Of a DNA stretch of 64,000 bases, positions 1-64,000 are shown piece after piece. The DNA comes from Thermosipho melanesiensis BI429. GTDB lineage: Bacteria; Thermotogota; Thermotogae; Thermotogales; Fervidobacteriaceae. The DNA lies in the NCBI RefSeq assembly GCF_000016905.1, contig NC_009616.1, positions 496,001 to 560,000 of the forward strand, written 5' to 3'. The notes below the pieces were generated by a model, which made no database searches, was not told where the DNA came from, and saw only the letters and a program-made list of their open reading frames with translations. Within the stretch, counting starts at the first letter, position 1. Each line of letters begins with the position of its first letter. Made by a program: the position numbers and the translations under genes.

Positions 1-544
1 ACGTCCTAGTAATAACAAATTGCCCTCTTCTCATTAATTCAGTTACACCAATAATTGAAGCAAGTGAACTATCTTTGGTAAGAGTTATAAATTCATTACC
101 AAGTGCAGGTAAGATATTTTTAAACGCCTGCGGTAAAATAATATACCTCATCGTTTGAAAATGTGTCATTCCAAGAGATCTTGCTGCCTCGTATTGACCT
201 TTCGGAATAGATTGAATACCTGCCCTTACTATTTCTGCAATATAGGCACCACTATTCAAACCAAGTGCAACAATTGCAGCAGGATATGCTTCCAGTTGTA
301 TACCAAGTTGCGGAAGTCCAAAATACACTATTGATATTTGTACCAACAACGGTGTTCCACGCAAAAATTCCACATATACAGTTGACGGTATATTTATCGC
401 TTTTATTTTTGAAAGGCGGCCCATTCCAATAAACGTTCCAAGAACAAGTCCTATAAGCACCGAAAAAAATGTAAGCTTTAAAGTATCCCATGCCCCAAGT
501 AGCAAAAAAGGTAGATTCTCTATTACAACAGTTATTGCTTCCAT
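1..544 (-). CDS. Amino-acid ABC transporter permease (partial)
   Basis: This is the inner-membrane permease of a polar amino-acid ABC importer (HisM/GlnP type). It starts at an ATG at 544 behind AAAGGAGG and runs off the window edge, so its C-terminus is missing. The reverse-strand translation begins MEAITVVIENLPFLLLGAWD, shows several hydrophobic helices, and carries the family's cytoplasmic EAA loop (EAARSLGMTHFQTMRYIILP). That loop docks on the ATPase. It lies 12 nt downstream of the binding-protein gene and is surely co-transcribed with it. The ATPase gene would be expected next, outside the window. Substrate specificity cannot be read from the sequence. Confidence 0.9.
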   Translation of the reverse strand, partial: MEAITVVIENLPFLLLGAWDTLKLTFFSVLIGLVLGTFIGMGRLSKIKAINIPSTVYVEFLRGTPLLVQISIVYFGLPQLGIQLEAYPAAIVALGLNSGAYIAEIVRAGIQSIPKGQYEAARSLGMTHFQTMRYIILPQAFKNILPALGNEFITLTKDSSLASIIGVTELMRRGQFVITRT

Positions 545-556
545 GTTTGGCCTCCT

Positions 557-1294
557 TTAAAACCATTTTTCAACTAACACATCATACGGGCTTTTAAATA
601 AATTCGAAATTACCTTATTTACAAATTCAAGTAATTCGGTATTTTCCTTTTTAACCCCTATTCCATATTTTTCTCCTGTATCTATTACCGTGGAAACTTC
701 AAATTTTGGAAATTTTTTTACATATGCCCTTGCCACAGCCTCATCCAAAACAACTGCATCAACACGTTTGTTTTGAAGTTCAAGAAATGCATCGGTAAAC
801 TTCTGAAATCTCGTAATTTTTATTCTCTTAATATCAGATACGACAAGATCACCCGTTGTACCAAGTTGTACTGCAACGCGTTTTCCAACTAATTCATTAA
901 GACTTTTTGGAGAAAAACTTTCACCTTTTCTAACAACAATTGATTGGTTTGCATTAAAATATGGGATAGAAAAATCTATTACTTTTGCTCTCTCTTTTGT
1001 TATAGTCATACCAGCTATTATTAAATCAATTTTGTCAGACATAATAGCAGGAATTAGAGAATCAAACGGTAGATTAACAATCTCAAGTTCTACTCCAAGT
1101 TCTTCTGCAATTTTTTTGGCAATATCAATGTCAAAACCAACTATATTGTTATCTTTATCCACATATTCAAAGGGCGGAAAAGTTGGCTCAGTACCAATAA
1201 TAAGTTTTCCTCTTTCTTTTATTTCTGATAAAGTGCCTCCAAAAATAACTCCTACAATTATCAAAAACACAAAAACAGCAACCCATCTTCTCAT
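557..1294 (-). CDS. Amino-acid ABC transporter substrate-binding protein
   Basis: A periplasmic solute-binding protein of the SBP_bac_3 family, 245 aa. I chose the ATG at 1294 (MRRWVAVF) because AGGGAGG lies about 6 nt upstream; the ATG at 1300 touches the Shine-Dalgarno sequence. The N-terminus is a signal peptide with no lipobox cysteine, so it is probably a free periplasmic protein. The mature part carries typical family segments: GTEPTFPPFEYVD near the start, GFDIDIAKKIAEELG, and DLIIAGMTIT. It delivers a polar amino acid to the permease just downstream. It may be transcribed from an extended -10 element at 1327-1338. Confidence 0.93.
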   Translation of the reverse strand: MRRWVAVFVFLIIVGVIFGGTLSEIKERGKLIIGTEPTFPPFEYVDKDNNIVGFDIDIAKKIAEELGVELEIVNLPFDSLIPAIMSDKIDLIIAGMTITKERAKVIDFSIPYFNANQSIVVRKGESFSPKSLNELVGKRVAVQLGTTGDLVVSDIKRIKITRFQKFTDAFLELQNKRVDAVVLDEAVARAYVKKFPKFEVSTVIDTGEKYGIGVKKENTELLEFVNKVISNLFKSPYDVLVEKWF

Positions 1295-1326
1295 ACCCAT
1301 CCCTCCCTTGTTAATATTGCAAAAAT

Positions 1327-1338
1327 ATTTTAACATAT
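1327..1338 (-). promoter_or_regulatory. Putative extended -10 promoter of the amino-acid transporter
   Basis: The minus strand reads ATATGTTAAAAT, which contains TG-n-TAAAAT (extended -10). No convincing -35 box is visible. It lies about 33 nt upstream of the binding-protein start and downstream of the glmS terminator. The same 12-mer occurs upstream of two other minus-strand genes in this window. A TATAAT lies a few bases further upstream as an alternative. Confidence 0.45.
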
Positions 1339-1376
1339 TATATACTTTTTTTAAAAACATGAAAATAAACAAAAAT

Positions 1377-1398
1377 AAATCCCCCGATCGGGGGATTT
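1377..1398 (-). terminator. Rho-independent terminator after glmS
   Basis: A perfect 9-bp stem (AAATCCCCC / GGGGGATTT) with a GATC loop is followed on the minus strand by a T-rich tract. The stem overlaps the glmS stop codon at 1397-1399. It ends the DUF177-rpmF-plsX-glmS transcript. Confidence 0.9.
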
Positions 1399-3202
1399 AT
1401 TCAACAGTAACACTTTTTGCCAAATTTCTCGGTTTATCTGGATCATATCCTCTTTTATCTGCTATCTGGTAGGCAAATAACTGTATTATTGGGGATATTG
1501 TTAGCGGATACATATCATCAGGACTATCTGGAACATATATTATATCATCTGCTACACCTTCAAGTTCCTTGTTACTCTCATTAGTCACGGCAATTATTCT
1601 TGATTTCCTTGCTCTTGATTCCTCTATATTATTTTTTGTCTTTTCAAATAGTTTATCTTTAGGTACAATAGCAAATACGGGAAACGTTGGATCAAGTAAT
1701 GCTATAGGTCCGTGCTTTAATTCACCTGCAGGATAGGCAGTTGCATTAATATAACTTATCTCTTTTAATTTTAATGCACCTTCGAGTGCCGTTGGATAAT
1801 TAATTCCTCTACCTATATACATAAAATGATGATAGTTTTTATAATACGAAGAAACCTCATCCAAATTTATGGTAGTCAAAATCTTTCTAAACACATTTGG
1901 AGATTTCTTTAAAAATTGAAAGTCTTTTTCTAGCTCTTCATTCCAGATATTTTTTGATTTCAATATATACATTCCCAAAATATAAAGAACAACAAGTTGG
2001 TTTACAAAGGTTTTTGTAGCAGCAACTCCTATTTCAGGACCGGCGTTCATAAATATAGTAACATCACTTTCCCTTGTTATTGTAGAACCTACAACATTCG
2101 CAATAGAAACTATTTTTGCACCGTCTTTCTTAACAAGCCTTACAGATTCCAATGTATCAGCCGTTTCACCAGATTGTGAAATTGCAATTACTAAAGTTTT
2201 TTTATCTATATGTATATTCCTATATCTAAATTCTGATGCAACATCAACTTCCACATCTACGCTAACATACTTTTCAAGGAAATATTTAAAAACAAGTCCC
2301 GCATGATAACTTGTACCACAAGCAACAAGTTTTATCTTCTCTACGTTCTCTACATTAAATTCTTTTAACTCGTTTAACAACGGCCCTTCCATAGTAATTC
2401 TCCCAACCAAAGCACTTTCTATTGCTTCCGGTTCTTCCATTATTTCCTTTAACATAAAATGCTTGTATCCACTTTTTTCTGCAGCCGTCTCATCCCAATC
2501 CACGTGGTGTACCTTTCTCAAAAGAATATTTCCATTTATATCTGTTATTTTGTATTCCCCGTTCCTCAAAAATACAACATCACCATCTTCCAAGAATACA
2601 ACATCTTTTGTATATCTAAGTATTGGAGTAACATCTGAAGCCAAAATAACCTTATCCGTTCCCTTTCCAAGCACAAGTGGACTTCCTTTCCGTGCCGCAA
2701 CTAACGTATCATTAAAGTCAGAATGCATAACTACTATAGCATAAGCCCCTTTAAGTTGTTTAACTGTTTCCAAAACCGCTTTGTATATATCACCTCTAAA
2801 AAGTTCTTCAATAAGATGGGCTATGACTTCCGTATCTGTATCTGATTTAAATTTATGCCCCTTTTTTATTAGTTCCTCTTTTAACTCTGCATAGTTTTCT
2901 ATAATACCATTATGAACAATAGCAATTTTACCACTGCAATCTGTATGTGGGTGTGCATTTTTATCATTAGGTGCTCCATGCGTTGCCCACCTTGTGTGAG
3001 CAATACCTACACTTGTAGACTTATCCGGGATTTTAGATTTTAAATTTTTAATTCTTCCCAAGGATTTTTCAACTGAAATTTTACCATTGTCATAGAATGC
3101 TACTCCAGCAGAATCATATCCTCTATATTCAAGTTTTTGCAAATCTTCTACAAGTTCATCTATCTTAAACTCAGTCCCGACCATACCTACTATTCCACAC
3201 AT
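1397..3202 (-). CDS. glmS: Glutamine--fructose-6-phosphate aminotransferase (isomerizing)
   Basis: GlmS makes glucosamine-6-phosphate from fructose-6-phosphate and glutamine, the first step toward UDP-GlcNAc and peptidoglycan. The 601-aa protein has the catalytic Cys2 after Met removal (MCGIVGMVG), a class II glutamine amidotransferase domain over roughly residues 1-220, and two SIS sugar-isomerase domains. It ends with the family's typical C-terminus (NLAKSVTVE). Length is normal. The start follows GGAGG by about 10 nt. The gene overlaps the end of plsX by 32 nt. No glmS ribozyme fits upstream because the gene is embedded in an operon. Confidence 0.98.
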   Translation of the reverse strand: MCGIVGMVGTEFKIDELVEDLQKLEYRGYDSAGVAFYDNGKISVEKSLGRIKNLKSKIPDKSTSVGIAHTRWATHGAPNDKNAHPHTDCSGKIAIVHNGIIENYAELKEELIKKGHKFKSDTDTEVIAHLIEELFRGDIYKAVLETVKQLKGAYAIVVMHSDFNDTLVAARKGSPLVLGKGTDKVILASDVTPILRYTKDVVFLEDGDVVFLRNGEYKITDINGNILLRKVHHVDWDETAAEKSGYKHFMLKEIMEEPEAIESALVGRITMEGPLLNELKEFNVENVEKIKLVACGTSYHAGLVFKYFLEKYVSVDVEVDVASEFRYRNIHIDKKTLVIAISQSGETADTLESVRLVKKDGAKIVSIANVVGSTITRESDVTIFMNAGPEIGVAATKTFVNQLVVLYILGMYILKSKNIWNEELEKDFQFLKKSPNVFRKILTTINLDEVSSYYKNYHHFMYIGRGINYPTALEGALKLKEISYINATAYPAGELKHGPIALLDPTFPVFAIVPKDKLFEKTKNNIEESRARKSRIIAVTNESNKELEGVADDIIYVPDSPDDMYPLTISPIIQLFAYQIADKRGYDPDKPRNLAKSVTVE

Positions 3203-4172
3203 TTCTAATTGCCTCCTCTATATTTGAGGTAAGGGACGCTTCTATTCCATCTTTTGCAACCTTTAATGCATGATATATTGCAATTCTATCAGAATTCCCA
3301 TGTGCTTTTACAACTATTCCATTTACACCAACAAAAAACGTTCCACCATACTTTCGTGGATCTAACTTCTCTTTAAGTCTATTAAAAACAGATTTCATAA
3401 GTAGTGCACCTATAGCAGATATTATGTTTTTCTTTATGTTTGATTTTAATACATCAACAATTAGTTTAGCCGTACCTTCCATTGTTTTCATGGCTATATT
3501 TCCATGAAAACCGTCTGCAACAACCACGTCAACTTTTCCCATATTTATATCATTTCCTTCTACATTTCCCATAAAATTTTTTTTGAAATGTTCCTTAAGC
3601 AATTTAAAAGCTTCTTGTTCTTTTTGTGTCCCTTTGTTTTCTTCGGTTCCAACGTTCAAAAGCCCAACTTTCGGATTTTTAATTCCCAAAAATTTTGCAT
3701 ATTCTACTCCCATTACACCAAATTGCAAAAGTGTGGAAGGCTTTACATCGATATTTGCACCAGCATCTGCAAGAACACAAAAACCATCTTTGGTTGGTAT
3801 TGGTACAGCCAAAGTTGGTCTTTCTATGTTTTTCATCCTTCCAACAACAAAAGTTGCGCAGGCAAGAAGAGCCCCGGTATTTCCAGCACTTACCACTGCG
3901 TCCACTACGTTTTCCTTAACCAGCTTACAACTCTGATACATTGTACTTTTTTTTCTTCTAAGCGCTTCGGTAGGTTTTATATCCATTGGAAGATAATCCT
4001 CAACTGTAACCTTTTTACAATTTTCTGGAAGAGATACATTTTTGAAGTTATCCTCTATACCAACCAAATAAAGCTCAACATCTTTGAAATCTTTTGCAAA
4101 CGACAAAGCGCCAGCTAAAATCTCAGCTGGCGCAAAATCACCGCCCATTAAATCAATAGCTATTTTTTTCAT
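3171..4172 (-). CDS. plsX: Phosphate acyltransferase PlsX
   Basis: PlsX converts acyl-ACP to acyl-phosphate at the membrane, feeding PlsY in phospholipid synthesis. The 333-aa protein starts KKIAIDLMGGDFAPAEILAG, the family signature, and contains VSAGNTGALLACATFVVGR and VVADGFHGNIAMKTMEG. Length is normal. It sits 2 nt after rpmF, the common rpmF-plsX order, and its last 10 codons overlap the start of glmS. Translation is probably coupled to both neighbours. No fapR is present. Confidence 0.97.
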   Translation of the reverse strand: MKKIAIDLMGGDFAPAEILAGALSFAKDFKDVELYLVGIEDNFKNVSLPENCKKVTVEDYLPMDIKPTEALRRKKSTMYQSCKLVKENVVDAVVSAGNTGALLACATFVVGRMKNIERPTLAVPIPTKDGFCVLADAGANIDVKPSTLLQFGVMGVEYAKFLGIKNPKVGLLNVGTEENKGTQKEQEAFKLLKEHFKKNFMGNVEGNDINMGKVDVVVADGFHGNIAMKTMEGTAKLIVDVLKSNIKKNIISAIGALLMKSVFNRLKEKLDPRKYGGTFFVGVNGIVVKAHGNSDRIAIYHALKVAKDGIEASLTSNIEEAIRNVWNSRYGRD

Positions 4173-4174
4173 AA

Positions 4175-4357
4175 TTATTCGGCTACTTCAAACACTTGTT
4201 TTTTACCGTAGTGGCCGCAGTTTAAGCAAACTCTATGTGGGAGTTTAGGTGCTCCACAATTTGGACATACAGATACTGGAACGGAAAATGCTTTGTAAAT
4301 TTTTGCCCTCTTGTGATGTGTTCTACTTCTTGACCTTTTTTGCTTTGGAACTGCCAT
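4175..4357 (-). CDS. rpmF: 50S ribosomal protein L32
   Basis: A 60-aa large-subunit ribosomal protein. It begins MAVPKQKRSRSRTHHKRA, the L32 basic N-terminus, and carries two CxxC pairs (CPNCGAPKLPHRVCLNCG) that form a zinc ribbon. The start follows a good Shine-Dalgarno (GGGAGG). It lies between the DUF177 gene and plsX, the order found in many bacteria. Confidence 0.98.
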   Translation of the reverse strand: MAVPKQKRSRSRTHHKRAKIYKAFSVPVSVCPNCGAPKLPHRVCLNCGHYGKKQVFEVAE

Positions 4358-4375
4358 GTAAAATCCCTCCCTTAA

Positions 4376-4924
4376 TTAATTATTGTTTAACTTTTCTTTT
4401 AAGTGTAATAGTTTCTCGAATCTAGGGTCTATTAAAGCTTCTTCCATTGCTTTACATTGATGGTTGGGATGTAAATTCAAATTCTCACCGCAATATGGAC
4501 ACAAACCTTTACAATCTTTTTTGCATACAAAAACATCAGGAGCACTTACTACAAGTGCTTCTATTATTCTTTCCTCAAGATCTATTTCTTCTCCTTTGTA
4601 GTATATCACATTTTTTAAATTTTCTATTTCAGAATCTTTAAAATTTGGTTCATTTTTTAAATCATAAATTGCTTCAATAGTACCTTCAAGTTCAAGTATC
4701 CCCATCTCAAGACATCTATCACAAGGTCTTTCTATTTTTCCTTTAACAAAACCGCCTACAACAATTGTATCATTAGTATATACTATTGATATTTTAACAT
4801 GAAACCTATTATCTATAACCTTATACGTTCCTGTATGTAGTTCAATAAACTCCGTTACATAATCTCCTTCTATTTTTGAAATCTTCTCAGATATAATATC
4901 CTTAATTTTGATTTTCCAAGTCAT
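4376..4924 (-). CDS. DUF177 (YceD-like) protein
   Basis: A 182-aa protein of the DUF177/YceD family, which almost always sits next to rpmF and is implicated in ribosomal or 23S rRNA metabolism. The sequence shows CDRC in the middle and a cysteine cluster near the C-terminus (CKKDCKGLCPYCGENLN), the family's metal-binding-like signature. The start ATG follows GAGGTGATTTAA. It is the first gene of the rpmF-plsX-glmS operon and is divergent from the lytic transglycosylase. The molecular role is unproven. Confidence 0.85.
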   Translation of the reverse strand: MTWKIKIKDIISEKISKIEGDYVTEFIELHTGTYKVIDNRFHVKISIVYTNDTIVVGGFVKGKIERPCDRCLEMGILELEGTIEAIYDLKNEPNFKDSEIENLKNVIYYKGEEIDLEERIIEALVVSAPDVFVCKKDCKGLCPYCGENLNLHPNHQCKAMEEALIDPRFEKLLHLKEKLNNN

Positions 4925-4972
4925 TTAAATCACCTCTATTTTATGGTATCATATTTAAATAGGAGGGATGTT

Positions 4973-5926
4973 ATGAAAAAGAACCTTTTTCTAATTTTTT
5001 TACTAATCTCTGCAAATTATTTTTCATTTATGCTTGATCCTTTGAACTATATTACCAAAACCAACCTTGGATTGCAAGTACAATTTTATAACAATGCTGG
5101 GAAAATATCTATATATAATCCGTTTGTTTACAGAATTGTTTCATATGATACATTTACCAACACAATGCGATTTCCTGAGATAGTAAAGGGACTTGCATAC
5201 ATTGAATCGGGCTTCAATATCCACGCACTTTCAAATGTTGGAGCAATGGGAATAGCACAATTTAAAGCAGATGCAGCACTAGATTATGGTATTAACAATG
5301 CCTGGAATCCAAAACAAGCACTTCTTGGTGCAGACAGAATGATAAGATATTATTATCAGAAATACAACGATATATACTCAGTTCTTGCGATATATAACAT
5401 AGGAGAGGGAAATTACAAAAAAGGTAAATATCTAGATGAAGGCAAAAATTATGCAAATAAAGTTATATCAGCCTCAAGAAAAATAAGTAGAAATGTCTAC
5501 CTAAAAGATAAATATGTATTATATCTTCAAGCAGGGTTAGATAGTACTAATACTACATTCTTTGAAATTGGTTCTATCTTTGACTATTTAGGACTTTTAT
5601 ACTTTGATTTATCTACAAAATTTTCAATTGAAGAAACTGGATACCCAATTGAATTTGGAGCAAAATCTTTTTTTAGATTAGACCATTTCTCTTCAATTGT
5701 GTTTGGATATAATTTAAGGTATAATAATAATATATCAGTTGGTCCGATAATTGGTTACTCCTACTTTGAACCAGTTGGCCCAAACTATGAAATTTGCTAT
5801 GATTTTTCGAAAGGCTTTGATATGAAAAACTTTCAATTTGACGTTGGTTATGGAAACAAGTATTGGCGAATTAGCTTAGGATATGACACTGATTTCGAGA
5901 ATTTTTATCTGAGGTTTTTATATTGA
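4973..5926 (+). CDS. Lytic transglycosylase domain fused to a barrel-like C-terminus
   Basis: A 317-aa exported protein. I chose ATG 4973 (MKKNLFLIFLLISANYFSF) because AGGAGGG lies 5 nt upstream; the signal peptide follows. Roughly residues 60-165 are a soluble lytic transglycosylase (SLT) domain that cleaves peptidoglycan glycan strands: catalytic Glu in AYIESGFN, then SNVGAMGIAQF and AIYNIGEGNY, matching SLT motifs. The last 150 residues are quite different: alternating polar and aromatic residues in repeated short strands, ending in FENFYLRFLY. This resembles an outer-membrane beta-barrel with a terminal aromatic residue, which is an inference. It heads the run containing fliF and fliG, so a role in passing the flagellum through the wall is possible. 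Confidence 0.82.
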   Translation: MKKNLFLIFLLISANYFSFMLDPLNYITKTNLGLQVQFYNNAGKISIYNPFVYRIVSYDTFTNTMRFPEIVKGLAYIESGFNIHALSNVGAMGIAQFKADAALDYGINNAWNPKQALLGADRMIRYYYQKYNDIYSVLAIYNIGEGNYKKGKYLDEGKNYANKVISASRKISRNVYLKDKYVLYLQAGLDSTNTTFFEIGSIFDYLGLLYFDLSTKFSIEETGYPIEFGAKSFFRLDHFSSIVFGYNLRYNNNISVGPIIGYSYFEPVGPNYEICYDFSKGFDMKNFQFDVGYGNKYWRISLGYDTDFENFYLRFLY

Positions 5927-5936
5927 GGTGATTTTC

Positions 5937-7542
5937 TTGGAATGGTTTAGAAAATTTTTAGATAGTTTTTCAAACTTTCCAACTTTCTGGAAAAATCTCA
6001 AAAAAAAACCAGAAAATTGCGTTTTTATCGTTAATTATTGCAATTGTTTCTGCAGTTGTTATTACTGTTATTTTGAATGCTCCTAGATATGTGCTTTTAA
6101 TAACGGCAAATAACGAAACCGATGCTGGTGCTATTGTTCAACAACTTGAATCATCAGGGATACCTTACAAAGTTGAGGCAGGAAATAGGATATTAATTCC
6201 TTCTTCATATAACGTATATGAAGTAAGAATGAAATTGGCTTCAAGTGGTATTTTAGGAGCTTCTTCAAAAGGTTTTGAAATTTTGGATCAGACAAGTTTT
6301 GGGGCTACAAGTTTTGATAAACAAGTAAATTATCAAAGAGCTCTTCAAGGAGAACTTGAAAGAACAATAGCTACCATTAATGGAGTAAAGTATGCAAGGG
6401 TTCATCTTACACTCCCAAAGTATACATATTATGTGCGTGGAGATATGGCTGAAACAAGGGCATCTGTGCAACTTGTATTAGAACCAGGGGCAAGTTTATC
6501 AAAGGAACAAGTAAAAGGAATAATTTATCTTCTTACTGGTGCTGTCGAAGGGTTAAAACCTGAAAATGTTAAAGTTGTTGACAACTTTGGTAGGGCGTTA
6601 AGCGACCTTGTTAATTTTGATGAAAATACGTATGCTGCAAGCACAAAAGCAGAACTGAAAATGCAACTTGAGAGATACTATAGAAGTAAAATTCAACCTG
6701 CTCTTGAAGCGGTCTTTGGTCTGGGAAAAGTTGAAGTAATTACCGATATAAACTTAAACTGGCAAAAAACTGAAAAGACCATAACTACTTATTCATCTCC
6801 AAAAGGAGGTTTTATTAGAAGCAAAGAAACAGAAAGTGAAAAATCTACAACCTTTCCCTCCGATGGGGGACCTGTTGGAACAGAATCAAACATTCCAACA
6901 ACTTATTATCAAAGCCTTGAAAGTTCTAATTCCACACTTTATGAGAAAAAACACGAGATAACAAATTATGAATTAAACCAAATAGTGGAAAATATCGTGC
7001 AAAATACAGAAGGTGAAATTGAAAATATATCTGTATCGGTTATAATAGATTCTTCATCTACAGTATTTAATAAAGTATCAAAAAATGAAATCAATAAAAT
7101 GGTAGCAGATGTTATACAAAAAAGCATAGCAGCAAATGCAAGCCCTTCTAATATTTCCTACTCCCTTGCATTTATACCATTCAGTAGAGAACTCGAAGAA
7201 CAATACCAAAAACTTATACAATCAGAACAAACAAAAAAAGACATAATTTTTAAAATTAGTCTTCTTTTAATTGCCACTGTTTTAATGTTCTTTAGCTCAT
7301 ATGGAATATTACTACAAATTAGAAAGTCAAAAGCAAGAAAACTTGTATTGCAAAGGTATAAAATGTTAGAAGAAGAAGCACGTAAATTAGTTGAAAAAGA
7401 AGGGCAAGAAGAAGCTGAAGAAATATTGAGTGAAGCACAAAAGGTTATAGAAGAGTTAAAAAATTACGCTCAACAACTTGCTGTAAAATCCCCAGAGGAA
7501 ACTGCGGCAATAATAAAGATATGGCTTTCTGAAAGAGGGTGA
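5937..7542 (+). CDS. fliF: Flagellar MS-ring protein FliF (apparent frameshift at A9)
   Basis: FliF forms the inner-membrane MS ring that anchors the flagellar motor. Translation should begin at TTG 5937 behind GAGGTGA and reads LEWFRKFLDSF... up to an A9 run at 6000-6008. The remaining sequence is in another frame. Removing one A joins it to QKIAFLSLIIAIVSAVVIT, the first membrane helix, giving about 534 aa, a normal FliF length. The downstream part has the secretin/YscJ-like ring domains and a second helix near the C-terminus (about 7240-7315), then the FliG-binding tail. Either the run is miscounted, the gene is inactive, or slippage restores the frame. The downstream part is fully open and conserved, which argues against decay. 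Confidence 0.9.
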
Positions 7543-7548
7543 CATAAA

Positions 7549-8559
7549 ATGGCCGAGAAAACAGGTATACCTGGAAAACGAAAAGCAGCAATATTACTCG
7601 TTTTAATGGGGCCGGAAAATGCCGCAAATGTTTTAAAAAACCTAGATGAACAAGATGTAGAATTGCTAACAATCGAAATTGCAAATTTAGGAAAAGTTAC
7701 AGATGAGGAAAAAGAAGTAGTCTTATCCGAATTTAAAGAACTTTCCAAAGCAAGAGAAATGCTCCTCTCAGGTGGTATTGACTATGCAAAAGAAATGTTA
7801 ATCAAAGCTTTTGGGCCAGAAAAAGCAATGAAAGTAATAGAAAGACTTGTTTCCAATTTACAAGTTAAACCATTTGAATTTATGAAACTTGCTGATCCCA
7901 TGCAAATTGTTAATTTCTTACAATCTGAACATCCTCAAACCATAGCTTTGGTATTAAGTTTTTTAGAACCCCAACTTTCGGCAAAAGTTTTGTCAGCATT
8001 GCCTGAAAACATCCAAGCCGAGGTTATCAAACGTATCGCTCTACTAGAACGCGCATCTCCTGATGTAGTTAGAGAAATTGAAAAGACACTTGAAAAGAAG
8101 TTCAGTGGTATTGGTATGCAAACCTTAAGTCAAGTAGGTGGTGTAGACACTGCAGCAGAGATTATTAACAATATTGATAGAGCTACGGAAAAGAGTATTA
8201 TGGAAAAACTTGGGTATGAATCACCTGAGCTTGCGGAAGAAATTAGAAGAAGACTATTTGTATTTGAAGACTTGCTTAAGCTCGATGATAGATCTGTACA
8301 ACTTGTACTACGTGAAGTAGACACAAGAGATCTCGCAGTCGCCTTGAAAGGTGCATCCGACGAATTAAAAGAAAAGATATTCAATAATATGTCCAAGAGA
8401 GCTGCACAACTCTTAAAAGACGAACTAGAATTCATGGGTCCTGTAAGAGTTAAAGACGTTGAAGAAGCACAACAAAAGATTATTAACATCGTTAGAAGGT
8501 TAGAAGAAGCAGGTGAAATAGTAATAGCAAGAGGTGGCGGTGAAGAGTTAATAGTATAG
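7549..8559 (+). CDS. fliG: Flagellar motor switch protein FliG
   Basis: FliG is the rotor protein of the C-ring. Its N-domain binds FliF and its C-domain meets the stator. The 336-aa protein begins with KRKAAILLVLMGPENAANVL, typical of FliG_N. It contains the EHPQT motif (LQSEHPQTIALVLSFL) of the middle domain, and ends with the charged C-terminal helix region (DDRSVQLVLREVDTRDL). Length matches the T. maritima protein used in structural work. It lies 6 nt after fliF. Confidence 0.97.
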   Translation: MAEKTGIPGKRKAAILLVLMGPENAANVLKNLDEQDVELLTIEIANLGKVTDEEKEVVLSEFKELSKAREMLLSGGIDYAKEMLIKAFGPEKAMKVIERLVSNLQVKPFEFMKLADPMQIVNFLQSEHPQTIALVLSFLEPQLSAKVLSALPENIQAEVIKRIALLERASPDVVREIEKTLEKKFSGIGMQTLSQVGGVDTAAEIINNIDRATEKSIMEKLGYESPELAEEIRRRLFVFEDLLKLDDRSVQLVLREVDTRDLAVALKGASDELKEKIFNNMSKRAAQLLKDELEFMGPVRVKDVEEAQQKIINIVRRLEEAGEIVIARGGGEELIV

Positions 8560-8569
8560 GAGGAATATT

Positions 8570-9124
8570 GTGATAGATGAAAATGTATACTGTGTCCTAG
8601 ACACAGAAACAACAGGATTAAATCCTTATTTCGGCGATAGGATAATTGAAGTAGCAATTGTTCCTATATACAAAGGAAAGATAATTGAAAGTTGGATATA
8701 TCATTCTCTTGTAAATCCGCACATAAAAATCTCTGCGTTGTCGGAAAAAATACACGGTATTTCAAACAGCGAAATTGAGAGTGCGCCTGGACTTGAAAAG
8801 ATTTTAGACAATATAAGGGCATATGCAAAAGATACTATTTTTGTCATGCATAACGCACGAATGGACCTTTCTTTTTTGGACATCGCAACAAAAGAGGTAG
8901 GACAATTTCCCATAAATGTAAGATACATTGATACATTGGAAATTTCCCTAATTTTGTATGGCAAAAAAAGGAGTCTTGAAAGCCTTGTAAGAGAATTTAA
9001 ATTTGGAGAAAAAGTACCTCACAGGGCATTAGGAGATGCCATATTAACTGCAAAAGTTTTTTTAAAATTATCGGAAAAAATAGCCAACTTAAATGAATTT
9101 GTTAGAATCTGGGGGGATAGGTAA
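8570..9124 (+). CDS. DnaQ-like 3'-5' exonuclease
   Basis: A 184-aa DEDDh exonuclease of the DNA polymerase III epsilon/RNase T superfamily. Visible catalytic motifs: LDTETTG (ExoI), HNARMDLSFL (ExoII) and HRALGDA (ExoIII, His and Asp). It starts at GTG 8570 after AGGAGG. Thermotogales PolC may carry its own proofreading domain, so this may serve in repair or RNA turnover rather than replication. It overlaps the next gene by one base (TAATG). Confidence 0.9.
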   Translation: MIDENVYCVLDTETTGLNPYFGDRIIEVAIVPIYKGKIIESWIYHSLVNPHIKISALSEKIHGISNSEIESAPGLEKILDNIRAYAKDTIFVMHNARMDLSFLDIATKEVGQFPINVRYIDTLEISLILYGKKRSLESLVREFKFGEKVPHRALGDAILTAKVFLKLSEKIANLNEFVRIWGDR

Positions 9125-10356
9125 TGTTAAAAAATTTTGTTTTGGACACAAATGTATTAATACACGATCCAGAATCTATTTATTCGTTTGAAGATAATGC
9201 CGTAATAATTCCACTACCCGTTTTGGAAGAACTTGATAATTTAAAAAGACACACTGGAAGTCTGGGGAAATATGCAAGACAAGCTATTAGAGAATTTGAC
9301 AAATTAAGACAAAAAGGAAAATTATCTGAAGGTGTAAAACTTGAAAATGGAGGATTGCTAAAAGTCATACACTTAAAGAAAAACGAACATGAAAACATAG
9401 ACTTTTTATTTGAAAAATACATAGATAACTGGATTCTAGTTTACACACTGCACATAATGAAAAATTCAAAAGAACCAACATATCTAGTTTCAAAAGATAT
9501 AAATCTAAGAGTTAAAGCTGATGCATTGGGAATACCTGCACAAGATTATCTTACCGATAGATCTGAGCTTGCAACGTTAAATCCCGGATATTTTGAATTT
9601 AGAAATGTAGATATGGTTGATAAAGAAATGCTTTATCCAAATATATATATAGATAGTATAGGAACCTATTATAGATTTAACGGAAGGGATTTACTACAAA
9701 TAAGTAAAAAGATAGAAGCTTGGAATGTTAAACCAAGAAACAGAGAACAATTTTTTGCTATGGATGCATTGTTAAACGACGATATAAAACTTGTTTCCTT
9801 GATAGGAATAGCAGGTACGGGAAAAACGTTTATTACCCTTGCATGTGCATTGCAAAAAGCTGTTACAGAACAAAAATATGAAAAGATAGTAATTGCAAGA
9901 CCGCTTGTTGCAATGGGTGGAAAGGATATAGGGTATTTACCCGGAAGTTATGAAGAAAAGATGAAACCATGGATGTCACCTATATATGACAATTTAGAAT
10001 ACCTCTTTAGACTTTCCAATGTAAATATGAAAGAATTCATGAAAAAAGGTATAATTGAAATCGAGGCATTGACATACATACGTGGAAGATCTATCCCCGA
10101 TCAGTTCATAATAATTGACGAAGCACAAAATCTAACGCCTCACGAAATAAAAACCGTCTTAACAAGGGCTGGTGAAAATACTAAGATAGTCCTTTTGGGA
10201 GATCCATATCAAATAGATACGCCATACCTGGACAAAGATAGTAACGGACTTGTATATGCGGCTAGTAGATTTTTGGAAAGTAATTTATCAGCACATATTG
10301 TGTTAAAGAAAGGTGAGCGTTCAATGCTTGCAACAGAAGCAGCCAATCTTCTCTAA
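9124..10356 (+). CDS. PIN-PhoH protein (PhoH2-type RNA helicase/nuclease)
   Basis: A 410-aa fusion. Residues 1-150 are a PIN nuclease domain (FVLDTNVLIHDP, then acidic residues). From about residue 215 there is a PhoH P-loop ATPase with Walker A GIAGTGKT and Walker B FIIIDEAQN, followed by LLGDPYQID. PhoH2 proteins of this layout act as RNA helicases with sequence-selective RNase activity. It follows the DnaQ-like gene with a 1-nt overlap. It is called PhoH-like because no phosphate-starvation context is visible. Confidence 0.93.
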   Translation: MLKNFVLDTNVLIHDPESIYSFEDNAVIIPLPVLEELDNLKRHTGSLGKYARQAIREFDKLRQKGKLSEGVKLENGGLLKVIHLKKNEHENIDFLFEKYIDNWILVYTLHIMKNSKEPTYLVSKDINLRVKADALGIPAQDYLTDRSELATLNPGYFEFRNVDMVDKEMLYPNIYIDSIGTYYRFNGRDLLQISKKIEAWNVKPRNREQFFAMDALLNDDIKLVSLIGIAGTGKTFITLACALQKAVTEQKYEKIVIARPLVAMGGKDIGYLPGSYEEKMKPWMSPIYDNLEYLFRLSNVNMKEFMKKGIIEIEALTYIRGRSIPDQFIIIDEAQNLTPHEIKTVLTRAGENTKIVLLGDPYQIDTPYLDKDSNGLVYAASRFLESNLSAHIVLKKGERSMLATEAANLL

Positions 10357-10371
10357 GGGGGTTTTAGATAT

Positions 10372-10923
10372 ATGGAAATAAAAGTTGCAAATTTAGAATT
10401 GTTTTCCATACCATTTCGTGTGAGTATATTTTGGAACATAATTTATCACTTAAAGCTTTCGGTACTAGATATTTTATCAAAACAGTACCCAGATGCACAC
10501 TTTTCATTTTACAATGTACTAGGAGAATATGGAACATACGATAAAGTTGAAGAAATTTTGTCTGTATATTTCAAAAATTTTGACATTTATCCCGAAAAGC
10601 TTGATTTTAACAGCTCACCTATTAATAATGTTCCAGTTATAGAAAAAGATGGAACACGTCAAAATGTTGATTGCGAAACATTAGGAATATACTACCTAGA
10701 TAATTTAAACAAAATTCCAAAGATGGAATATACAAAAAACATACTTGTTATAAAAGAATTTACTGATAAGAAAAAACTGGAAAATTTAGATTACACCATT
10801 ATATCTCAAACAAAAGAGCTGGATTTCAAAAATCTTTTTGAAAAAAACATAATTGAAAATGTAAATGACGACACCACCAAAGCTGTTTTATTGGATCTTC
10901 TGAGAGGTGGTAAAGTATGTTAA
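10372..10923 (+). CDS. Unknown protein paired with the SMC-like ATPase
   Basis: A 183-aa protein I do not recognise. It has no signal peptide, obvious membrane helix or metal motif; the N-terminal third is hydrophobic and aromatic, and the rest is mixed and charged. The start ATG 10372 follows a GGGGG-rich stretch. Its last 7 nt overlap the start of the SMC-like ATPase, so the two are almost certainly translated together. In other bacteria YhaN-like ATPases often pair with an SbcD-like phosphoesterase, but no HxD or GNHD motif is present here. A complex with the ATPase is an inference. Confidence 0.75.
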   Translation: MEIKVANLELFSIPFRVSIFWNIIYHLKLSVLDILSKQYPDAHFSFYNVLGEYGTYDKVEEILSVYFKNFDIYPEKLDFNSSPINNVPVIEKDGTRQNVDCETLGIYYLDNLNKIPKMEYTKNILVIKEFTDKKKLENLDYTIISQTKELDFKNLFEKNIIENVNDDTTKAVLLDLLRGGKVC

Positions 10924-13373
10924 TAAAATCGTTAAAAATAAATGGGTTTGGTAAATTAAAATCTAAAGAATTAAAATTTAAACCAGGACTAAACGTTATA
11001 TTTGGTCCAAATGCATCCGGTAAGACTACTATTGCATATTTTATTTTAAATGCTTTATCAAAACCTGGAGACGAATTAAAAAAATACGAACCATGGGATC
11101 ACTATGAGTTTGGTGGTGAAATAACCACTGATGAAGGAACCTTTAAAGTGGATTTTTTAAATGGAGAATTCAACACTTTAGTGGATAGAGATCTTTTTGA
11201 AACTGTAGGTTTTATTAAAGAAGATGAAAAACTCGATACATTAAAAGAAAAAGATTCTTTTGTTATTGGATATATGAAAAAAAAGATGCAAAAAAATGAA
11301 TGGGGGTTAAGGTTAACAGAGGCAATAGAAAAAACAAACTCCTATGTTGAAGAAGTGCAAAGTTGTATAGAAGATTTAAATAAAGAAATTGTAAATTTGG
11401 ACAAAGAAATTGTAAACCTAAAACAAAAGCTTGATAAATACAATGAATTTATCATTAAACAAAAACGCCTAAAAAAAGAAAAAGAAGAAATTGAAAGTAA
11501 GATATGGGAGAAAAAAGAAAAACTTGAAGACCTTAGAATATCATATACAAAAGACCTAAACGAAAAAATTAAAGAATTAAACTTGAAAAAAGAAGAACTA
11601 AGTTTAAAGTTACAGGATTTCGTTAGAATATCTAAAATAGATAGAGAAAAAGTAACAAACGCAAAAGAATTAATTGAAACTATGGAAATTATAGATAGAA
11701 ATCTAAATGGAATACTTTCTCATTACAACGAACTACTAGAAAATTTAGAAACTTTAGAAAAACAATTAAAAGAAAAGATGAAGGGATTAAACATAGAAAA
11801 TGAAAAGGAGCTTGAAACCGTTAATCTAAAGATTAAAAATTTGAGTTTACTAAAAAAAATGTACGATGAAAAAAAGCATAAATTAGAGGATATTTTAGAA
11901 GAAAACCCTCTCTGGAAACTATTTAGTGAAAAAGAAAATTTATTAGAAGAAGTAGAAGAAGAAGAAGAAAAACATAAGGAATCACAGCAGAAGTTACAAA
12001 CAAGAATAGATGAACTAAAAGAAAAACTAAATCACATATTTTCTTCTGCTAAAATTCATAAAGATTTTTCTTTTGTTTTCTTTTTCGCTTCGGTTATTTC
12101 TCTACTACTTGGTTTTCTCATGACAAATGTAAATATGTGGCTCTTTACCGCCGCAATTGTAACGGGATTTATTGGTCTTATTGAAACAGTTATATGGAGA
12201 AAAAAAGAGGGGGTCTCTGAAACAATAAGAAATGAGATTGACGAATTAACGAAGAAAAAAATAATACGTCCGAGATATTTAAGTATACTTAGAGAGCATA
12301 ATCTAAAGTCTTTAAAAGAGCTTAGACAAAAATATTATGAATTTATAGAATGGAAGGCTAAAAAGAAAGATTATCAAAGCACAAGCGAAGAATTTAAAAA
12401 ACTTGAATCTGAAATTTTAAAAGAGTTGAAAGATTTCAATCTAGGAAGTGCAGCGCAGATAATAGACTCTGGTATTTCTTACCTTGAAAAGTTGGTTAAT
12501 GAAATTCAAAAATTAATTATATCTAAATCATCATTAGAAAAACAAACAATCGAAACAAAAAATGAAATAGAAAACTTAAAAAGAAAAAAAGAAGAATTAA
12601 CTATTTCTTTGAATAAGTTACTTGAAGAATTAAAACTTTCCTTAGAAGAAATTAAAAACTTTGATACCTTGTACGATGAGTACTTGAAGATAACAGAAGA
12701 AATCTCAAAGCTAGATACAAAAATAGAAAAGTATGAAAATATGTTAAATAGTGAAATATTACCTGAAAATATGAAAAACCTAGAATTTGATTTAGAAAAA
12801 CTTAAAAAAAGACTTTCAGATATTGATACATTACTTCTCGAAAAGTTTGAAAATATACCTTCTTTTGAGGAAATTTTGGAGAAGATAAAAAAGAAAGAGG
12901 AGTTAATTGGTAAAATCGATGCATTAAAGGCATACTCCTCAAAGATATCAACTGCAAAGGAAATTTTAAAGAAAAAGCTGGAGGAGTATGTGGAAACTTA
13001 TGGAAAAAAATTCAAAGAAGAATTTACAAAAATACTACATTCTATTGTAAATGAACCCATGCCTATAATAGTTGAAGATAATTTGTCCGTAAGATTAAAC
13101 ATCAACGGTGAAAAATTAAATCCTGAAGAATTTTTAAGTGCAGCAACTTTTGATCAAATGCTCTTTGCATACAAAGTTGCACTATTCAACACCATGTCAG
13201 AACACAATCTTCCTTTAATCATAGACAACGCATTTATTAGATACGATGATGAAAGGTTGAACAGGGTTTTAAAAATACTACAAAATGAGGCGAAAAGGCG
13301 TCAAATTATATTATTAACAAGTGATCTTAGATTAGCAGATAAATTTAAAGAGGTTGTAGAATTGGAGGGATAA
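10917..13373 (+). CDS. YhaN-like SMC/Rad50-type ATPase with a membrane hairpin
   Basis: An 818-aa ABC-type ATPase with a split head. Walker A GPNASGKTT lies near residue 32. Two long coiled coils follow, and between them (about residues 382-425) are two hydrophobic helices (FVFFFASVISLLLGFLM, then WLFTAAIVTGFIGLI). The C-terminal head has MLFAYKVALF and a Walker B-like LIIDNAFIRYDDERL. A membrane hairpin between the coils is typical of the B. subtilis YhaN group rather than SbcC, and no zinc-hook CxxC is seen. It likely acts on DNA at the membrane. It overlaps the preceding unknown gene by 7 nt. Confidence 0.85.
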   Translation: MLIKSLKINGFGKLKSKELKFKPGLNVIFGPNASGKTTIAYFILNALSKPGDELKKYEPWDHYEFGGEITTDEGTFKVDFLNGEFNTLVDRDLFETVGFIKEDEKLDTLKEKDSFVIGYMKKKMQKNEWGLRLTEAIEKTNSYVEEVQSCIEDLNKEIVNLDKEIVNLKQKLDKYNEFIIKQKRLKKEKEEIESKIWEKKEKLEDLRISYTKDLNEKIKELNLKKEELSLKLQDFVRISKIDREKVTNAKELIETMEIIDRNLNGILSHYNELLENLETLEKQLKEKMKGLNIENEKELETVNLKIKNLSLLKKMYDEKKHKLEDILEENPLWKLFSEKENLLEEVEEEEEKHKESQQKLQTRIDELKEKLNHIFSSAKIHKDFSFVFFFASVISLLLGFLMTNVNMWLFTAAIVTGFIGLIETVIWRKKEGVSETIRNEIDELTKKKIIRPRYLSILREHNLKSLKELRQKYYEFIEWKAKKKDYQSTSEEFKKLESEILKELKDFNLGSAAQIIDSGISYLEKLVNEIQKLIISKSSLEKQTIETKNEIENLKRKKEELTISLNKLLEELKLSLEEIKNFDTLYDEYLKITEEISKLDTKIEKYENMLNSEILPENMKNLEFDLEKLKKRLSDIDTLLLEKFENIPSFEEILEKIKKKEELIGKIDALKAYSSKISTAKEILKKKLEEYVETYGKKFKEEFTKILHSIVNEPMPIIVEDNLSVRLNINGEKLNPEEFLSAATFDQMLFAYKVALFNTMSEHNLPLIIDNAFIRYDDERLNRVLKILQNEAKRRQIILLTSDLRLADKFKEVVELEG

Positions 13374-13374
13374 T

Positions 13375-14076
13375 ATGTACAAAAGAGTCCTTTTAAAACT
13401 TAGTGGAGAGGTTCTAAGTGGGGAAGGGGAAAAAGGTTTCAACCACGAGAATATAATATACCTTGTTGATGAATTAAAAAAGATACTCGAATATGGAACA
13501 AATGTAGGAATTGTAATAGGTGCAGGAAATCTCTTTAGGGGTAGAGAAATGCAGGAGTTATCTCCTACCATTGCAGATCAAATAGGAATGCTTGGAACGG
13601 TTATTAATGCCCTTTATTTAAAAGACATCTTTGAAAAAAACAATCTAAGAACTGTTGTGGTATCGCAGGTAAGTTCCCTTCCTTCCATAAGGCCAATACA
13701 CTACGATGATATAAACCTTTATTTTGATGCGGGATATCTTGTTATCTTTGCAGGAGGTACTAGTAATCCGTTTTTCACAACAGATACAGCAGCAGCACTT
13801 AGGGCCGTGGAAATGAAGGCAGATATATTGATAAAAGGTACAAAAGTAGATGGTATTTACGATAAGGATCCCAAAAAATTTACTGATGCAAGGAAATTTG
13901 ATACATTAACGTATGATGAGGCAATAGATAAAGGTTTAAAAATAATGGATACAGAAGCATTTTCCATTTGTAAAAGATACGACATGAAAATACTCGTTAT
14001 GGATTTCTTTAAAGAGAGTAATTTACTATCGGCAGTAAGAGAAGAAAATGTGGGAACTCTGGTGGTGCCAAAATAA
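13375..14076 (+). CDS. pyrH: Uridylate kinase
   Basis: PyrH phosphorylates UMP to UDP, the committed step to pyrimidine nucleotides. The 233-aa protein has the amino-acid kinase fold: YKRVLLKLSGEVLSGE at the start, VIGAGNLFRG, then FAGGTSNPFFTTDTAAALRA and KGTKVDGIYDKDPK. Length is normal. It begins 1 nt after the SMC-like gene and touches rbgA. This placement away from tsf/frr is unusual but the identity is clear. Confidence 0.97.
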   Translation: MYKRVLLKLSGEVLSGEGEKGFNHENIIYLVDELKKILEYGTNVGIVIGAGNLFRGREMQELSPTIADQIGMLGTVINALYLKDIFEKNNLRTVVVSQVSSLPSIRPIHYDDINLYFDAGYLVIFAGGTSNPFFTTDTAAALRAVEMKADILIKGTKVDGIYDKDPKKFTDARKFDTLTYDEAIDKGLKIMDTEAFSICKRYDMKILVMDFFKESNLLSAVREENVGTLVVPK

Positions 14077-14853
14077 ATGTGGTATCCAGGGCATATAAAT
14101 AAAGCAAAAAGAAAGATAAAAGAATATTTAAAGGCAGTGGACACAGTCCTCATTGTTTTGGATGCAAGAGCACCTTTCGCAACTACTGCTTTTGAAAGAA
14201 ATATATTTACAGGTAAAAACATACTTTATGTTTTAAACAAAGCAGATTTAGCAAATAAAAAATATACAAAGCTTTGGATGGAAAAGATAAAGGAAACTTC
14301 ACCTGTAATTTCTTTTTCAAAAGCTGAATCTGTAAACAAGATAAAAGGATTTATAAATTCTCATTCGAAGAAAAAACTAGGAGAAACACGGGTATTAATA
14401 GCTGGTGTTCCAAACGTTGGAAAATCAACTATAATTAACAAGTTTTCCGGTAGAAAACTTGCAAAAACGGGAATGGCACCTGGTATAACCAGAGGGCTTC
14501 AATGGATAAATTTAGGTAGTGTTAAATTACTTGATACCCCAGGAATTTTGTATTCAAAACTATTTAATAAAGATGTAGCAGCAAAGTTGTTATTAATTGG
14601 TTCTCTGCCTGTAGAATCTATAGATAAATATGATATAATTACTCGGGCGTATGAAATATTTAAGGTGGAACTCAACCTTGATAAAACTTTTGAAGAATTT
14701 TTAGAAGAATATGGTAAAAAAAGAGGATTTATATCAAAAGGTGGAAACATAGATTTTGAAAGAACAAAAAATAACCTTTTTAAGGCAATCTCAGAAGGAA
14801 AGTTTGGTTTCTTTACTTATGATAAGGAGGTGGCATTATGGATGCAAGAATAA
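14077..14853 (+). CDS. rbgA: Ribosome biogenesis GTPase YlqF/RbgA
   Basis: A 258-aa circularly permuted GTPase that acts late in 50S subunit assembly. The motif order is permuted: G4 LNKADLA (about residue 53), then G1 AGVPNVGKST (about 110), then G3 LDTPG (about 150). It opens with MWYPGHINKAKRKIKEYL, the family signature. The start codon directly follows the pyrH stop. The 3' end overlaps cheX by 16 nt. Confidence 0.95.
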   Translation: MWYPGHINKAKRKIKEYLKAVDTVLIVLDARAPFATTAFERNIFTGKNILYVLNKADLANKKYTKLWMEKIKETSPVISFSKAESVNKIKGFINSHSKKKLGETRVLIAGVPNVGKSTIINKFSGRKLAKTGMAPGITRGLQWINLGSVKLLDTPGILYSKLFNKDVAAKLLLIGSLPVESIDKYDIITRAYEIFKVELNLDKTFEEFLEEYGKKRGFISKGGNIDFERTKNNLFKAISEGKFGFFTYDKEVALWMQE

Positions 14854-15305
14854 TTAATTCATTAATTTCTGCTGTAAAATCAACGTTTAATATGGTATTA
14901 AAAGTTGAACCAAATATCGCAAAACCATCAATTGCAAAAAGTATAGAACCAAAATACCCAATTGTTACAGTAATAGGTTTTAACGGAGATATAGATGGTA
15001 ATTTGATATATTCTTTTAACAAAGAAACGGCAATTAAAGTCGTTAGTACAATGATGGGAATGCCATATGAAAATCTAGATGAACTTGCTCTTAGTGCTTT
15101 AGGTGAACTTGGAAATATGACAAGTGGTTCTATTGCCATGGAACTTGAAAAAAATAGTTATACAGTTGATATTACACCACCAACAGTCATTACAGGTAAA
15201 GAAATCCAGGTAACCGCAGAAGGTGTGATATTAAAACTTCCTTTAAATATATTTTCAGAAGGCGATTTTGAAGTACACATGGTTATTAGAGGTGGAGGGA
15301 AATAA
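14838..15305 (+). CDS. cheX: Chemotaxis phosphatase CheX
   Basis: A 155-aa CheY-P phosphatase of the CheC/CheX/FliY family; CheX dephosphorylates CheY-P to reset the flagellar switch. The catalytic ExxN motif is seen once (E90-N93 in GELGNMTSG), as expected for CheX rather than CheC, which has two. The length equals that of the structurally studied T. maritima CheX. Start ATG 14838 follows AAGGAGG inside the 3' end of rbgA. Confidence 0.95.
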   Translation: MDARIINSLISAVKSTFNMVLKVEPNIAKPSIAKSIEPKYPIVTVIGFNGDIDGNLIYSFNKETAIKVVSTMMGMPYENLDELALSALGELGNMTSGSIAMELEKNSYTVDITPPTVITGKEIQVTAEGVILKLPLNIFSEGDFEVHMVIRGGGK

Positions 15306-15959
15306 ATGATAGTAATTACAAGTGTGTTAAGAGACGAGATATTAGGCGCATTTAGAGAACTTTTACCTGTTTTGGAAAATGGCGAAATATTAAAAAGACC
15401 ATATGTAAGGGGACTAATTGGTGTAAATGAAGTTTTACTTGTTTATGGTTTAATAGGTAAAGTAGAATCAGCTATGATGGCGCAGGCACTAATAGATAGA
15501 TTCAAACCGAAATACTTTATACACTGCGGTTCTGCAGGAGCTATAAATAAAGAAAGAAAAATAGGTGATATTGTTTGTGGAACTGAGTATATAGAACACG
15601 ATATTTCGTTTAGAGAAAAAAATGTAAGAATTTTTAAAGCATCGGATGTCTTAATGGAAAGAATTTACGATATATTCAACGATATTAAATTTGGTGTAAT
15701 AGCAAGTGGAGATGTATTTGTAGACTCAGAAGAAGAAAAAGAACGGATATACAGGGAAACAAATGCAGAGGTCGTCGACATGGACAGTGCGGCTATTGCA
15801 AAGGTATGCGCTGAAAACGATATTAATTTTTGCGCTCTGAAAATAGTAGTAGATAGTAGTATGGAAGGTAGCGAAATTGAAATAAAAAGGAATTTAAAAA
15901 GACTAGCACCATTTCCTTCTGCGATTATAGCTGAAATGCTTGAAAAACATCTTTTGTAG
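15306..15959 (+). CDS. MTA/SAH nucleosidase-like protein
   Basis: A 217-aa nucleoside phosphorylase-fold protein of the 5'-methylthioadenosine/S-adenosylhomocysteine nucleosidase group, which splits adenine from MTA or SAH in methionine salvage and methyl-cycle clean-up. Visible: HCGSAGAINKERKIGDIV, ASGDVFVDS (catalytic Asp region is further on), and VDMDSAAIA where the family has VEMEAAAIA; the Glu-to-Asp change at the ribose-binding Glu is notable. It starts 1 nt after the cheX stop codon. Confidence 0.82.
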   Translation: MIVITSVLRDEILGAFRELLPVLENGEILKRPYVRGLIGVNEVLLVYGLIGKVESAMMAQALIDRFKPKYFIHCGSAGAINKERKIGDIVCGTEYIEHDISFREKNVRIFKASDVLMERIYDIFNDIKFGVIASGDVFVDSEEEKERIYRETNAEVVDMDSAAIAKVCAENDINFCALKIVVDSSMEGSEIEIKRNLKRLAPFPSAIIAEMLEKHLL

Positions 15960-15968
15960 GAGGTAGTT

Positions 15969-17054
15969 ATGCTAAATATCGGTATATTTTTTGGCTCAAA
16001 AAGTGTAGAACACGAAATATCCATAATAACTGCACAGCAAGTACTTTCTTCCATTGATAGGAAAAAATACAATGTTATCCCTATTTATATATCCAAATCT
16101 GGCGAATGGTTTACAGGAAAAGTTTTAGAAGATTTAGAAACTTTTAAAGATTTTGATAAGTTAGAAAAAAAAGCAAAAAAAATAGATAGTTTCAGTGTAA
16201 AGAATAACAAACTTCTTCTAAAATATGGACTAAAAAAGCAAACGATAGATTTCTGCTTTTTAGTTTTTCATGGCACAAACGGTGAAGATGGAACTTTTCA
16301 GGGAATGTGTGAAATTTTTGGGATACCATACTCTGGTTGTAATCATTTTTCATCAGCTTTTACTATGGATAAGGTAGTAACAAAACTTTTGTTGAAGGAG
16401 AAAGAAATTTCAGTTGTAGATTTTGAATACACAACAGAAATAAATGAAGAATTTTTTAAAAGATGCGAGAAAAATTTAGGCTATCCTATGATTGTAAAAC
16501 CTGCAAGACTTGGTTCAAGTATAGGTGTATCAAAAGTGGTAGATAGAAAAAATTTCGAAGAAGCAGTAAAAAATGTACTCTTATTCGATAACAAAGTATT
16601 AGTTGAAAAATGGATAAACGCACGTGAAATCAATTGTGCCGTCATGGGATACAAAAATATCTTTGTTTCTGAACTTGAAGAAATAAACAAGAAAAACGAC
16701 TTTTTTAACTTTGAAGAAAAATACTTTAAAAAAGGAAAAAAATTCTCAAATCACATTATTCCTGCTAGAATAGATGAAAATTTAAAAAATAAGATAAAAG
16801 AAATTGCAAAAGACACGTTTAAAATTCTAGAATGCTCTGGAAACGTACGCATAGATTTCTTGATAGCAGATAAAATATACGTTAACGAAATAAACACTAT
16901 ACCTGGTGCTTTATCATTTTACATATGGCAGAAGAGTGGATTTACATTTTCGCAGATAATTGATAACATGATAAACATGGGACTAGAAAGATTCAAAGAC
17001 AAAAAGATAGTTTCAATAGATACCAATATTTTGAAAATAAAGGTGGGCAAATGA
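15969..17054 (+). CDS. ddl: D-alanine--D-alanine ligase
   Basis: Ddl joins two D-Ala with ATP for the peptidoglycan stem. The 361-aa ATP-grasp protein shows GIFFGSKSVEHEISIITAQQ at the start, VFHGTNGEDGTFQGMCEIFG, KPARLGSSIGVSKV, and the metal-binding end VNEINTIPGALSFY. Length is normal. AGGAGG lies upstream of the ATG. It overlaps the alpha/beta-hydrolase by 4 nt (ATGA) and precedes a MurF-like ligase that uses its product. Confidence 0.96.
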   Translation: MLNIGIFFGSKSVEHEISIITAQQVLSSIDRKKYNVIPIYISKSGEWFTGKVLEDLETFKDFDKLEKKAKKIDSFSVKNNKLLLKYGLKKQTIDFCFLVFHGTNGEDGTFQGMCEIFGIPYSGCNHFSSAFTMDKVVTKLLLKEKEISVVDFEYTTEINEEFFKRCEKNLGYPMIVKPARLGSSIGVSKVVDRKNFEEAVKNVLLFDNKVLVEKWINAREINCAVMGYKNIFVSELEEINKKNDFFNFEEKYFKKGKKFSNHIIPARIDENLKNKIKEIAKDTFKILECSGNVRIDFLIADKIYVNEINTIPGALSFYIWQKSGFTFSQIIDNMINMGLERFKDKKIVSIDTNILKIKVGK

Positions 17055-17773
17055 TAAAACAACTACATTATGAAATTATTCCAGGAAATAAAAAAAACAT
17101 CTTATTCTTGCACGGTTGGGGTGCAAGCTTTTTGTATTATAAACAAATTGCTAAAAAACTAGAATACACATCTATTCTTTTAGACTTACCGGGTTTTGGT
17201 AAAAGTCCTATTCCAAAAAAGATAATGACAAGCTTTGATTATGCAAACGTTATCTCTCAATTTGTTGAATTTTTAAACTTAAAAGATGTTGTAGTAGTTG
17301 GTCATTCGTTTGGTGGTAAAATAGCTGCTATTTTGGCATCAAAGAATCCAGAATGGATGGATAAATTGGTAATAATCTCTGCACCAGGCATCAAAAGGAG
17401 GAATTTAAAATTAAAAACAAAAGTTGCAATCTATAAAATACTATTTAGAATCTTTAGAACATTCGGATTTAATGTAAACAGATTGAGAGAAAAATTTGGC
17501 TCTGAGGATTACAAAAATTCTAAAGGTATAATGAGGGAAATTTTAAAAGGTGTAGTTAGCGAAGATATTTCAGAGGAAATAAAAAAAATAAACAAAAATA
17601 CACTTATAATTTGGGGAGAATTTGATGATGCTGTTCCAATTTATGTGGCAAAAGAATATAAAAGGTTGATAAAAAATTCTAAACTCATTATATACGAAAA
17701 TGCTGGACATTTCCCATTTTTAGAAAATATTGACAGATTTTTAAAAGATCTAAAAAATTTTGTAGGAGGTTAA
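17051..17773 (+). CDS. Alpha/beta-hydrolase between ddl and murF
   Basis: A 240-aa alpha/beta-hydrolase: oxyanion region LHGWGASF, nucleophile elbow VVGHSFGGK (Ser), an acidic residue in IWGEFDDAVP, and catalytic His in ENAGHFPFLE. Substrate unknown. It overlaps ddl by 4 nt and is followed after 1 nt by the MurF-like gene, so the three are one translational unit. A wall-related esterase or amidase role is inferred from position only. Confidence 0.85.
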   Translation: MIKQLHYEIIPGNKKNILFLHGWGASFLYYKQIAKKLEYTSILLDLPGFGKSPIPKKIMTSFDYANVISQFVEFLNLKDVVVVGHSFGGKIAAILASKNPEWMDKLVIISAPGIKRRNLKLKTKVAIYKILFRIFRTFGFNVNRLREKFGSEDYKNSKGIMREILKGVVSEDISEEIKKINKNTLIIWGEFDDAVPIYVAKEYKRLIKNSKLIIYENAGHFPFLENIDRFLKDLKNFVGG

Positions 17774-17774
17774 T

Positions 17775-19310
17775 ATGGTTGAAAACATCTTTCTTGCCTT
17801 ACTTGTTACAAATTTTGTGCTTAGATCTTTTTACTCTTTACATATGCTACAACTTGAAGAATACTCCGAGAAAAAGTATTTTAAATGGATTTTTTCTCAT
17901 GTAAAAAGATACTTAATAAATATTCTTTTGGTATTATCACTCATATTCTATTTTGTTAACACATACATAGCCCTTGTTTTTTTGGTTATGTCCATATACA
18001 TTGATTTAAGATATTTTGTACTTGTCAAAAAGAAAAAACCACTTGTATTTACAAAGCGTTTAAGAAGACTCATTTACATTTCTTACATCTTTTTTGGAAT
18101 CGCATTAATTTGGGCAGTTCAAACAAGTAGTATTTTTTCTGAAAGTGTCCTATTCATGTTTGTTGTGTTTAATTCCTTTTTTTACTTTTTAACAAATGCC
18201 ATAATGACACCTATAGAGAAATTGATTAACGAATATTACTACAAAGATGCAAAAAGAAAGATTAAAAGATTAAATCCAGAAGTTGTTGCAATTACAGGAA
18301 GTTATGGTAAAACAAGTACAAAGTTTTATCTTTATCACCTAATTAGTGAATATTACAAAACGTTAATGACACCTGGTAGCTACAATACAACTATGGGAAT
18401 TACAAAAGTAATACGAGAAAAATTAGATAAATCTCATGATGTATTCATCGTAGAGCTTGCAGAAAATGATAATTATGGATTTGAAAAACTCCTTGACCTT
18501 GTCAACCCAACTATTTCGGTTATTACATCTATTGGAATACAACATTTTGAAGAATTCGAAAATGAAAGTAACATCTTGGACAATTTTAAAAAGTACATTA
18601 AAGATAGTCGCTCCGGGAAAAAGTTTGTGGTAAACTTTGATGATGAGAATATAAGAAAGATAATAAAAAACAAAGATATAATATCTTGTGGAATAGAAAA
18701 CAAAGAAGCACAATATAGAATAGTGGATTTAAAATTGGATAAAGATGGTTCAAATTTTGTTTTGGAAACTCCAAATAACCAAAAATTTGAATTTACAACA
18801 AATGTCTATGGCAAGGAAAATGTATTGGATTTACTACTTGCAATTGTAACTGCATTTGAATTAAAGGTCCCCGTTGAGGAAATAATAGAAAGAGCCAAAA
18901 ATATTGTAAAACCCAAACACAGGCTTGAGGTTATAAGAGATGATACTATAACCGTTATTGACGATACGTTTAATTCAAACCCAAAAGGGTTTAAAATGGC
19001 ACTTGAGTATTTGTCGCTTTTTGGAAAAAGAAGAAAAATACTAATAACTCCTGGGTTTGTAGAACTTGGAGAAAAGGAAGATGAAGAACATTATAAATTG
19101 GGGAAACTCATTTCAAAATACGTTGATGTTGTGTTCTTAGTTGACAAAAAAAGAACAAAGAAAATTTTAGAAGGTCTAGAAGATTCAAACTTTACAGGCG
19201 AAATATATACCGTTAATTCCTTAGATGAAGTAACAGAAATGTTGAAAACCTTTTTAAAATCTGGGGATGTTGTATTGTTTGAAAATGATCTTCCAGACAA
19301 TTACACATAA
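17775..19310 (+). CDS. Membrane-anchored MurF-like Mur ligase
   Basis: A 511-aa protein. Residues 1-150 hold about four or more hydrophobic helices, which standard MurF lacks. Residues 170-510 are a Mur ligase: P-loop AITGSYGKTSTKFYLYH, PGSYNTTMG, VVELAEND-like acidic segment, and in the C-domain DDTFNSNPKGFKMAL, the MurF family signature. It likely adds D-Ala-D-Ala (from Ddl) or a related group to a UDP-MurNAc peptide at the membrane. A soluble MurF may exist elsewhere in the genome; that cannot be checked here. Confidence 0.85.
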   Translation: MVENIFLALLVTNFVLRSFYSLHMLQLEEYSEKKYFKWIFSHVKRYLINILLVLSLIFYFVNTYIALVFLVMSIYIDLRYFVLVKKKKPLVFTKRLRRLIYISYIFFGIALIWAVQTSSIFSESVLFMFVVFNSFFYFLTNAIMTPIEKLINEYYYKDAKRKIKRLNPEVVAITGSYGKTSTKFYLYHLISEYYKTLMTPGSYNTTMGITKVIREKLDKSHDVFIVELAENDNYGFEKLLDLVNPTISVITSIGIQHFEEFENESNILDNFKKYIKDSRSGKKFVVNFDDENIRKIIKNKDIISCGIENKEAQYRIVDLKLDKDGSNFVLETPNNQKFEFTTNVYGKENVLDLLLAIVTAFELKVPVEEIIERAKNIVKPKHRLEVIRDDTITVIDDTFNSNPKGFKMALEYLSLFGKRRKILITPGFVELGEKEDEEHYKLGKLISKYVDVVFLVDKKRTKKILEGLEDSNFTGEIYTVNSLDEVTEMLKTFLKSGDVVLFENDLPDNYT

Positions 19311-19328
19311 CCCCCACAAACGTGGGGG
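19311..19328. terminator. Hairpin between convergent murF-like and rex
   Basis: A 7-bp GC-rich stem (CCCCCAC / GTGGGGG) with AAAC loop starts right after the murF-like stop codon. No T-tract follows on either strand, so it is not a classic intrinsic terminator. Its position between converging genes still suggests a transcription-end or mRNA-stabilising hairpin. Confidence 0.5.
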
Positions 19329-19359
19329 TGGGATGGTGTGGTGTCCATGTTGGCACTTT

Positions 19360-21946
<2,587 letters not shown>

Positions 21947-23818
21947 CTATACCAATTCTATAGCGTTGAATTTACATTTTTCAAAACATATACCACACTT
22001 AATACATTTCTCCTGGTCAATTACGTATGGTTTACCCCTTTCTCCACTAATAGCGTTTTGTGGACATGCCCTTGCACAAAGACTACAACTTTTACAAAGC
22101 TCTGGATTTATTACATACTTTTTCAACGCAGTACACGTACCACTTGGACACTTTCCATTTATATGCTCTATATACTCTTCTCTAAAATGTTTTAATGTGC
22201 TTAGAATTGGATTTGGAGCTGTTTTACCAAGACCACATAATGACGCTGTTTTAATAATCTTTGCCAAGTACTCTAGATTTTCAAGGTCTTCTTCTGTAGC
22301 TTTCCCCTGAGTGAATTTTTCTAGAATGTTGTACGCTTGCATAGTTCCTTCTCTACAAGGTACGCATTTTCCACACGATTCTCTCTTTGTAAAGTCAAGG
22401 AAAAACCTTGCAACTTCAACCATACAACTATCTTCCGTTATTGCAACTATTCCGCCTGAACCTACCATAGCATCTATAGATTTTAAAGTGTCATAATCAA
22501 GTGGTAAATCAAAATATTTTTCCGGAAGACATGCACCTGATGGCCCACCAATCTGTATCGCCTTTATCTTCTTTCCGTCTGTTGTACCACCACATATATT
22601 TTCAAGTACATACCTTATTGTAGTTCCAAACGGTATTTCAATTATTCCCGTAAGTTTAAGCGGACCAGTAACTGAAAACATCTTTGTGCCTGGTGATTTT
22701 TCAACGCCATTTTCTCTGTATTTTTTTACCCCATCTCTAATTATCTTTGGAACATTTGCGTATGTTTCCACATTGTTTATCAAAGTGGGATAACCCCAAA
22801 GTCCTTTTTGTGCGGGAAAGGGGGGTCTTGGTCTTGGCACACCTCTTTTTCCTTCAATAGATGCAAGAAGAGCCGTTTCTTCACCACAAACAAATGCTCC
22901 TGCTCCTTCTTTAACCTCTAAATCAAATGAAAACCCCGTACCCAAAATATTTTCACCAAGTAATCCCAAAGCTTTAGCATCATTTATAGCCTTATTAAAC
23001 ATTTCAACTGCAATGGGGTATTCCGCACGGATATATGCATAACCTTTTTGCGCTCCCACTGTGTACGCGGCAATAATCATACCTTCAAGTATAGAATGAG
23101 GATCTCTTTCAAGTAACGTTCTATTCATAAATGCACCTGGGTCACCTTCGTCTGCATTACAAACAACAAATTTCTTATCACCTTTTGCTTTGTAGGCAAA
23201 TTCCCACTTAAGGCCTGTAGGAAATCCTCCTCCACCTCTTCCACGAAGACCGGAAGCTTTTATTGTCTCTATAACTTCTTCTCTTTTCATAGAGGACAAT
23301 ACCTTTAAAAGAGATTTGTATCCTCCACGCCCCATGTAATCTTCTATTTTTTCACACTCACTTGTTCCAATACCTTCCATTATGTAAAATTTTTGATTTT
23401 TAAAAAACGTTGCATCCTCAAGTCTTTTTATCTTTTTACCAGTTACCGAATCGGTAAGCAGCAATCTATCAATTATCTCTCCTTTTTCCACTGTTTTTTC
23501 CACAATTTCTTCAACATCATCTACTGTAACATGATGATAAGTAATACCTTCGGGTGTTATCTTTACAAGAGGCCCTAATGAACAAAGTCCACAACATCCT
23601 GTTTTTTTCACCGTTGGATGTTCGTCTTCCGCCTCAACTTTTACATCTAAACCTTTGTTTGTAATGACCTCAACAAATTTTTTATACACCTTTCTAGAAC
23701 CATTTGCGGTACAACCTGTCCCCACACAAACATATATCTTTTTTTCTTTTAATCTTTCCTCTCTCAATCTTTGTTGTTTTTCAATATATTCAAGTGCTTC
23801 ATTTATTGTCTTAAACAT
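21947..23818 (-). CDS. hydB: Hydrogenase subunit HydB (NuoF-like)
   Basis: The flavin and NAD(H)-binding subunit, 623 aa, thought to be the bifurcation site. In order: thioredoxin-like [2Fe-2S] domain (CVGTGCTANGS), NuoF FMN-binding GLRGRGGGGFPTGLKWEF, NADH-site glycine-rich stretch, the [4Fe-4S] motif SCGKCVPCREGT, and a C-terminal two-cluster ferredoxin (CKSCSLCARACP, CIKCGICFEKC). I placed the start at ATG 23818, one base after the hydC stop, because the upstream ATG at 23830 touches the Shine-Dalgarno GGAG. Confidence 0.97.
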   Translation of the reverse strand: MFKTINEALEYIEKQQRLREERLKEKKIYVCVGTGCTANGSRKVYKKFVEVITNKGLDVKVEAEDEHPTVKKTGCCGLCSLGPLVKITPEGITYHHVTVDDVEEIVEKTVEKGEIIDRLLLTDSVTGKKIKRLEDATFFKNQKFYIMEGIGTSECEKIEDYMGRGGYKSLLKVLSSMKREEVIETIKASGLRGRGGGGFPTGLKWEFAYKAKGDKKFVVCNADEGDPGAFMNRTLLERDPHSILEGMIIAAYTVGAQKGYAYIRAEYPIAVEMFNKAINDAKALGLLGENILGTGFSFDLEVKEGAGAFVCGEETALLASIEGKRGVPRPRPPFPAQKGLWGYPTLINNVETYANVPKIIRDGVKKYRENGVEKSPGTKMFSVTGPLKLTGIIEIPFGTTIRYVLENICGGTTDGKKIKAIQIGGPSGACLPEKYFDLPLDYDTLKSIDAMVGSGGIVAITEDSCMVEVARFFLDFTKRESCGKCVPCREGTMQAYNILEKFTQGKATEEDLENLEYLAKIIKTASLCGLGKTAPNPILSTLKHFREEYIEHINGKCPSGTCTALKKYVINPELCKSCSLCARACPQNAISGERGKPYVIDQEKCIKCGICFEKCKFNAIELV

Positions 23819-23819
23819 A

Positions 23820-24305
<486 letters not shown>

Positions 24306-25445
24306 CTAAAAATATTCAATGTTAATAATCTTTCCCTTTTCTTCCAATATCTTTGCAATATCGTGGATAAGTCTAAATTTTAAAGAAATGTCGTGCGTAA
24401 AAAGGGGATTTTGATGCGCGGGGTTTATTGCCCGACCTACAAGAAAATTTATTACATCTGCCCAATCAAGCAGGTCTATTATCTTTTTAGCTCCAACACC
24501 CATTTCTTCTATCTGATTTTCATAATATCTGAACACCTGTGTTAATGTAATTATCCCTTCTGTTACTAAATCTATCCCTTCCATATATCCAACTGGTGGC
24601 GAAATTTTAGATATACTCCTTACATCTATATCTATCTTCTTACCCGTTACCCTTTCAACTATTTGCCCTGTTGTTCCACCACAAATTACCTTTTTCCCCT
24701 TTGAATTAATAAGTTTTTCAACTACTTCTTTGTCTTTTTCCTCTTGTTCGGGCGGACCCACCATAATTGTCAATATCCTTTTTTCTCTAATCTTTAAACC
24801 TGCAATTAATGCATCATCACCTTTTGTACCTTTATCCAACTTTTTTGCCAGTTTTATCATATGTTCCACAATATTCACATGTTCCACTTTATTTTTTATT
24901 AGATTTCTCAGTTCAAACCTTATATTTTCCTCTCCAAAACCAAACGGAAATTTTTCACTTCCCATCCCCGCCTGGGATATCCCATCAGTCATTAAAAATA
25001 TAGAATCTCCAACGTTTATATCCATCTCGCTTACATAAAGATATTTGTTACTTACACTTTTTTTCACCTTTTTTAAGGGTATCAAATCATCGTTTTTAAA
25101 ATAAAAAATCAACGGAAATTCATATTCAAATATTGTACATCTCTTTTTTTTGTAATCTATTAGACAAGTGGCAAGCGTTGAGTAACTTATCCTTCTTACT
25201 TTACAAGTTGGAAGTGTTGACAAAATGGAACTAAAAACTTCTTCTATAGACACATTGTTAAAAACCATAGTAGTGGACATAGTAGATGTTAGCGTTGATA
25301 GTATATTTGCCTTAACTCCACTTCCCAGACCATCTGAAACACTTACCACACATTTTTCTTCGTTTCTCTTTATATTAATAGAATCTCCGCAAACCCATTC
25401 TCCACCTTTATTTTTAAATGCATAATTTATTTCACAGGTAATCAT
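24306..25445 (-). CDS. SpoIIE/PP2C-type phosphatase of the hydrogenase operon
   Basis: A 379-aa protein. The first 230 residues form a SpoIIE-like PP2C phosphatase: metal-binding Asp in VVSVSDGLGSGVKA and in IFLMTDGISQAG, and a final GDDALIAGLKI. The C-terminal 150 residues (VGPPEQEEKDKEVVEKLI onward, with CGGTTGQIVERVTG) are a domain I cannot name. Start ATG 25445 follows GAGG and lies one base after the stop of the sensory hydrogenase gene. It probably relays the sensory hydrogenase state by dephosphorylating an unknown protein. Related genes occur in the T. maritima hydrogenase cluster. Confidence 0.85.
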   Translation of the reverse strand: MITCEINYAFKNKGGEWVCGDSINIKRNEEKCVVSVSDGLGSGVKANILSTLTSTMSTTMVFNNVSIEEVFSSILSTLPTCKVRRISYSTLATCLIDYKKKRCTIFEYEFPLIFYFKNDDLIPLKKVKKSVSNKYLYVSEMDINVGDSIFLMTDGISQAGMGSEKFPFGFGEENIRFELRNLIKNKVEHVNIVEHMIKLAKKLDKGTKGDDALIAGLKIREKRILTIMVGPPEQEEKDKEVVEKLINSKGKKVICGGTTGQIVERVTGKKIDIDVRSISKISPPVGYMEGIDLVTEGIITLTQVFRYYENQIEEMGVGAKKIIDLLDWADVINFLVGRAINPAHQNPLFTHDISLKFRLIHDIAKILEEKGKIINIEYF

Positions 25446-25446
25446 T

Positions 25447-27006
25447 TTATTCCTCCATAAATTTCTTGAACTCCACAAAGTGAGATTTTGTTTCCGCAAT
25501 AGATTCTCCAAGAAGACTTGCAATTTCCTGTGCAAGAAGCATTTGCTTGTTCAATACTTCTTCTATCTTTTCTATGGTTTGTTTTTTCAACATTTTCATC
25601 TTTTCTTCTTGTTCTATTTCTTTTGTTATATCAGTTAATATAAATACTTCTCCACTGTTTTCAGGTAGTAAAAACCTTTTCGTCAAAAATTTATACCTTC
25701 TCCCATTAATTTCCATCTCTTCTATCTGGTTATTATTAATGTTTTTAACAAGTTCCATAATTTTTACATTCGAAAGAGACATAAATTTCAATCTTGCTAC
25801 TTTGTTTTTGTATACTATCTTTCCATTATGAGTGATAATTATTAAATTCGGCGTTTCCTCAACAAGCATATTACTCACACTTGATACCTTTTCAATTAGA
25901 TATGTAATACACATTTCTTTTTCTGCTTTTTTTTCTAAAACCGCTATTGCCTTTTCTTGACATGTATCATACCCACATGCACTACAATTTAATTCCTTTG
26001 ATTTGTCAGACTTTCCCATGGATATGAGAACTTTTTGAATTTCTTCTTTTGAATATTGCACTTCCTTTTTCTGTGATAAAAATTTTCTTTTCAAATCTAT
26101 ATCAAATTCCGTTAAATCACCTTTTGGAAGTTTTTTTATGCTTTTTAGAAGCCTCGTTTTTTTCTCTATAAGACTTATATCCTTTCTACTACAGGGACCT
26201 TCAATACACCCCCCTACACATGCAGACATTTCAATAAAATACTTTTCATCTATCACATCTAATCTAGATAAAAACTTCTTAATATTTTCAACACCCTCTA
26301 TTGTAATGTGATTTTGAAAATTAGTGTTTTTTATAATTCCACCTGTTATTGGATAATACCTTCCCATATTTGGATATGGTGCATCAGGAAATGCTTCATC
26401 AAAATTTTCATCAAAAACTTCTTCAAGCTCCTCAAATGTTATCACCACATCAAAATATCCTTCAAGCTCTCTTTTTTTAGCAATACATGGACCCAAAAAT
26501 ACCAAAGGAAAATCATAAAGTTTCTTTAAAATCTTTGCATGTGCAACTGCAGGTGATACAACATTTGCCAAAAAGTCTATTTTTTCTGGAAAGTATTTTT
26601 CAATAAGTTCTACAACAACGGGACAAGCAGTTGAAATTACTGTTTTGTCAAATTTTTCATATTCTCTTGACACATATTCGGCACCAAGCGATGTTTCATT
26701 AACAATCGCTCCGTTTTTTTTGAGAAACGCAATTACCTTAAATGGGTTATCAAAATGCGCAAAAAACGATGGGGCAATTGAAACAACAAATCTATTTCCA
26801 AAGAGCAAAAGCAATTTATCTAAATCTTTCTTGTAATTTTTCGCGTTTTGTGGACATATTTCTATACACGTTCCACAAACTATACATTGTTCATCTATAA
26901 CTATTGATTTATTTTCAGAAAACGATATGGACTTCACTGGACAATTTCTTAAACATTTGTAGCAATATTTACAATTCGCATCATTTGAAATAATATACTT
27001 TTCCAT
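25447..27006 (-). CDS. Sensory [FeFe]-hydrogenase with PAS domain (HydS-like)
   Basis: A 519-aa protein. N-terminus: two [4Fe-4S] motifs (CKYCYKCLRNCP, CIVCGTCIEICP). Then an H-cluster domain with reduced signatures: STACPVVVE instead of TSCCP (about residue 127), FLGPCIAKK, and MSACVGGCIEGPC. The four H-cluster ligand cysteines remain, but the proton-shuttle Cys is Ala. Next a CSACGYDTC Fe-S motif, then a PAS-like domain (about 375-465) and a C-terminal helix. This matches the sensory hydrogenase HydS described in T. maritima, thought to sense H2 or redox rather than turn over H2. No kinase domain; the PP2C gene is next. Confidence 0.9.
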   Translation of the reverse strand: MEKYIISNDANCKYCYKCLRNCPVKSISFSENKSIVIDEQCIVCGTCIEICPQNAKNYKKDLDKLLLLFGNRFVVSIAPSFFAHFDNPFKVIAFLKKNGAIVNETSLGAEYVSREYEKFDKTVISTACPVVVELIEKYFPEKIDFLANVVSPAVAHAKILKKLYDFPLVFLGPCIAKKRELEGYFDVVITFEELEEVFDENFDEAFPDAPYPNMGRYYPITGGIIKNTNFQNHITIEGVENIKKFLSRLDVIDEKYFIEMSACVGGCIEGPCSRKDISLIEKKTRLLKSIKKLPKGDLTEFDIDLKRKFLSQKKEVQYSKEEIQKVLISMGKSDKSKELNCSACGYDTCQEKAIAVLEKKAEKEMCITYLIEKVSSVSNMLVEETPNLIIITHNGKIVYKNKVARLKFMSLSNVKIMELVKNINNNQIEEMEINGRRYKFLTKRFLLPENSGEVFILTDITKEIEQEEKMKMLKKQTIEKIEEVLNKQMLLAQEIASLLGESIAETKSHFVEFKKFMEE

Positions 27007-27011
27007 TGCTA

Positions 27012-27236
27012 TTACCTTTCTTTCATGAATTTTTTCACAATCTCTTGAACATTTTCCGGGGATACATGCGATACCAGTTCACCATCTATTTCAATGTTTA
27101 TTCCACTTTCACACTTTCCAAAGCAGAGGGAACCATAAAGCTTTAAATTTTTTATATCTAGCTCTTTTATTTTTTTTACTACATCATATGCACCTTTCAA
27201 ATGGCAAGAACTTCCCATGCAAATCCTTATTCTCAT
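27012..27236 (-). CDS. Thioredoxin-like [2Fe-2S] protein
   Basis: A 74-aa free-standing [2Fe-2S] domain: CMGSSCHLKGA and CFGKCESGI give the four ligands, like the NuoE-type C-terminal domain of HydA. It is the first gene of the hydrogenase operon, behind AGGTGATATT. It probably passes electrons to or from the sensory hydrogenase. A counterpart heads the same cluster in T. maritima. Confidence 0.9.
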   Translation of the reverse strand: MRIRICMGSSCHLKGAYDVVKKIKELDIKNLKLYGSLCFGKCESGINIEIDGELVSHVSPENVQEIVKKFMKER

Positions 27237-27246
27237 AATATCACCT

Positions 27247-27280
27247 ATCGTGAAATAAATAACGTTATATTTTTCACGAT
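27247..27280. promoter_or_regulatory. 34-nt palindromic operator of the hydrogenase operon
   Basis: Two 17-nt arms, centred on AACGTT, match at 15 of 17 positions; outer arms ATCGTGAAA / TTTCACGAT are perfect. Each half, CGTGAAATAAATAACG and CGTTATATTTTTCACG, is itself a degenerate palindrome of CGT(G/T)A...TAACG. The element begins 1 nt past the -10 box, so a bound protein would block transcription start. The halves resemble the Bacillus Rex site TTGTGAA-n-TTCACAA with a changed outer base. Rex is encoded in the operon, which makes it the prime candidate. Confidence 0.75.
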
Positions 27281-27281
27281 T

Positions 27282-27310
27282 ATTTTAACGCGAAAAAATC
27301 ATTTTGTCAA
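27282..27310 (-). promoter_or_regulatory. Sigma-70 promoter of the hydrogenase operon
   Basis: Minus strand: TTGACA (27310-27305), 17-nt spacer, TAAAAT (27287-27282). This is a near-consensus housekeeping promoter placed just before the palindrome and 46 nt upstream of the first gene. Confidence 0.9.
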
Positions 27311-27318
27311 GTAATAAA

Positions 27319-27784
27319 GAGTGTGTTCAAAAAAACTATATTCCGACTTCCAAAGATGAGGGGAAAGAAGATAAGGGAAGTGTCTTCTCACGTGAAGATG
27401 GAACTGATGGTGGGCAGGAAAGAAAAAGGAGGTAATCCCATACTGGTTGGTGTAAATATGGGACCTGCATACAGTGACGAAAGGAAACTTTTGCTCGAAC
27501 TGATGAAGGGTATAAAGATAAAAAACAAAGTGCATGATGGGAGATGCTCTATGAGTATTGAAGTGCTGAAAGATTTCATTGAAAGGTCAGAATTAGTCGT
27601 GGTAAAAGACGAAAAGCTTTGAGAGAGTGGTGAAGAGCATTTGGGCGAAACTGACCCTATACAACTGGACAATAGTAATTTTTTTGTTTGCGTTGTTTGC
27701 AATGGTTAAAAGGAATTTTCAAGGTAATCCAAAGGTTACCATCTCACTGAAATAGTGAATAATGCTTATTTTTGAAACACACTC
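27319..27784. mobile_element. Decayed insertion sequence with TIRs and 9-bp target duplication
   Basis: Left end GAGTGTGTTCAAAAA (27319-27333) and right end TTTTTGAAACACACTC (27769-27784) are inverted repeats with one indel. The 9-mer AGTAATAAA lies directly outside both ends (27310-27318 and 27785-27793), a perfect target-site duplication. The 466-bp body holds a transposase remnant, so the element is an internally deleted IS. A 9-bp duplication and the coding remnant suit an IS4-like element. It abuts the -35 box of the hydrogenase promoter. Confidence 0.8.
27323..27755 (+). pseudogene. Remnant transposase
   Basis: An open stretch (27323-27622) reads KKIREVSSHVKMELMVGR, KEKGGNPILVGVNMGPAYSD and ERKLLLELMKGIKIKNK, which resembles part of a DDE transposase of the IS4 group. 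After a frame change, 27636-27755 reads SIWAKLTLYNWTIVIFLFAL and ends KVTISLK-stop, like the C-terminal end of such transposases. The part between, including the catalytic Glu region, is gone. It lies wholly within inverted repeats. Family placement is tentative. Confidence 0.6.
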
Positions 27785-27832
27785 AGTAATAAAAAATTGG
27801 CAATGTAAGAAATATTACTAGGAAGGAAGATA

Positions 27833-29131
27833 TTATGGATGGAGAAATTTACCTATTTCATCGAAAAATATTTCAACTAGTCTTGGGTCAAATTTCTTTC
27901 CGGCATTTTCTTTAATATATCTCAACACTTTATCTTTTGGCCATGCTTTTCTATATATTCTATCATTACTCAATGCATCGTAAACATCTGCTATTGAAAC
28001 AATTCTGGCTTCTATTGGTATATTTCCCCATTTTAACCCTTTTGGATAACCGCTGCCATCCCAATTTTCATGGTGGTAAAGGGCAATATTTGCTGCAATA
28101 TTAAAAAGAGGGCTATTAACAGATTTAAGTATATTGTATCCTATCTCCGTATGCGTTTTCATTATTTCCCATTCTGAATCAGAAAGCTTTTCAGGTTTAT
28201 TAAGTATTTTATCTGGTATTCCTATCTTCCCAATATCATGTAACATCGCGGCAATACTTAGCAAATTTACATATTCTTCATCTTTAAAAACATTTTTCGC
28301 GATCATCTGGGTTATATTACTTACCCTTTTTACATGCTCTCCCGTTTCAAGAGAGCGTGTTTCTGTAATTTCTGAGAGTACGTATATTATCTGATACAAT
28401 GTATCAATTTTTTCTTTATATAGCATGTTATTTTCAATATCAAGTATTAATTTTTCAAGTACAAGTGAAATCAATCCTTTGTTTTTTGGAGACGTTGCAA
28501 AATCTATTATATAATTTTCGTCCTTTATATTGAAAATAACTTTATTTTTGCCTATCCACGAAATCTTTACAAAGTTTTTTACATTAAAATCACTTTTAAT
28601 GATTTTTACTGGCATGTTCAAAATATTTTCTATCTTTTCTCTAAGTTGATTTACTGAATTGATATCTTCAGGATTCAACATGCTAAATCTTTCTAAAAGC
28701 TTTCTTTGCTCATACAGATTCTTTAGCTCCGCATATTCTCTAAGCCTTGCTATTATCATTGTAAAAAGTCCGTTACTTGATAATTCACTTTTTTCTCTAT
28801 AATCGTTTATATCGTACTTTAAAATAACTTCTCTTGGGGGTGCATATCCAGGTTGTCCCGTTCTTATAACTATCCTCATTATGTCATTCTTTAATGTCTC
28901 ACGTATATACCTTACAAGTTCAAGACCTGCTGATTCCGTTTCCATAACTATATCTACTATGGCCAGAGCAATATCAGGTTCTTTTTCCAAAATCTTTTTG
29001 GCTTGTTTTGCAGAATATGCACTGATTAGTTTTACATTTTTATTTTGAAACGCTATATCTTTGAGTATTATTTTCGTTAAAATATGGATATCTTCTTCAT
29101 CATCTACAAGTAATATCTTCCAATTATTCAT
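27833..29131 (-). CDS. Response regulator with DUF3369 and HD-GYP domains
   Basis: A 432-aa response regulator. Residues 1-125: receiver (LLVDDEED; phospho-acceptor Asp in AIVDIVME). Residues 150-235: DUF3369-like linker. Residues 250-432: HD-GYP phosphodiesterase with MLHDIGKIGIPDKIL and HHENWDGSGYPKGL, all hallmark residues present. It should degrade cyclic di-GMP when phosphorylated. It overlaps the kinase gene by 8 nt (ATGAATAA) and is the output of the kinase/sensor operon. Confidence 0.93.
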   Translation of the reverse strand: MNNWKILLVDDEEDIHILTKIILKDIAFQNKNVKLISAYSAKQAKKILEKEPDIALAIVDIVMETESAGLELVRYIRETLKNDIMRIVIRTGQPGYAPPREVILKYDINDYREKSELSSNGLFTMIIARLREYAELKNLYEQRKLLERFSMLNPEDINSVNQLREKIENILNMPVKIIKSDFNVKNFVKISWIGKNKVIFNIKDENYIIDFATSPKNKGLISLVLEKLILDIENNMLYKEKIDTLYQIIYVLSEITETRSLETGEHVKRVSNITQMIAKNVFKDEEYVNLLSIAAMLHDIGKIGIPDKILNKPEKLSDSEWEIMKTHTEIGYNILKSVNSPLFNIAANIALYHHENWDGSGYPKGLKWGNIPIEARIVSIADVYDALSNDRIYRKAWPKDKVLRYIKENAGKKFDPRLVEIFFDEIGKFLHP

Positions 29132-30323
29132 CTTCCACCTCTATTGGTATAATAATTTTAAAAGTTGTCCCTTCATCTTTTTTACTTTCCAAAAATATAG
29201 CACCATTTAATACTTTAGTCACAAGATGATGGACTATACTTAGTCCTAAACCACTACCAACTCCTTTTGTTGAAAAAAATGGTTCAAATATTTTTCTTTG
29301 CAATTTCTCATCAATTCCCTTTCCATTATCCTTTATTATTATCTCCAAGTTTTTAGACTTTCTGCAAGCTAAAATAGTTAATATATTATTATCAGATTTA
29401 TCAAAAGCATGTACTACTGCATTACTTACTATGTTCATTATAATTTGGGAAATTGCCCCAGGATTTGAGTATATTTCAACATCATCTATATCTAGCACCG
29501 CTTTTATATTTTTCTCTTTTAACTTTGGTGAAAGTGTAGTAATTATATCCTCAACTAATTCCTTTATATTAATATATGACTTGTTATTTGAAATCTCATA
29601 AAAAGTTGTCTTTTTCAGACTTTTTATAAGTTGAGATATCTTTTGAGCATTCTTTATTATTATATTCACCAATTCTTTATTATCATCATCTAGCTTATTT
29701 TCCAGTTCTGTTGCAGCTGTATATATAATTCCAATTGGAGTATTCATATCATGCGCTATACTTACCATTAATTTACCAATTGCCGCAAGTTTTTCGGATG
29801 TAATGAGAGATTCTTGCGTTCTTTCAAGTTCTTTTAAATTTTCTTCTAACTCTTCGTTTGTTTCAAAAAGTTCTTCGTTTATATCCATAAGCTTCTTATT
29901 TGTCGCCAAATTCTTTAATAAAAGCAGGACTATGATGTAAAACATAAGAGAAATTGAACCAATATAAATAATCGTTAATAAAAGCCTTATATATGAAATT
30001 TCATACACAACATTTCCCAGAAATACACTTTCAAAAAATATAGGAATAGAATAGTCAAATGAAATAAAATTTCCATCGTTCTTTTCAAGCAGAAGGTTTC
30101 CGTTAAAGTTATATATCTTCACAGATAAAATTTCTTTATCCTCTATTATCACATTTAATATTTGTTCGATTCCTGATTCATCCAATAACCAAAGAGGATA
30201 TTCTAAAGACTTTGTATATGCCGTTACCTTTTCATCTATCTGCTCTTTCCAAAAGCAAAAATAAAAAAGAATTACTAAAAATGTAGCTAAACAAATTAAA
30301 ACAAGAACTATTTTTTTATTCAT
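29124..30323 (-). CDS. Sensor histidine kinase
   Basis: A 399-aa membrane kinase: helix 1 near residues 4-25, an extracytoplasmic region of about 85 residues, helix 2 near 113-138, a coiled linker, then a DHp domain with phospho-acceptor His191 (SIAHDMNTPIGI). A HATPase domain follows with N-box NIVSNAVVHAF, G1 DNGKGID and G2 GVGSGLGLSIVHHL. It overlaps both neighbours by 8 nt. The binding-protein-like sensor encoded upstream probably docks on its outer domain. Confidence 0.93.
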   Translation of the reverse strand: MNKKIVLVLICLATFLVILFYFCFWKEQIDEKVTAYTKSLEYPLWLLDESGIEQILNVIIEDKEILSVKIYNFNGNLLLEKNDGNFISFDYSIPIFFESVFLGNVVYEISYIRLLLTIIYIGSISLMFYIIVLLLLKNLATNKKLMDINEELFETNEELEENLKELERTQESLITSEKLAAIGKLMVSIAHDMNTPIGIIYTAATELENKLDDDNKELVNIIIKNAQKISQLIKSLKKTTFYEISNNKSYINIKELVEDIITTLSPKLKEKNIKAVLDIDDVEIYSNPGAISQIIMNIVSNAVVHAFDKSDNNILTILACRKSKNLEIIIKDNGKGIDEKLQRKIFEPFFSTKGVGSGLGLSIVHHLVTKVLNGAIFLESKKDEGTTFKIIIPIEVEDE

Positions 30324-31689
30324 CTAGCATATCCTCCCGGAAAGTTAAATTGTACTTTTCGTATATTCTTTCATAAGTTCCATCTTTTCGAAATTGCTTA
30401 AAAATTTTCGAAATGCTTTCGGATAAGTACTTTCCAAAAAAACTTCTCGAAAACGATAAATAATACTTAAAATACGCTATAGGCTCTGAATACTCTACAT
30501 CTATTCCAAGCTTTTTTGCGTAAAACATTCCAACACAAAAATTTGTAACAAACACGTCTATCCTTTGTTTGGAAAGTAGTTCCATACCCTTGTAATCTGA
30601 ACTAACAGGCATTAATTTATATCCAGATTTAAAAACCTTTTCATTGTATGCATATCCATTAACATATCCAAGAAATATCTTTTGACGAGGCAAGTTTTTT
30701 AAAGAGAAAAAAACATCTACACCATAACTTATTGGAACGGATGTATAATACATATACTCTTTTCTTTCATCTGTAATTATTAAAGTCATTGTACCATCAA
30801 AGGCCTTTGATTTCACAAGCTCAAGACATCTCGTCCAAGGATACTCTTTAATAATTAAATTAAAACCTAATTTTTGAAATGCCAACTTTGCTATTTCATA
30901 ATCTATCCCCTTCCAAACACCATTTTCTTTGTATTCGTATGGAGGCCATTGAATAATTGCAAAATATACTTCATTTCCCGGCGAAAATGCAGGAAATCTT
31001 TCAAATATTTCTTTGTACACAGAAGAAGTAAATATCTCTTTTAGAGCATTATCTACTATTGAGATTATTTTGTCATCTACTTTTTTTGAAAACGCAATAT
31101 ATTGCCTATATCTTTCAGTACCTAGGGGCAAAAATCTAAGGTTGTATAAATTTGCATAGTAACTTAAAATTCCTTTGTTGTAAATTACATAGTCTACTTT
31201 ATCCGATAAAAGAGCATTCACTGCAGCTTCTATATCTTCATAAGTTTTTTGAACTATTTGCGGTATCATTTTTTTTACCTCTTCAGCTGTTTTAGTAGAT
31301 TTAATAATACCAAATTTTTTATCTGTAAATTCTAAATTACTACTCTTAGATAAAATTCCAAGCTGCGTACTCCAAAGAGGATAATTTGTAAATTTTAAAT
31401 TCTTTGATCTATCTTCGCTTTTTGCAAGACCAATAAAAATTTGGATTTCATTACTTTTAAGAGAAGAAAGGATTTGAGAAAGATTTTTTGGCACATTATC
31501 CTTAAACTTTATCTCTATATCGTACTGTTTTAAAATCTCATTGAGTTTTTTTATAAACTCACACGCTATGCCATTCAACTGCTTATTAACCCCTATATAT
31601 TTTGCAACCACATTTTGAGGGTAGGTATATAATGTTAATGAAAAGCAAAAAATAGAAACAATTAATAACAACAAAATTAATTTTTTCAA
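30316..31689 (-). CDS. Tandem SBP_bac_3 periplasmic sensor protein
   Basis: A 457-aa exported protein with signal peptide (KKLILLLLIVSIFCFSLTLY) and two successive solute-binding domains of the SBP_bac_3 type: about 20-225 and 230-450. The second starts FAIIQWPPYEYKENGVWKG and is the better match. No transporter genes are nearby; a kinase and HD-GYP regulator are. It therefore likely senses a small solute for the kinase rather than feeding an importer. Start is TTG 31689 behind GAGGTGATATT. Confidence 0.88.
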   Translation of the reverse strand: MKKLILLLLIVSIFCFSLTLYTYPQNVVAKYIGVNKQLNGIACEFIKKLNEILKQYDIEIKFKDNVPKNLSQILSSLKSNEIQIFIGLAKSEDRSKNLKFTNYPLWSTQLGILSKSSNLEFTDKKFGIIKSTKTAEEVKKMIPQIVQKTYEDIEAAVNALLSDKVDYVIYNKGILSYYANLYNLRFLPLGTERYRQYIAFSKKVDDKIISIVDNALKEIFTSSVYKEIFERFPAFSPGNEVYFAIIQWPPYEYKENGVWKGIDYEIAKLAFQKLGFNLIIKEYPWTRCLELVKSKAFDGTMTLIITDERKEYMYYTSVPISYGVDVFFSLKNLPRQKIFLGYVNGYAYNEKVFKSGYKLMPVSSDYKGMELLSKQRIDVFVTNFCVGMFYAKKLGIDVEYSEPIAYFKYYLSFSRSFFGKYLSESISKIFKQFRKDGTYERIYEKYNLTFREDMLDE

Positions 31690-31706
31690 AATATCACCTC
31701 ATTAAT

Positions 31707-31718
31707 ATTTTAACATAT
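31707..31718 (-). promoter_or_regulatory. Putative extended -10 promoter of the sensor operon
   Basis: ATATGTTAAAAT on the minus strand (TG-n-TAAAAT), 18 nt upstream of the TTG start codon of the periplasmic sensor, just after the terminator at 31733-31764. No clear -35 box. The 12-mer is identical to those at 1327 and 42701. Confidence 0.45.
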
Positions 31719-31732
31719 TTTATTTACAAAAA

Positions 31733-31764
31733 AAATAGCTTCGGTTTTACACCGAAGCTATTTT
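31733..31764 (-). terminator. Rho-independent terminator after the amidohydrolase
   Basis: A perfect 14-bp stem (AAAATAGCTTCGGT / ACCGAAGCTATTTT) with a 4-nt loop, followed on the minus strand by a run of T. It lies 13 nt past the amidohydrolase stop codon. Confidence 0.93.
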
Positions 31765-31777
31765 CCCCTGAAAGTTG

Positions 31778-32917
31778 TTACTCTCTATATACAACTTTTC
31801 CTTCAATAAATACCATTTCAGCTTTGGCCCTAAAATCAAAAGGATGTGTATTCCAAACTACAATATCTGCATCCTTTCCCTTTTCTAAAGATCCTACCCT
31901 ATTATCAATTTTTAGTATTTTTGCTGGATTTATAGTAAGCATTTTCAGAAGATCTTCTTCTTTTGCACCGTATCTAAGAGCGGTAGCAGCTTGTATGTTC
32001 GCATGTTCAAGATGAATAACAGGATGATCACACATCAATGCAGCGAGTATTCCATGCTCGTTTATTATTTTTATAGCTTCATAAGTCATATCAATAAGTT
32101 CAAGCTTTGTTCTAAAACCAAATAGTGGTCCTAACACCACAGGTATTTTCTTTTGTTTTAAAAAGTTTGCTATCTTATATCCCTCTGTAGCATGTTCAAT
32201 AACTATGTCAAAATTAAACTCTTCTGCTATTCTAATTGCAGTTACAATATCATCCGCTCTATGTGCATGACACCTTGCGGGAATTTCTCTTTTTAGAACT
32301 TTTACACCTATTTCCAACTTAAAATCAATTGGTGTTTTTGGATCTTCTTCCCTTTTCTTCATATAATCTTTTACCCTTGTAAAATATTCCCTAATAACTG
32401 CCGCAACACCCAATCTCGTCGTAGGCATTTTCCCCTTTGAACCATATACCCTTTTCGGGTTCTCACCAAACGCCATCTTTAACCCCGCAGGTTGTCGTAT
32501 AACCATTTCATCTACAATGTCTGACTTAAATTTTAGTATAAACCCCTGACCACCAATAGGATTTGCACTTCCAGGTACTACCATAGCAGTCGTAACACCG
32601 CCAGATAACGCCCTTCTTATTGCACTATCGCCTGGATAAAACGCATCGAGTGCTCTTACATGTGGGGTTAATGGCTCTGAATATTCATTTCCATCTTGAT
32701 AATAAAATTCACCTACCCCTTCTTCAAAGACACCAATATGAGAATGGGCGTCAATAAATCCTGGAAAAATGTATCTTCCACTTACATCAATAACCTCAGC
32801 ATCTTTCACCTCAATATTCTCACCAATTTCTTTTATTATTCCACCATCAATCAAAATATCCCCTTTAAATGGTTTGTTTGTTATTGGATAAATTGTTCCG
32901 TTTTTCAACAACACCAT
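31778..32917 (-). CDS. Amidohydrolase, imidazolonepropionase-like
   Basis: A 379-aa metal-dependent amidohydrolase (COG1228-like). The start is ATG 32917 behind GGAGGTGA. Visible: FPGFIDAHSHIGVFEEGVG (metal-binding HSH), CHAHRADD, IEHATEG, a late MCDHPV, and the closing GSLEKGKDADIVVW segment of the family. Substrate is unknown; no histidine-degradation genes are near. It appears to be a single-gene unit between two strong terminators. Confidence 0.85.
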   Translation of the reverse strand: MVLLKNGTIYPITNKPFKGDILIDGGIIKEIGENIEVKDAEVIDVSGRYIFPGFIDAHSHIGVFEEGVGEFYYQDGNEYSEPLTPHVRALDAFYPGDSAIRRALSGGVTTAMVVPGSANPIGGQGFILKFKSDIVDEMVIRQPAGLKMAFGENPKRVYGSKGKMPTTRLGVAAVIREYFTRVKDYMKKREEDPKTPIDFKLEIGVKVLKREIPARCHAHRADDIVTAIRIAEEFNFDIVIEHATEGYKIANFLKQKKIPVVLGPLFGFRTKLELIDMTYEAIKIINEHGILAALMCDHPVIHLEHANIQAATALRYGAKEEDLLKMLTINPAKILKIDNRVGSLEKGKDADIVVWNTHPFDFRAKAEMVFIEGKVVYRE

Positions 32918-32959
32918 CTTCTCACCTCCAAAAATATTATACCATATTGTTAGCAAAAC

Positions 32960-32997
32960 AAACAAATCCCCCTCTTCTTTTAGAGGGGGATTTGTTT
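32960..32997 (-). terminator. Rho-independent terminator after rpoC
   Basis: A perfect 16-bp stem (AAACAAATCCCCCTCT / AGAGGGGGATTTGTTT) with loop TCTTTT, and T-rich sequence beyond on the minus strand. It starts in the rpoC stop codon and ends the rplJL-rpoBC transcript. Confidence 0.95.
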
Positions 32998-35900
32998 ATG
33001 CCATTTTTTCTTTTTGAGCAAGCCTCGGCGTCTCTTCTATTTGAATATTTGCAAACATATCCAGACCTGTTCCTGCGGGGATTAGTTGCCCAACAATTAC
33101 GTTTTCCTTTAATCCCAAGAGATGATCTACTGATCCCTCTATTGCTGCTTCCGTTAACACTTGTGGTGTTTGTTGGAAACTTGCCGCACTTAACCAACCA
33201 ACTCTTTCAAGCGAAGCCTTTGTAATCCTAAGCAATCTTCTTCTGTATTTTATAGGCTCTTTTGGAAGAATCTGGTAAGTAACTATCTCTCCATCACCAT
33301 TTTTTACAATAATTTCTTTGATACCAGATTTTATAGCCTTTTCCAATATTTCTTCCGTAACTTCAACACCTTCAGGGGCTATTTCCACAATTTCTCCATT
33401 TTCGTCTTCCGCTATTAGATGTTGATGTAATATTTTTCCAATCACGCGTTTCCTATTTGTTTCAACGTGTACATTTTCTTCTAAAATCTGTTTGTTAATT
33501 CTTTTAACCATTTGAAGCCTTAAAAGATCTCCTGGTAAGTAATCTGTATCTCCTGGATCGATTACTTCTACTTTGTCAAGCATTTGTTTTATTATAATCT
33601 CAAAATGTTTATCGTGAATATCAACACCCTGTTCCACATAGACCTTTTTGATTTCCTTCAATAGATACAACGCCGTTGTATCCACATCTAGTGTTTCAAG
33701 TATCTTTCTAGGTCTAATTGCACCAGTTGATAGCGATTGACCAGGAAGTATTTTTTGCCCTTTATTTACTGAAACCTTCACTTTTGTTGGTATATCATAT
33801 TCGTGGATGTCTCCTGCTTCATCTTCTATGTACACCTTTTTCTTTCCTGTTTCATCTTCTACTATATCTTTTACATATCCTTTCACCCTTGAAAATATAC
33901 CTTCAGGTTCTTTTAATTTCTTCCTTGCCTCAAATAGTTCTTCCGCTCTTGGAAGCCCTTGTGTGATATCTGCAGTTGTTGCAATACCACCTGTATGGAA
34001 TGTTCTCATAGTAAGTTGAGTACCTGGTTCACCTATTGATTGTGCCGCAACAACACCAACAGCTTCTCCTACACCTATAATTTTATGGTTGGAAAGATCC
34101 ATTCCGTAACACTTTGAACAAACGCCATGTTCAGCTTCACACGTGAGCACGGATCTTACAATAATTTCTGGTCTTACCTGTACGGATTCAACGTTATGTC
34201 CTTCTAAAATTTTTGCAGTAGTTGGCATTATCAATTCCTCATCTACTACTAGTTGTTTTATATCTTTTTGACTTACCACTGTTTCCACAGAAACTTTTCC
34301 TACAATTGGATATTCTTTCACTGTTAATTTTTCAAGCCCTGAATTTTTAGCCTTTCTAATTATATCCCAATTCACTTCTGTTCCTTCATCGTAATGTACA
34401 CCATCGTAAATAAAGTCTGTAATTAACTCACAATAATTTTCCGGAAGTTCAGGATTTGTAAGATTAATTTCAAGCTCTCTTGAAACTGGTATTCTAACGG
34501 AATAATTCCCCAAGAATTTTGCATCATCATCATCGATCATTGTATCTCTGGTGTATTCTTTACCATTTTCTGGATTTACTAATACACTATTTGTTTTTGG
34601 ATCGTATACATCTTTTGCAAGGACCCTACCAAATAAGAAATCTTCTAACTTTTCAACTGTTAATCCATCACTACTCTTTAACACGGTTGCCCTTACTCCG
34701 TTTTCAGTACCACAGTCAGTTGTAGTTATTACAACAGATTGAGCCACATCTACAAGTCTTCTTGTCAAATAACCAGCAGAACTTGTTCTAAGAGCTGTAT
34801 CTGCAGAACCTTTTCTTGCACCGTGTGTACTAATGAAGAATTCCAAAACAGAAAGCCCTTCTCTAAAGTTTGAAATAATTGGAATCTCGATTGTTCTTCC
34901 AGAAGGATCAGCCATTAGACCACGCATACCAGCAAGTTGTTTAAGTTGGTCTTTGTTACCCCTCGCCCCAGAATCTACCATTATATACACTGGGTTAAAT
35001 GGATCTTTTCCTATGTATTCAAATGTAGCATCTTGCACCTTTTCAGTTGCATCTGCCCAAATCTTTATTGTTTCTCTGTATCTTTCTTCATCGGAAAGAA
35101 ATCCTAATGCAAATAATTCTTCTACTTCTGATATCTTCTTCTTTGCTTCATCTATTATTCTTCGCCTTTCTGGGGAAATGTAAAAATCGGTTATACTTAC
35201 CGTAAGCCCTGATATCGTAGCATAGTGGAACCCTAAATCTTTTATATCATCCAATAGATCAGCGGTTCTATCAACACCGTATTTCTTAAACGTCTTATAT
35301 ACTAAGTCTTTTATTGCGCCTTTGCCATAAGTTTTGTTATAATCTCTAAATTCTCTTGGAACGATATTTGCAAATACTAATCTTCCATATGTGGTTTTTA
35401 TAACTCTGTCATCAACTTTTACCAATATTGGATCGTGAAGCCTTATATGACCAAATTCATATGCAAGTTCTGCTTCATCAATGGAAGAAAATTTCCATTT
35501 TATGTTTTCTTTTTGAACCTTATCATAATCTTTTCCAACCATTGTAAGATAATAGACACCTGCAACAATATCTTTACCAGGCATAGATATTGGTTTTCCA
35601 TGTGCAGGTGAAATTATGTTGTATCTTGAAAGCATCAAGAATTTTGCCTCAGCCTGTGCTGCAGCAGACAATGGCACATGAACAGCCATTTGGTCCCCAT
35701 CAAAGTCTGCGTTAAATGGTGGACACACAAGTGGATGAAGTTGTATTGCATTACCTTCAATTAACTTTGGTTCAAATGCCTGAAGTGACATCCTATGCAA
35801 TGTAGGTGCCCTATTTAGAAGGACCGGGTGACCCTTTATTATTTCTTCAAGTACTTCATATGCTTGAGGCATTTCCTTTTCAATAATTGCCTTTTTCATC

Positions 35901-37945
35901 TTCCTAGCAGTTTTACTTGTTTCATCATCTTTATTTAAGAGTTCCGCCAATACAAATGGCTTGAATAATTCCATAGCCATTTTCTTTGGAAGCCCACATT
36001 CATGAATCTTTAGATGAGGCCCAACGACTATTACAGCACGTCCAGAATAGTCCACACGCTTACCAAGTAGATTTCTTCTAAACCTTCCTTTTTTACCTTT
36101 AAGCAGGTCTGTTAGTGATTTTAATGCCCTTCCATTTCTATCCGTTACAGCTTTTCCCATTCTTCCATTGTATATTAGACTATCTACTGCTTCTTGTAGC
36201 ATCCTTTTTTCGTTTTTTATAATTATCTCCGGAGAATTCATTTCATAAAGTTTTTTCAATCTGTTGTTTCTGTTTATAACCCTTCTGTACAAATCATTCA
36301 AATCTGTAGTGGCAAACCTTCCACCTTCGACCTGTATCATCGGTCTAATGTCAGGTGGAACAACTGGAATAGCTTCAAGTATCATCCATTCAGGTTTCGT
36401 TTCGCTCTTTAACAAATCTTTTACAATTTTTAATCTTCTAAGAAGTTTTTTTGCCCTTCCACTGCTTTTAGAGACCTTTTTTAATTCTGATTCGATTTCT
36501 GCTTTCAACTTTTCAAGATCTAATTTTTGTAAAAGCTTCTTTATAGCAGAGGCTCCAGAATCCGCCTCAATTTTATCATTATACAGCGTTCTATACGCAC
36601 TATATTGGTGATCAGTTATTATATCACCTATCTTTAGCCCTGTCTCAACAGAAACTTCATCATCAATTTCTGTGATTACCACTATGGGTCTATCATTTTC
36701 AACTTCCGATTCTGCTGTAAACATTGCAGGATAATGTTGCTCGAAAATTTTGTACTCATCAAGTGTTAAATACTCATCTTCAAATAAAAATCTATCTGCT
36801 ATTGTTTGACCTTCTGAAATTTCATCACCATCTTTTACGTAAACAAATGCCCCTTCAAATAATGGATAATGCTTTTCCTCCACAACATTTTCTACATACA
36901 CACTTCCACTTGTTAATACCTCGTACTTTCCATCTTCTAGAGGTCTTACATTAAGTTCCTTTCCAAAGCTTATATTCCCACTAACAGATGCTATTACAGC
37001 TGGTAAAACTGTTCCATTTGTTAATTGATCACCTTTTTTTACCTTGCTATTATTAGGAACTACAGGTTTAACACCATATGGCAACGAGAAGGTAACTGGC
37101 ATATCTTTACTTGTTGTTAAAGGCTTTATTGTAATGGTATTCGATATTTCATCTATCTCAACTGTTCCATCAAAAGGAGCATAAATTGGGTCAATTTGCA
37201 TTTCCGAAACAATCTCATCACCTTGGTTCACATAATCCCCATTTTTTACATTCAAAACCATTCCATTGTATACCCTATGCTCTGCTCTTGAGATCTTTCT
37301 AACATCTACCCAAGTAATTTCTCTGTCAGTATGTGTCTTTTCGTGTCTTATTTTTACTTCACCAGATATACTACTTATTACAGGAGCTACAGGTGATTTA
37401 ATAATAACTCCAGGCATAACTTCAAAATCCAATTTTTGATTGTATATTTCATATTCTGTTTGATAAAGTAACGAACCCTTTATGAAATCTGTATCTTTGG
37501 GATTAGTTACTATCAATATCTTCTCTATTATTCTTTTACCACCGTAATATATTACATTCTCCAACTCTTTTGCCTGAATACCAAGAAGTGATGAAAGTAT
37601 ACTTGGACTACTTTTTAAATACCAAACATGGACCACAGGAGCAAATAAGTCAATATGCCCCATTCGTTTTCTTCTTGCTTCTTTTGATTCTACTCTAACT
37701 CCACATCTTTCACATACTGTACCTTCATACTTCTTTCCTTTATACTTTCCACAAGCACATTCGTAGTCTTTCGTAGGACCAAATATCTTTTCACAAAATA
37801 GCCCATCCTTTTCTGGTTTAAAGGTTCTATAGTTTATGGTTTCGGGTTTTTTGACCTCACCACTTGACCAGCTTCTTATTACTTCTGGCGAGGCAACTTT
37901 AACCGTAACTTTAGAAATTTTTCTCTTAAAAGTTGAACCCATCAT
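32996..37945 (-). CDS. rpoC: RNA polymerase beta' subunit
   Basis: The catalytic clamp subunit of RNA polymerase, 1649 aa. N-terminal zinc site [20 protein letters not shown]; catalytic metal loop [12 protein letters not shown]; second zinc site with TDCG and [13 protein letters not shown]; trigger-loop region near [12 protein letters not shown]. The stretch between the first zinc site and the catalytic core is long, as in Thermotogales, consistent with inserted sandwich-barrel hybrid motifs. ATG 37945 follows AAGGAGG and lies 19 nt after rpoB. Confidence 0.99.
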
Positions 37946-37964
37946 TTTCCCTCCTTATGGGGCA

Positions 37965-40900
37965 TTATAACTTTTCAATGTCAATTTCGTTACCTTCATC
38001 GTCGTATACTCTGACATCTAGTGCAATTCCTCTTAGTTCTCTTACAAGAACCTTGAAACTTTCGGGAAGACCTGGTTCTGGAATATTCTTACCCTTCATT
38101 ATCGCCTTGTAAACTTCATTCCTTCCCCTAATATCATCACTCTTTACTGTAAGCATTTCATTTAGTGTGTGTGCAGCTCCATATGCTTCAAGTGCCCAAA
38201 CTTCCATTTCACCAAATCTTTGACCTCCAAACTGTGCTTTTCCACCCAATGGCTGTTGGTGAATGAGAGAATATGGCCCTGTTGACCTTGCGTGTATTTT
38301 GTCTCTTGCTATGTGTATGAGTTTCATTACATACATATATCCAACCAATATTGGATGATCAAATTCTTTACCAGTTCTACCATCTCTTAATATAACTTTA
38401 CCACTTGGATTTTCTTCAAAATCTCCCATCTCAAGTCCAAATTTTTTTCTCGCCTTATAAAGTTCAGGTAAAATATCTCCTTCTTTTGCACCATCAAACA
38501 CAGGAGTTGCAAACCATCTGTTTGTAAGCATAGCAAGCCATCCAAGGCTTGTTTCCAATATCTGTCCCACATTCATACGCGATGGAACTCCAAGAGGACT
38601 CAATACAACCTGTATAGGCGTCCCATCTGGTAAAAACGGCATATCCTCTTTTGGTAATATTTTAGAAACAACACCTTTATTTCCGTGTCTTCCAGCTAAT
38701 TTATCTCCAACTTCAAGTGGTTTTCTAATGGCAACATATACCCTTATCAGTTTATTTACACCTGGTCCTAAATCACCGTCTTTTTCTTTGTCAAATACGT
38801 GTACTGCAATTACCCTTCCTTCAATACCATGAGGCACCCTTAAAGAAGTATCTTTTACCTCTTTACCTTTTTCACCGAATACGGATCTTATAATCTTTTC
38901 TTCTGGTGTTGTATCACTCTCGCTTTTTGGTGTTACTTTACCAACAAGGATATCCGTCTCTTGAACATAAGCACCTATTCTTATTATCCCATCTTCATCT
39001 AAATTTCTAAGTTTTTCTTTACTTACGTTTGGAATATCTGGAGTAATTTCTTCAGGCCCCAACCTTGTATCTCTTGCCGTTGTTTCATAAACTTCTATAT
39101 GAATAGATGTATATGTTTCTTTTTCAAGAAGTTCTTCACTTATTAATATAGCATCTTCAAAATTGTATCCTTCCCATGGTACAAACGCAACTAAAACGTT
39201 TTTACCCAATGCAAGTTCACCCATATCTGTTGCAGGACCATCTGCTATTGGTTCATCCTTTTTCACTATTTCCCCAACATTAACAATTGGTCTTTGGTTT
39301 ATACAAGTATCTTGGTTTGTTCTCGTAAATTTCAAAAGCTCATAAATGTCTAACATTGGATTTCCCATTGAATCATACATTTCTTTTCCGTTTTCATCTA
39401 TTCTATGAATTACTATTTTTTGAGCATCGACTTTTTTTACAATACCATCGTGCTTTGCAAGAATTAACGTACCTGAATATTTTGCTGCTTCCCATTCCAT
39501 TCCAGTTCCAACTCTCGGAGCTTCCGTTTCAATTAATGGAACTCCTTGTCTTTGCATGTTAGAACCCATTAATGCCCTGTTTGCATCATCGTGTTCCAAG
39601 AATGGGATCAAAGATGTAGATACACTAACAATTTGGTTTGGGGCAACATCTATAAATTGAACGTTATTTTTGTTAACATACAAAACCTTTTCTTCATACC
39701 TTACAGTAACATTTTCCGGAATTATATTTCCTTTTTCATCTATTGGAATTGTAGATGGAGCAATTTTGTAATTTTCTTCCTCATCTGCGGTTAAATACAC
39801 AATTTCATTTGTCACCTTACCCTTTACTACTTTAACGTAAGGTGTAATTAAAAATCCAAATTTATCTATTGATGAATAAACTGAAAGAGAAGTAATAAGC
39901 CCGATGTTGGCACCTTCTGGTGTTTCAATTGGACACATCCTTCCATAATGCGAGTGGTGTACGTCACGCACTTCGAATCTTGCACGTTCTCTTTTCAAAC
40001 CTCCAGGCCCAACTGCCGTTAACCTTCTTTTGTGTGTCAATTCTGCAAGTGGATTTGTTTGATCCATAAACTGAGACAATGGATTGGTTGCAAAGAAAGA
40101 ATTAATAGTTGCAATTATTGATTTAACATTAATTAAACTTTGGACAGATATTTTATCTAAAGAAGTATATGTTGCAAGTTTTTCTTGAATCATAAATACT
40201 GCTTTTGAAAATGCCCTTTCAAACTCTATTCTAATTAATTCACCAACTGTTCTAACCCTTTTATTACCAAGATGGTCCTTGGTATCCATCGTACCTGGGT
40301 GTTTATCTATCTCAATTAAATTTCTTGATGCAAGCACTATGTCCATTGGCGTTAATACATTTGAAGTTTCGTCGTACTTTACTTCTTCAACTCCTTGAGG
40401 ATCCTTTCCCTCAACTTCTATCAAATACTTTCTATACGCTTCTTCAAGTCTATTGTTCATTTTAAATCTTCCTACTTCTGAAAGTTCAAATCTTTCTTCG
40501 TTAAAATAAAGATTCCTAAGAAAGATTTTAGCGGCATTAATTCTTGGAAGCTCACCAGGTCTTAATTTTCTAAATATTTCTATATATGCCCTGTTTTCTT
40601 CTATATTTTCCCCGTATACGTGATTGAGTTTTTCTAATGTGTTCACAGCATATCTATGTGCCACTTTAATCTTTTGTATATCGCTGTTTTCAAGTTTTTC
40701 TATAAGCCCTTGGGTAATCACGTCACCTCTTTTTGCAATAAGCCCTCCATTTTTTGTCTTTACATCTTCAAGGATAATAAGCCCCTCGGAATGTTGTAAT
40801 GTATATTCGTCTTCAACATCTATCCAATATGGGAATAATGATAACAATTCCAAATCTTCACTGTAACCTAACGCCTTTAAAAGCAAAAAGAGATTTATTC

Positions 40901-41483
40901 TTCTTTTTCTATCAATTCTTGCATAGAATACTTCATCATTTAGATTGAGAAGGATCTCAAGCCATGCACCTCTTACTGGTAAAAAATGTGCAACATATAT
41001 GGGTTTTGTCCCACTTGTTTTTTTTGCTTCTTCAACAAAGTAAATCCCAGGACTTCTAACAAGTTGGTTAACTACAACCCTTTCCGCTCCGTTGATTATG
41101 AAGGTGGTTCTTGGAGTCATATAAGGAATATAGCCCAAAAAGGCTTCTTCTTCTATCATCTCGTTGGTACTGTTATCTGTAATACGCACGGTTGTGTATA
41201 CAGGAACCGTATAAGTAAGTAATCTTTCCTTACATTCTTGGACAGTATTTTGAGGTTCGCCAATTCTTACAGAAACAAACTCCAGGGAAAAACCTTTTTC
41301 CTTTCTTAAGTCAGATTTTGAGGATGTTATTGGAGAGAATTTTTTAAGAACCTTTAGTATCCCATTCTCGAGGAAATCTTGGTAAGATTTTGTTTGGATT
41401 TCCACAAGATTGGGAACTGGGATAGGTGTTTGGACCCTTTCAAAAGAATATCGGGTCCTTTTTCCTCTTTTAATTTCTTTCAT
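37965..41483 (-). CDS. rpoB: RNA polymerase beta subunit
   Basis: The beta subunit, 1172 aa. Conserved segments include [20 protein letters not shown] in the rifampicin pocket, [20 protein letters not shown], and [12 protein letters not shown]. In E. coli numbering the residue at Ser531 is Thr and Asn518 is Thr, so drug binding may differ slightly; this is only a position-by-position reading. It is shorter than many proteobacterial versions. It has its own promoter (41520-41547) after the rplL terminator. Confidence 0.99.
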
Positions 41484-41519
41484 CCTATCACCTCAGTTAG
41501 AAAAATTTAGGGGGGTAAA

Positions 41520-41547
41520 ATTATACCAATTATATATTAAAACACAA
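41520..41547 (-). promoter_or_regulatory. Promoter of rpoBC
   Basis: Minus strand: TTGTGT (41547-41542), 16-nt spacer ending in TTGG, TATAAT (41525-41520). The TGG before TATAAT makes it an extended -10. The -35 box sits in the T-tract of the rplL terminator, so termination and re-initiation overlap. Confidence 0.75.
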
Positions 41548-41550
41548 AAA

Positions 41551-41580
41551 AACCCCATACACAACACTGTGTACGGGGTT
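41551..41580 (-). terminator. Terminator/attenuator between rplL and rpoB
   Basis: A 13-bp stem with one A-C mismatch (AACCCCATACACA / TGTGTACGGGGTT) and a short loop, followed on the minus strand by seven T. It lies 38 nt past the rplL stop. It probably reduces read-through from the more abundant L7/L12 mRNA into rpoBC. Confidence 0.85.
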
Positions 41581-41618
41581 GATACAAAATCTTTTCTTTT
41601 TAGAAACTTATGTTACTA

Positions 41619-42008
41619 TTATTTAAGTTCTACTTCTGCTCCTGCTTCTTCAAGTTTCTTCTTAATTTCTTCTGCTTCGTCTTTGTTTACTCCTTGTTTA
41701 ATTACAGCATCAGGTGTTCCTGCTTTTTCAACTAAATCTTTTGCTTCTTTAAGACCAAGACCTGTAATTTCTCTTACTACTTTAATGACATTTATCTTTT
41801 TTGCACCAAAACTCTTGAGAACAACATCAAATTCCGTTTTTTCTTCAGCAGCTGCTCCTCCACCTGCTGCAGCTCCTGCAACTGGCATTGCCATAACTGG
41901 CGCAGATGCACTTACTCCGAATTTGTCTTCCAACATCTTTACGAGTTCTGCAAGTTCTGCTACTGTTAATTGTTCAATTTCATTTACAATTTGTTCTAAT
42001 TTTTCCAT
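41619..42008 (-). CDS. rplL: 50S ribosomal protein L7/L12
   Basis: The 129-aa stalk protein. ATG 42008 is 8 nt after AGGAGG; the in-frame GTG at 42017 overlaps the Shine-Dalgarno and is rejected. N-terminal dimerisation helix ([20 protein letters not shown]), an Ala/Gly-rich hinge ([12 protein letters not shown]), and the C-terminal domain with [20 protein letters not shown]. Confidence 0.99.
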
Positions 42009-42025
42009 GATAAACACCTCCTAAA

Positions 42026-42568
42026 TTATTCTGATTTTTTATCTTTAATTGCATTAAGAGCATAAAGAAGACTCTTAAGAGTACCGGATAGTACATTAAC
42101 AAATCCTCTAATAGGTCCTTGCACTCCACTAACAACCATAGCAAGAAGCTGCTCTTTGGATGGTAGTTTGGATAGATTTTCAACTTCCTCTGCATCAAAG
42201 AATCTACCATCTAAGTACAGACCTTTAAAAGAAGGCAATCCCTTTGTTTCCTTCGAGAAATCATAAATAATTTTAATTGCTTCAATCGGATCTCCTTCTT
42301 CAACATATAAAATTGCAAGAGGGCCAGAAAAAACTTCTTCAATTTCATCAACAGAATATCCCGCTTTTTTCAAAGCAAGATATGCAACACTGTTTTTTAT
42401 AACTCTATACCTTGCTCCATTGGCTAACTTTTCTCTTAGTTTTCTTCTTAATTTTGTAATTTGTTCTACGTTAAGGCCTTTGTAATCCGAAAAAAGAATC
42501 AATGATGATTTTTCAAAAATAGCACTTAATTCCTCAACAAGTAGCTCTTTTTGTTTTCTTGTCAGCAA
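42026..42568 (-). CDS. rplJ: 50S ribosomal protein L10
   Basis: The 180-aa stalk base protein, which also binds its own mRNA leader. The start is TTG 42568 (MLTRKQKELLVEEL), 8 nt after AGGAGG and matching the known T. maritima N-terminus; the GTG at 42577 overlaps the Shine-Dalgarno. RVIKNSVAYLALKKAG and the C-terminal L7/L12-binding helix are visible. rplA and rplK, which normally precede it, are absent here. Confidence 0.97.
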   Translation of the reverse strand: MLTRKQKELLVEELSAIFEKSSLILFSDYKGLNVEQITKLRRKLREKLANGARYRVIKNSVAYLALKKAGYSVDEIEEVFSGPLAILYVEEGDPIEAIKIIYDFSKETKGLPSFKGLYLDGRFFDAEEVENLSKLPSKEQLLAMVVSGVQGPIRGFVNVLSGTLKSLLYALNAIKDKKSE

Positions 42569-42583
42569 TTTCTTCACCTCCTA

Positions 42584-42694
42584 CAAAAAAATAAACCTCG
42601 GAATACCGAGGCGCAAAAAAGGAAAGCAACCACTTTCCTTTCTGCCTCGGGCAGGCGGCTTTCTGCCTTTATTTAACCTGCCGTCTTCAGCACT
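42584..42694 (-). ncRNA. L10 leader (autoregulatory mRNA leader) with two hairpin terminators
   Basis: The 5' leader of rplJL. A core stem pairs GGCAGG with CCTGCC (42677-42682 with 42650-42655), as in the Rfam L10 leader family. Downstream, hairpin B (42621-42638, GGAAAG / CTTTCC) is followed by six T, and hairpin C (42596-42611, CCTCGG / CCGAGG) by a long T-tract. The leader's CCGAGGC (42645-42650 region) can also pair with the GCCTCGG arm of hairpin C. So L10 binding could choose between antitermination and termination. Confidence 0.85.
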
Positions 42695-42700
42695 GGTTAG

Positions 42701-42728
42701 ATTTTAACATATTTTCCTTTCTTTGCAA
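42701..42728 (-). promoter_or_regulatory. Promoter of rplJL
   Basis: Minus strand: TTGCAA (42728-42723), 16-nt spacer, TAAAAT (42706-42701), with TG before the -10 (ATATGTTAAAAT). Predicted start near 42694, at the beginning of the L10 leader. Confidence 0.8.
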
Positions 42729-43100
42729 GTGGATTTTGTGTTAATACTTTGTAAATAAATTTAAAAAAATTTCTTTGACGAAATTATTTTCGAAAAAAGT
42801 AATTAACAAAAAAATTTTTTAAAACATCAACTTTACTTTTAAAAATTTTAGGACGTTTTTGCGCTTTTTCGTTTATTTTGAAAGTTTATCTACTGGTTAT
42901 AAAAATGAAAAATAGGAATACAATAACAAAATATAAAAATATAAAGCAGAAGAGCGGTTAATATTCGTATGGAAAATCAAAAGTTAAAAAATGTTTAAAT
43001 ATAATTTTTACCAAAAAATATATAAGTTGAATCTTTTAGTTACTTCTTTATTTGACTTATAATAAAAATAAAGAAAAATAAAAGGATGGCGATAAGAATT
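42729..43100. other. AT-rich divergent intergenic region
   Basis: About 370 nt with no convincing gene between the rplJ promoter and the plus-strand sugar island. It is dominated by A and T runs. A possible plus-strand promoter is TATAAT at 43058-43063, with weak -35 TTAGTT 16 nt upstream. This is where rplA and rplK would be expected. Confidence 0.6.
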
Positions 43101-43784
43101 ATGAAAGTAGCTATACTTCAACCAAATTACTTGCCTTGGAAGGGCGTTTTTGACATGATTAATAAAGTAGATTTTTTTGTTTTTTTGGATGATGTACAAT
43201 ATACAAAACATGATTGGAGAAATAGAAATAAGATAAAAACTCCAAATGGTTTAAGATGGATTACGGTACCCGTAAAATCAAATAGTATAAAACAAAAAAT
43301 AAATGAAGTAGAAGTCTCTCAAAGAGTTAATTGGCAAAAAAAACATTATAATTCATTTATAGCAAATTATTCAAAAGCAAAATATTTTAAAGATTTTGAG
43401 TTTTTGTTGGAAGATTTTTATATAACAAATAAATGGAAAAAACTGTCTGATCTTGATATTTATACAACAATAAAAATTTCAGAAATTCTTAGAATAAATA
43501 CGAATTTTTTGAAAAGTTCAGAGTTTAAGATTAAAGAAAAAGATAAAAACCGTAGATTAATAGAAATAATAAAGTTATTAAAAGGAAAAATTTATATAAC
43601 AGGCCCATCGGCTAAAAATTATTTGAATATTGAACTTTTTGAAAAAAATGGTATAGAAGTACGTTTCATGGAATATAAATATCCTGAGTATCAACAGTTA
43701 TATGAAGGTTTTATACACGAGGTTACTGTTTTAGATGTATTATTTAATTGTGGGGATAGATCACCATTTTATATATTTACATAG
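43101..43784 (+). CDS. WbqC-like family protein
   Basis: A 227-aa protein of the WbqC family, found in surface polysaccharide and glycan loci; the chemistry is unresolved. Start ATG 43101 is chosen because the family begins with MKVAILQPNYLPWKGVFD; the ATG at 43086 abuts the AGG. Conserved pieces: VFLDDVQYTKHDWRNRNKIK and WITVPVK, and a late ITGPSAKNYL. First gene of the plus-strand island. Confidence 0.85.
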   Translation: MKVAILQPNYLPWKGVFDMINKVDFFVFLDDVQYTKHDWRNRNKIKTPNGLRWITVPVKSNSIKQKINEVEVSQRVNWQKKHYNSFIANYSKAKYFKDFEFLLEDFYITNKWKKLSDLDIYTTIKISEILRINTNFLKSSEFKIKEKDKNRRLIEIIKLLKGKIYITGPSAKNYLNIELFEKNGIEVRFMEYKYPEYQQLYEGFIHEVTVLDVLFNCGDRSPFYIFT

Positions 43785-43812
43785 ATAAATTCATTTTTTG
43801 AGGAGGAGTGTT

Positions 43813-44772
43813 ATGAAAAAAAGGTTTGATGTTTACTATGATGAGGAAAAATTAAAAAAAATATTACTCCAAAGAATACAGGATGAGAACAAAAATCTTT
43901 TTCCGTCGGTAGTGTTAATTGATAGTATTTCATATTGCAACTTAAAATGTGCAATGTGCCCACATAAAGATATGACACGTAAGCCAGGGATAATGTCGTG
44001 GAAGCTGTACAAAAAGATAGTTGATGAGATAGCAATTGAAAAACCCGAAGCACGTGTGTGGATTACCTTTTTCGGTGAAGGGTTAATGTTAAATGATCTG
44101 GACAAAAGAATAAAATATGCAAAAGAAAAGGGGTTAAAAGATGTTGTATTAAATTCGAACGGGAACTTGTTGAACAAAAAATGGGCTGAGCGTTTGATAA
44201 AAGCGGGATTGGATGTTTTATATATTGGCATTGACGCTTTTGAAGAAGATACATACAAAAAGATAAGGGTGAAAGGTAATTTAACTAAAGTAATAGAAGG
44301 TGTTTTAATATACAAAAAACTTCTGGATGAAATTGGAGAAAAAACTCAAAAACTAGTTGTTCAATTTGTTGAGATGCCTGAAAATGAAAATGAACTGGAA
44401 AAATTTGTTGATTTTTGGAAAAAACAAGGGGTGTATGTAAAGATAAGGCCAAAAGTAAGTTGGGCAGGAAAAGTTAAGGCAGAAAATTTAAAAGATTTTA
44501 AATTTAGATTACCATGCAATTGGGCGATGAATTCTATAAATATATCTGATCAGGGAAAGATATGCATGTGTGCGGTAGATTTAAACTGTGAAGTAATATT
44601 CGGTGATGTAAACAAACAGAGTATTAAAGAAATTTGGAATACAACTTTGAAAGAATTCCGATTAAATCATTTGGAAGGCAAATGGGATAAACTACCAAAA
44701 CTTTGTAGAAACTGTAAAGATTGGCAATCAAGTTATGCTTCTTATATTGAACCAGGAGGTGAAAATACATGA
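43813..44772 (+). CDS. Radical SAM/SPASM protein 1
   Basis: A 319-aa radical SAM enzyme: [4Fe-4S] motif CNLKCAMC (about residue 43), a GExL-like FFGEGLMLND, and a C-terminal SPASM region with cysteines ICMCAVDLNCE and LCRNC. Start is ATG 43813, after GAGGAGG. It overlaps the second radical SAM gene by 4 nt. Substrate unknown; in a sugar island it may modify a nucleotide sugar or a glycoprotein. Confidence 0.88.
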   Translation: MKKRFDVYYDEEKLKKILLQRIQDENKNLFPSVVLIDSISYCNLKCAMCPHKDMTRKPGIMSWKLYKKIVDEIAIEKPEARVWITFFGEGLMLNDLDKRIKYAKEKGLKDVVLNSNGNLLNKKWAERLIKAGLDVLYIGIDAFEEDTYKKIRVKGNLTKVIEGVLIYKKLLDEIGEKTQKLVVQFVEMPENENELEKFVDFWKKQGVYVKIRPKVSWAGKVKAENLKDFKFRLPCNWAMNSINISDQGKICMCAVDLNCEVIFGDVNKQSIKEIWNTTLKEFRLNHLEGKWDKLPKLCRNCKDWQSSYASYIEPGGENT

Positions 44773-45767
44773 AAAAGTACTATAAAATATATACAGATTT
44801 TTTAGTCCACGTACCAAAAGAATATAAAATGAAAGAAGAAGCAAAGGAATTTCCATTGATGATAGTCTTAAGTGTTTCTTATGTTTGTAATGCAAAATGT
44901 CCAGCCTGTCCTTATACAATTTCAACAATCAGAGAAAAGTATAAAAACGCACAATTTGTTAGTGAAAAATTGTTTAAAAAAATAGCAGATGAATGTGGAA
45001 AATATGGAGCTTTTATAAGGTTAACAGGTGGCGGTGAACCAATGTTACATCCCAACATAGTCGAATTGATCGAGTATGCAAAGAGCGTCGGTGCAAAAAT
45101 AGGATTAATTACAAATGGCTCTATGTTTAACGAAGAAAACACGAAAAGGTTGTTAAAAGCAAATGTAGATATGGTAGAATTTAGCGTAGACGCCGCTAAA
45201 AAAGAAGATTATGAAAAAATTAGAATCGGTTTGAATTGGGAAAAATTAGTAGAAAATATCGAAAGAATGGTTTCATTAAGAAATGAAATGAACAGCACAA
45301 CTAAAATCATTGTTAGTGCAATTGTTCAGCAGGGAATCAATCCAGATGAAATCTTGGATTTTTGGAAGAAGAGGGTTGATCACGTTCAATTGAGAAAATA
45401 TTTGACTTGGGGAATGGGAGATCCTTCAAAATCAGCCGATCCGACCCCTTATTTACCTTCCACAGCCCCTTGTCCTTGGCCTTTTGAGAGAATGAATGTG
45501 GATACTTTTGGAAATGTTGCGCTCTGTGGATATGATATAGCTTTTAAAACAAATTTTGGAAATGTTATGGAAAAAAGCATAAAGGAAATATGGCATAGTG
45601 AAGCATTTGAAAAAGTTAGGCAATTACATCTATCAGGTAGAATGGATATGATACCATTATGTAGAACGTGCACTGATAGAAAATATAGAACTTGGAATTA
45701 TAATTATTATAAGTTGGTAGAAATCGCAGAAAAGAATAGAAAAAATAATTTAAAAAGTGAGGGATAA
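44769..45767 (+). CDS. Radical SAM/SPASM protein 2
   Basis: A 332-aa paralogue-like radical SAM enzyme: CNAKCPAC for the SAM cluster, RLTGGGEPMLHPNIVELIEY, and SPASM cysteines CGYDIA and LCRTC. ATG 44769 lies in the previous stop (ATGA) with GGAGGTGA upstream. The two enzymes differ strongly, so they are not a recent duplication. Probably they act on the same pathway or form a pair. Confidence 0.88.
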   Translation: MKKYYKIYTDFLVHVPKEYKMKEEAKEFPLMIVLSVSYVCNAKCPACPYTISTIREKYKNAQFVSEKLFKKIADECGKYGAFIRLTGGGEPMLHPNIVELIEYAKSVGAKIGLITNGSMFNEENTKRLLKANVDMVEFSVDAAKKEDYEKIRIGLNWEKLVENIERMVSLRNEMNSTTKIIVSAIVQQGINPDEILDFWKKRVDHVQLRKYLTWGMGDPSKSADPTPYLPSTAPCPWPFERMNVDTFGNVALCGYDIAFKTNFGNVMEKSIKEIWHSEAFEKVRQLHLSGRMDMIPLCRTCTDRKYRTWNYNYYKLVEIAEKNRKNNLKSEG

Positions 45768-45768
45768 A

Positions 45769-47649
45769 ATGTGTGGTATAGTTGGATTTAGTGGGAAAGG
45801 AAATCCAAATATTTTGAAAAGTATGAACGACGCGATTTATCATAGAGGTCCTGATGAAGAAGGGTTTTATCAAGATGAATTTATGAATCTTGGCTCTAGA
45901 AGATTGAGTATAATAGACATTGAAAAAGGAAAACAACCAATACATAATGAATCAAAAGATGTTTGGGTAGTTTGGAATGGTGAAATTTATAATTTTTTGA
46001 CATTAAGAAATGAACTAATTGAAAAAGGACATAGTTTTTATACAGATCATTCAGACTCAGAAGTAATAGTACATTTATACGAAGAATATAACCTTAATTT
46101 TGTAAATAAGATTAATGGAATGTTCGCAATTGCAATTTGGGATAAAAAAAATAAAAAATTAGTATTAGTAAGAGACCGAATGGGACAAAAGCCATTATTT
46201 TATACAATAATTAATGGAAATATAATTTTTGCGTCTGAAATAAAAGCAATTTTAAAACATCCTATGGTAAAAAAGGAACCAAATTTTGAAGCTCTTAACC
46301 ATTATTTTACATTTAAAAATATTCCTGCACCTTTTACTGCATTTGAAAACATCTATTCCATTTTTCCAGGCGAAATGTTAATATTCGATGTAAACATTAA
46401 AAAACTGGAACACCTTAAATATTGGAATATAGATTTTTCAAAACAAAACAACGATAAATTTGAGGAAGCAATTTATAAAATAAGAAAATTATTGGAGGAT
46501 TCAGTAAAAAATAGAATGGTAAGTGATGTCCCAATAGGAGCTTATTTAAGTGGTGGATTGGATTCTAGTTCTGTTGTAGCTTTCATGATAAGGAATTCTA
46601 ACAAAAGAGTAAAAACATTTTCTTTGGGATATACAACTTTTTTGGAGCATAAAGCTCATGACATTATTTCTGCAAGAAAAGTTGCTAAAATTTTTGGCAC
46701 AGAACATTATGAATATTTTATGTCTCCTGATGAATTAATAGAAGATATTTCAAAAGTTTTGAGGAGTTTTGACTCCCCATTTTCTGGAGCAATTTCTACA
46801 TTTTTCCTGACAAAATTGATTTCTAAACATGTTAAAGTTGCTTTATCTGGGGATGGAGCAGATGAATTATTTGGAAGTTATTTAGCACCAAGACTAGCAC
46901 AACCGTTAAGCTACCTTGAAAATATTTATGAAAAACTGAAAAAAGGCTACAAATTATCCGATAAAGATTTAAATAATTTAAGACCATTTGAAAATAATAT
47001 TGAATTTCTGGAAAAACTTTATCTTTATTCAAAAGGAAGTCTTGAAAAGTGGAAATATAAAATTTTATTGTTTAAAGACGAGGAAAAGAGGTTGTTGTTG
47101 AATCCTAAAATTTTTAAATTTAATAAATTTAATTCTTACGAACTATTAAGTAAGGATGTTTCCAATCTAAAAGCTTTAGACCCATTAAATAAAGTATTAG
47201 AATTAGAATGGAAAACTTTGCTTCCTGACCAAGTTTTAGCTTTTGTTGACTTTCTATCTATGGCTCATTCCGTTGAAGTGAGATCACCTTTTCTTGATTA
47301 TAGATTAGTTGAATATGTTGCTTCTTTGCCAGGAAGTTGGAAAATAAAAAAAGGGATTATTAAGTATATTTTAAAAGAAGCACTTAAAGGAATATTACCA
47401 AAAGAAATAATAAACAGAAAAAAAGAAGGGTTTGTTTTGCCAGTTTTTTGGTGGATAAAAAGAGAGTTAAAGCCCTTTGTAATGTGTCATTTAAATAAAT
47501 CTTCGTTAAAGAAAAGTGTTTTTAATTTCGAATATATAAATAAGCTGTTGTCAGAATATTATAACAATAAAAACAATGATTTTCAATTAGCGGCTAAAAT
47601 CTGGAACGTTGTATCTTTTAAAATTTGGTGGGATTTATATTTTGGATAG
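45769..47649 (+). CDS. Asparagine synthase-like amidotransferase (AsnB type)
   Basis: A 626-aa AsnB-family enzyme. Start ATG 45769 exposes the catalytic Cys2 (MCGIVGFSG) of a class II glutaminase domain (1-210), followed by the ATP-pyrophosphatase synthase domain with LSGGLDSSSVVA (P-loop) and ALSGDGADELFG. It could make asparagine, but in surface-sugar loci such enzymes amidate other carboxylates, such as uronic acids. Context favours the second use, without proof. It follows the radical SAM gene by 1 nt. Confidence 0.9.
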   Translation: MCGIVGFSGKGNPNILKSMNDAIYHRGPDEEGFYQDEFMNLGSRRLSIIDIEKGKQPIHNESKDVWVVWNGEIYNFLTLRNELIEKGHSFYTDHSDSEVIVHLYEEYNLNFVNKINGMFAIAIWDKKNKKLVLVRDRMGQKPLFYTIINGNIIFASEIKAILKHPMVKKEPNFEALNHYFTFKNIPAPFTAFENIYSIFPGEMLIFDVNIKKLEHLKYWNIDFSKQNNDKFEEAIYKIRKLLEDSVKNRMVSDVPIGAYLSGGLDSSSVVAFMIRNSNKRVKTFSLGYTTFLEHKAHDIISARKVAKIFGTEHYEYFMSPDELIEDISKVLRSFDSPFSGAISTFFLTKLISKHVKVALSGDGADELFGSYLAPRLAQPLSYLENIYEKLKKGYKLSDKDLNNLRPFENNIEFLEKLYLYSKGSLEKWKYKILLFKDEEKRLLLNPKIFKFNKFNSYELLSKDVSNLKALDPLNKVLELEWKTLLPDQVLAFVDFLSMAHSVEVRSPFLDYRLVEYVASLPGSWKIKKGIIKYILKEALKGILPKEIINRKKEGFVLPVFWWIKRELKPFVMCHLNKSSLKKSVFNFEYINKLLSEYYNNKNNDFQLAAKIWNVVSFKIWWDLYFG

Positions 47650-47661
47650 GAGGGAATATTT

Positions 47662-48801
47662 TTGGTTTTTTTTAACAAAATCTTTTACAATGATAAGGAA
47701 TTGAGGTATATAAAAGAAGCAATTGAAAGCTCAAAAATAAGTGGGGATGGGCTCTTTTCAAAAAAGGTGCAAAATTTGCTAGAAAAAAAGTTTAAAGCAA
47801 AGAAAATTTTGCTTGTTACTTCAGCAAGTGCTGCTTTGGATATGGCAGCAATATTAATTAATTTAGAGTTAGATGATGAAGTAATAATGCCTTCTTTTAC
47901 CTTCGTTTCAACAGCAAACTCTGTTTTGTTAAGGGGAGCTAAACCTGTGTTTGTTGATATAGAATCAGAAAATTTAAATATTGATGTTGATAGTATAGAA
48001 GAAAAAATAAATTCTAAAACAAAAGCCATAATTCCTGTACATTATGCAGGACATTCTTGTGATATGGATAAGTTAGTTCAAATTGCCAAAAAACATAATT
48101 TGAGAGTAATAGAAGATGCCGCTCAAAGTGTAAATGCTAAATACAAAGATAAATTTTTAGGGACCATTGGAGATATAGGATGTTATAGTTTCCATGAAAC
48201 AAAAAACTACACTTGTGGTGAAGGAGGAGCTTTAGTTCTAAATAATGAGTTTTTTTTCGAAAGAGCAGAAATTGTTAGAGAGAAGGGTACCAATAGAAGT
48301 AAATTTTTTAGAGGGGAAATCGATAAATACACTTGGATTGATGTAGGTTCAAGTTTTGTTCTTTCAGATATATTAGCTGCCTTTTTGTTAGCCCAACTTG
48401 AAAGAATGGATGAAGTTTTAAATAGAAGAAAAGAAATATATAATACGTATTATGAAGGCTTAAAGAATCTCGAAAAAAGAGGAGTTTTAAAATTGCCAAA
48501 GATACCACATTACTCTTCTTCAAATTACCACATTTTTTATATATTACTAAATACCGAAAAACAAAGAGATAAATTAATGAATTTTTTAAAAAAACGTGAA
48601 ATTCAAGCTCTTTTTCATTATATACCTCTGCATGAATCACCGATGGGAAAAAAGTTGGGATATAAGAAGGGTGATTTACCCGTTACCGAAAAAATAAGTA
48701 GAACAATATTAAGACTACCTTTGCATTTAAGGCTTTCAAAAGATGAAATTTATTATATTATCGATTCAATTTACGAGTTTTTTACTAGTACTAGGAGGTA
48801 A
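47662..48801 (+). CDS. Sugar aminotransferase, WecE/RffA-like
   Basis: A 379-aa DegT/DnrJ/EryC1/StrS PLP enzyme. Start TTG 47662 follows AGGAGGG by 7 nt. The PLP lysine lies in SFHETKNYTCGEGGAL; EDAAQSVNA precedes it. The segment REKGTNRSKFFRGEIDKYTW and VDVGSSFVLSD closely match WecE/RffA, which converts dTDP-4-keto-6-deoxy-glucose to dTDP-4-amino-4,6-dideoxy-galactose (dTDP-Fuc4N). RfbA and RfbB to make its substrate are downstream. Confidence 0.9.
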   Translation: MVFFNKIFYNDKELRYIKEAIESSKISGDGLFSKKVQNLLEKKFKAKKILLVTSASAALDMAAILINLELDDEVIMPSFTFVSTANSVLLRGAKPVFVDIESENLNIDVDSIEEKINSKTKAIIPVHYAGHSCDMDKLVQIAKKHNLRVIEDAAQSVNAKYKDKFLGTIGDIGCYSFHETKNYTCGEGGALVLNNEFFFERAEIVREKGTNRSKFFRGEIDKYTWIDVGSSFVLSDILAAFLLAQLERMDEVLNRRKEIYNTYYEGLKNLEKRGVLKLPKIPHYSSSNYHIFYILLNTEKQRDKLMNFLKKREIQALFHYIPLHESPMGKKLGYKKGDLPVTEKISRTILRLPLHLRLSKDEIYYIIDSIYEFFTSTRR

Positions 48802-48804
48802 GAT

Positions 48805-49461
48805 ATGAAACTTTGCTTTCTTGTTAGTGGGAATGGAGGAAATTTGAAATTTTTTCATTTAGCTTTAAAAGAAAAAAAAATAAATAATATCAATTTATTT
48901 GCTATAGGCTATAAAAATTGTAAAGCTCTAGAATATTGTAAAGAACAAAATTTGAAATTTAAATTAATTAACTATGCCAGAACTTATAACAAGGAGTTAG
49001 TTGAAGCACTAGAAAACTTTGATTGTGACTATATTGTTACAACTTGGCATAAGGTTATTGATGCTACAACTGTAAATTTATTTAAGGGTAAGTTGATAAA
49101 TTTGCACTATTCCCTCCTACCTGCATTTAAAGGAACAATTGGTACACAAGCAATAAATGAAGGTTTTTATAAATTAAATACACAATATTTTGGAGCAACT
49201 GTTCATTTCGTCGACGAATTTGTAGACAACGGAAAGATAATCTCTCAAGCCATTGTTAAAAGAAAAAATAATATAAATAAAATAATAAATCTTGTGTTTA
49301 GAAGAGGATGCATGATTTTGTTAAATAGTCTTATAATCCTGAGCCAAAAAAACAATATTATTAAAAGTGATTATAATGAAAAACTTTGGTATTCGCCATC
49401 TTTGTTATTTAATGACGAAATATTTGATGAAACATTCTGGAAAAAACTCTCTTTGTTATAG
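48805..49461 (+). CDS. Sugar N-formyltransferase-like protein
   Basis: A 218-aa formyltransferase-fold protein using formyl-tetrahydrofolate. Motifs: [14 protein letters not shown] (catalytic region of the family) and [13 protein letters not shown] (catalytic Asp). It lacks the C-terminal domain of Fmt and differs from PurN. Placed straight after the WecE-like aminotransferase, it probably formylates the new amino group, in the position held by the acetyltransferase RffC in enterobacteria. Confidence 0.85.
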
Positions 49462-49478
49462 TTTTAGAGGTGAAAATT

Positions 49479-50351
49479 ATGAAAGGAATAGTTTTGGCAG
49501 GTGGTTCTGGGCTAAGATTATACCCTATTACCAGGGGAATTAGTAAACATTTAATACCAATATATGACAAGCCTTTGATATTCTACCCTTTATCAACACT
49601 TATGCTGGCTGGCATAAAGGATATTTTGATAATCTCAAATCCTGAATATATTGATTTATACAAGAATTTACTTGGAACAGGGGAAAATTTAGGTATAAAA
49701 TTAGATTATTTAATACAAGATTCTCCACATGGTATTGCTGAAGCTTTTATAATAGGGGAAAATTTTATAAAAGATGATAAAGTAGCTTTAATTTTGGGAG
49801 ATAATTTATTTTACGGTCAAGGTTTTTCCAAAGTATTAAAAAAAGCAAAAAGTTTGGAAGAAGGAGCTTTAGTGTTCGCTTATTATGTTAAAGATCCATC
49901 AAGATTTGGAGTTGTTGAATTTGATGAAAATTATAACGTAATAAGTTTAGAAGAAAAACCAAAATTTCCGAAATCGAATTATGCCGTTCCTGGTTTGTAT
50001 TTTTATGATAATGAGGTTATTGACATTGCTAAAAATATTAAACCTTCATTTAGAGGAGAATTAGAAATTACAGATGTCAACAAAGAATATTTAAAACGTA
50101 ATAAATTAAAGGTTCAGGTTCTAGGAAGAGGTTTTGCATGGCTTGATACAGGTACACCTGAAGGATTATTAGAAGCATCAAATTTTGTTGCTACTATACA
50201 AAAAAGACAAGGATTATATATAGCATGCTTGGAAGAAATTGCTTTTAGAAATGGGTGGATAGAAAGAAGTGATTTATTAAGAATGGGAAAAGTTTTAAAA
50301 AACACCGATTATGGAAAATATTTAATTTCGTTGGCCAATAGTAATTTATAA
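49479..50351 (+). CDS. rfbA: Glucose-1-phosphate thymidylyltransferase
   Basis: RfbA/RmlA makes dTDP-glucose from glucose-1-phosphate and dTTP. The 290-aa protein starts [20 protein letters not shown] (nucleotide binding), then [20 protein letters not shown] and [11 protein letters not shown]. Start ATG 49479 after GAGGTGAAAATT. Normal length for the large RmlA form with the C-terminal regulatory part. Confidence 0.97.
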
Positions 50352-50364
50352 ATAGGAGGTAATA

Positions 50365-51384
50365 ATGACATTATTAGTCACAGGTTGTGCAGGATTTATA
50401 GGGAGTAATTTTGTATATTACTACCTTGAAAAATACAAAGATAGAAAAATAGTAGGACTTGACAAACTTACTTATGCAGGAAATCTTGAAAACCTTGGAA
50501 AATTAACAGTTGAGCAAAGAAAAAGATTTAAGTTTATAAAAGGCGATATAAACAACAAAGAATTGTTGGAATACATATTTGAAGAATATGAAATAGATGG
50601 AGTAATAAATTTTGCAGCAGAAAGTCATGTTGATAGGTCAATATATGATCCACAGATATTTTTAAAGACAAATATACTTGGGACACAGACACTTCTTGAT
50701 GTAGCAAAAAAATATTGGTATAGAGATGGAAAATGGAAAGAAGGAAAGAAATTTTTACAAGTATCAACAGATGAAGTATATGGTTCACTTGGGCCAACAG
50801 GTTACTTTACAGAGAAGACACCACTTGACCCGCACAGTCCATATTCAGCAAGCAAAGCATCAGCAGATTTAATTGTAAAAGCATACCATGATACATATAA
50901 AATGCCAATAAACATAACAAGATGTTCGAATAACTATGGGCCATATCAATTTCCAGAGAAATTGATACCATTAATGATATGGAACACGTTAAATCACAAA
51001 GAACTTCCAGTATATGGAGATGGGAGACAAATAAGAGACTGGTTGTATGTAAAAGACCATTGTAGAGCAATAGACATGGTATATGAGAAAGGGAAAGTTG
51101 GAGAAGTATATAACATAGGAGGGCATAATGAAAAAGAAAACATATACATAGTAAAAAAGATAATAGAGATATTAAGGAAAAAAACAGGAGATAAAGAGAT
51201 AAACGAAGGATTGATAAGACATGTCAAAGACAGGCCAGGGCATGATAGAAGGTATGGAATAGATCCAACAAAGATAAAAGAGGAACTTGGATGGGAACCA
51301 GAAATAATGTTTGATGAAGGGATAGAGCTGACAATAGAATGGTATTTAGAAAATATAGACTGGATGAAAAAGGTTATAAAATGA
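50365..51384 (+). CDS. rfbB: dTDP-glucose 4,6-dehydratase
   Basis: RfbB/RmlB turns dTDP-glucose into dTDP-4-keto-6-deoxy-glucose. The 339-aa SDR enzyme shows NAD-binding VTGCAGFIGSNFV, FAAESHVDRSI, STDEVYGSLG, and catalytic YSASKASADL. Its codons are more purine-rich (AGG, ATA, GGG) than neighbouring genes. It lacks rmlC and rmlD beside it, so rhamnose is not the likely end product here. Confidence 0.97.
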   Translation: MTLLVTGCAGFIGSNFVYYYLEKYKDRKIVGLDKLTYAGNLENLGKLTVEQRKRFKFIKGDINNKELLEYIFEEYEIDGVINFAAESHVDRSIYDPQIFLKTNILGTQTLLDVAKKYWYRDGKWKEGKKFLQVSTDEVYGSLGPTGYFTEKTPLDPHSPYSASKASADLIVKAYHDTYKMPINITRCSNNYGPYQFPEKLIPLMIWNTLNHKELPVYGDGRQIRDWLYVKDHCRAIDMVYEKGKVGEVYNIGGHNEKENIYIVKKIIEILRKKTGDKEINEGLIRHVKDRPGHDRRYGIDPTKIKEELGWEPEIMFDEGIELTIEWYLENIDWMKKVIK

Positions 51385-51427
51385 ACATTTAAATATTTAA
51401 GAAAAAAGGAAAAGAGGAGGACTTTTT

Positions 51428-54202
51428 ATGAATTTGAAATGGTATGAAGAGTTGAAAAATAAAAGTAAAACTGAGAAGTTAAATTTAGTATTAGATTTCT
51501 ATTATAATGGAAAACATAATAAAGCTTTATATATATTAAAAAATATGTTGAAAGATGAACCATACGACTTAGATGTTCTTTTCAATCTAGCTAATATATA
51601 CTACAGAAAAAAAAATTGGAAAAAGTTAAAAAAAGTAGCACTGAAATATTATAAAAAAGATAAAAACAATTGGGCTATCAATGATATGTTAGCAGATTTA
51701 TGGTTAGTAGAGGGAGATTTTGATAAAGCTATTCTTTCTTTAGAAGCTGCTTTGAAAAATGCTCCATCAGAGTATCTTAAAAACCTGAAAGAAAAACTAG
51801 AGATATTTAAATACAAAATAAAAAATGCTAAAAACAAGAAGAAAATAGCATTCATTTGTTTAGATGGTTTAGATAATTTTATAGATGATATTATTGTAGC
51901 CTTATCAGATGAGTATTGGAGTAGAAAATTTGTTATAAGTGATAAGTTAGAAATATATAAAGCCATAGACTGGGGAGATATAATATGGTTTGAGTGGGCA
52001 AACAACGTTGCTATTTTAGGAAGCAATTTTGAGGGATTATCAAACAAACCAGCAATTATCAGATTACATAGTTATGAGGCTTTAGGAGATTATCCAAAAA
52101 AAATTAATTGGAAAAATATAGATAAATTAATATTTGTATCAGAACATATTAAAGATATTCTAAAAATTCACATTCCAAATATAGAAAATATTGTTGATAT
52201 TGATATTATAAACAATGGAATAAATTTAGAAAACACAAAATTTTCTGAAAAAAATAAAGGTTTTAATATTGGTGTAGTAGCAAATATATCTCATAAAAAA
52301 AACCCATCGATGATGCTACAAATAATAAAAAAACTTGTTGAAATCGATTCTAAGTATAAATTGCATATAGCTGGTGAGCATTTAGAATTAAGATATATGA
52401 TATATTTCCAACATATGATAAAAGAAATGGGTTTAGAAAATAACATTATTTTTTATGGGTTTATAGAGGATATCAATGAGTGGTTGGAAGATAAGAATTA
52501 TATACTATCTACAAGCATTCATGAAGGCCACCCACTTAACATTATTGAAAGTATGGCAATGGGTATTAAACCTGTGATACATAATTATTTTGGTAGTAAA
52601 AAGCAATGGCCTAACGAATTGATTTTCAATACAATTGACGAAGCCGTTGATATAATTCTAGAAGAAGACTATGATTCAAGAAAGTATAGAACTTTCGTTG
52701 AGAAAAATTATGATTTTAAAAAGGAAATTTTAAGAATAAAAAATTTGATAAACACTTTGAATAAAGAAAGGAAAAATATAAAGGTTATTCAAAAAAAACT
52801 TATTAGTAGACCGGATTATTTAAAAAACAATGAATATCTTCTAAATTATTATTTAAATAAAAACGAGATAGAGAAGTATATAAAACTTGTTGAATATCTA
52901 TTAATTAACGGAAAGTTAGAATTAAAAAATAAAATTGATTATTTTTTGAGAAATTTATATTATAGAATGGAAAGTTATTCCAGATTTGAGTATTTGTCAG
53001 AAGAACCTTTCAAATATTTGGAGAATATAGGTTGGGAATATTTCGATAAATTCTATAAAGTATATTTTAATAATACAAAAACAAAAAATAATGATAAAGA
53101 TAAAATACACTTTTTATATATATTAAATGGATTAGATTATTTTCAAATTTTATTTAGATTTGTTTTTGAAAGCATAGTTAATAGTCCAAGAGAAAATATA
53201 GAATACCATGTTTTGAGTTTATTGGATGAAAAGTCTTTTAACAATGCTGATTTTGCAAGAAAAATACTAGAAAAGCACAAAATTGATTACTTTATACCAG
53301 AACCAACTGAAAAAATGGAATACCGCTTAAAGCAGTATTATGAATATATCTCAAAGATTAATCCAGATATTGCGTTTTTCCATTCTTTTTATTTTTCACC
53401 ATATGGAATATTAATATATCCATTATTGAAACAAACAGCAAAATTAATAGGGAGACACATAACTCAGGATATTGAACCATATTTTGATAAAAAATTGGAT
53501 TTTGTTTATACAGGTTTAAATGAGCCAAATATTCCAACAAAAAATATATTCTTTAGATTACCACCTGTAGATTCGAATATTATTAATAAAAATTTAGATA
53601 TTAAAAAACAATTGAAAATTCCTCGAAAAAACAAAGTGATAATTTCAATAGGTAGGCCTATAAAATATAAAAACAAAAAATATTGGGAGGTAATAAAAAA
53701 ACTTGCAGATGAAATAGAAGATATTACGTTTGTATTCTTTGGTCCAAAATATGATAATTATTTTAAAGAATTAATTCCGAAATCATACATTGAAAGCGGG
53801 AAAATAGCATTATTAGGTCCAGATTTAAATGCAAGATCTTATTTAAAAAGTTGCGATTATTATATAAACTCTGCCCCTAATGGTGGAGGAATATCGTTTA
53901 ATGAAGCATATTATGCGGAATTACCTATAATAACATTCATTAAAGATCTTGATCCCAGAAAAAAAACAATTGAAACACGAGTAAACTATCTGCCGGCAAT
54001 GTTTTATCATGACGCATTCAAAATTTTTCCACATTTGGGCGATTATCATGGATTTTATGAATTTGCAAAAAGAATAATCATGGATGAAGAATTTAAAAAT
54101 TTTATACAATCAAAACGAAAAATTGATAAAAATTATTTAGAATATAAAAATTTTGTTCAGGAATTTGAAGATTATATTTTAAAGCTATTAAGATTAAAAT
54201 AG
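51428..54202 (+). CDS. TPR protein with two glycosyltransferase domains
   Basis: A 924-aa protein. Residues 1-130: TPR-like helical repeats (YNGKHNKALYILKNMLKDEP and similar). Residues about 138-450: GT4-like glycosyltransferase, with EX7E-type SIHEGHPLNIIESMAMG near 361. Residues about 560-920: a second GT-B-like unit, starting HFLYILNGLDYFQIL and with NGGGISFNEAYYAELP near 817. It converges with flagellin across a terminator. This fits a protein-glycosylating enzyme acting on flagellin, an inference from context. Confidence 0.82.
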   Translation: MNLKWYEELKNKSKTEKLNLVLDFYYNGKHNKALYILKNMLKDEPYDLDVLFNLANIYYRKKNWKKLKKVALKYYKKDKNNWAINDMLADLWLVEGDFDKAILSLEAALKNAPSEYLKNLKEKLEIFKYKIKNAKNKKKIAFICLDGLDNFIDDIIVALSDEYWSRKFVISDKLEIYKAIDWGDIIWFEWANNVAILGSNFEGLSNKPAIIRLHSYEALGDYPKKINWKNIDKLIFVSEHIKDILKIHIPNIENIVDIDIINNGINLENTKFSEKNKGFNIGVVANISHKKNPSMMLQIIKKLVEIDSKYKLHIAGEHLELRYMIYFQHMIKEMGLENNIIFYGFIEDINEWLEDKNYILSTSIHEGHPLNIIESMAMGIKPVIHNYFGSKKQWPNELIFNTIDEAVDIILEEDYDSRKYRTFVEKNYDFKKEILRIKNLINTLNKERKNIKVIQKKLISRPDYLKNNEYLLNYYLNKNEIEKYIKLVEYLLINGKLELKNKIDYFLRNLYYRMESYSRFEYLSEEPFKYLENIGWEYFDKFYKVYFNNTKTKNNDKDKIHFLYILNGLDYFQILFRFVFESIVNSPRENIEYHVLSLLDEKSFNNADFARKILEKHKIDYFIPEPTEKMEYRLKQYYEYISKINPDIAFFHSFYFSPYGILIYPLLKQTAKLIGRHITQDIEPYFDKKLDFVYTGLNEPNIPTKNIFFRLPPVDSNIINKNLDIKKQLKIPRKNKVIISIGRPIKYKNKKYWEVIKKLADEIEDITFVFFGPKYDNYFKELIPKSYIESGKIALLGPDLNARSYLKSCDYYINSAPNGGGISFNEAYYAELPIITFIKDLDPRKKTIETRVNYLPAMFYHDAFKIFPHLGDYHGFYEFAKRIIMDEEFKNFIQSKRKIDKNYLEYKNFVQEFEDYILKLLRLK

Positions 54203-54215
54203 GTTGCATTAAATT

Positions 54216-54246
54216 AATAAAGTGGGCCGTTTTGGCCCACTTTATT
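54216..54246. terminator. Bidirectional terminator between glycosyltransferase and flagellin
   Basis: A perfect 13-bp stem (AATAAAGTGGGCC / GGCCCACTTTATT) with GTTTT loop between converging genes. A-rich and T-rich flanks serve both strands. It begins in the flagellin stop codon region. Confidence 0.93.
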
Positions 54247-55405
54247 ATCTCAAGAGTTGTAATACATTTTGTGGTTGCGCATTAGCCTGTGCAAGCATCC
54301 CCATACTGCTTTGTAAGAGTATTTGCTGCTTTGTAAACTCCATCATCTCTTTTGCCATGTCTGCATCTCTTACACGGCTTTCTGCTGCTGTCAAGTTCTC
54401 TGCCGCTACTCCTAAGTTCGATATTGTGTGTTCCAACCTGTTTTGTACCGCACCAAGTGCTGCCCTTTGTGAACTTACTTTGTGAATCGCTGCGTCTACT
54501 ACCATTATTGCCCTTTCTGCCGCATCTTGTGTCGTTACATCAAGTGATGTTGTTGTTATTCCTAATGCCCCTGCACTCATATCATCTATTCCTGTAAGCA
54601 TATTATGTCCTTCGTTTGAACCTATTTGGAATATCAATTGATTTGCCGCTGTATTTATCGCTTCAACCCTTGCTACCGCACTATCTACTACTTCTCCACT
54701 TGGTAATGCCCCTCCAAAATCGGCAAAATTAACATCAAAAACCGTAGTATCCCAAGTAATACTTACTCCACCAATTGTCGCTTCCCCATTTGTATAAGTT
54801 GTTGTTACACTGTTCGATCCACCTGCTGTAAAGAGAGTAACTTTTACTTCTAAAGTTGTATCTGTATTAAACTGACCAACTTCTACTATATATGTCCCTT
54901 CTGTTACTGTTCCTGCTGCTGATGCATTTATAGCTATATTACCACCTGTAACCACCTTAATATCTTCCGTTGACCTGAAGCTTTCGAGTTTACCATCAAG
55001 CAATTTTTTGGTATTAAATTCTGTTGTTCTTGCAATTCTGTCAATTTCTTCTCTTAATTGGTCAAGTTCTGCTTGAATTTGATTCCTATCAACATCTGTA
55101 TTTGTGTCTGAGGATGCTTGAACTGCTAATTCTCTCATTCTTTGTAAAATAGAATGTACTTCTGTTAACGCCCCTTCTGCTGTTTGAATCAATGAAATAG
55201 CATCTTGTGAGTTCTTTATTGCCATGTTAATACCCTTAATTTGTCCTCTCATCTTTTCACTTATTGCAAGACCCGCTGCATCGTCTCCTGCTCTATTAAT
55301 CCTAAGACCTGAAGAAAGTCTTTCTAATGTCTTTGACATGGACATGTTTGTTTGTCCTATACTTCTCCACGCATTTAATGCACTTATGTTATGATTTATC
55401 CTCAT
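54245..55405 (-). CDS. fliC: Flagellin
   Basis: The filament protein, 386 aa. Conserved ends: N-terminal MRINHNISALNAWRSIGQTN and RLSSGLRINRAGDDAAGLAI; C-terminal FTKQQILLQSSMGMLAQANA and PQNVLQLLR. The central surface domain (about 150-270) is small and rich in Ser, Thr and Gly, offering many O-glycosylation sites. It is expressed from a sigma-28 promoter at 55460-55486 and lies between two glycosyltransferase genes. No chaperone or fliW/csrA is adjacent. Confidence 0.98.
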   Translation of the reverse strand: MRINHNISALNAWRSIGQTNMSMSKTLERLSSGLRINRAGDDAAGLAISEKMRGQIKGINMAIKNSQDAISLIQTAEGALTEVHSILQRMRELAVQASSDTNTDVDRNQIQAELDQLREEIDRIARTTEFNTKKLLDGKLESFRSTEDIKVVTGGNIAINASAAGTVTEGTYIVEVGQFNTDTTLEVKVTLFTAGGSNSVTTTYTNGEATIGGVSITWDTTVFDVNFADFGGALPSGEVVDSAVARVEAINTAANQLIFQIGSNEGHNMLTGIDDMSAGALGITTTSLDVTTQDAAERAIMVVDAAIHKVSSQRAALGAVQNRLEHTISNLGVAAENLTAAESRVRDADMAKEMMEFTKQQILLQSSMGMLAQANAQPQNVLQLLR

Positions 55406-55459
55406 ACCTTACCCACCTCCGTGTGTGTTTTTTTATGTCCAAGGCACTCCGCAATTATA

Positions 55460-55486
55460 TTATCGGATTGTTTTAGAAAAATTTTA
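55460..55486 (-). promoter_or_regulatory. Sigma-28 (FliA) promoter of flagellin
   Basis: Minus strand: TAAA (55486-55483), 15-nt spacer, TCCGATAA (55467-55460). This matches TAAA-N15-GCCGATAA at all but one base. It overlaps the stop codon of the upstream TPR glycosyltransferase gene. Confidence 0.9.
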
Positions 55487-58057
55487 ATATCTTTCAAAAA
55501 TTATTGTTCTAAAGTAATTCTGTGGAACAATTTCAACTACTCTATATCCTAAAAATTCAAAATCTTTTATTATTTGACTTGTTGTTTTAATTATACGAAT
55601 TTCAGGGTTATACCATACTATATCATCTTTATCTTCAAAATCAGGTTGAAGATAAATAAATGCACCTTTTTCAACATTTGATGGTATAGTCAAATCTGGA
55701 TATTGGTTTAAAAAAGTAATCCCAAATATTGTAGTACTTTCTTCATCTTCTAATATAGAAAACTCATCTAAAAGACTTTTTGGAACCTTTTCATCCAAAA
55801 ACCTAATTTTTTTGTCTTTCAATCTAGTAATAATCTCAGTTAAATAATCTTTATCTATATCAAATGGCCAATTCTTAACTGATTTTTTCCTTCTTTCTTT
55901 TGCAATTTTTATTGATTCATTTGTGGGATACGGATATGCATAAAGGAATTTTTTAGATTTTTTCCACATTCTAATGGGATTAATTACTCCAAAACCAGAA
56001 AATCTCTCAGATATATTTTTACACCAAACTATTTCATCTGTTTCACTTCCAAAATTTGGATTGGAATTTAAATACAATCCATCATATTCATATTTTCCAA
56101 ATGAAAGATCTCCTATTTTTGGATTTTCCTCACAGGCTTTCACGTGAAGTAAATAAGCCCTTTTGTAATTTCCTTTTTCTTCAAATATTTTTGCAAACCT
56201 ATAGTAATAAAACGGAAAATCTTTTATATTCTGAATATTGGATAGTAATCTTTCTTTTCTTTTTAAATTTTCTGTATTCAATGCTGCAACGTACTTGGCA
56301 TAATCAGAATCTGATATTAAATTTAAATAGGAAAGCTCCTTTTTCTCTGCTTTCATTTCATAAATAAGTTCTTTTAACTTACCATAGTAATTTAAAAGCT
56401 CTTCAAAAGTTCCATCAATCTCTTTATCAAGTTTTGTTTTTAAGTCGTCTAAAACCGGCTTTATAAACACTGAAATAAATTGGTTTAATTCTATGGCTTT
56501 CTTGTAAGATGATATTGCTGCATTGAAATTTCCTAACTTTAAATAAGTATCACCTATTAAAGATAATATTATTCCTCGATTCTCCCCTTCGAATTTTTTT
56601 CTTAAATTTGCAAGGATTTTAAGAAGCCTTTCTTTATTTTCAGAAAAATGTTTGAATAAAAACAAAACCTCTTTTATGGAGTTTATATCTTCTTCTAAAT
56701 CTTTAAAGGCAAAATCTATTAGATAATCTTTGTTTTCATTCAATCTTTTCATAACAAACTTTTGAAAACGTGTTTCTACGAAATCTTCTATTCCCTCTAT
56801 AACTATCTTATTATCTAAAAATAGATATATTACATTCCAAATATCAATTTTAATGTTATTTTCTTTCATATAATCTAATAAAAACTCAACCGTTGATTTT
56901 ATATCCTTAAGAAACTTAATATCATCAACTTCACTTAAATGTTTAAATATTGTTTTAAGGAATTTCTTAATATTTTCACCTGTTTTAGGGGCAATTTTAC
57001 ACACATTTTTGATGTGATATTTGAAATCTTCCGCATTTCTTTTTAGAATACTATACTTTGCCATAATCGTATGTGCTGCAGCTTTATATTTAAACCCTAC
57101 TACAGTCCATTCAAATTTTTCAGGATTTTTTTCCGCATATTCGAGCTTTTCTAAAAATTGTTTTGCATATTTATATTGATTTTCCAAATCTTCTTTTTTC
57201 TCATACAAAGCCATTAAACCAAAGTATGGATCAGGATAATCCGGTGAAACATTTATAGCTCTTTCAAAAATCATTTGCGAAAATTCAAAAAGACCTTTAT
57301 TTAAAATATCTAAACCAAATAAAAAGAGAAATTCCAAACCAATTGCAGGAATTTTTTGTATTTTGTTTATTTCGTTTAACGTTTTTAAACCAACTTCGTG
57401 CTTTCGGTGTTTGTATTTTGATATTGATTCAGTTTTGTAAAGCTGCACAAGATAGTAAATTCTTTCAATAGGATTTATATTTTTATTTTCAAGATGTCTT
57501 AATATTAAATTTCTTGTTCTGTTATACTTTTTCTCTCGTAACTTTCTTGTCCAAATATAACCATAATGATAAATAGTAAATGGAGCGTGTACCACTTCCC
57601 CTTTGTATACCGCTTGGTTATGTACAATGTTCTTATATTTTACCGTACCATTTCTAAAAACCCGAGGCGTAGTGGCAATTTCTGTTTTTTTCAAATCCCA
57701 ATCTAAGTAACTTAGTGTAGGAAGATATACCGTATTAATTTCCTCAGGAAGATTTTGCAGAAATCTTCTTATACCTTTAAAATCTTCTTTTACTTCTTCA
57801 TCAGCATCTAGAATTATTACCCATTCACAAGTGGGGTACCTTAACGAATTGTTTCTTGCCTCTGAAAAATCTCCTTTCCATGGGTGAAAATATAGTTTAT
57901 CAGTATACTCTTTAACTATTTTTGGAGTTTTATCTGTGGAGCCTGTGTCAACAACAACAATTTCATCTACTATATCTTTTATACTTTCTAACAATCTCCT
58001 TATGTTATGTTCCTCATTCTTAACTATCATAGCAACAGATAAAAGACATTTCCCCAT
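55484..58057 (-). CDS. TPR glycosyltransferase family 2 protein
   Basis: An 857-aa protein. Residues 1-235: GT2 domain with SVAMIVKNEEHNI, VVVDTGSTDKT and the DxD metal motif (D84-x-D86). Residues about 240-600: helical TPR-like repeats (for example YPDPYFGLMALYEKKEDLEN). The last 200 residues (from about 650) are an unknown domain. Located upstream of flagellin on the same strand; probably a protein glycosyltransferase. It follows dnaB-coaD closely, so part of its expression may come from that operon. Confidence 0.85.
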   Translation of the reverse strand: MGKCLLSVAMIVKNEEHNIRRLLESIKDIVDEIVVVDTGSTDKTPKIVKEYTDKLYFHPWKGDFSEARNNSLRYPTCEWVIILDADEEVKEDFKGIRRFLQNLPEEINTVYLPTLSYLDWDLKKTEIATTPRVFRNGTVKYKNIVHNQAVYKGEVVHAPFTIYHYGYIWTRKLREKKYNRTRNLILRHLENKNINPIERIYYLVQLYKTESISKYKHRKHEVGLKTLNEINKIQKIPAIGLEFLFLFGLDILNKGLFEFSQMIFERAINVSPDYPDPYFGLMALYEKKEDLENQYKYAKQFLEKLEYAEKNPEKFEWTVVGFKYKAAAHTIMAKYSILKRNAEDFKYHIKNVCKIAPKTGENIKKFLKTIFKHLSEVDDIKFLKDIKSTVEFLLDYMKENNIKIDIWNVIYLFLDNKIVIEGIEDFVETRFQKFVMKRLNENKDYLIDFAFKDLEEDINSIKEVLFLFKHFSENKERLLKILANLRKKFEGENRGIILSLIGDTYLKLGNFNAAISSYKKAIELNQFISVFIKPVLDDLKTKLDKEIDGTFEELLNYYGKLKELIYEMKAEKKELSYLNLISDSDYAKYVAALNTENLKRKERLLSNIQNIKDFPFYYYRFAKIFEEKGNYKRAYLLHVKACEENPKIGDLSFGKYEYDGLYLNSNPNFGSETDEIVWCKNISERFSGFGVINPIRMWKKSKKFLYAYPYPTNESIKIAKERRKKSVKNWPFDIDKDYLTEIITRLKDKKIRFLDEKVPKSLLDEFSILEDEESTTIFGITFLNQYPDLTIPSNVEKGAFIYLQPDFEDKDDIVWYNPEIRIIKTTSQIIKDFEFLGYRVVEIVPQNYFRTIIFERY

Positions 58058-58061
58058 ATTT

Positions 58062-58544
<483 letters not shown>

Positions 58545-59882
58545 TTAACCTCCATGTGCTAAATCTATGTTGTAAAATGCGGTGTATTTTGGATCAAAAG
58601 AAAGTTTTACAGTACCTATTGGTCCATTTCTTTGTTTTCCTATTAAAACCTCTGTAATATGAGGTTCCGTTGTTTTTTCTTTTTTGTAATATTCTTCCCT
58701 GTACAAAAATAGCACCATATCCGCATCCTGCTCAATTGAACCTGACTCTCTTAAATCACTTAATCTCGGTCTTTTATCTTCCCTTTGCTCTACTGCACGA
58801 GACAGCTGTGATAATGCAACTATCACTATATTTAATTCCCTTGCAAGAAGCTTTAAAGAACGGGAAATTTCAGATATTTCTTGTTGTCTATTTTCCCTAT
58901 ACGATTTTGTACTCATTAATTGCAAATAATCAACAAATATAACCTCAACTCCGTACTCCTTTTTCATCCTCCTTGCTTTTGCCCTCAATGACCTTGGATC
59001 AAGATTAGCTTCATCATCTACTATTATATTCGCTTTGTATAACCTATCTGTTGCAACTAAAAGCCTTTGCCACTCCTCGTCTGAAATATTTCCCCTCCTG
59101 ATTTTCTGTAATTCAATGAATGCTTCCATGCCCAACAATCTTTGAGCAAGTTGCTCTTTGCTCATTTCCAAACTAAAAATACCCACAGGTATATTTGCCT
59201 CAATTGCCATGTTCCTGGCAATATTAAGTGCAAAAGCAGTTTTTCCAACACTTGGCCGTGCAGCTAGGATAATAAGGTCTGATTTATGAAAACCTGATGT
59301 CATCTCGTCCAATATTGTATATCCAGTCGGAATTCCTGTAACTGGCTTTAAAGTTCCAGATTTGTTCTTTTCTCTCAAACTTTCAATGTTTTCAAAAACT
59401 TGGTGCAGAATGGTATTCATTGGAAGGTATGTTTTGGAGGTTTTAGATTCCGCAATTTCAAAAATTAACCTTTCTGCATCGTCTAAAATATCATCTACAT
59501 CTCTATCGGAAGTTGCATCTTCCACTACTTTAGAAGCCGCTGATATCAAAGCTCTTAAAATTGATTTATCTCGCACTATTTGTGCATAAGTTTCAACATG
59601 TGCGGAAGTAGGAACAATATCAGCAAGTTGTGCTACATAGAGTTCCCCACCGACAAATTCAAGCTTTCCTTTTGTTCTTAACCTATCACAAATTGATATC
59701 AAATCAATGGGAATGCCCTCATCATAAAGCTCTTCTATGACCTTGAATATTTCAACATTTTTTGGATCATAAAAATCCCTGGAAGATACTATGGGAACTA
59801 TCGCTTCCACTGTTTCTGGATTTATTAAAATACTTCCAATCACAGCTCGTTCGGCCTCTATATTGTGCGGAGAATTTCTCAT
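58545..59882 (-). CDS. dnaB: Replicative DNA helicase DnaB
   Basis: The replication-fork helicase, 445 aa. Start is ATG 59882 (MRNSPHNIEAERAVIGSILI) behind GGGAGG. N-domain, linker, then RecA-like ATPase with Walker A AARPSVGKTAFALN, VEVIFVDYLQLM, and LSDLRESGSIEQDADMVLFL. No intein. Its promoter and the terminator of a possible small RNA lie just upstream. Confidence 0.98.
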   Translation of the reverse strand: MRNSPHNIEAERAVIGSILINPETVEAIVPIVSSRDFYDPKNVEIFKVIEELYDEGIPIDLISICDRLRTKGKLEFVGGELYVAQLADIVPTSAHVETYAQIVRDKSILRALISAASKVVEDATSDRDVDDILDDAERLIFEIAESKTSKTYLPMNTILHQVFENIESLREKNKSGTLKPVTGIPTGYTILDEMTSGFHKSDLIILAARPSVGKTAFALNIARNMAIEANIPVGIFSLEMSKEQLAQRLLGMEAFIELQKIRRGNISDEEWQRLLVATDRLYKANIIVDDEANLDPRSLRAKARRMKKEYGVEVIFVDYLQLMSTKSYRENRQQEISEISRSLKLLARELNIVIVALSQLSRAVEQREDKRPRLSDLRESGSIEQDADMVLFLYREEYYKKEKTTEPHITEVLIGKQRNGPIGTVKLSFDPKYTAFYNIDLAHGG

Positions 59883-59901
59883 ATAATTCCTCCCTTTTAA
59901 G

Positions 59902-59910
59902 ATTATACCA
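59902..59910 (-). promoter_or_regulatory. Extended -10 promoter of dnaB
   Basis: Minus strand TGGTATAAT (TG-n-TATAAT), 20 nt upstream of the dnaB ATG, within the T-rich sequence following the hairpin at 59921-59943. -35 is weak. Confidence 0.65.
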
Positions 59911-59911
59911 C

Positions 59912-59992
59912 AAAAACAAAGCCCCAGATGTAATATCTGGGGCCTATTTCTTGGAAAACTGGTTCCAAGGGGGGATAGGGGGTCGCTGCTCG
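59912..59992 (-). ncRNA. Candidate small RNA upstream of dnaB
   Basis: A promoter-like TTGAGA-N17-TAACCT (60027-59999) could start a transcript near 59992. It runs through a GC-rich, C-rich segment, a nested hairpin (7-bp stem 59950-59956 / 59963-59969 inside CCTAT/ATAGG), and a strong terminator hairpin (59921-59929 / 59935-59943, GCCCCAGAT / ATCTGGGGC) followed by a T-rich tract. About 80 nt in all, with no obvious reading frame. It could also be an untranslated leader-type element. I know no family match. Confidence 0.4.
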
Positions 59993-60172
59993 TTATAAAG
60001 GTTAGCATATGTTTTGTTACATCTCAATACATGTGAAAAAAAGATTAAGTTAAGAAAGTTAAAATTTGTTAATTATTTGGAATATGAAAACTTATTTATT
60101 TTTGCTAGCTAATTATCATTATTTCCACTTTTTGAAAAATTTCTCTGTTAATAGCAAAAAAATAATGAAAAA

Positions 60173-61345
60173 TTAACTTGAAATTTTGTTAACAACATCT
60201 AATAAAAGCTTTGTGGCTCTTACATCATCCTCATTATATTTCAAAATTTCTTTCAAAATTGATTTATCTTTTGTTCGCAAAAATTCTTCAAACTTTTGTA
60301 CGACGTTGTTTCCATTTAAGGTTGTTCTCCAGTTAAAACCAAAATATTTTGCCAGTGATTTTAAAGAATATGAAATAGTTGGTACCGCAATGTTTCTGGA
60401 AAAAATTGTGTACAGATCAACAAATACTAACTTTGGATTTCTTAATTTGTATTTTTTTATTAACTTGTTTATTTGCAAAGGTTCATAATTATAATAATGA
60501 TATACAGGTAAATTTTTTTCCTTTAAAAATTTTAATAGATTTTTTACTGCAATTTTTTCCTCCTTTTTTTTGGTGGATAAAAACGGAATATATCTATCAT
60601 TATATAGAACTCCAAACAGGAAATGAAAATCGTTGTAGCTTTCTATATCAAGAAATATCCCGGAACTTAATCTAGATATTGAATTTATCAATATCACCTT
60701 TTTTTCTAAAAAAGCTTTTGCCTGTGCAATGATTTTATTTGTTTTCCCCTTAAAAATTTCTTTAACTTTTTTTTGATTTTCAACCAAATCATCCAATGTA
60801 TTTATACCGTATTCTTTTAGCTTTTCAAGCCTATACTTTCCAATTCCCCTTATTAAAGAAATATCTCTATACGCCATAAGTTCATTAGTACATTCAAAAC
60901 TGTACTTGCAAAACTTACATTCAGGGTTTAATTTAGGTCTAAAATAGTTATTTTCGGAAAAATACTGAATAGCGTTTTGAAATGAATTTATGTATTTTTC
61001 CCAAGGCATTTTTACGTTGTAGTAGTTACTCTTAAAAATTACTTCTATTTCCTTATTCGTAAATTTTGAAACAACATAGGCATATCCAGCAGCCTCAAGG
61101 TAATGATACTGATAAAGCCTTTTTCCCCTTCTTCTAGAAATAATTGTTATTTTTTCACCAATTATTATTTCAACGTTTTTTACAACTAAAGTCACACCAA
61201 GAAAATCATACGCCAAAGATATATTCTCTTTCCCCTTTTTAGGTAAATAGCTTAATGTATTATCAAAACTTTCATTTTTTGATTCTAAAAAAAATTTCTT
61301 TGGACAAAAAAAGTAAGTTCTAATTTTCGATATGTTAAATATCAT
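60173..61345 (-). CDS. TM0106-family RecB-like nuclease
   Basis: A 390-aa protein. N-terminus: CPKKFFLE and CKFCKYSFECT give the four-cysteine Fe-S arrangement of Cas4/AddB-like PD-(D/E)XK nucleases, but the expected D...ExK residues are hard to place (ends in SRRRGKRLYQYHYLEAAGYA). Middle: helix-hairpin-helix (IRGIGKYRLEKLKEYGI). C-terminus: RNase H-like DEDD domain (FLDIESYNDFHFLFG, late YNEDDVRATKLL). It is named after the Thermotoga TM0106 family. Probable role in DNA processing. Divergent from the AAA-nuclease genes. Confidence 0.8.
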   Translation of the reverse strand: MIFNISKIRTYFFCPKKFFLESKNESFDNTLSYLPKKGKENISLAYDFLGVTLVVKNVEIIIGEKITIISRRRGKRLYQYHYLEAAGYAYVVSKFTNKEIEVIFKSNYYNVKMPWEKYINSFQNAIQYFSENNYFRPKLNPECKFCKYSFECTNELMAYRDISLIRGIGKYRLEKLKEYGINTLDDLVENQKKVKEIFKGKTNKIIAQAKAFLEKKVILINSISRLSSGIFLDIESYNDFHFLFGVLYNDRYIPFLSTKKKEEKIAVKNLLKFLKEKNLPVYHYYNYEPLQINKLIKKYKLRNPKLVFVDLYTIFSRNIAVPTISYSLKSLAKYFGFNWRTTLNGNNVVQKFEEFLRTKDKSILKEILKYNEDDVRATKLLLDVVNKISS

Positions 61346-61392
61346 TTTTTCACCCTATTCTTTTTGGTTTATGAACACCAATACAATTGTAC

Positions 61393-61421
61393 ATCATATT
61401 TTTTTCTTTGAAAATGAGCAA
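61393..61421 (-). promoter_or_regulatory. Promoter of the TM0106-like gene
   Basis: Minus strand TTGCTC (61421-61416), 17-nt spacer, TATGAT (61398-61393), 48 nt upstream of the ATG. Confidence 0.65.
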
Positions 61422-61423
61422 TG

Positions 61424-61432
61424 TGATATAAT
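61424..61432 (+). promoter_or_regulatory. Extended -10 promoter of the first AAA/PD-(D/E)XK gene
   Basis: TGATATAAT (TG-n-TATAAT) 19 nt upstream of the ATG, next to the divergent promoter. No clear -35 box. Confidence 0.6.
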
Positions 61433-61450
61433 CTTTACGGAGGTGTAGAA

Positions 61451-62995
61451 ATGAAAAAGCTGCCGATAGGGGTACAGGATTACAAAAAGATAATAGAGGG
61501 GGATTACGTTTACGTAGATAAAACGAAATACATATACGAACTAATAAGCTCAGAAGTACCAATATTTTTATCACGACCAAGGAGGTTTGGGAAGAGTTTA
61601 ACGATATCGACGTTGTATTACATATTCAAAGGGGAGAAAGAACTTTTCAGAGGAACATACATATACGACAAGTGGGATTTTAAAGAGTATCCTGTGATAA
61701 AAATAAGTTTATTAGATGTAGTTAGTGAAACAGAAAATGATTTAAAAGAAGGGTTACTAAGAATAATTAAAAAGGAAGCAAAGAAATATAATCTAAGCCT
61801 TGAAAGTAATCATTTCAAGTATTCATTTGATGAACTAATTATTACATTATCAGAGAAAAAGGGGGAGAAAGTAGTAATATTGGTAGACGAATACGAGAAA
61901 CCGATACTAGACAATGTAACGAACAAAGAGAAAGCAGAAAGGTATAGAGAGATATTAAGGGATTTCTACGTTACGATAAAATCGAAAGATGAATACATAA
62001 AATTTGTTTTTATGACAGGGATAACGAAGTTTACAAAGACAGGGGTATTTTCGGCATTAAACAATTTGAATGACATATCGTTGAACAAGAAATATTCACA
62101 GATGCTAGGGTACACACAAGAGGAGCTAGAGTATTATTTCAAAGAACACATAGAAGAGACGGCAAGAGAGATAGGGATGGGGAAAGAAGAGTTAATAGAG
62201 AACCTGAAAGAATACTACAATGGATTTTCATTTGATGGGAGGAGGAGTGTATACAATCCATTTTCGATATTGAGATTTTTTGAAGAGAGAGAATTTAAGA
62301 ACTATTGGTTTGAGAGTGGGTCACCATCGTTTTTGTACGAATACATAAAGGGGAGGAAAGTGACATATGAAGAGCTAGTGAAATATCCGGTAAGTGCAAT
62401 GGATTTTACGACGAGGGAGATAGAAGATGCGAATGCGAACATATTCTTTGCCCAGGCGGGATATTTGACGTTTAAAGGAGTAAAAAAAATAGGATTAAGG
62501 GAAAAATACATATTAGACTATCCGAACATAGAAGTGAGGAACAGCTTTTCAAAGTTAATATTAGAGGCAAATTATGGGATAGAAGGGACAGAAGAGATTG
62601 AGAATAGGATATATGAGAAGATAGAAAAGGGAGAGATAAAGGGATTAATAGAAGAGATAAAGAGGATAATAAGCAGTATACCATACAATTTACACAGGGG
62701 AGAAGAGAGATATTATCATTCATTGATATACACGATAATAGCGTCAGCGGGAGTGAATGTGACAGCAGAGGAATTAACGAGTATAGGTAGGAGTGACATA
62801 GTGATAGAAGAAAGGGGAAAGGTATACATATTTGAGATAAAGATAGACAAAGGAGCAAGGGAAGGGATAAGACAGATAAAAGAGAAGAGGTATTATGAGA
62901 AATACGTAGGGAAAGAGATATATCTGATAGGGATAAAGATAAGTTCGAAAGAGAGGAATATAGAAGAGTATGTGATTGAGAAAGTAGGAGGATAG
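61451..62995 (+). CDS. AAA-ATPase-like/PD-(D/E)XK (DUF1703-type) protein, copy 1
   Basis: A 514-aa protein. N-terminal AAA-ATPase-like domain: LPIGVQDYKKIIEGDYVYVD, a P-loop-like SRPRRFGKSLTIS, Walker B VVILVDEYEKP, and FMTGITKFTKTGVFSALNN. C-terminal PD-(D/E)XK_9 nuclease-like domain: GRSDIVIEERGKVYIFEIK, with D...ExK intact. The family is common in Bacteroidetes and Thermotogales, often in several copies; function unsettled, suspected nuclease or defence-related. Codons are very purine-rich. A second copy follows after 17 nt. Confidence 0.88.
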   Translation: MKKLPIGVQDYKKIIEGDYVYVDKTKYIYELISSEVPIFLSRPRRFGKSLTISTLYYIFKGEKELFRGTYIYDKWDFKEYPVIKISLLDVVSETENDLKEGLLRIIKKEAKKYNLSLESNHFKYSFDELIITLSEKKGEKVVILVDEYEKPILDNVTNKEKAERYREILRDFYVTIKSKDEYIKFVFMTGITKFTKTGVFSALNNLNDISLNKKYSQMLGYTQEELEYYFKEHIEETAREIGMGKEELIENLKEYYNGFSFDGRRSVYNPFSILRFFEEREFKNYWFESGSPSFLYEYIKGRKVTYEELVKYPVSAMDFTTREIEDANANIFFAQAGYLTFKGVKKIGLREKYILDYPNIEVRNSFSKLILEANYGIEGTEEIENRIYEKIEKGEIKGLIEEIKRIISSIPYNLHRGEERYYHSLIYTIIASAGVNVTAEELTSIGRSDIVIEERGKVYIFEIKIDKGAREGIRQIKEKRYYEKYVGKEIYLIGIKISSKERNIEEYVIEKVGG

Positions 62996-63012
62996 AAGGA
63001 AGAGGTGTAGAA

Positions 63013-64000
63013 ATGAAGAAGCTACCGATAGGGGTACAGGATTATAGAGAAATAGTAGAAGAAAATTATGTTTATGTAGATAAAACAAAATATTTGTATG
63101 ATTTAATGACAAGTGGGAAGTTTTACTTTTTATCACGACCAAGGAGGTTTGGGAAGAGTTTAACGATATCGACGTTGTATTACATATTCAAAGGGGAGAA
63201 AGAACTTTTCAGAGGAACATACATATACGACAAGTGGGATTTTAAAAAGTATCCCATTGTACGTATAAATTTACTGGATGTTGCAACAGATAACGAAGAA
63301 AGATTAAAAAAAAGCTTAGCAAAAATAATAAAATTAGAAGGGGAAAGGAATGGGATAGAAATAAAAGAGGAAGATTATAAATTTGCGTTTAATGAGTTGA
63401 TAATAAAGCTTTCACAAAAAGGGCGAGTAGTAATATTGGTAGACGAATACGAGAAACCGATACTAGACAATGTAACGAACAAAGAGAAAGCAGAAAGGTA
63501 TAGAGAGATATTAAGGGATTTCTACGTTACGATAAAATCGAAAGATGAATACATAAAATTTGTTTTTATGACAGGGATAACGAAGTTTACAAAGACAGGG
63601 GTATTTTCGGCATTAAACAATTTGAATGACATATCGTTGAACAAGAAATATTCACAGATGCTAGGGTACACACAAGAGGAGCTAGAGTATTATTTCAAAG
63701 AACACATAGAAGAGACGGCAAGAGAGATAGGGATGGGGAAAGAAGAGTTAATAGAGAACCTGAAAGAATACTACAATGGATTTTCATTTGATGGGAGGAG
63801 GAGTGTATACAATCCATTTTCGATATTGAGATTTTTTGAAGAGAGAGAATTTAAGAACTATTGGTTTGAAAGTGGGTCACCATCGTTTTTGTACGAATAC
63901 ATAAAGGGGAGGAAAGTGACATATGAAGAGCTAGTGAAATATCCGGTAAGTGCAATGGATTTTACGACGAGGGAGATAGAAGATGCGAATGCGAACATAT
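63013..64000 (+). CDS. AAA-ATPase-like/PD-(D/E)XK protein, copy 2 (partial)
   Basis: The second tandem copy, cut by the window end. It starts KKLPIGVQDYREIVEENYVY and is preceded by the same GAGGTGTAGAA leader as copy 1. Residues about 40-80 and everything after about residue 138 are almost identical in DNA to copy 1; the N-terminal codons 11-37 and about 82-138 differ clearly. The nuclease domain lies beyond the window. Confidence 0.88.
   Translation, partial: MKKLPIGVQDYREIVEENYVYVDKTKYLYDLMTSGKFYFLSRPRRFGKSLTISTLYYIFKGEKELFRGTYIYDKWDFKKYPIVRINLLDVATDNEERLKKSLAKIIKLEGERNGIEIKEEDYKFAFNELIIKLSQKGRVVILVDEYEKPILDNVTNKEKAERYREILRDFYVTIKSKDEYIKFVFMTGITKFTKTGVFSALNNLNDISLNKKYSQMLGYTQEELEYYFKEHIEETAREIGMGKEELIENLKEYYNGFSFDGRRSVYNPFSILRFFEEREFKNYWFESGSPSFLYEYIKGRKVTYEELVKYPVSAMDFTTREIEDANANI
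63127..64000 (+). repeat. Near-identical DNA blocks shared with 61565-62444
   Basis: Two blocks of copy 2 match copy 1 almost base for base: 63127-63246 with 61565-61684, and 63427-64000 with 61871-62444 (one difference noticed, in the GAG/GAA near 63870). Between them lies a divergent segment, 172 nt in copy 2 and 178 nt in copy 1. This pattern fits gene conversion or domain shuffling. The repeat continues past the window. Confidence 0.9.

Follow-up and report, generated by a model that had tools for sequence, protein, structure and literature searches.

What reads the long palindrome at the head of the [FeFe] hydrogenase operon of Thermosipho melanesiensis? The window analyzed here is a 64-kb stretch of this 1.9 Mb genome. 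A promoter scan found a −35 hexamer TTGACA (27305..27310) and a −10 hexamer TAAAAT (27282..27287), both on the minus strand. The combination TTGACA-N17-TAAAAT conforms to the consensus at 11 of 12 positions, the top of five promoter-like matches in the region. TTGAC lies near the same place in most of the promoters aligned below. One base past the −10 hexamer begins a 34-bp palindrome, ATCGTGAAAAATATAACGTTATTTATTTCACGAT (27247..27280, read 27280-27247 on the minus strand), in which 15 of 17 pairs match with no spacer. The preliminary description had a near-consensus promoter running into a 34-nt palindrome, and our coordinates and pairing agree with this. It is the sole spacer-free palindrome of such quality within the window; a first-order Markov model predicts 0.033 such palindromes per 64 kb, and 2e-4 per 120 nt at the local AT-rich composition. 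On the Markov expectation and the conservation of the double pattern described below, we rejected a chance palindrome. Directly 3′ of it we read a ribosome-binding site AGGTGA (27241..27246, minus strand), and 10 nt separate the end of the palindrome from the ATG of the first gene (27236). In Thermotoga maritima transcription starts 7 bp downstream of the −10 element (PMC3636130). By that rule the start is predicted near 27275, and the palindrome would span about −5 to +28. Opposite the promoter lies a divergent 99-aa ORF (27323-27622, plus strand) that matches no Pfam or NCBIfam family and by eye is possibly an IS remnant.

The operon comprises genes A to G, all on the minus strand. Gene A (27012..27236; PF01257) encodes a TM1420-like thioredoxin-fold [2Fe-2S] protein with orthologues in relatives. 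Judged by position and domain, gene B (25447..27006; PF02906, E = 2e-32) probably encodes a HydS-like sensory [FeFe] hydrogenase. Gene C (24306..25445, start approximate; PF07228) encodes a SpoIIE-type phosphatase. The NuoE-like subunit of gene D (23820..24302; PF01257), the NuoF-like subunit of gene E (21947..23830; PF01512) and the [FeFe] hydrogenase HydA of gene F (19973..21934; PF02906 above cutoff) make this a HydABC-type [FeFe] hydrogenase operon. The best match of HydA is to NF040763, group A6 (E = 1e-185), yet it falls below the curated cutoff. Gene G (19360..19989), the last in the operon, overlaps hydA and encodes a Rex protein, here called hyd-Rex (NF003996, PF06971 and PF02629; wing GRPKIGY); a Rex at the operon end had been noted before, and gene G at 19989-19360 is that Rex. 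The gene order A-G is the same in most relatives. It presumably corresponds to T. maritima TM1420-TM1427, and we take TM1427 to be the T. maritima locus of hyd-Rex, the second Rex of that organism. We found no mention of TM1427 in the open-access literature searched, and a prior description is possible. TM1420-1422 have been described as sensory and TM1424-1426 as the trimeric hydrogenase (PMC3561251). The T. maritima HydS has also been described, and was assumed to regulate hydrogenase expression (PMC10055695). The operon varies in content elsewhere. In G029, A-B-C and rex are retained on either side of a hydrogenase cluster that has diverged, G026 has kept hyd-Rex after losing most of the operon, and a Dictyoglomus MAG, outside the Thermotogota, has D-E-F-rex together with the end of C. 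No double site was found in this MAG, whose assembly totals only 1.3 Mb and whose contig begins partway through the operon.

The 34-mer consists of two 14-bp Rex cores of the form GTKA-N6-TMAC, GTGAAAAATATAAC and GTTATTTATTTCAC, which abut with their centers 14 bp apart. Site 1, TCGTGAAAAATATAACGT (27262..27279, minus strand), has the core GTGA-N6-TAAC at 27277-27264 and lies over the predicted start site; this copy served as the anchor for aligning all 40 promoters. Site 2, ACGTTATTTATTTCACGA (27248..27265, minus strand), has the core GTTA-N6-TCAC at 27263-27250, abutting core 1. The two overlapping CGT(G/T)A...TAACG elements pointed out in the preliminary description are present as the 16-mers 27263-27278 and 27249-27264. 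Both sites match the canonical core of the Rex operator, but not its outer TT/AA (TTGTGA...TCACAA). Among the 72 outer half-sites of the 36 distinct hyd operators, 52 have C at position 4, 17 have T and 3 have A, against a background of 15% C, and we have therefore filed the operator as a variant. The half-site had been remarked to differ from the textbook TTGTGAA, and indeed the outer flank is mostly TC, not TT. Because the two cores abut, the G of each core forces a C beside the other, so only the outer half-sites are informative on specificity; an argument for C-specificity from the inner half-sites was dropped for this reason. Site 2 is absent or degenerate in some promoters of the Fervidobacterium group, and the single 18-bp copies found there show that the unit is 18 bp. 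A single 34-bp site was rejected on the same ground. The palindrome is thus real, but it is two abutting Rex operators and not the one palindromic operator first proposed. Two genomes (G034 and G046) apparently have one core more, which keeps to the 14-bp phase.

Conservation of the palindrome in relatives had been put forward as a check, and it proved strong. Scanned over 103 genomes of the phylum, the double-site pattern was matched in 33 of them, with few exceptions at a single place, and the reversed control was matched in none. It occurs at the hydrogenase promoter in 32 of 39 genomes with hyd-Rex, against 1 of 64 without (Fisher 1e-18, kinship not corrected); the sole match in a non-carrier, a GC-rich one in G043, is probably due to chance. 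The seven carriers without a double site are G012-G016, with single or degenerate sites (the gene A promoter was not directly read for G013-G015), G029, with a decayed second site, and G026, with most of its operon lost. Four contrasts within genera agree with the association (G064/G066 against G065, G051 against G050, G035-39 against G040 and G027 against G028). Every genome with a close operon also has hyd-Rex, and the operator travels with the operon, so the co-occurrence with hyd-Rex is partly linkage.

The operator is conserved at the 40 aligned promoters (36 distinct 34-mers). Mean pairwise identity over the 27 distinct double-site operators is 0.78, compared with 0.39 and 0.29 in the flanks, although the rows were anchored on GTGA...T[AC]AC and the identity is therefore partly ascertainment. 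Columns A4, A5 and A9, which are outside the anchor requirement, are also invariant. Where gene D has a promoter of its own in the Fervidobacterium group, that promoter carries a site, single or double, in all 10 genomes examined, and each of the four gene A promoters read in that group has one as well. Such conservation favors function over chance. An extra TCGTGAAAAATTTCT-like element stands just before the −35 in most of the Fervidobacterium-group gene D promoters (L067-L082), and in that of G016 such an element lies ~56 bp upstream of the operator.

The genome encodes a second Rex protein (Rex1, G000:1225719) that is 36% identical to hyd-Rex. By eye, the copy of this second type in G035 matches the solved chain of T. 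maritima Rex1. In a tree hyd-Rex, plus the Dictyoglomus sequence, is separated from Rex1 with support of 100/99. hyd-Rex is a member of the Rex family, scoring 310.9 bits with NF003996 against a cutoff of 138, and its N-terminal DNA-binding domain (PF06971) and C-terminal Rossmann-type domain (PF02629) are both above cutoffs. The major-groove residues equivalent to Arg48-Lys49 are RKD in all hyd-Rex sequences save for RRD in G002. Aligned by eye with solved Rex chains, hyd-Rex keeps, at the level of sequence, the NAD(H)-binding glycine motif (GAGNLG) and the Tyr/Asp pair that serves in NADH sensing (the Tyr in ALAKYTGF and the Asp in NQDIT). The Arg60-Gly61 of the Rex wing is where it departs: Pro-Lys or Pro-Arg takes its place in 38 of 39 hyd-Rex sequences, as part of a wing G-x-P-K/R, while 16 of 16 Rex1 sequences have an RG-type wing. 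We have treated this as a variable feature and not as exclusion from the family. The exception, G002, has the wing GQKKKGY yet a CG-type operator. In the structure of T. maritima Rex1 bound to DNA, Arg60 contacts T4 and Gly61 contacts T3 in the minor groove (PMC8836258). The same paper calls Arg60 an exception to conservation in one passage and highly conserved in another, and this contradiction makes the wing argument weaker.

The outer base also differs between the promoters of the two paralogues. TTGTGA-N6-TCACAA-like sites lie 33-64 nt before rex1 in G000, G025, G030, G028, G012 and G013 (L094, L168-L171, L175), and Rex1 appears to be autoregulated. At rex1 promoters position 4 is C in 0 of 12 half-sites (Fisher 2e-6 against hyd, kinship not corrected), a comparison that rests on the six of sixteen rex1 promoters read that have a detectable site. 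At the alcohol dehydrogenase (adh) promoters of two genomes that lack hyd-Rex (G063 and G065), C is found in 0 of 8, with only T or A. The hyd operators favor TCGTGA, as a preference and not a rule. The link between the wing change and the base preference is a correlation, and G002 breaks it. The Thermotoga hyd promoters (L085, L086, L088-L090) have an added TTGTGA-type site ~50 bp upstream of the doubled operator.

The genome has 10 forward matches to CGTKA-N6-TMACG and 1 to the reversed pattern used as control. One repeat accounts for three of the ten, and coding sequence for some others. The three, at G000:758398, 1638460 and 1652080, have identical CGTGAATTTCGTAACG matches, and are probably part of a repeated element and not Rex sites. 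Across the phylum, single TCGTKA-N6-TMACGA sites are not clearly commoner than their reversed control, and single-site CG matches elsewhere were set aside, many being inside coding sequence and looking like chance. There are intergenic CG-type sites before an iron-type alcohol dehydrogenase-like gene in G000, G024, G025 and G064, and before an acyl-CoA dehydrogenase-like gene, which in G000 and G012 (G015 too, and partly others) has an EtfB-like gene after it; these genes were named by eye from sequence, with no family search. Several of these promoters have a pair of sites some 56-67 bp apart. A scan for the half-site before other redox genes had been suggested in the preliminary description, and similar variant sites lie before the adh-like and acyl-CoA dehydrogenase-like genes. 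The adh promoters of Thermosipho have a TTGTGA-type proximal site and a CG-type distal site. At adh and acyl-CoA dehydrogenase-like promoters there are often two Rex-like sites about 56-78 bp apart (L310-L318, L326-L332), an arrangement that might allow looping. The T. melanesiensis genome also has a second adh-like copy with an internal stop (1 TAA; L325), probably a pseudogene. Near the GKPK-wing Rex of Spirochaetota, Bacteroidota and others no convincing CG sites were found.

Rex as the binder of the operator is well supported by inference, from the Rex core, the conserved position, the co-occurrence with the rex of the operon and the variant sites elsewhere. With two paralogues in the genome, the Rex named in the preliminary description is ambiguous, and cross-binding by Rex1, which may also act at the hyd promoter, is the main rival. 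It seems unlikely that this operator is chiefly controlled by Rex1 (TM0169-type, G000:1225719), with hyd-Rex working elsewhere or modulating only. GTKA-N6-TMAC is the generic Rex core, T is found at 17 of the 72 outer half-sites, Thermotoga hyd promoters carry an upstream TTGTGAAGTAGGTAACAA or similar, and a T. maritima Rex1 regulon, with bound operators, is reported to include hydrogen production (PMC8836258). Yet the rex1-promoter sites, lacking C in all 12 half-sites, are of the TTGTGA type where hyd operators prefer TC, and genomes with Rex1 only are without the double operator, though they are also without a close operon. Alternatively both Rex proteins might share the sites, competing or mixing, and the doubled operator would then combine the inputs of two NADH sensors that differ in set point. 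This is a possibility that we hold to be doubtful; it overlaps with control by hyd-Rex and is compatible with it. The mixed pair of sites at the Thermosipho adh promoters fits such sharing, as does the occurrence of both single-site and double-site forms, but the two site classes sort mostly by promoter.

Two further explanations do without Rex. A DNA-binding regulator of another kind, such as one that takes its signal from the HydS/phosphatase pair, could read the palindrome as one 34-bp site. The operon does encode a HydS-like protein and a phosphatase, and HydS has been assumed to be regulatory (PMC10055695), but the single versions of the site show an 18-bp unit with Rex spacing, and a Pfam scan found no DNA-binding domain in either protein; we regard this as very improbable. 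The palindrome might also work as RNA, in the form of a 5′-UTR hairpin beside the ribosome-binding site, since a transcript from about 27278 could fold with −7.3 kcal/mol. This fold is no clear improvement on shuffled sequences (z = −1.2; 28 of 200 shuffles fold as well), covariation is absent at the spacer positions (79 of 162 pairs, against 79.5 by shuffling), the long palindrome is absent from single-site Fervidobacterium-group promoters and no Rfam family was matched. A role as RNA is scarcely credible.

We consider it likely that the 34-bp palindrome is a doubled variant operator of the operon-encoded hyd-Rex, which would repress and autoregulate the operon and be released by NADH. We infer the binding of hyd-Rex, the joint binding of both dimers, the release by NADH and the repression, the last two because of the biology of the Rex family and the position of the sites. 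At low NADH, hyd-Rex dimers would occupy both cores, which cover the predicted start site and the ~28 bases transcribed first, and would keep the hydrogenase genes, and rex with them, from being transcribed. A rise in NADH would release hyd-Rex, and the NADH-using hydrogenase would be made. H2 would then be released and NADH would fall, giving negative feedback with autoregulation.

Two repressor dimers on one short stretch, on different faces of the helix, are familiar from DtxR-type and similar repressors. The putative two-dimer occupancy is alike, but here the spacing is 14 bp and the protein family is another. Among the closest known systems is T. maritima Rex1 (TM0169; PDB 5zz5-5zz7, 7wb3) with its TTGTGA-N6-TCACAA operator, which has the same GTKA-N6-TMAC core in a promoter-overlapping position. 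The two proteins have their domains, RKD recognition motif and NAD fold in common. hyd-Rex differs in its Pro-Lys wing in place of Arg-Gly and in being a separate paralogue within the hyd operon, and its operator in preferring outer C over T and in having two abutted cores with 14-bp center spacing. Caldicellulosiruptor bescii likewise has Rex sites at a bifurcating [FeFe] hydrogenase operon, and the Rex sites of its core targets mostly overlap or come after promoter elements (PMC8579813). There the site is a 20-bp palindrome that resembles the other Rex motifs of clostridia; in T. melanesiensis the Rex is a second one, encoded in the operon, and the operator is of CG type and doubled. Within the known kind of Rex control, hyd-Rex would be a paralogue whose operator is shifted and doubled.

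More tentatively, the Thermotogota may have two insulated Rex circuits. An ancient Pro-Lys-wing Rex would read TCGTGA as side-by-side dimers at an exact 14-bp phase, two or, in G034 and G046, apparently three, in a cooperative array that would sharpen the response of hydrogenase expression to NADH. The locus offers a testable case of duplicated NADH sensors whose DNA targets are possibly told apart by a single base in each half-site, and it names the regulator that likely sets hydrogen production in Thermotogota.
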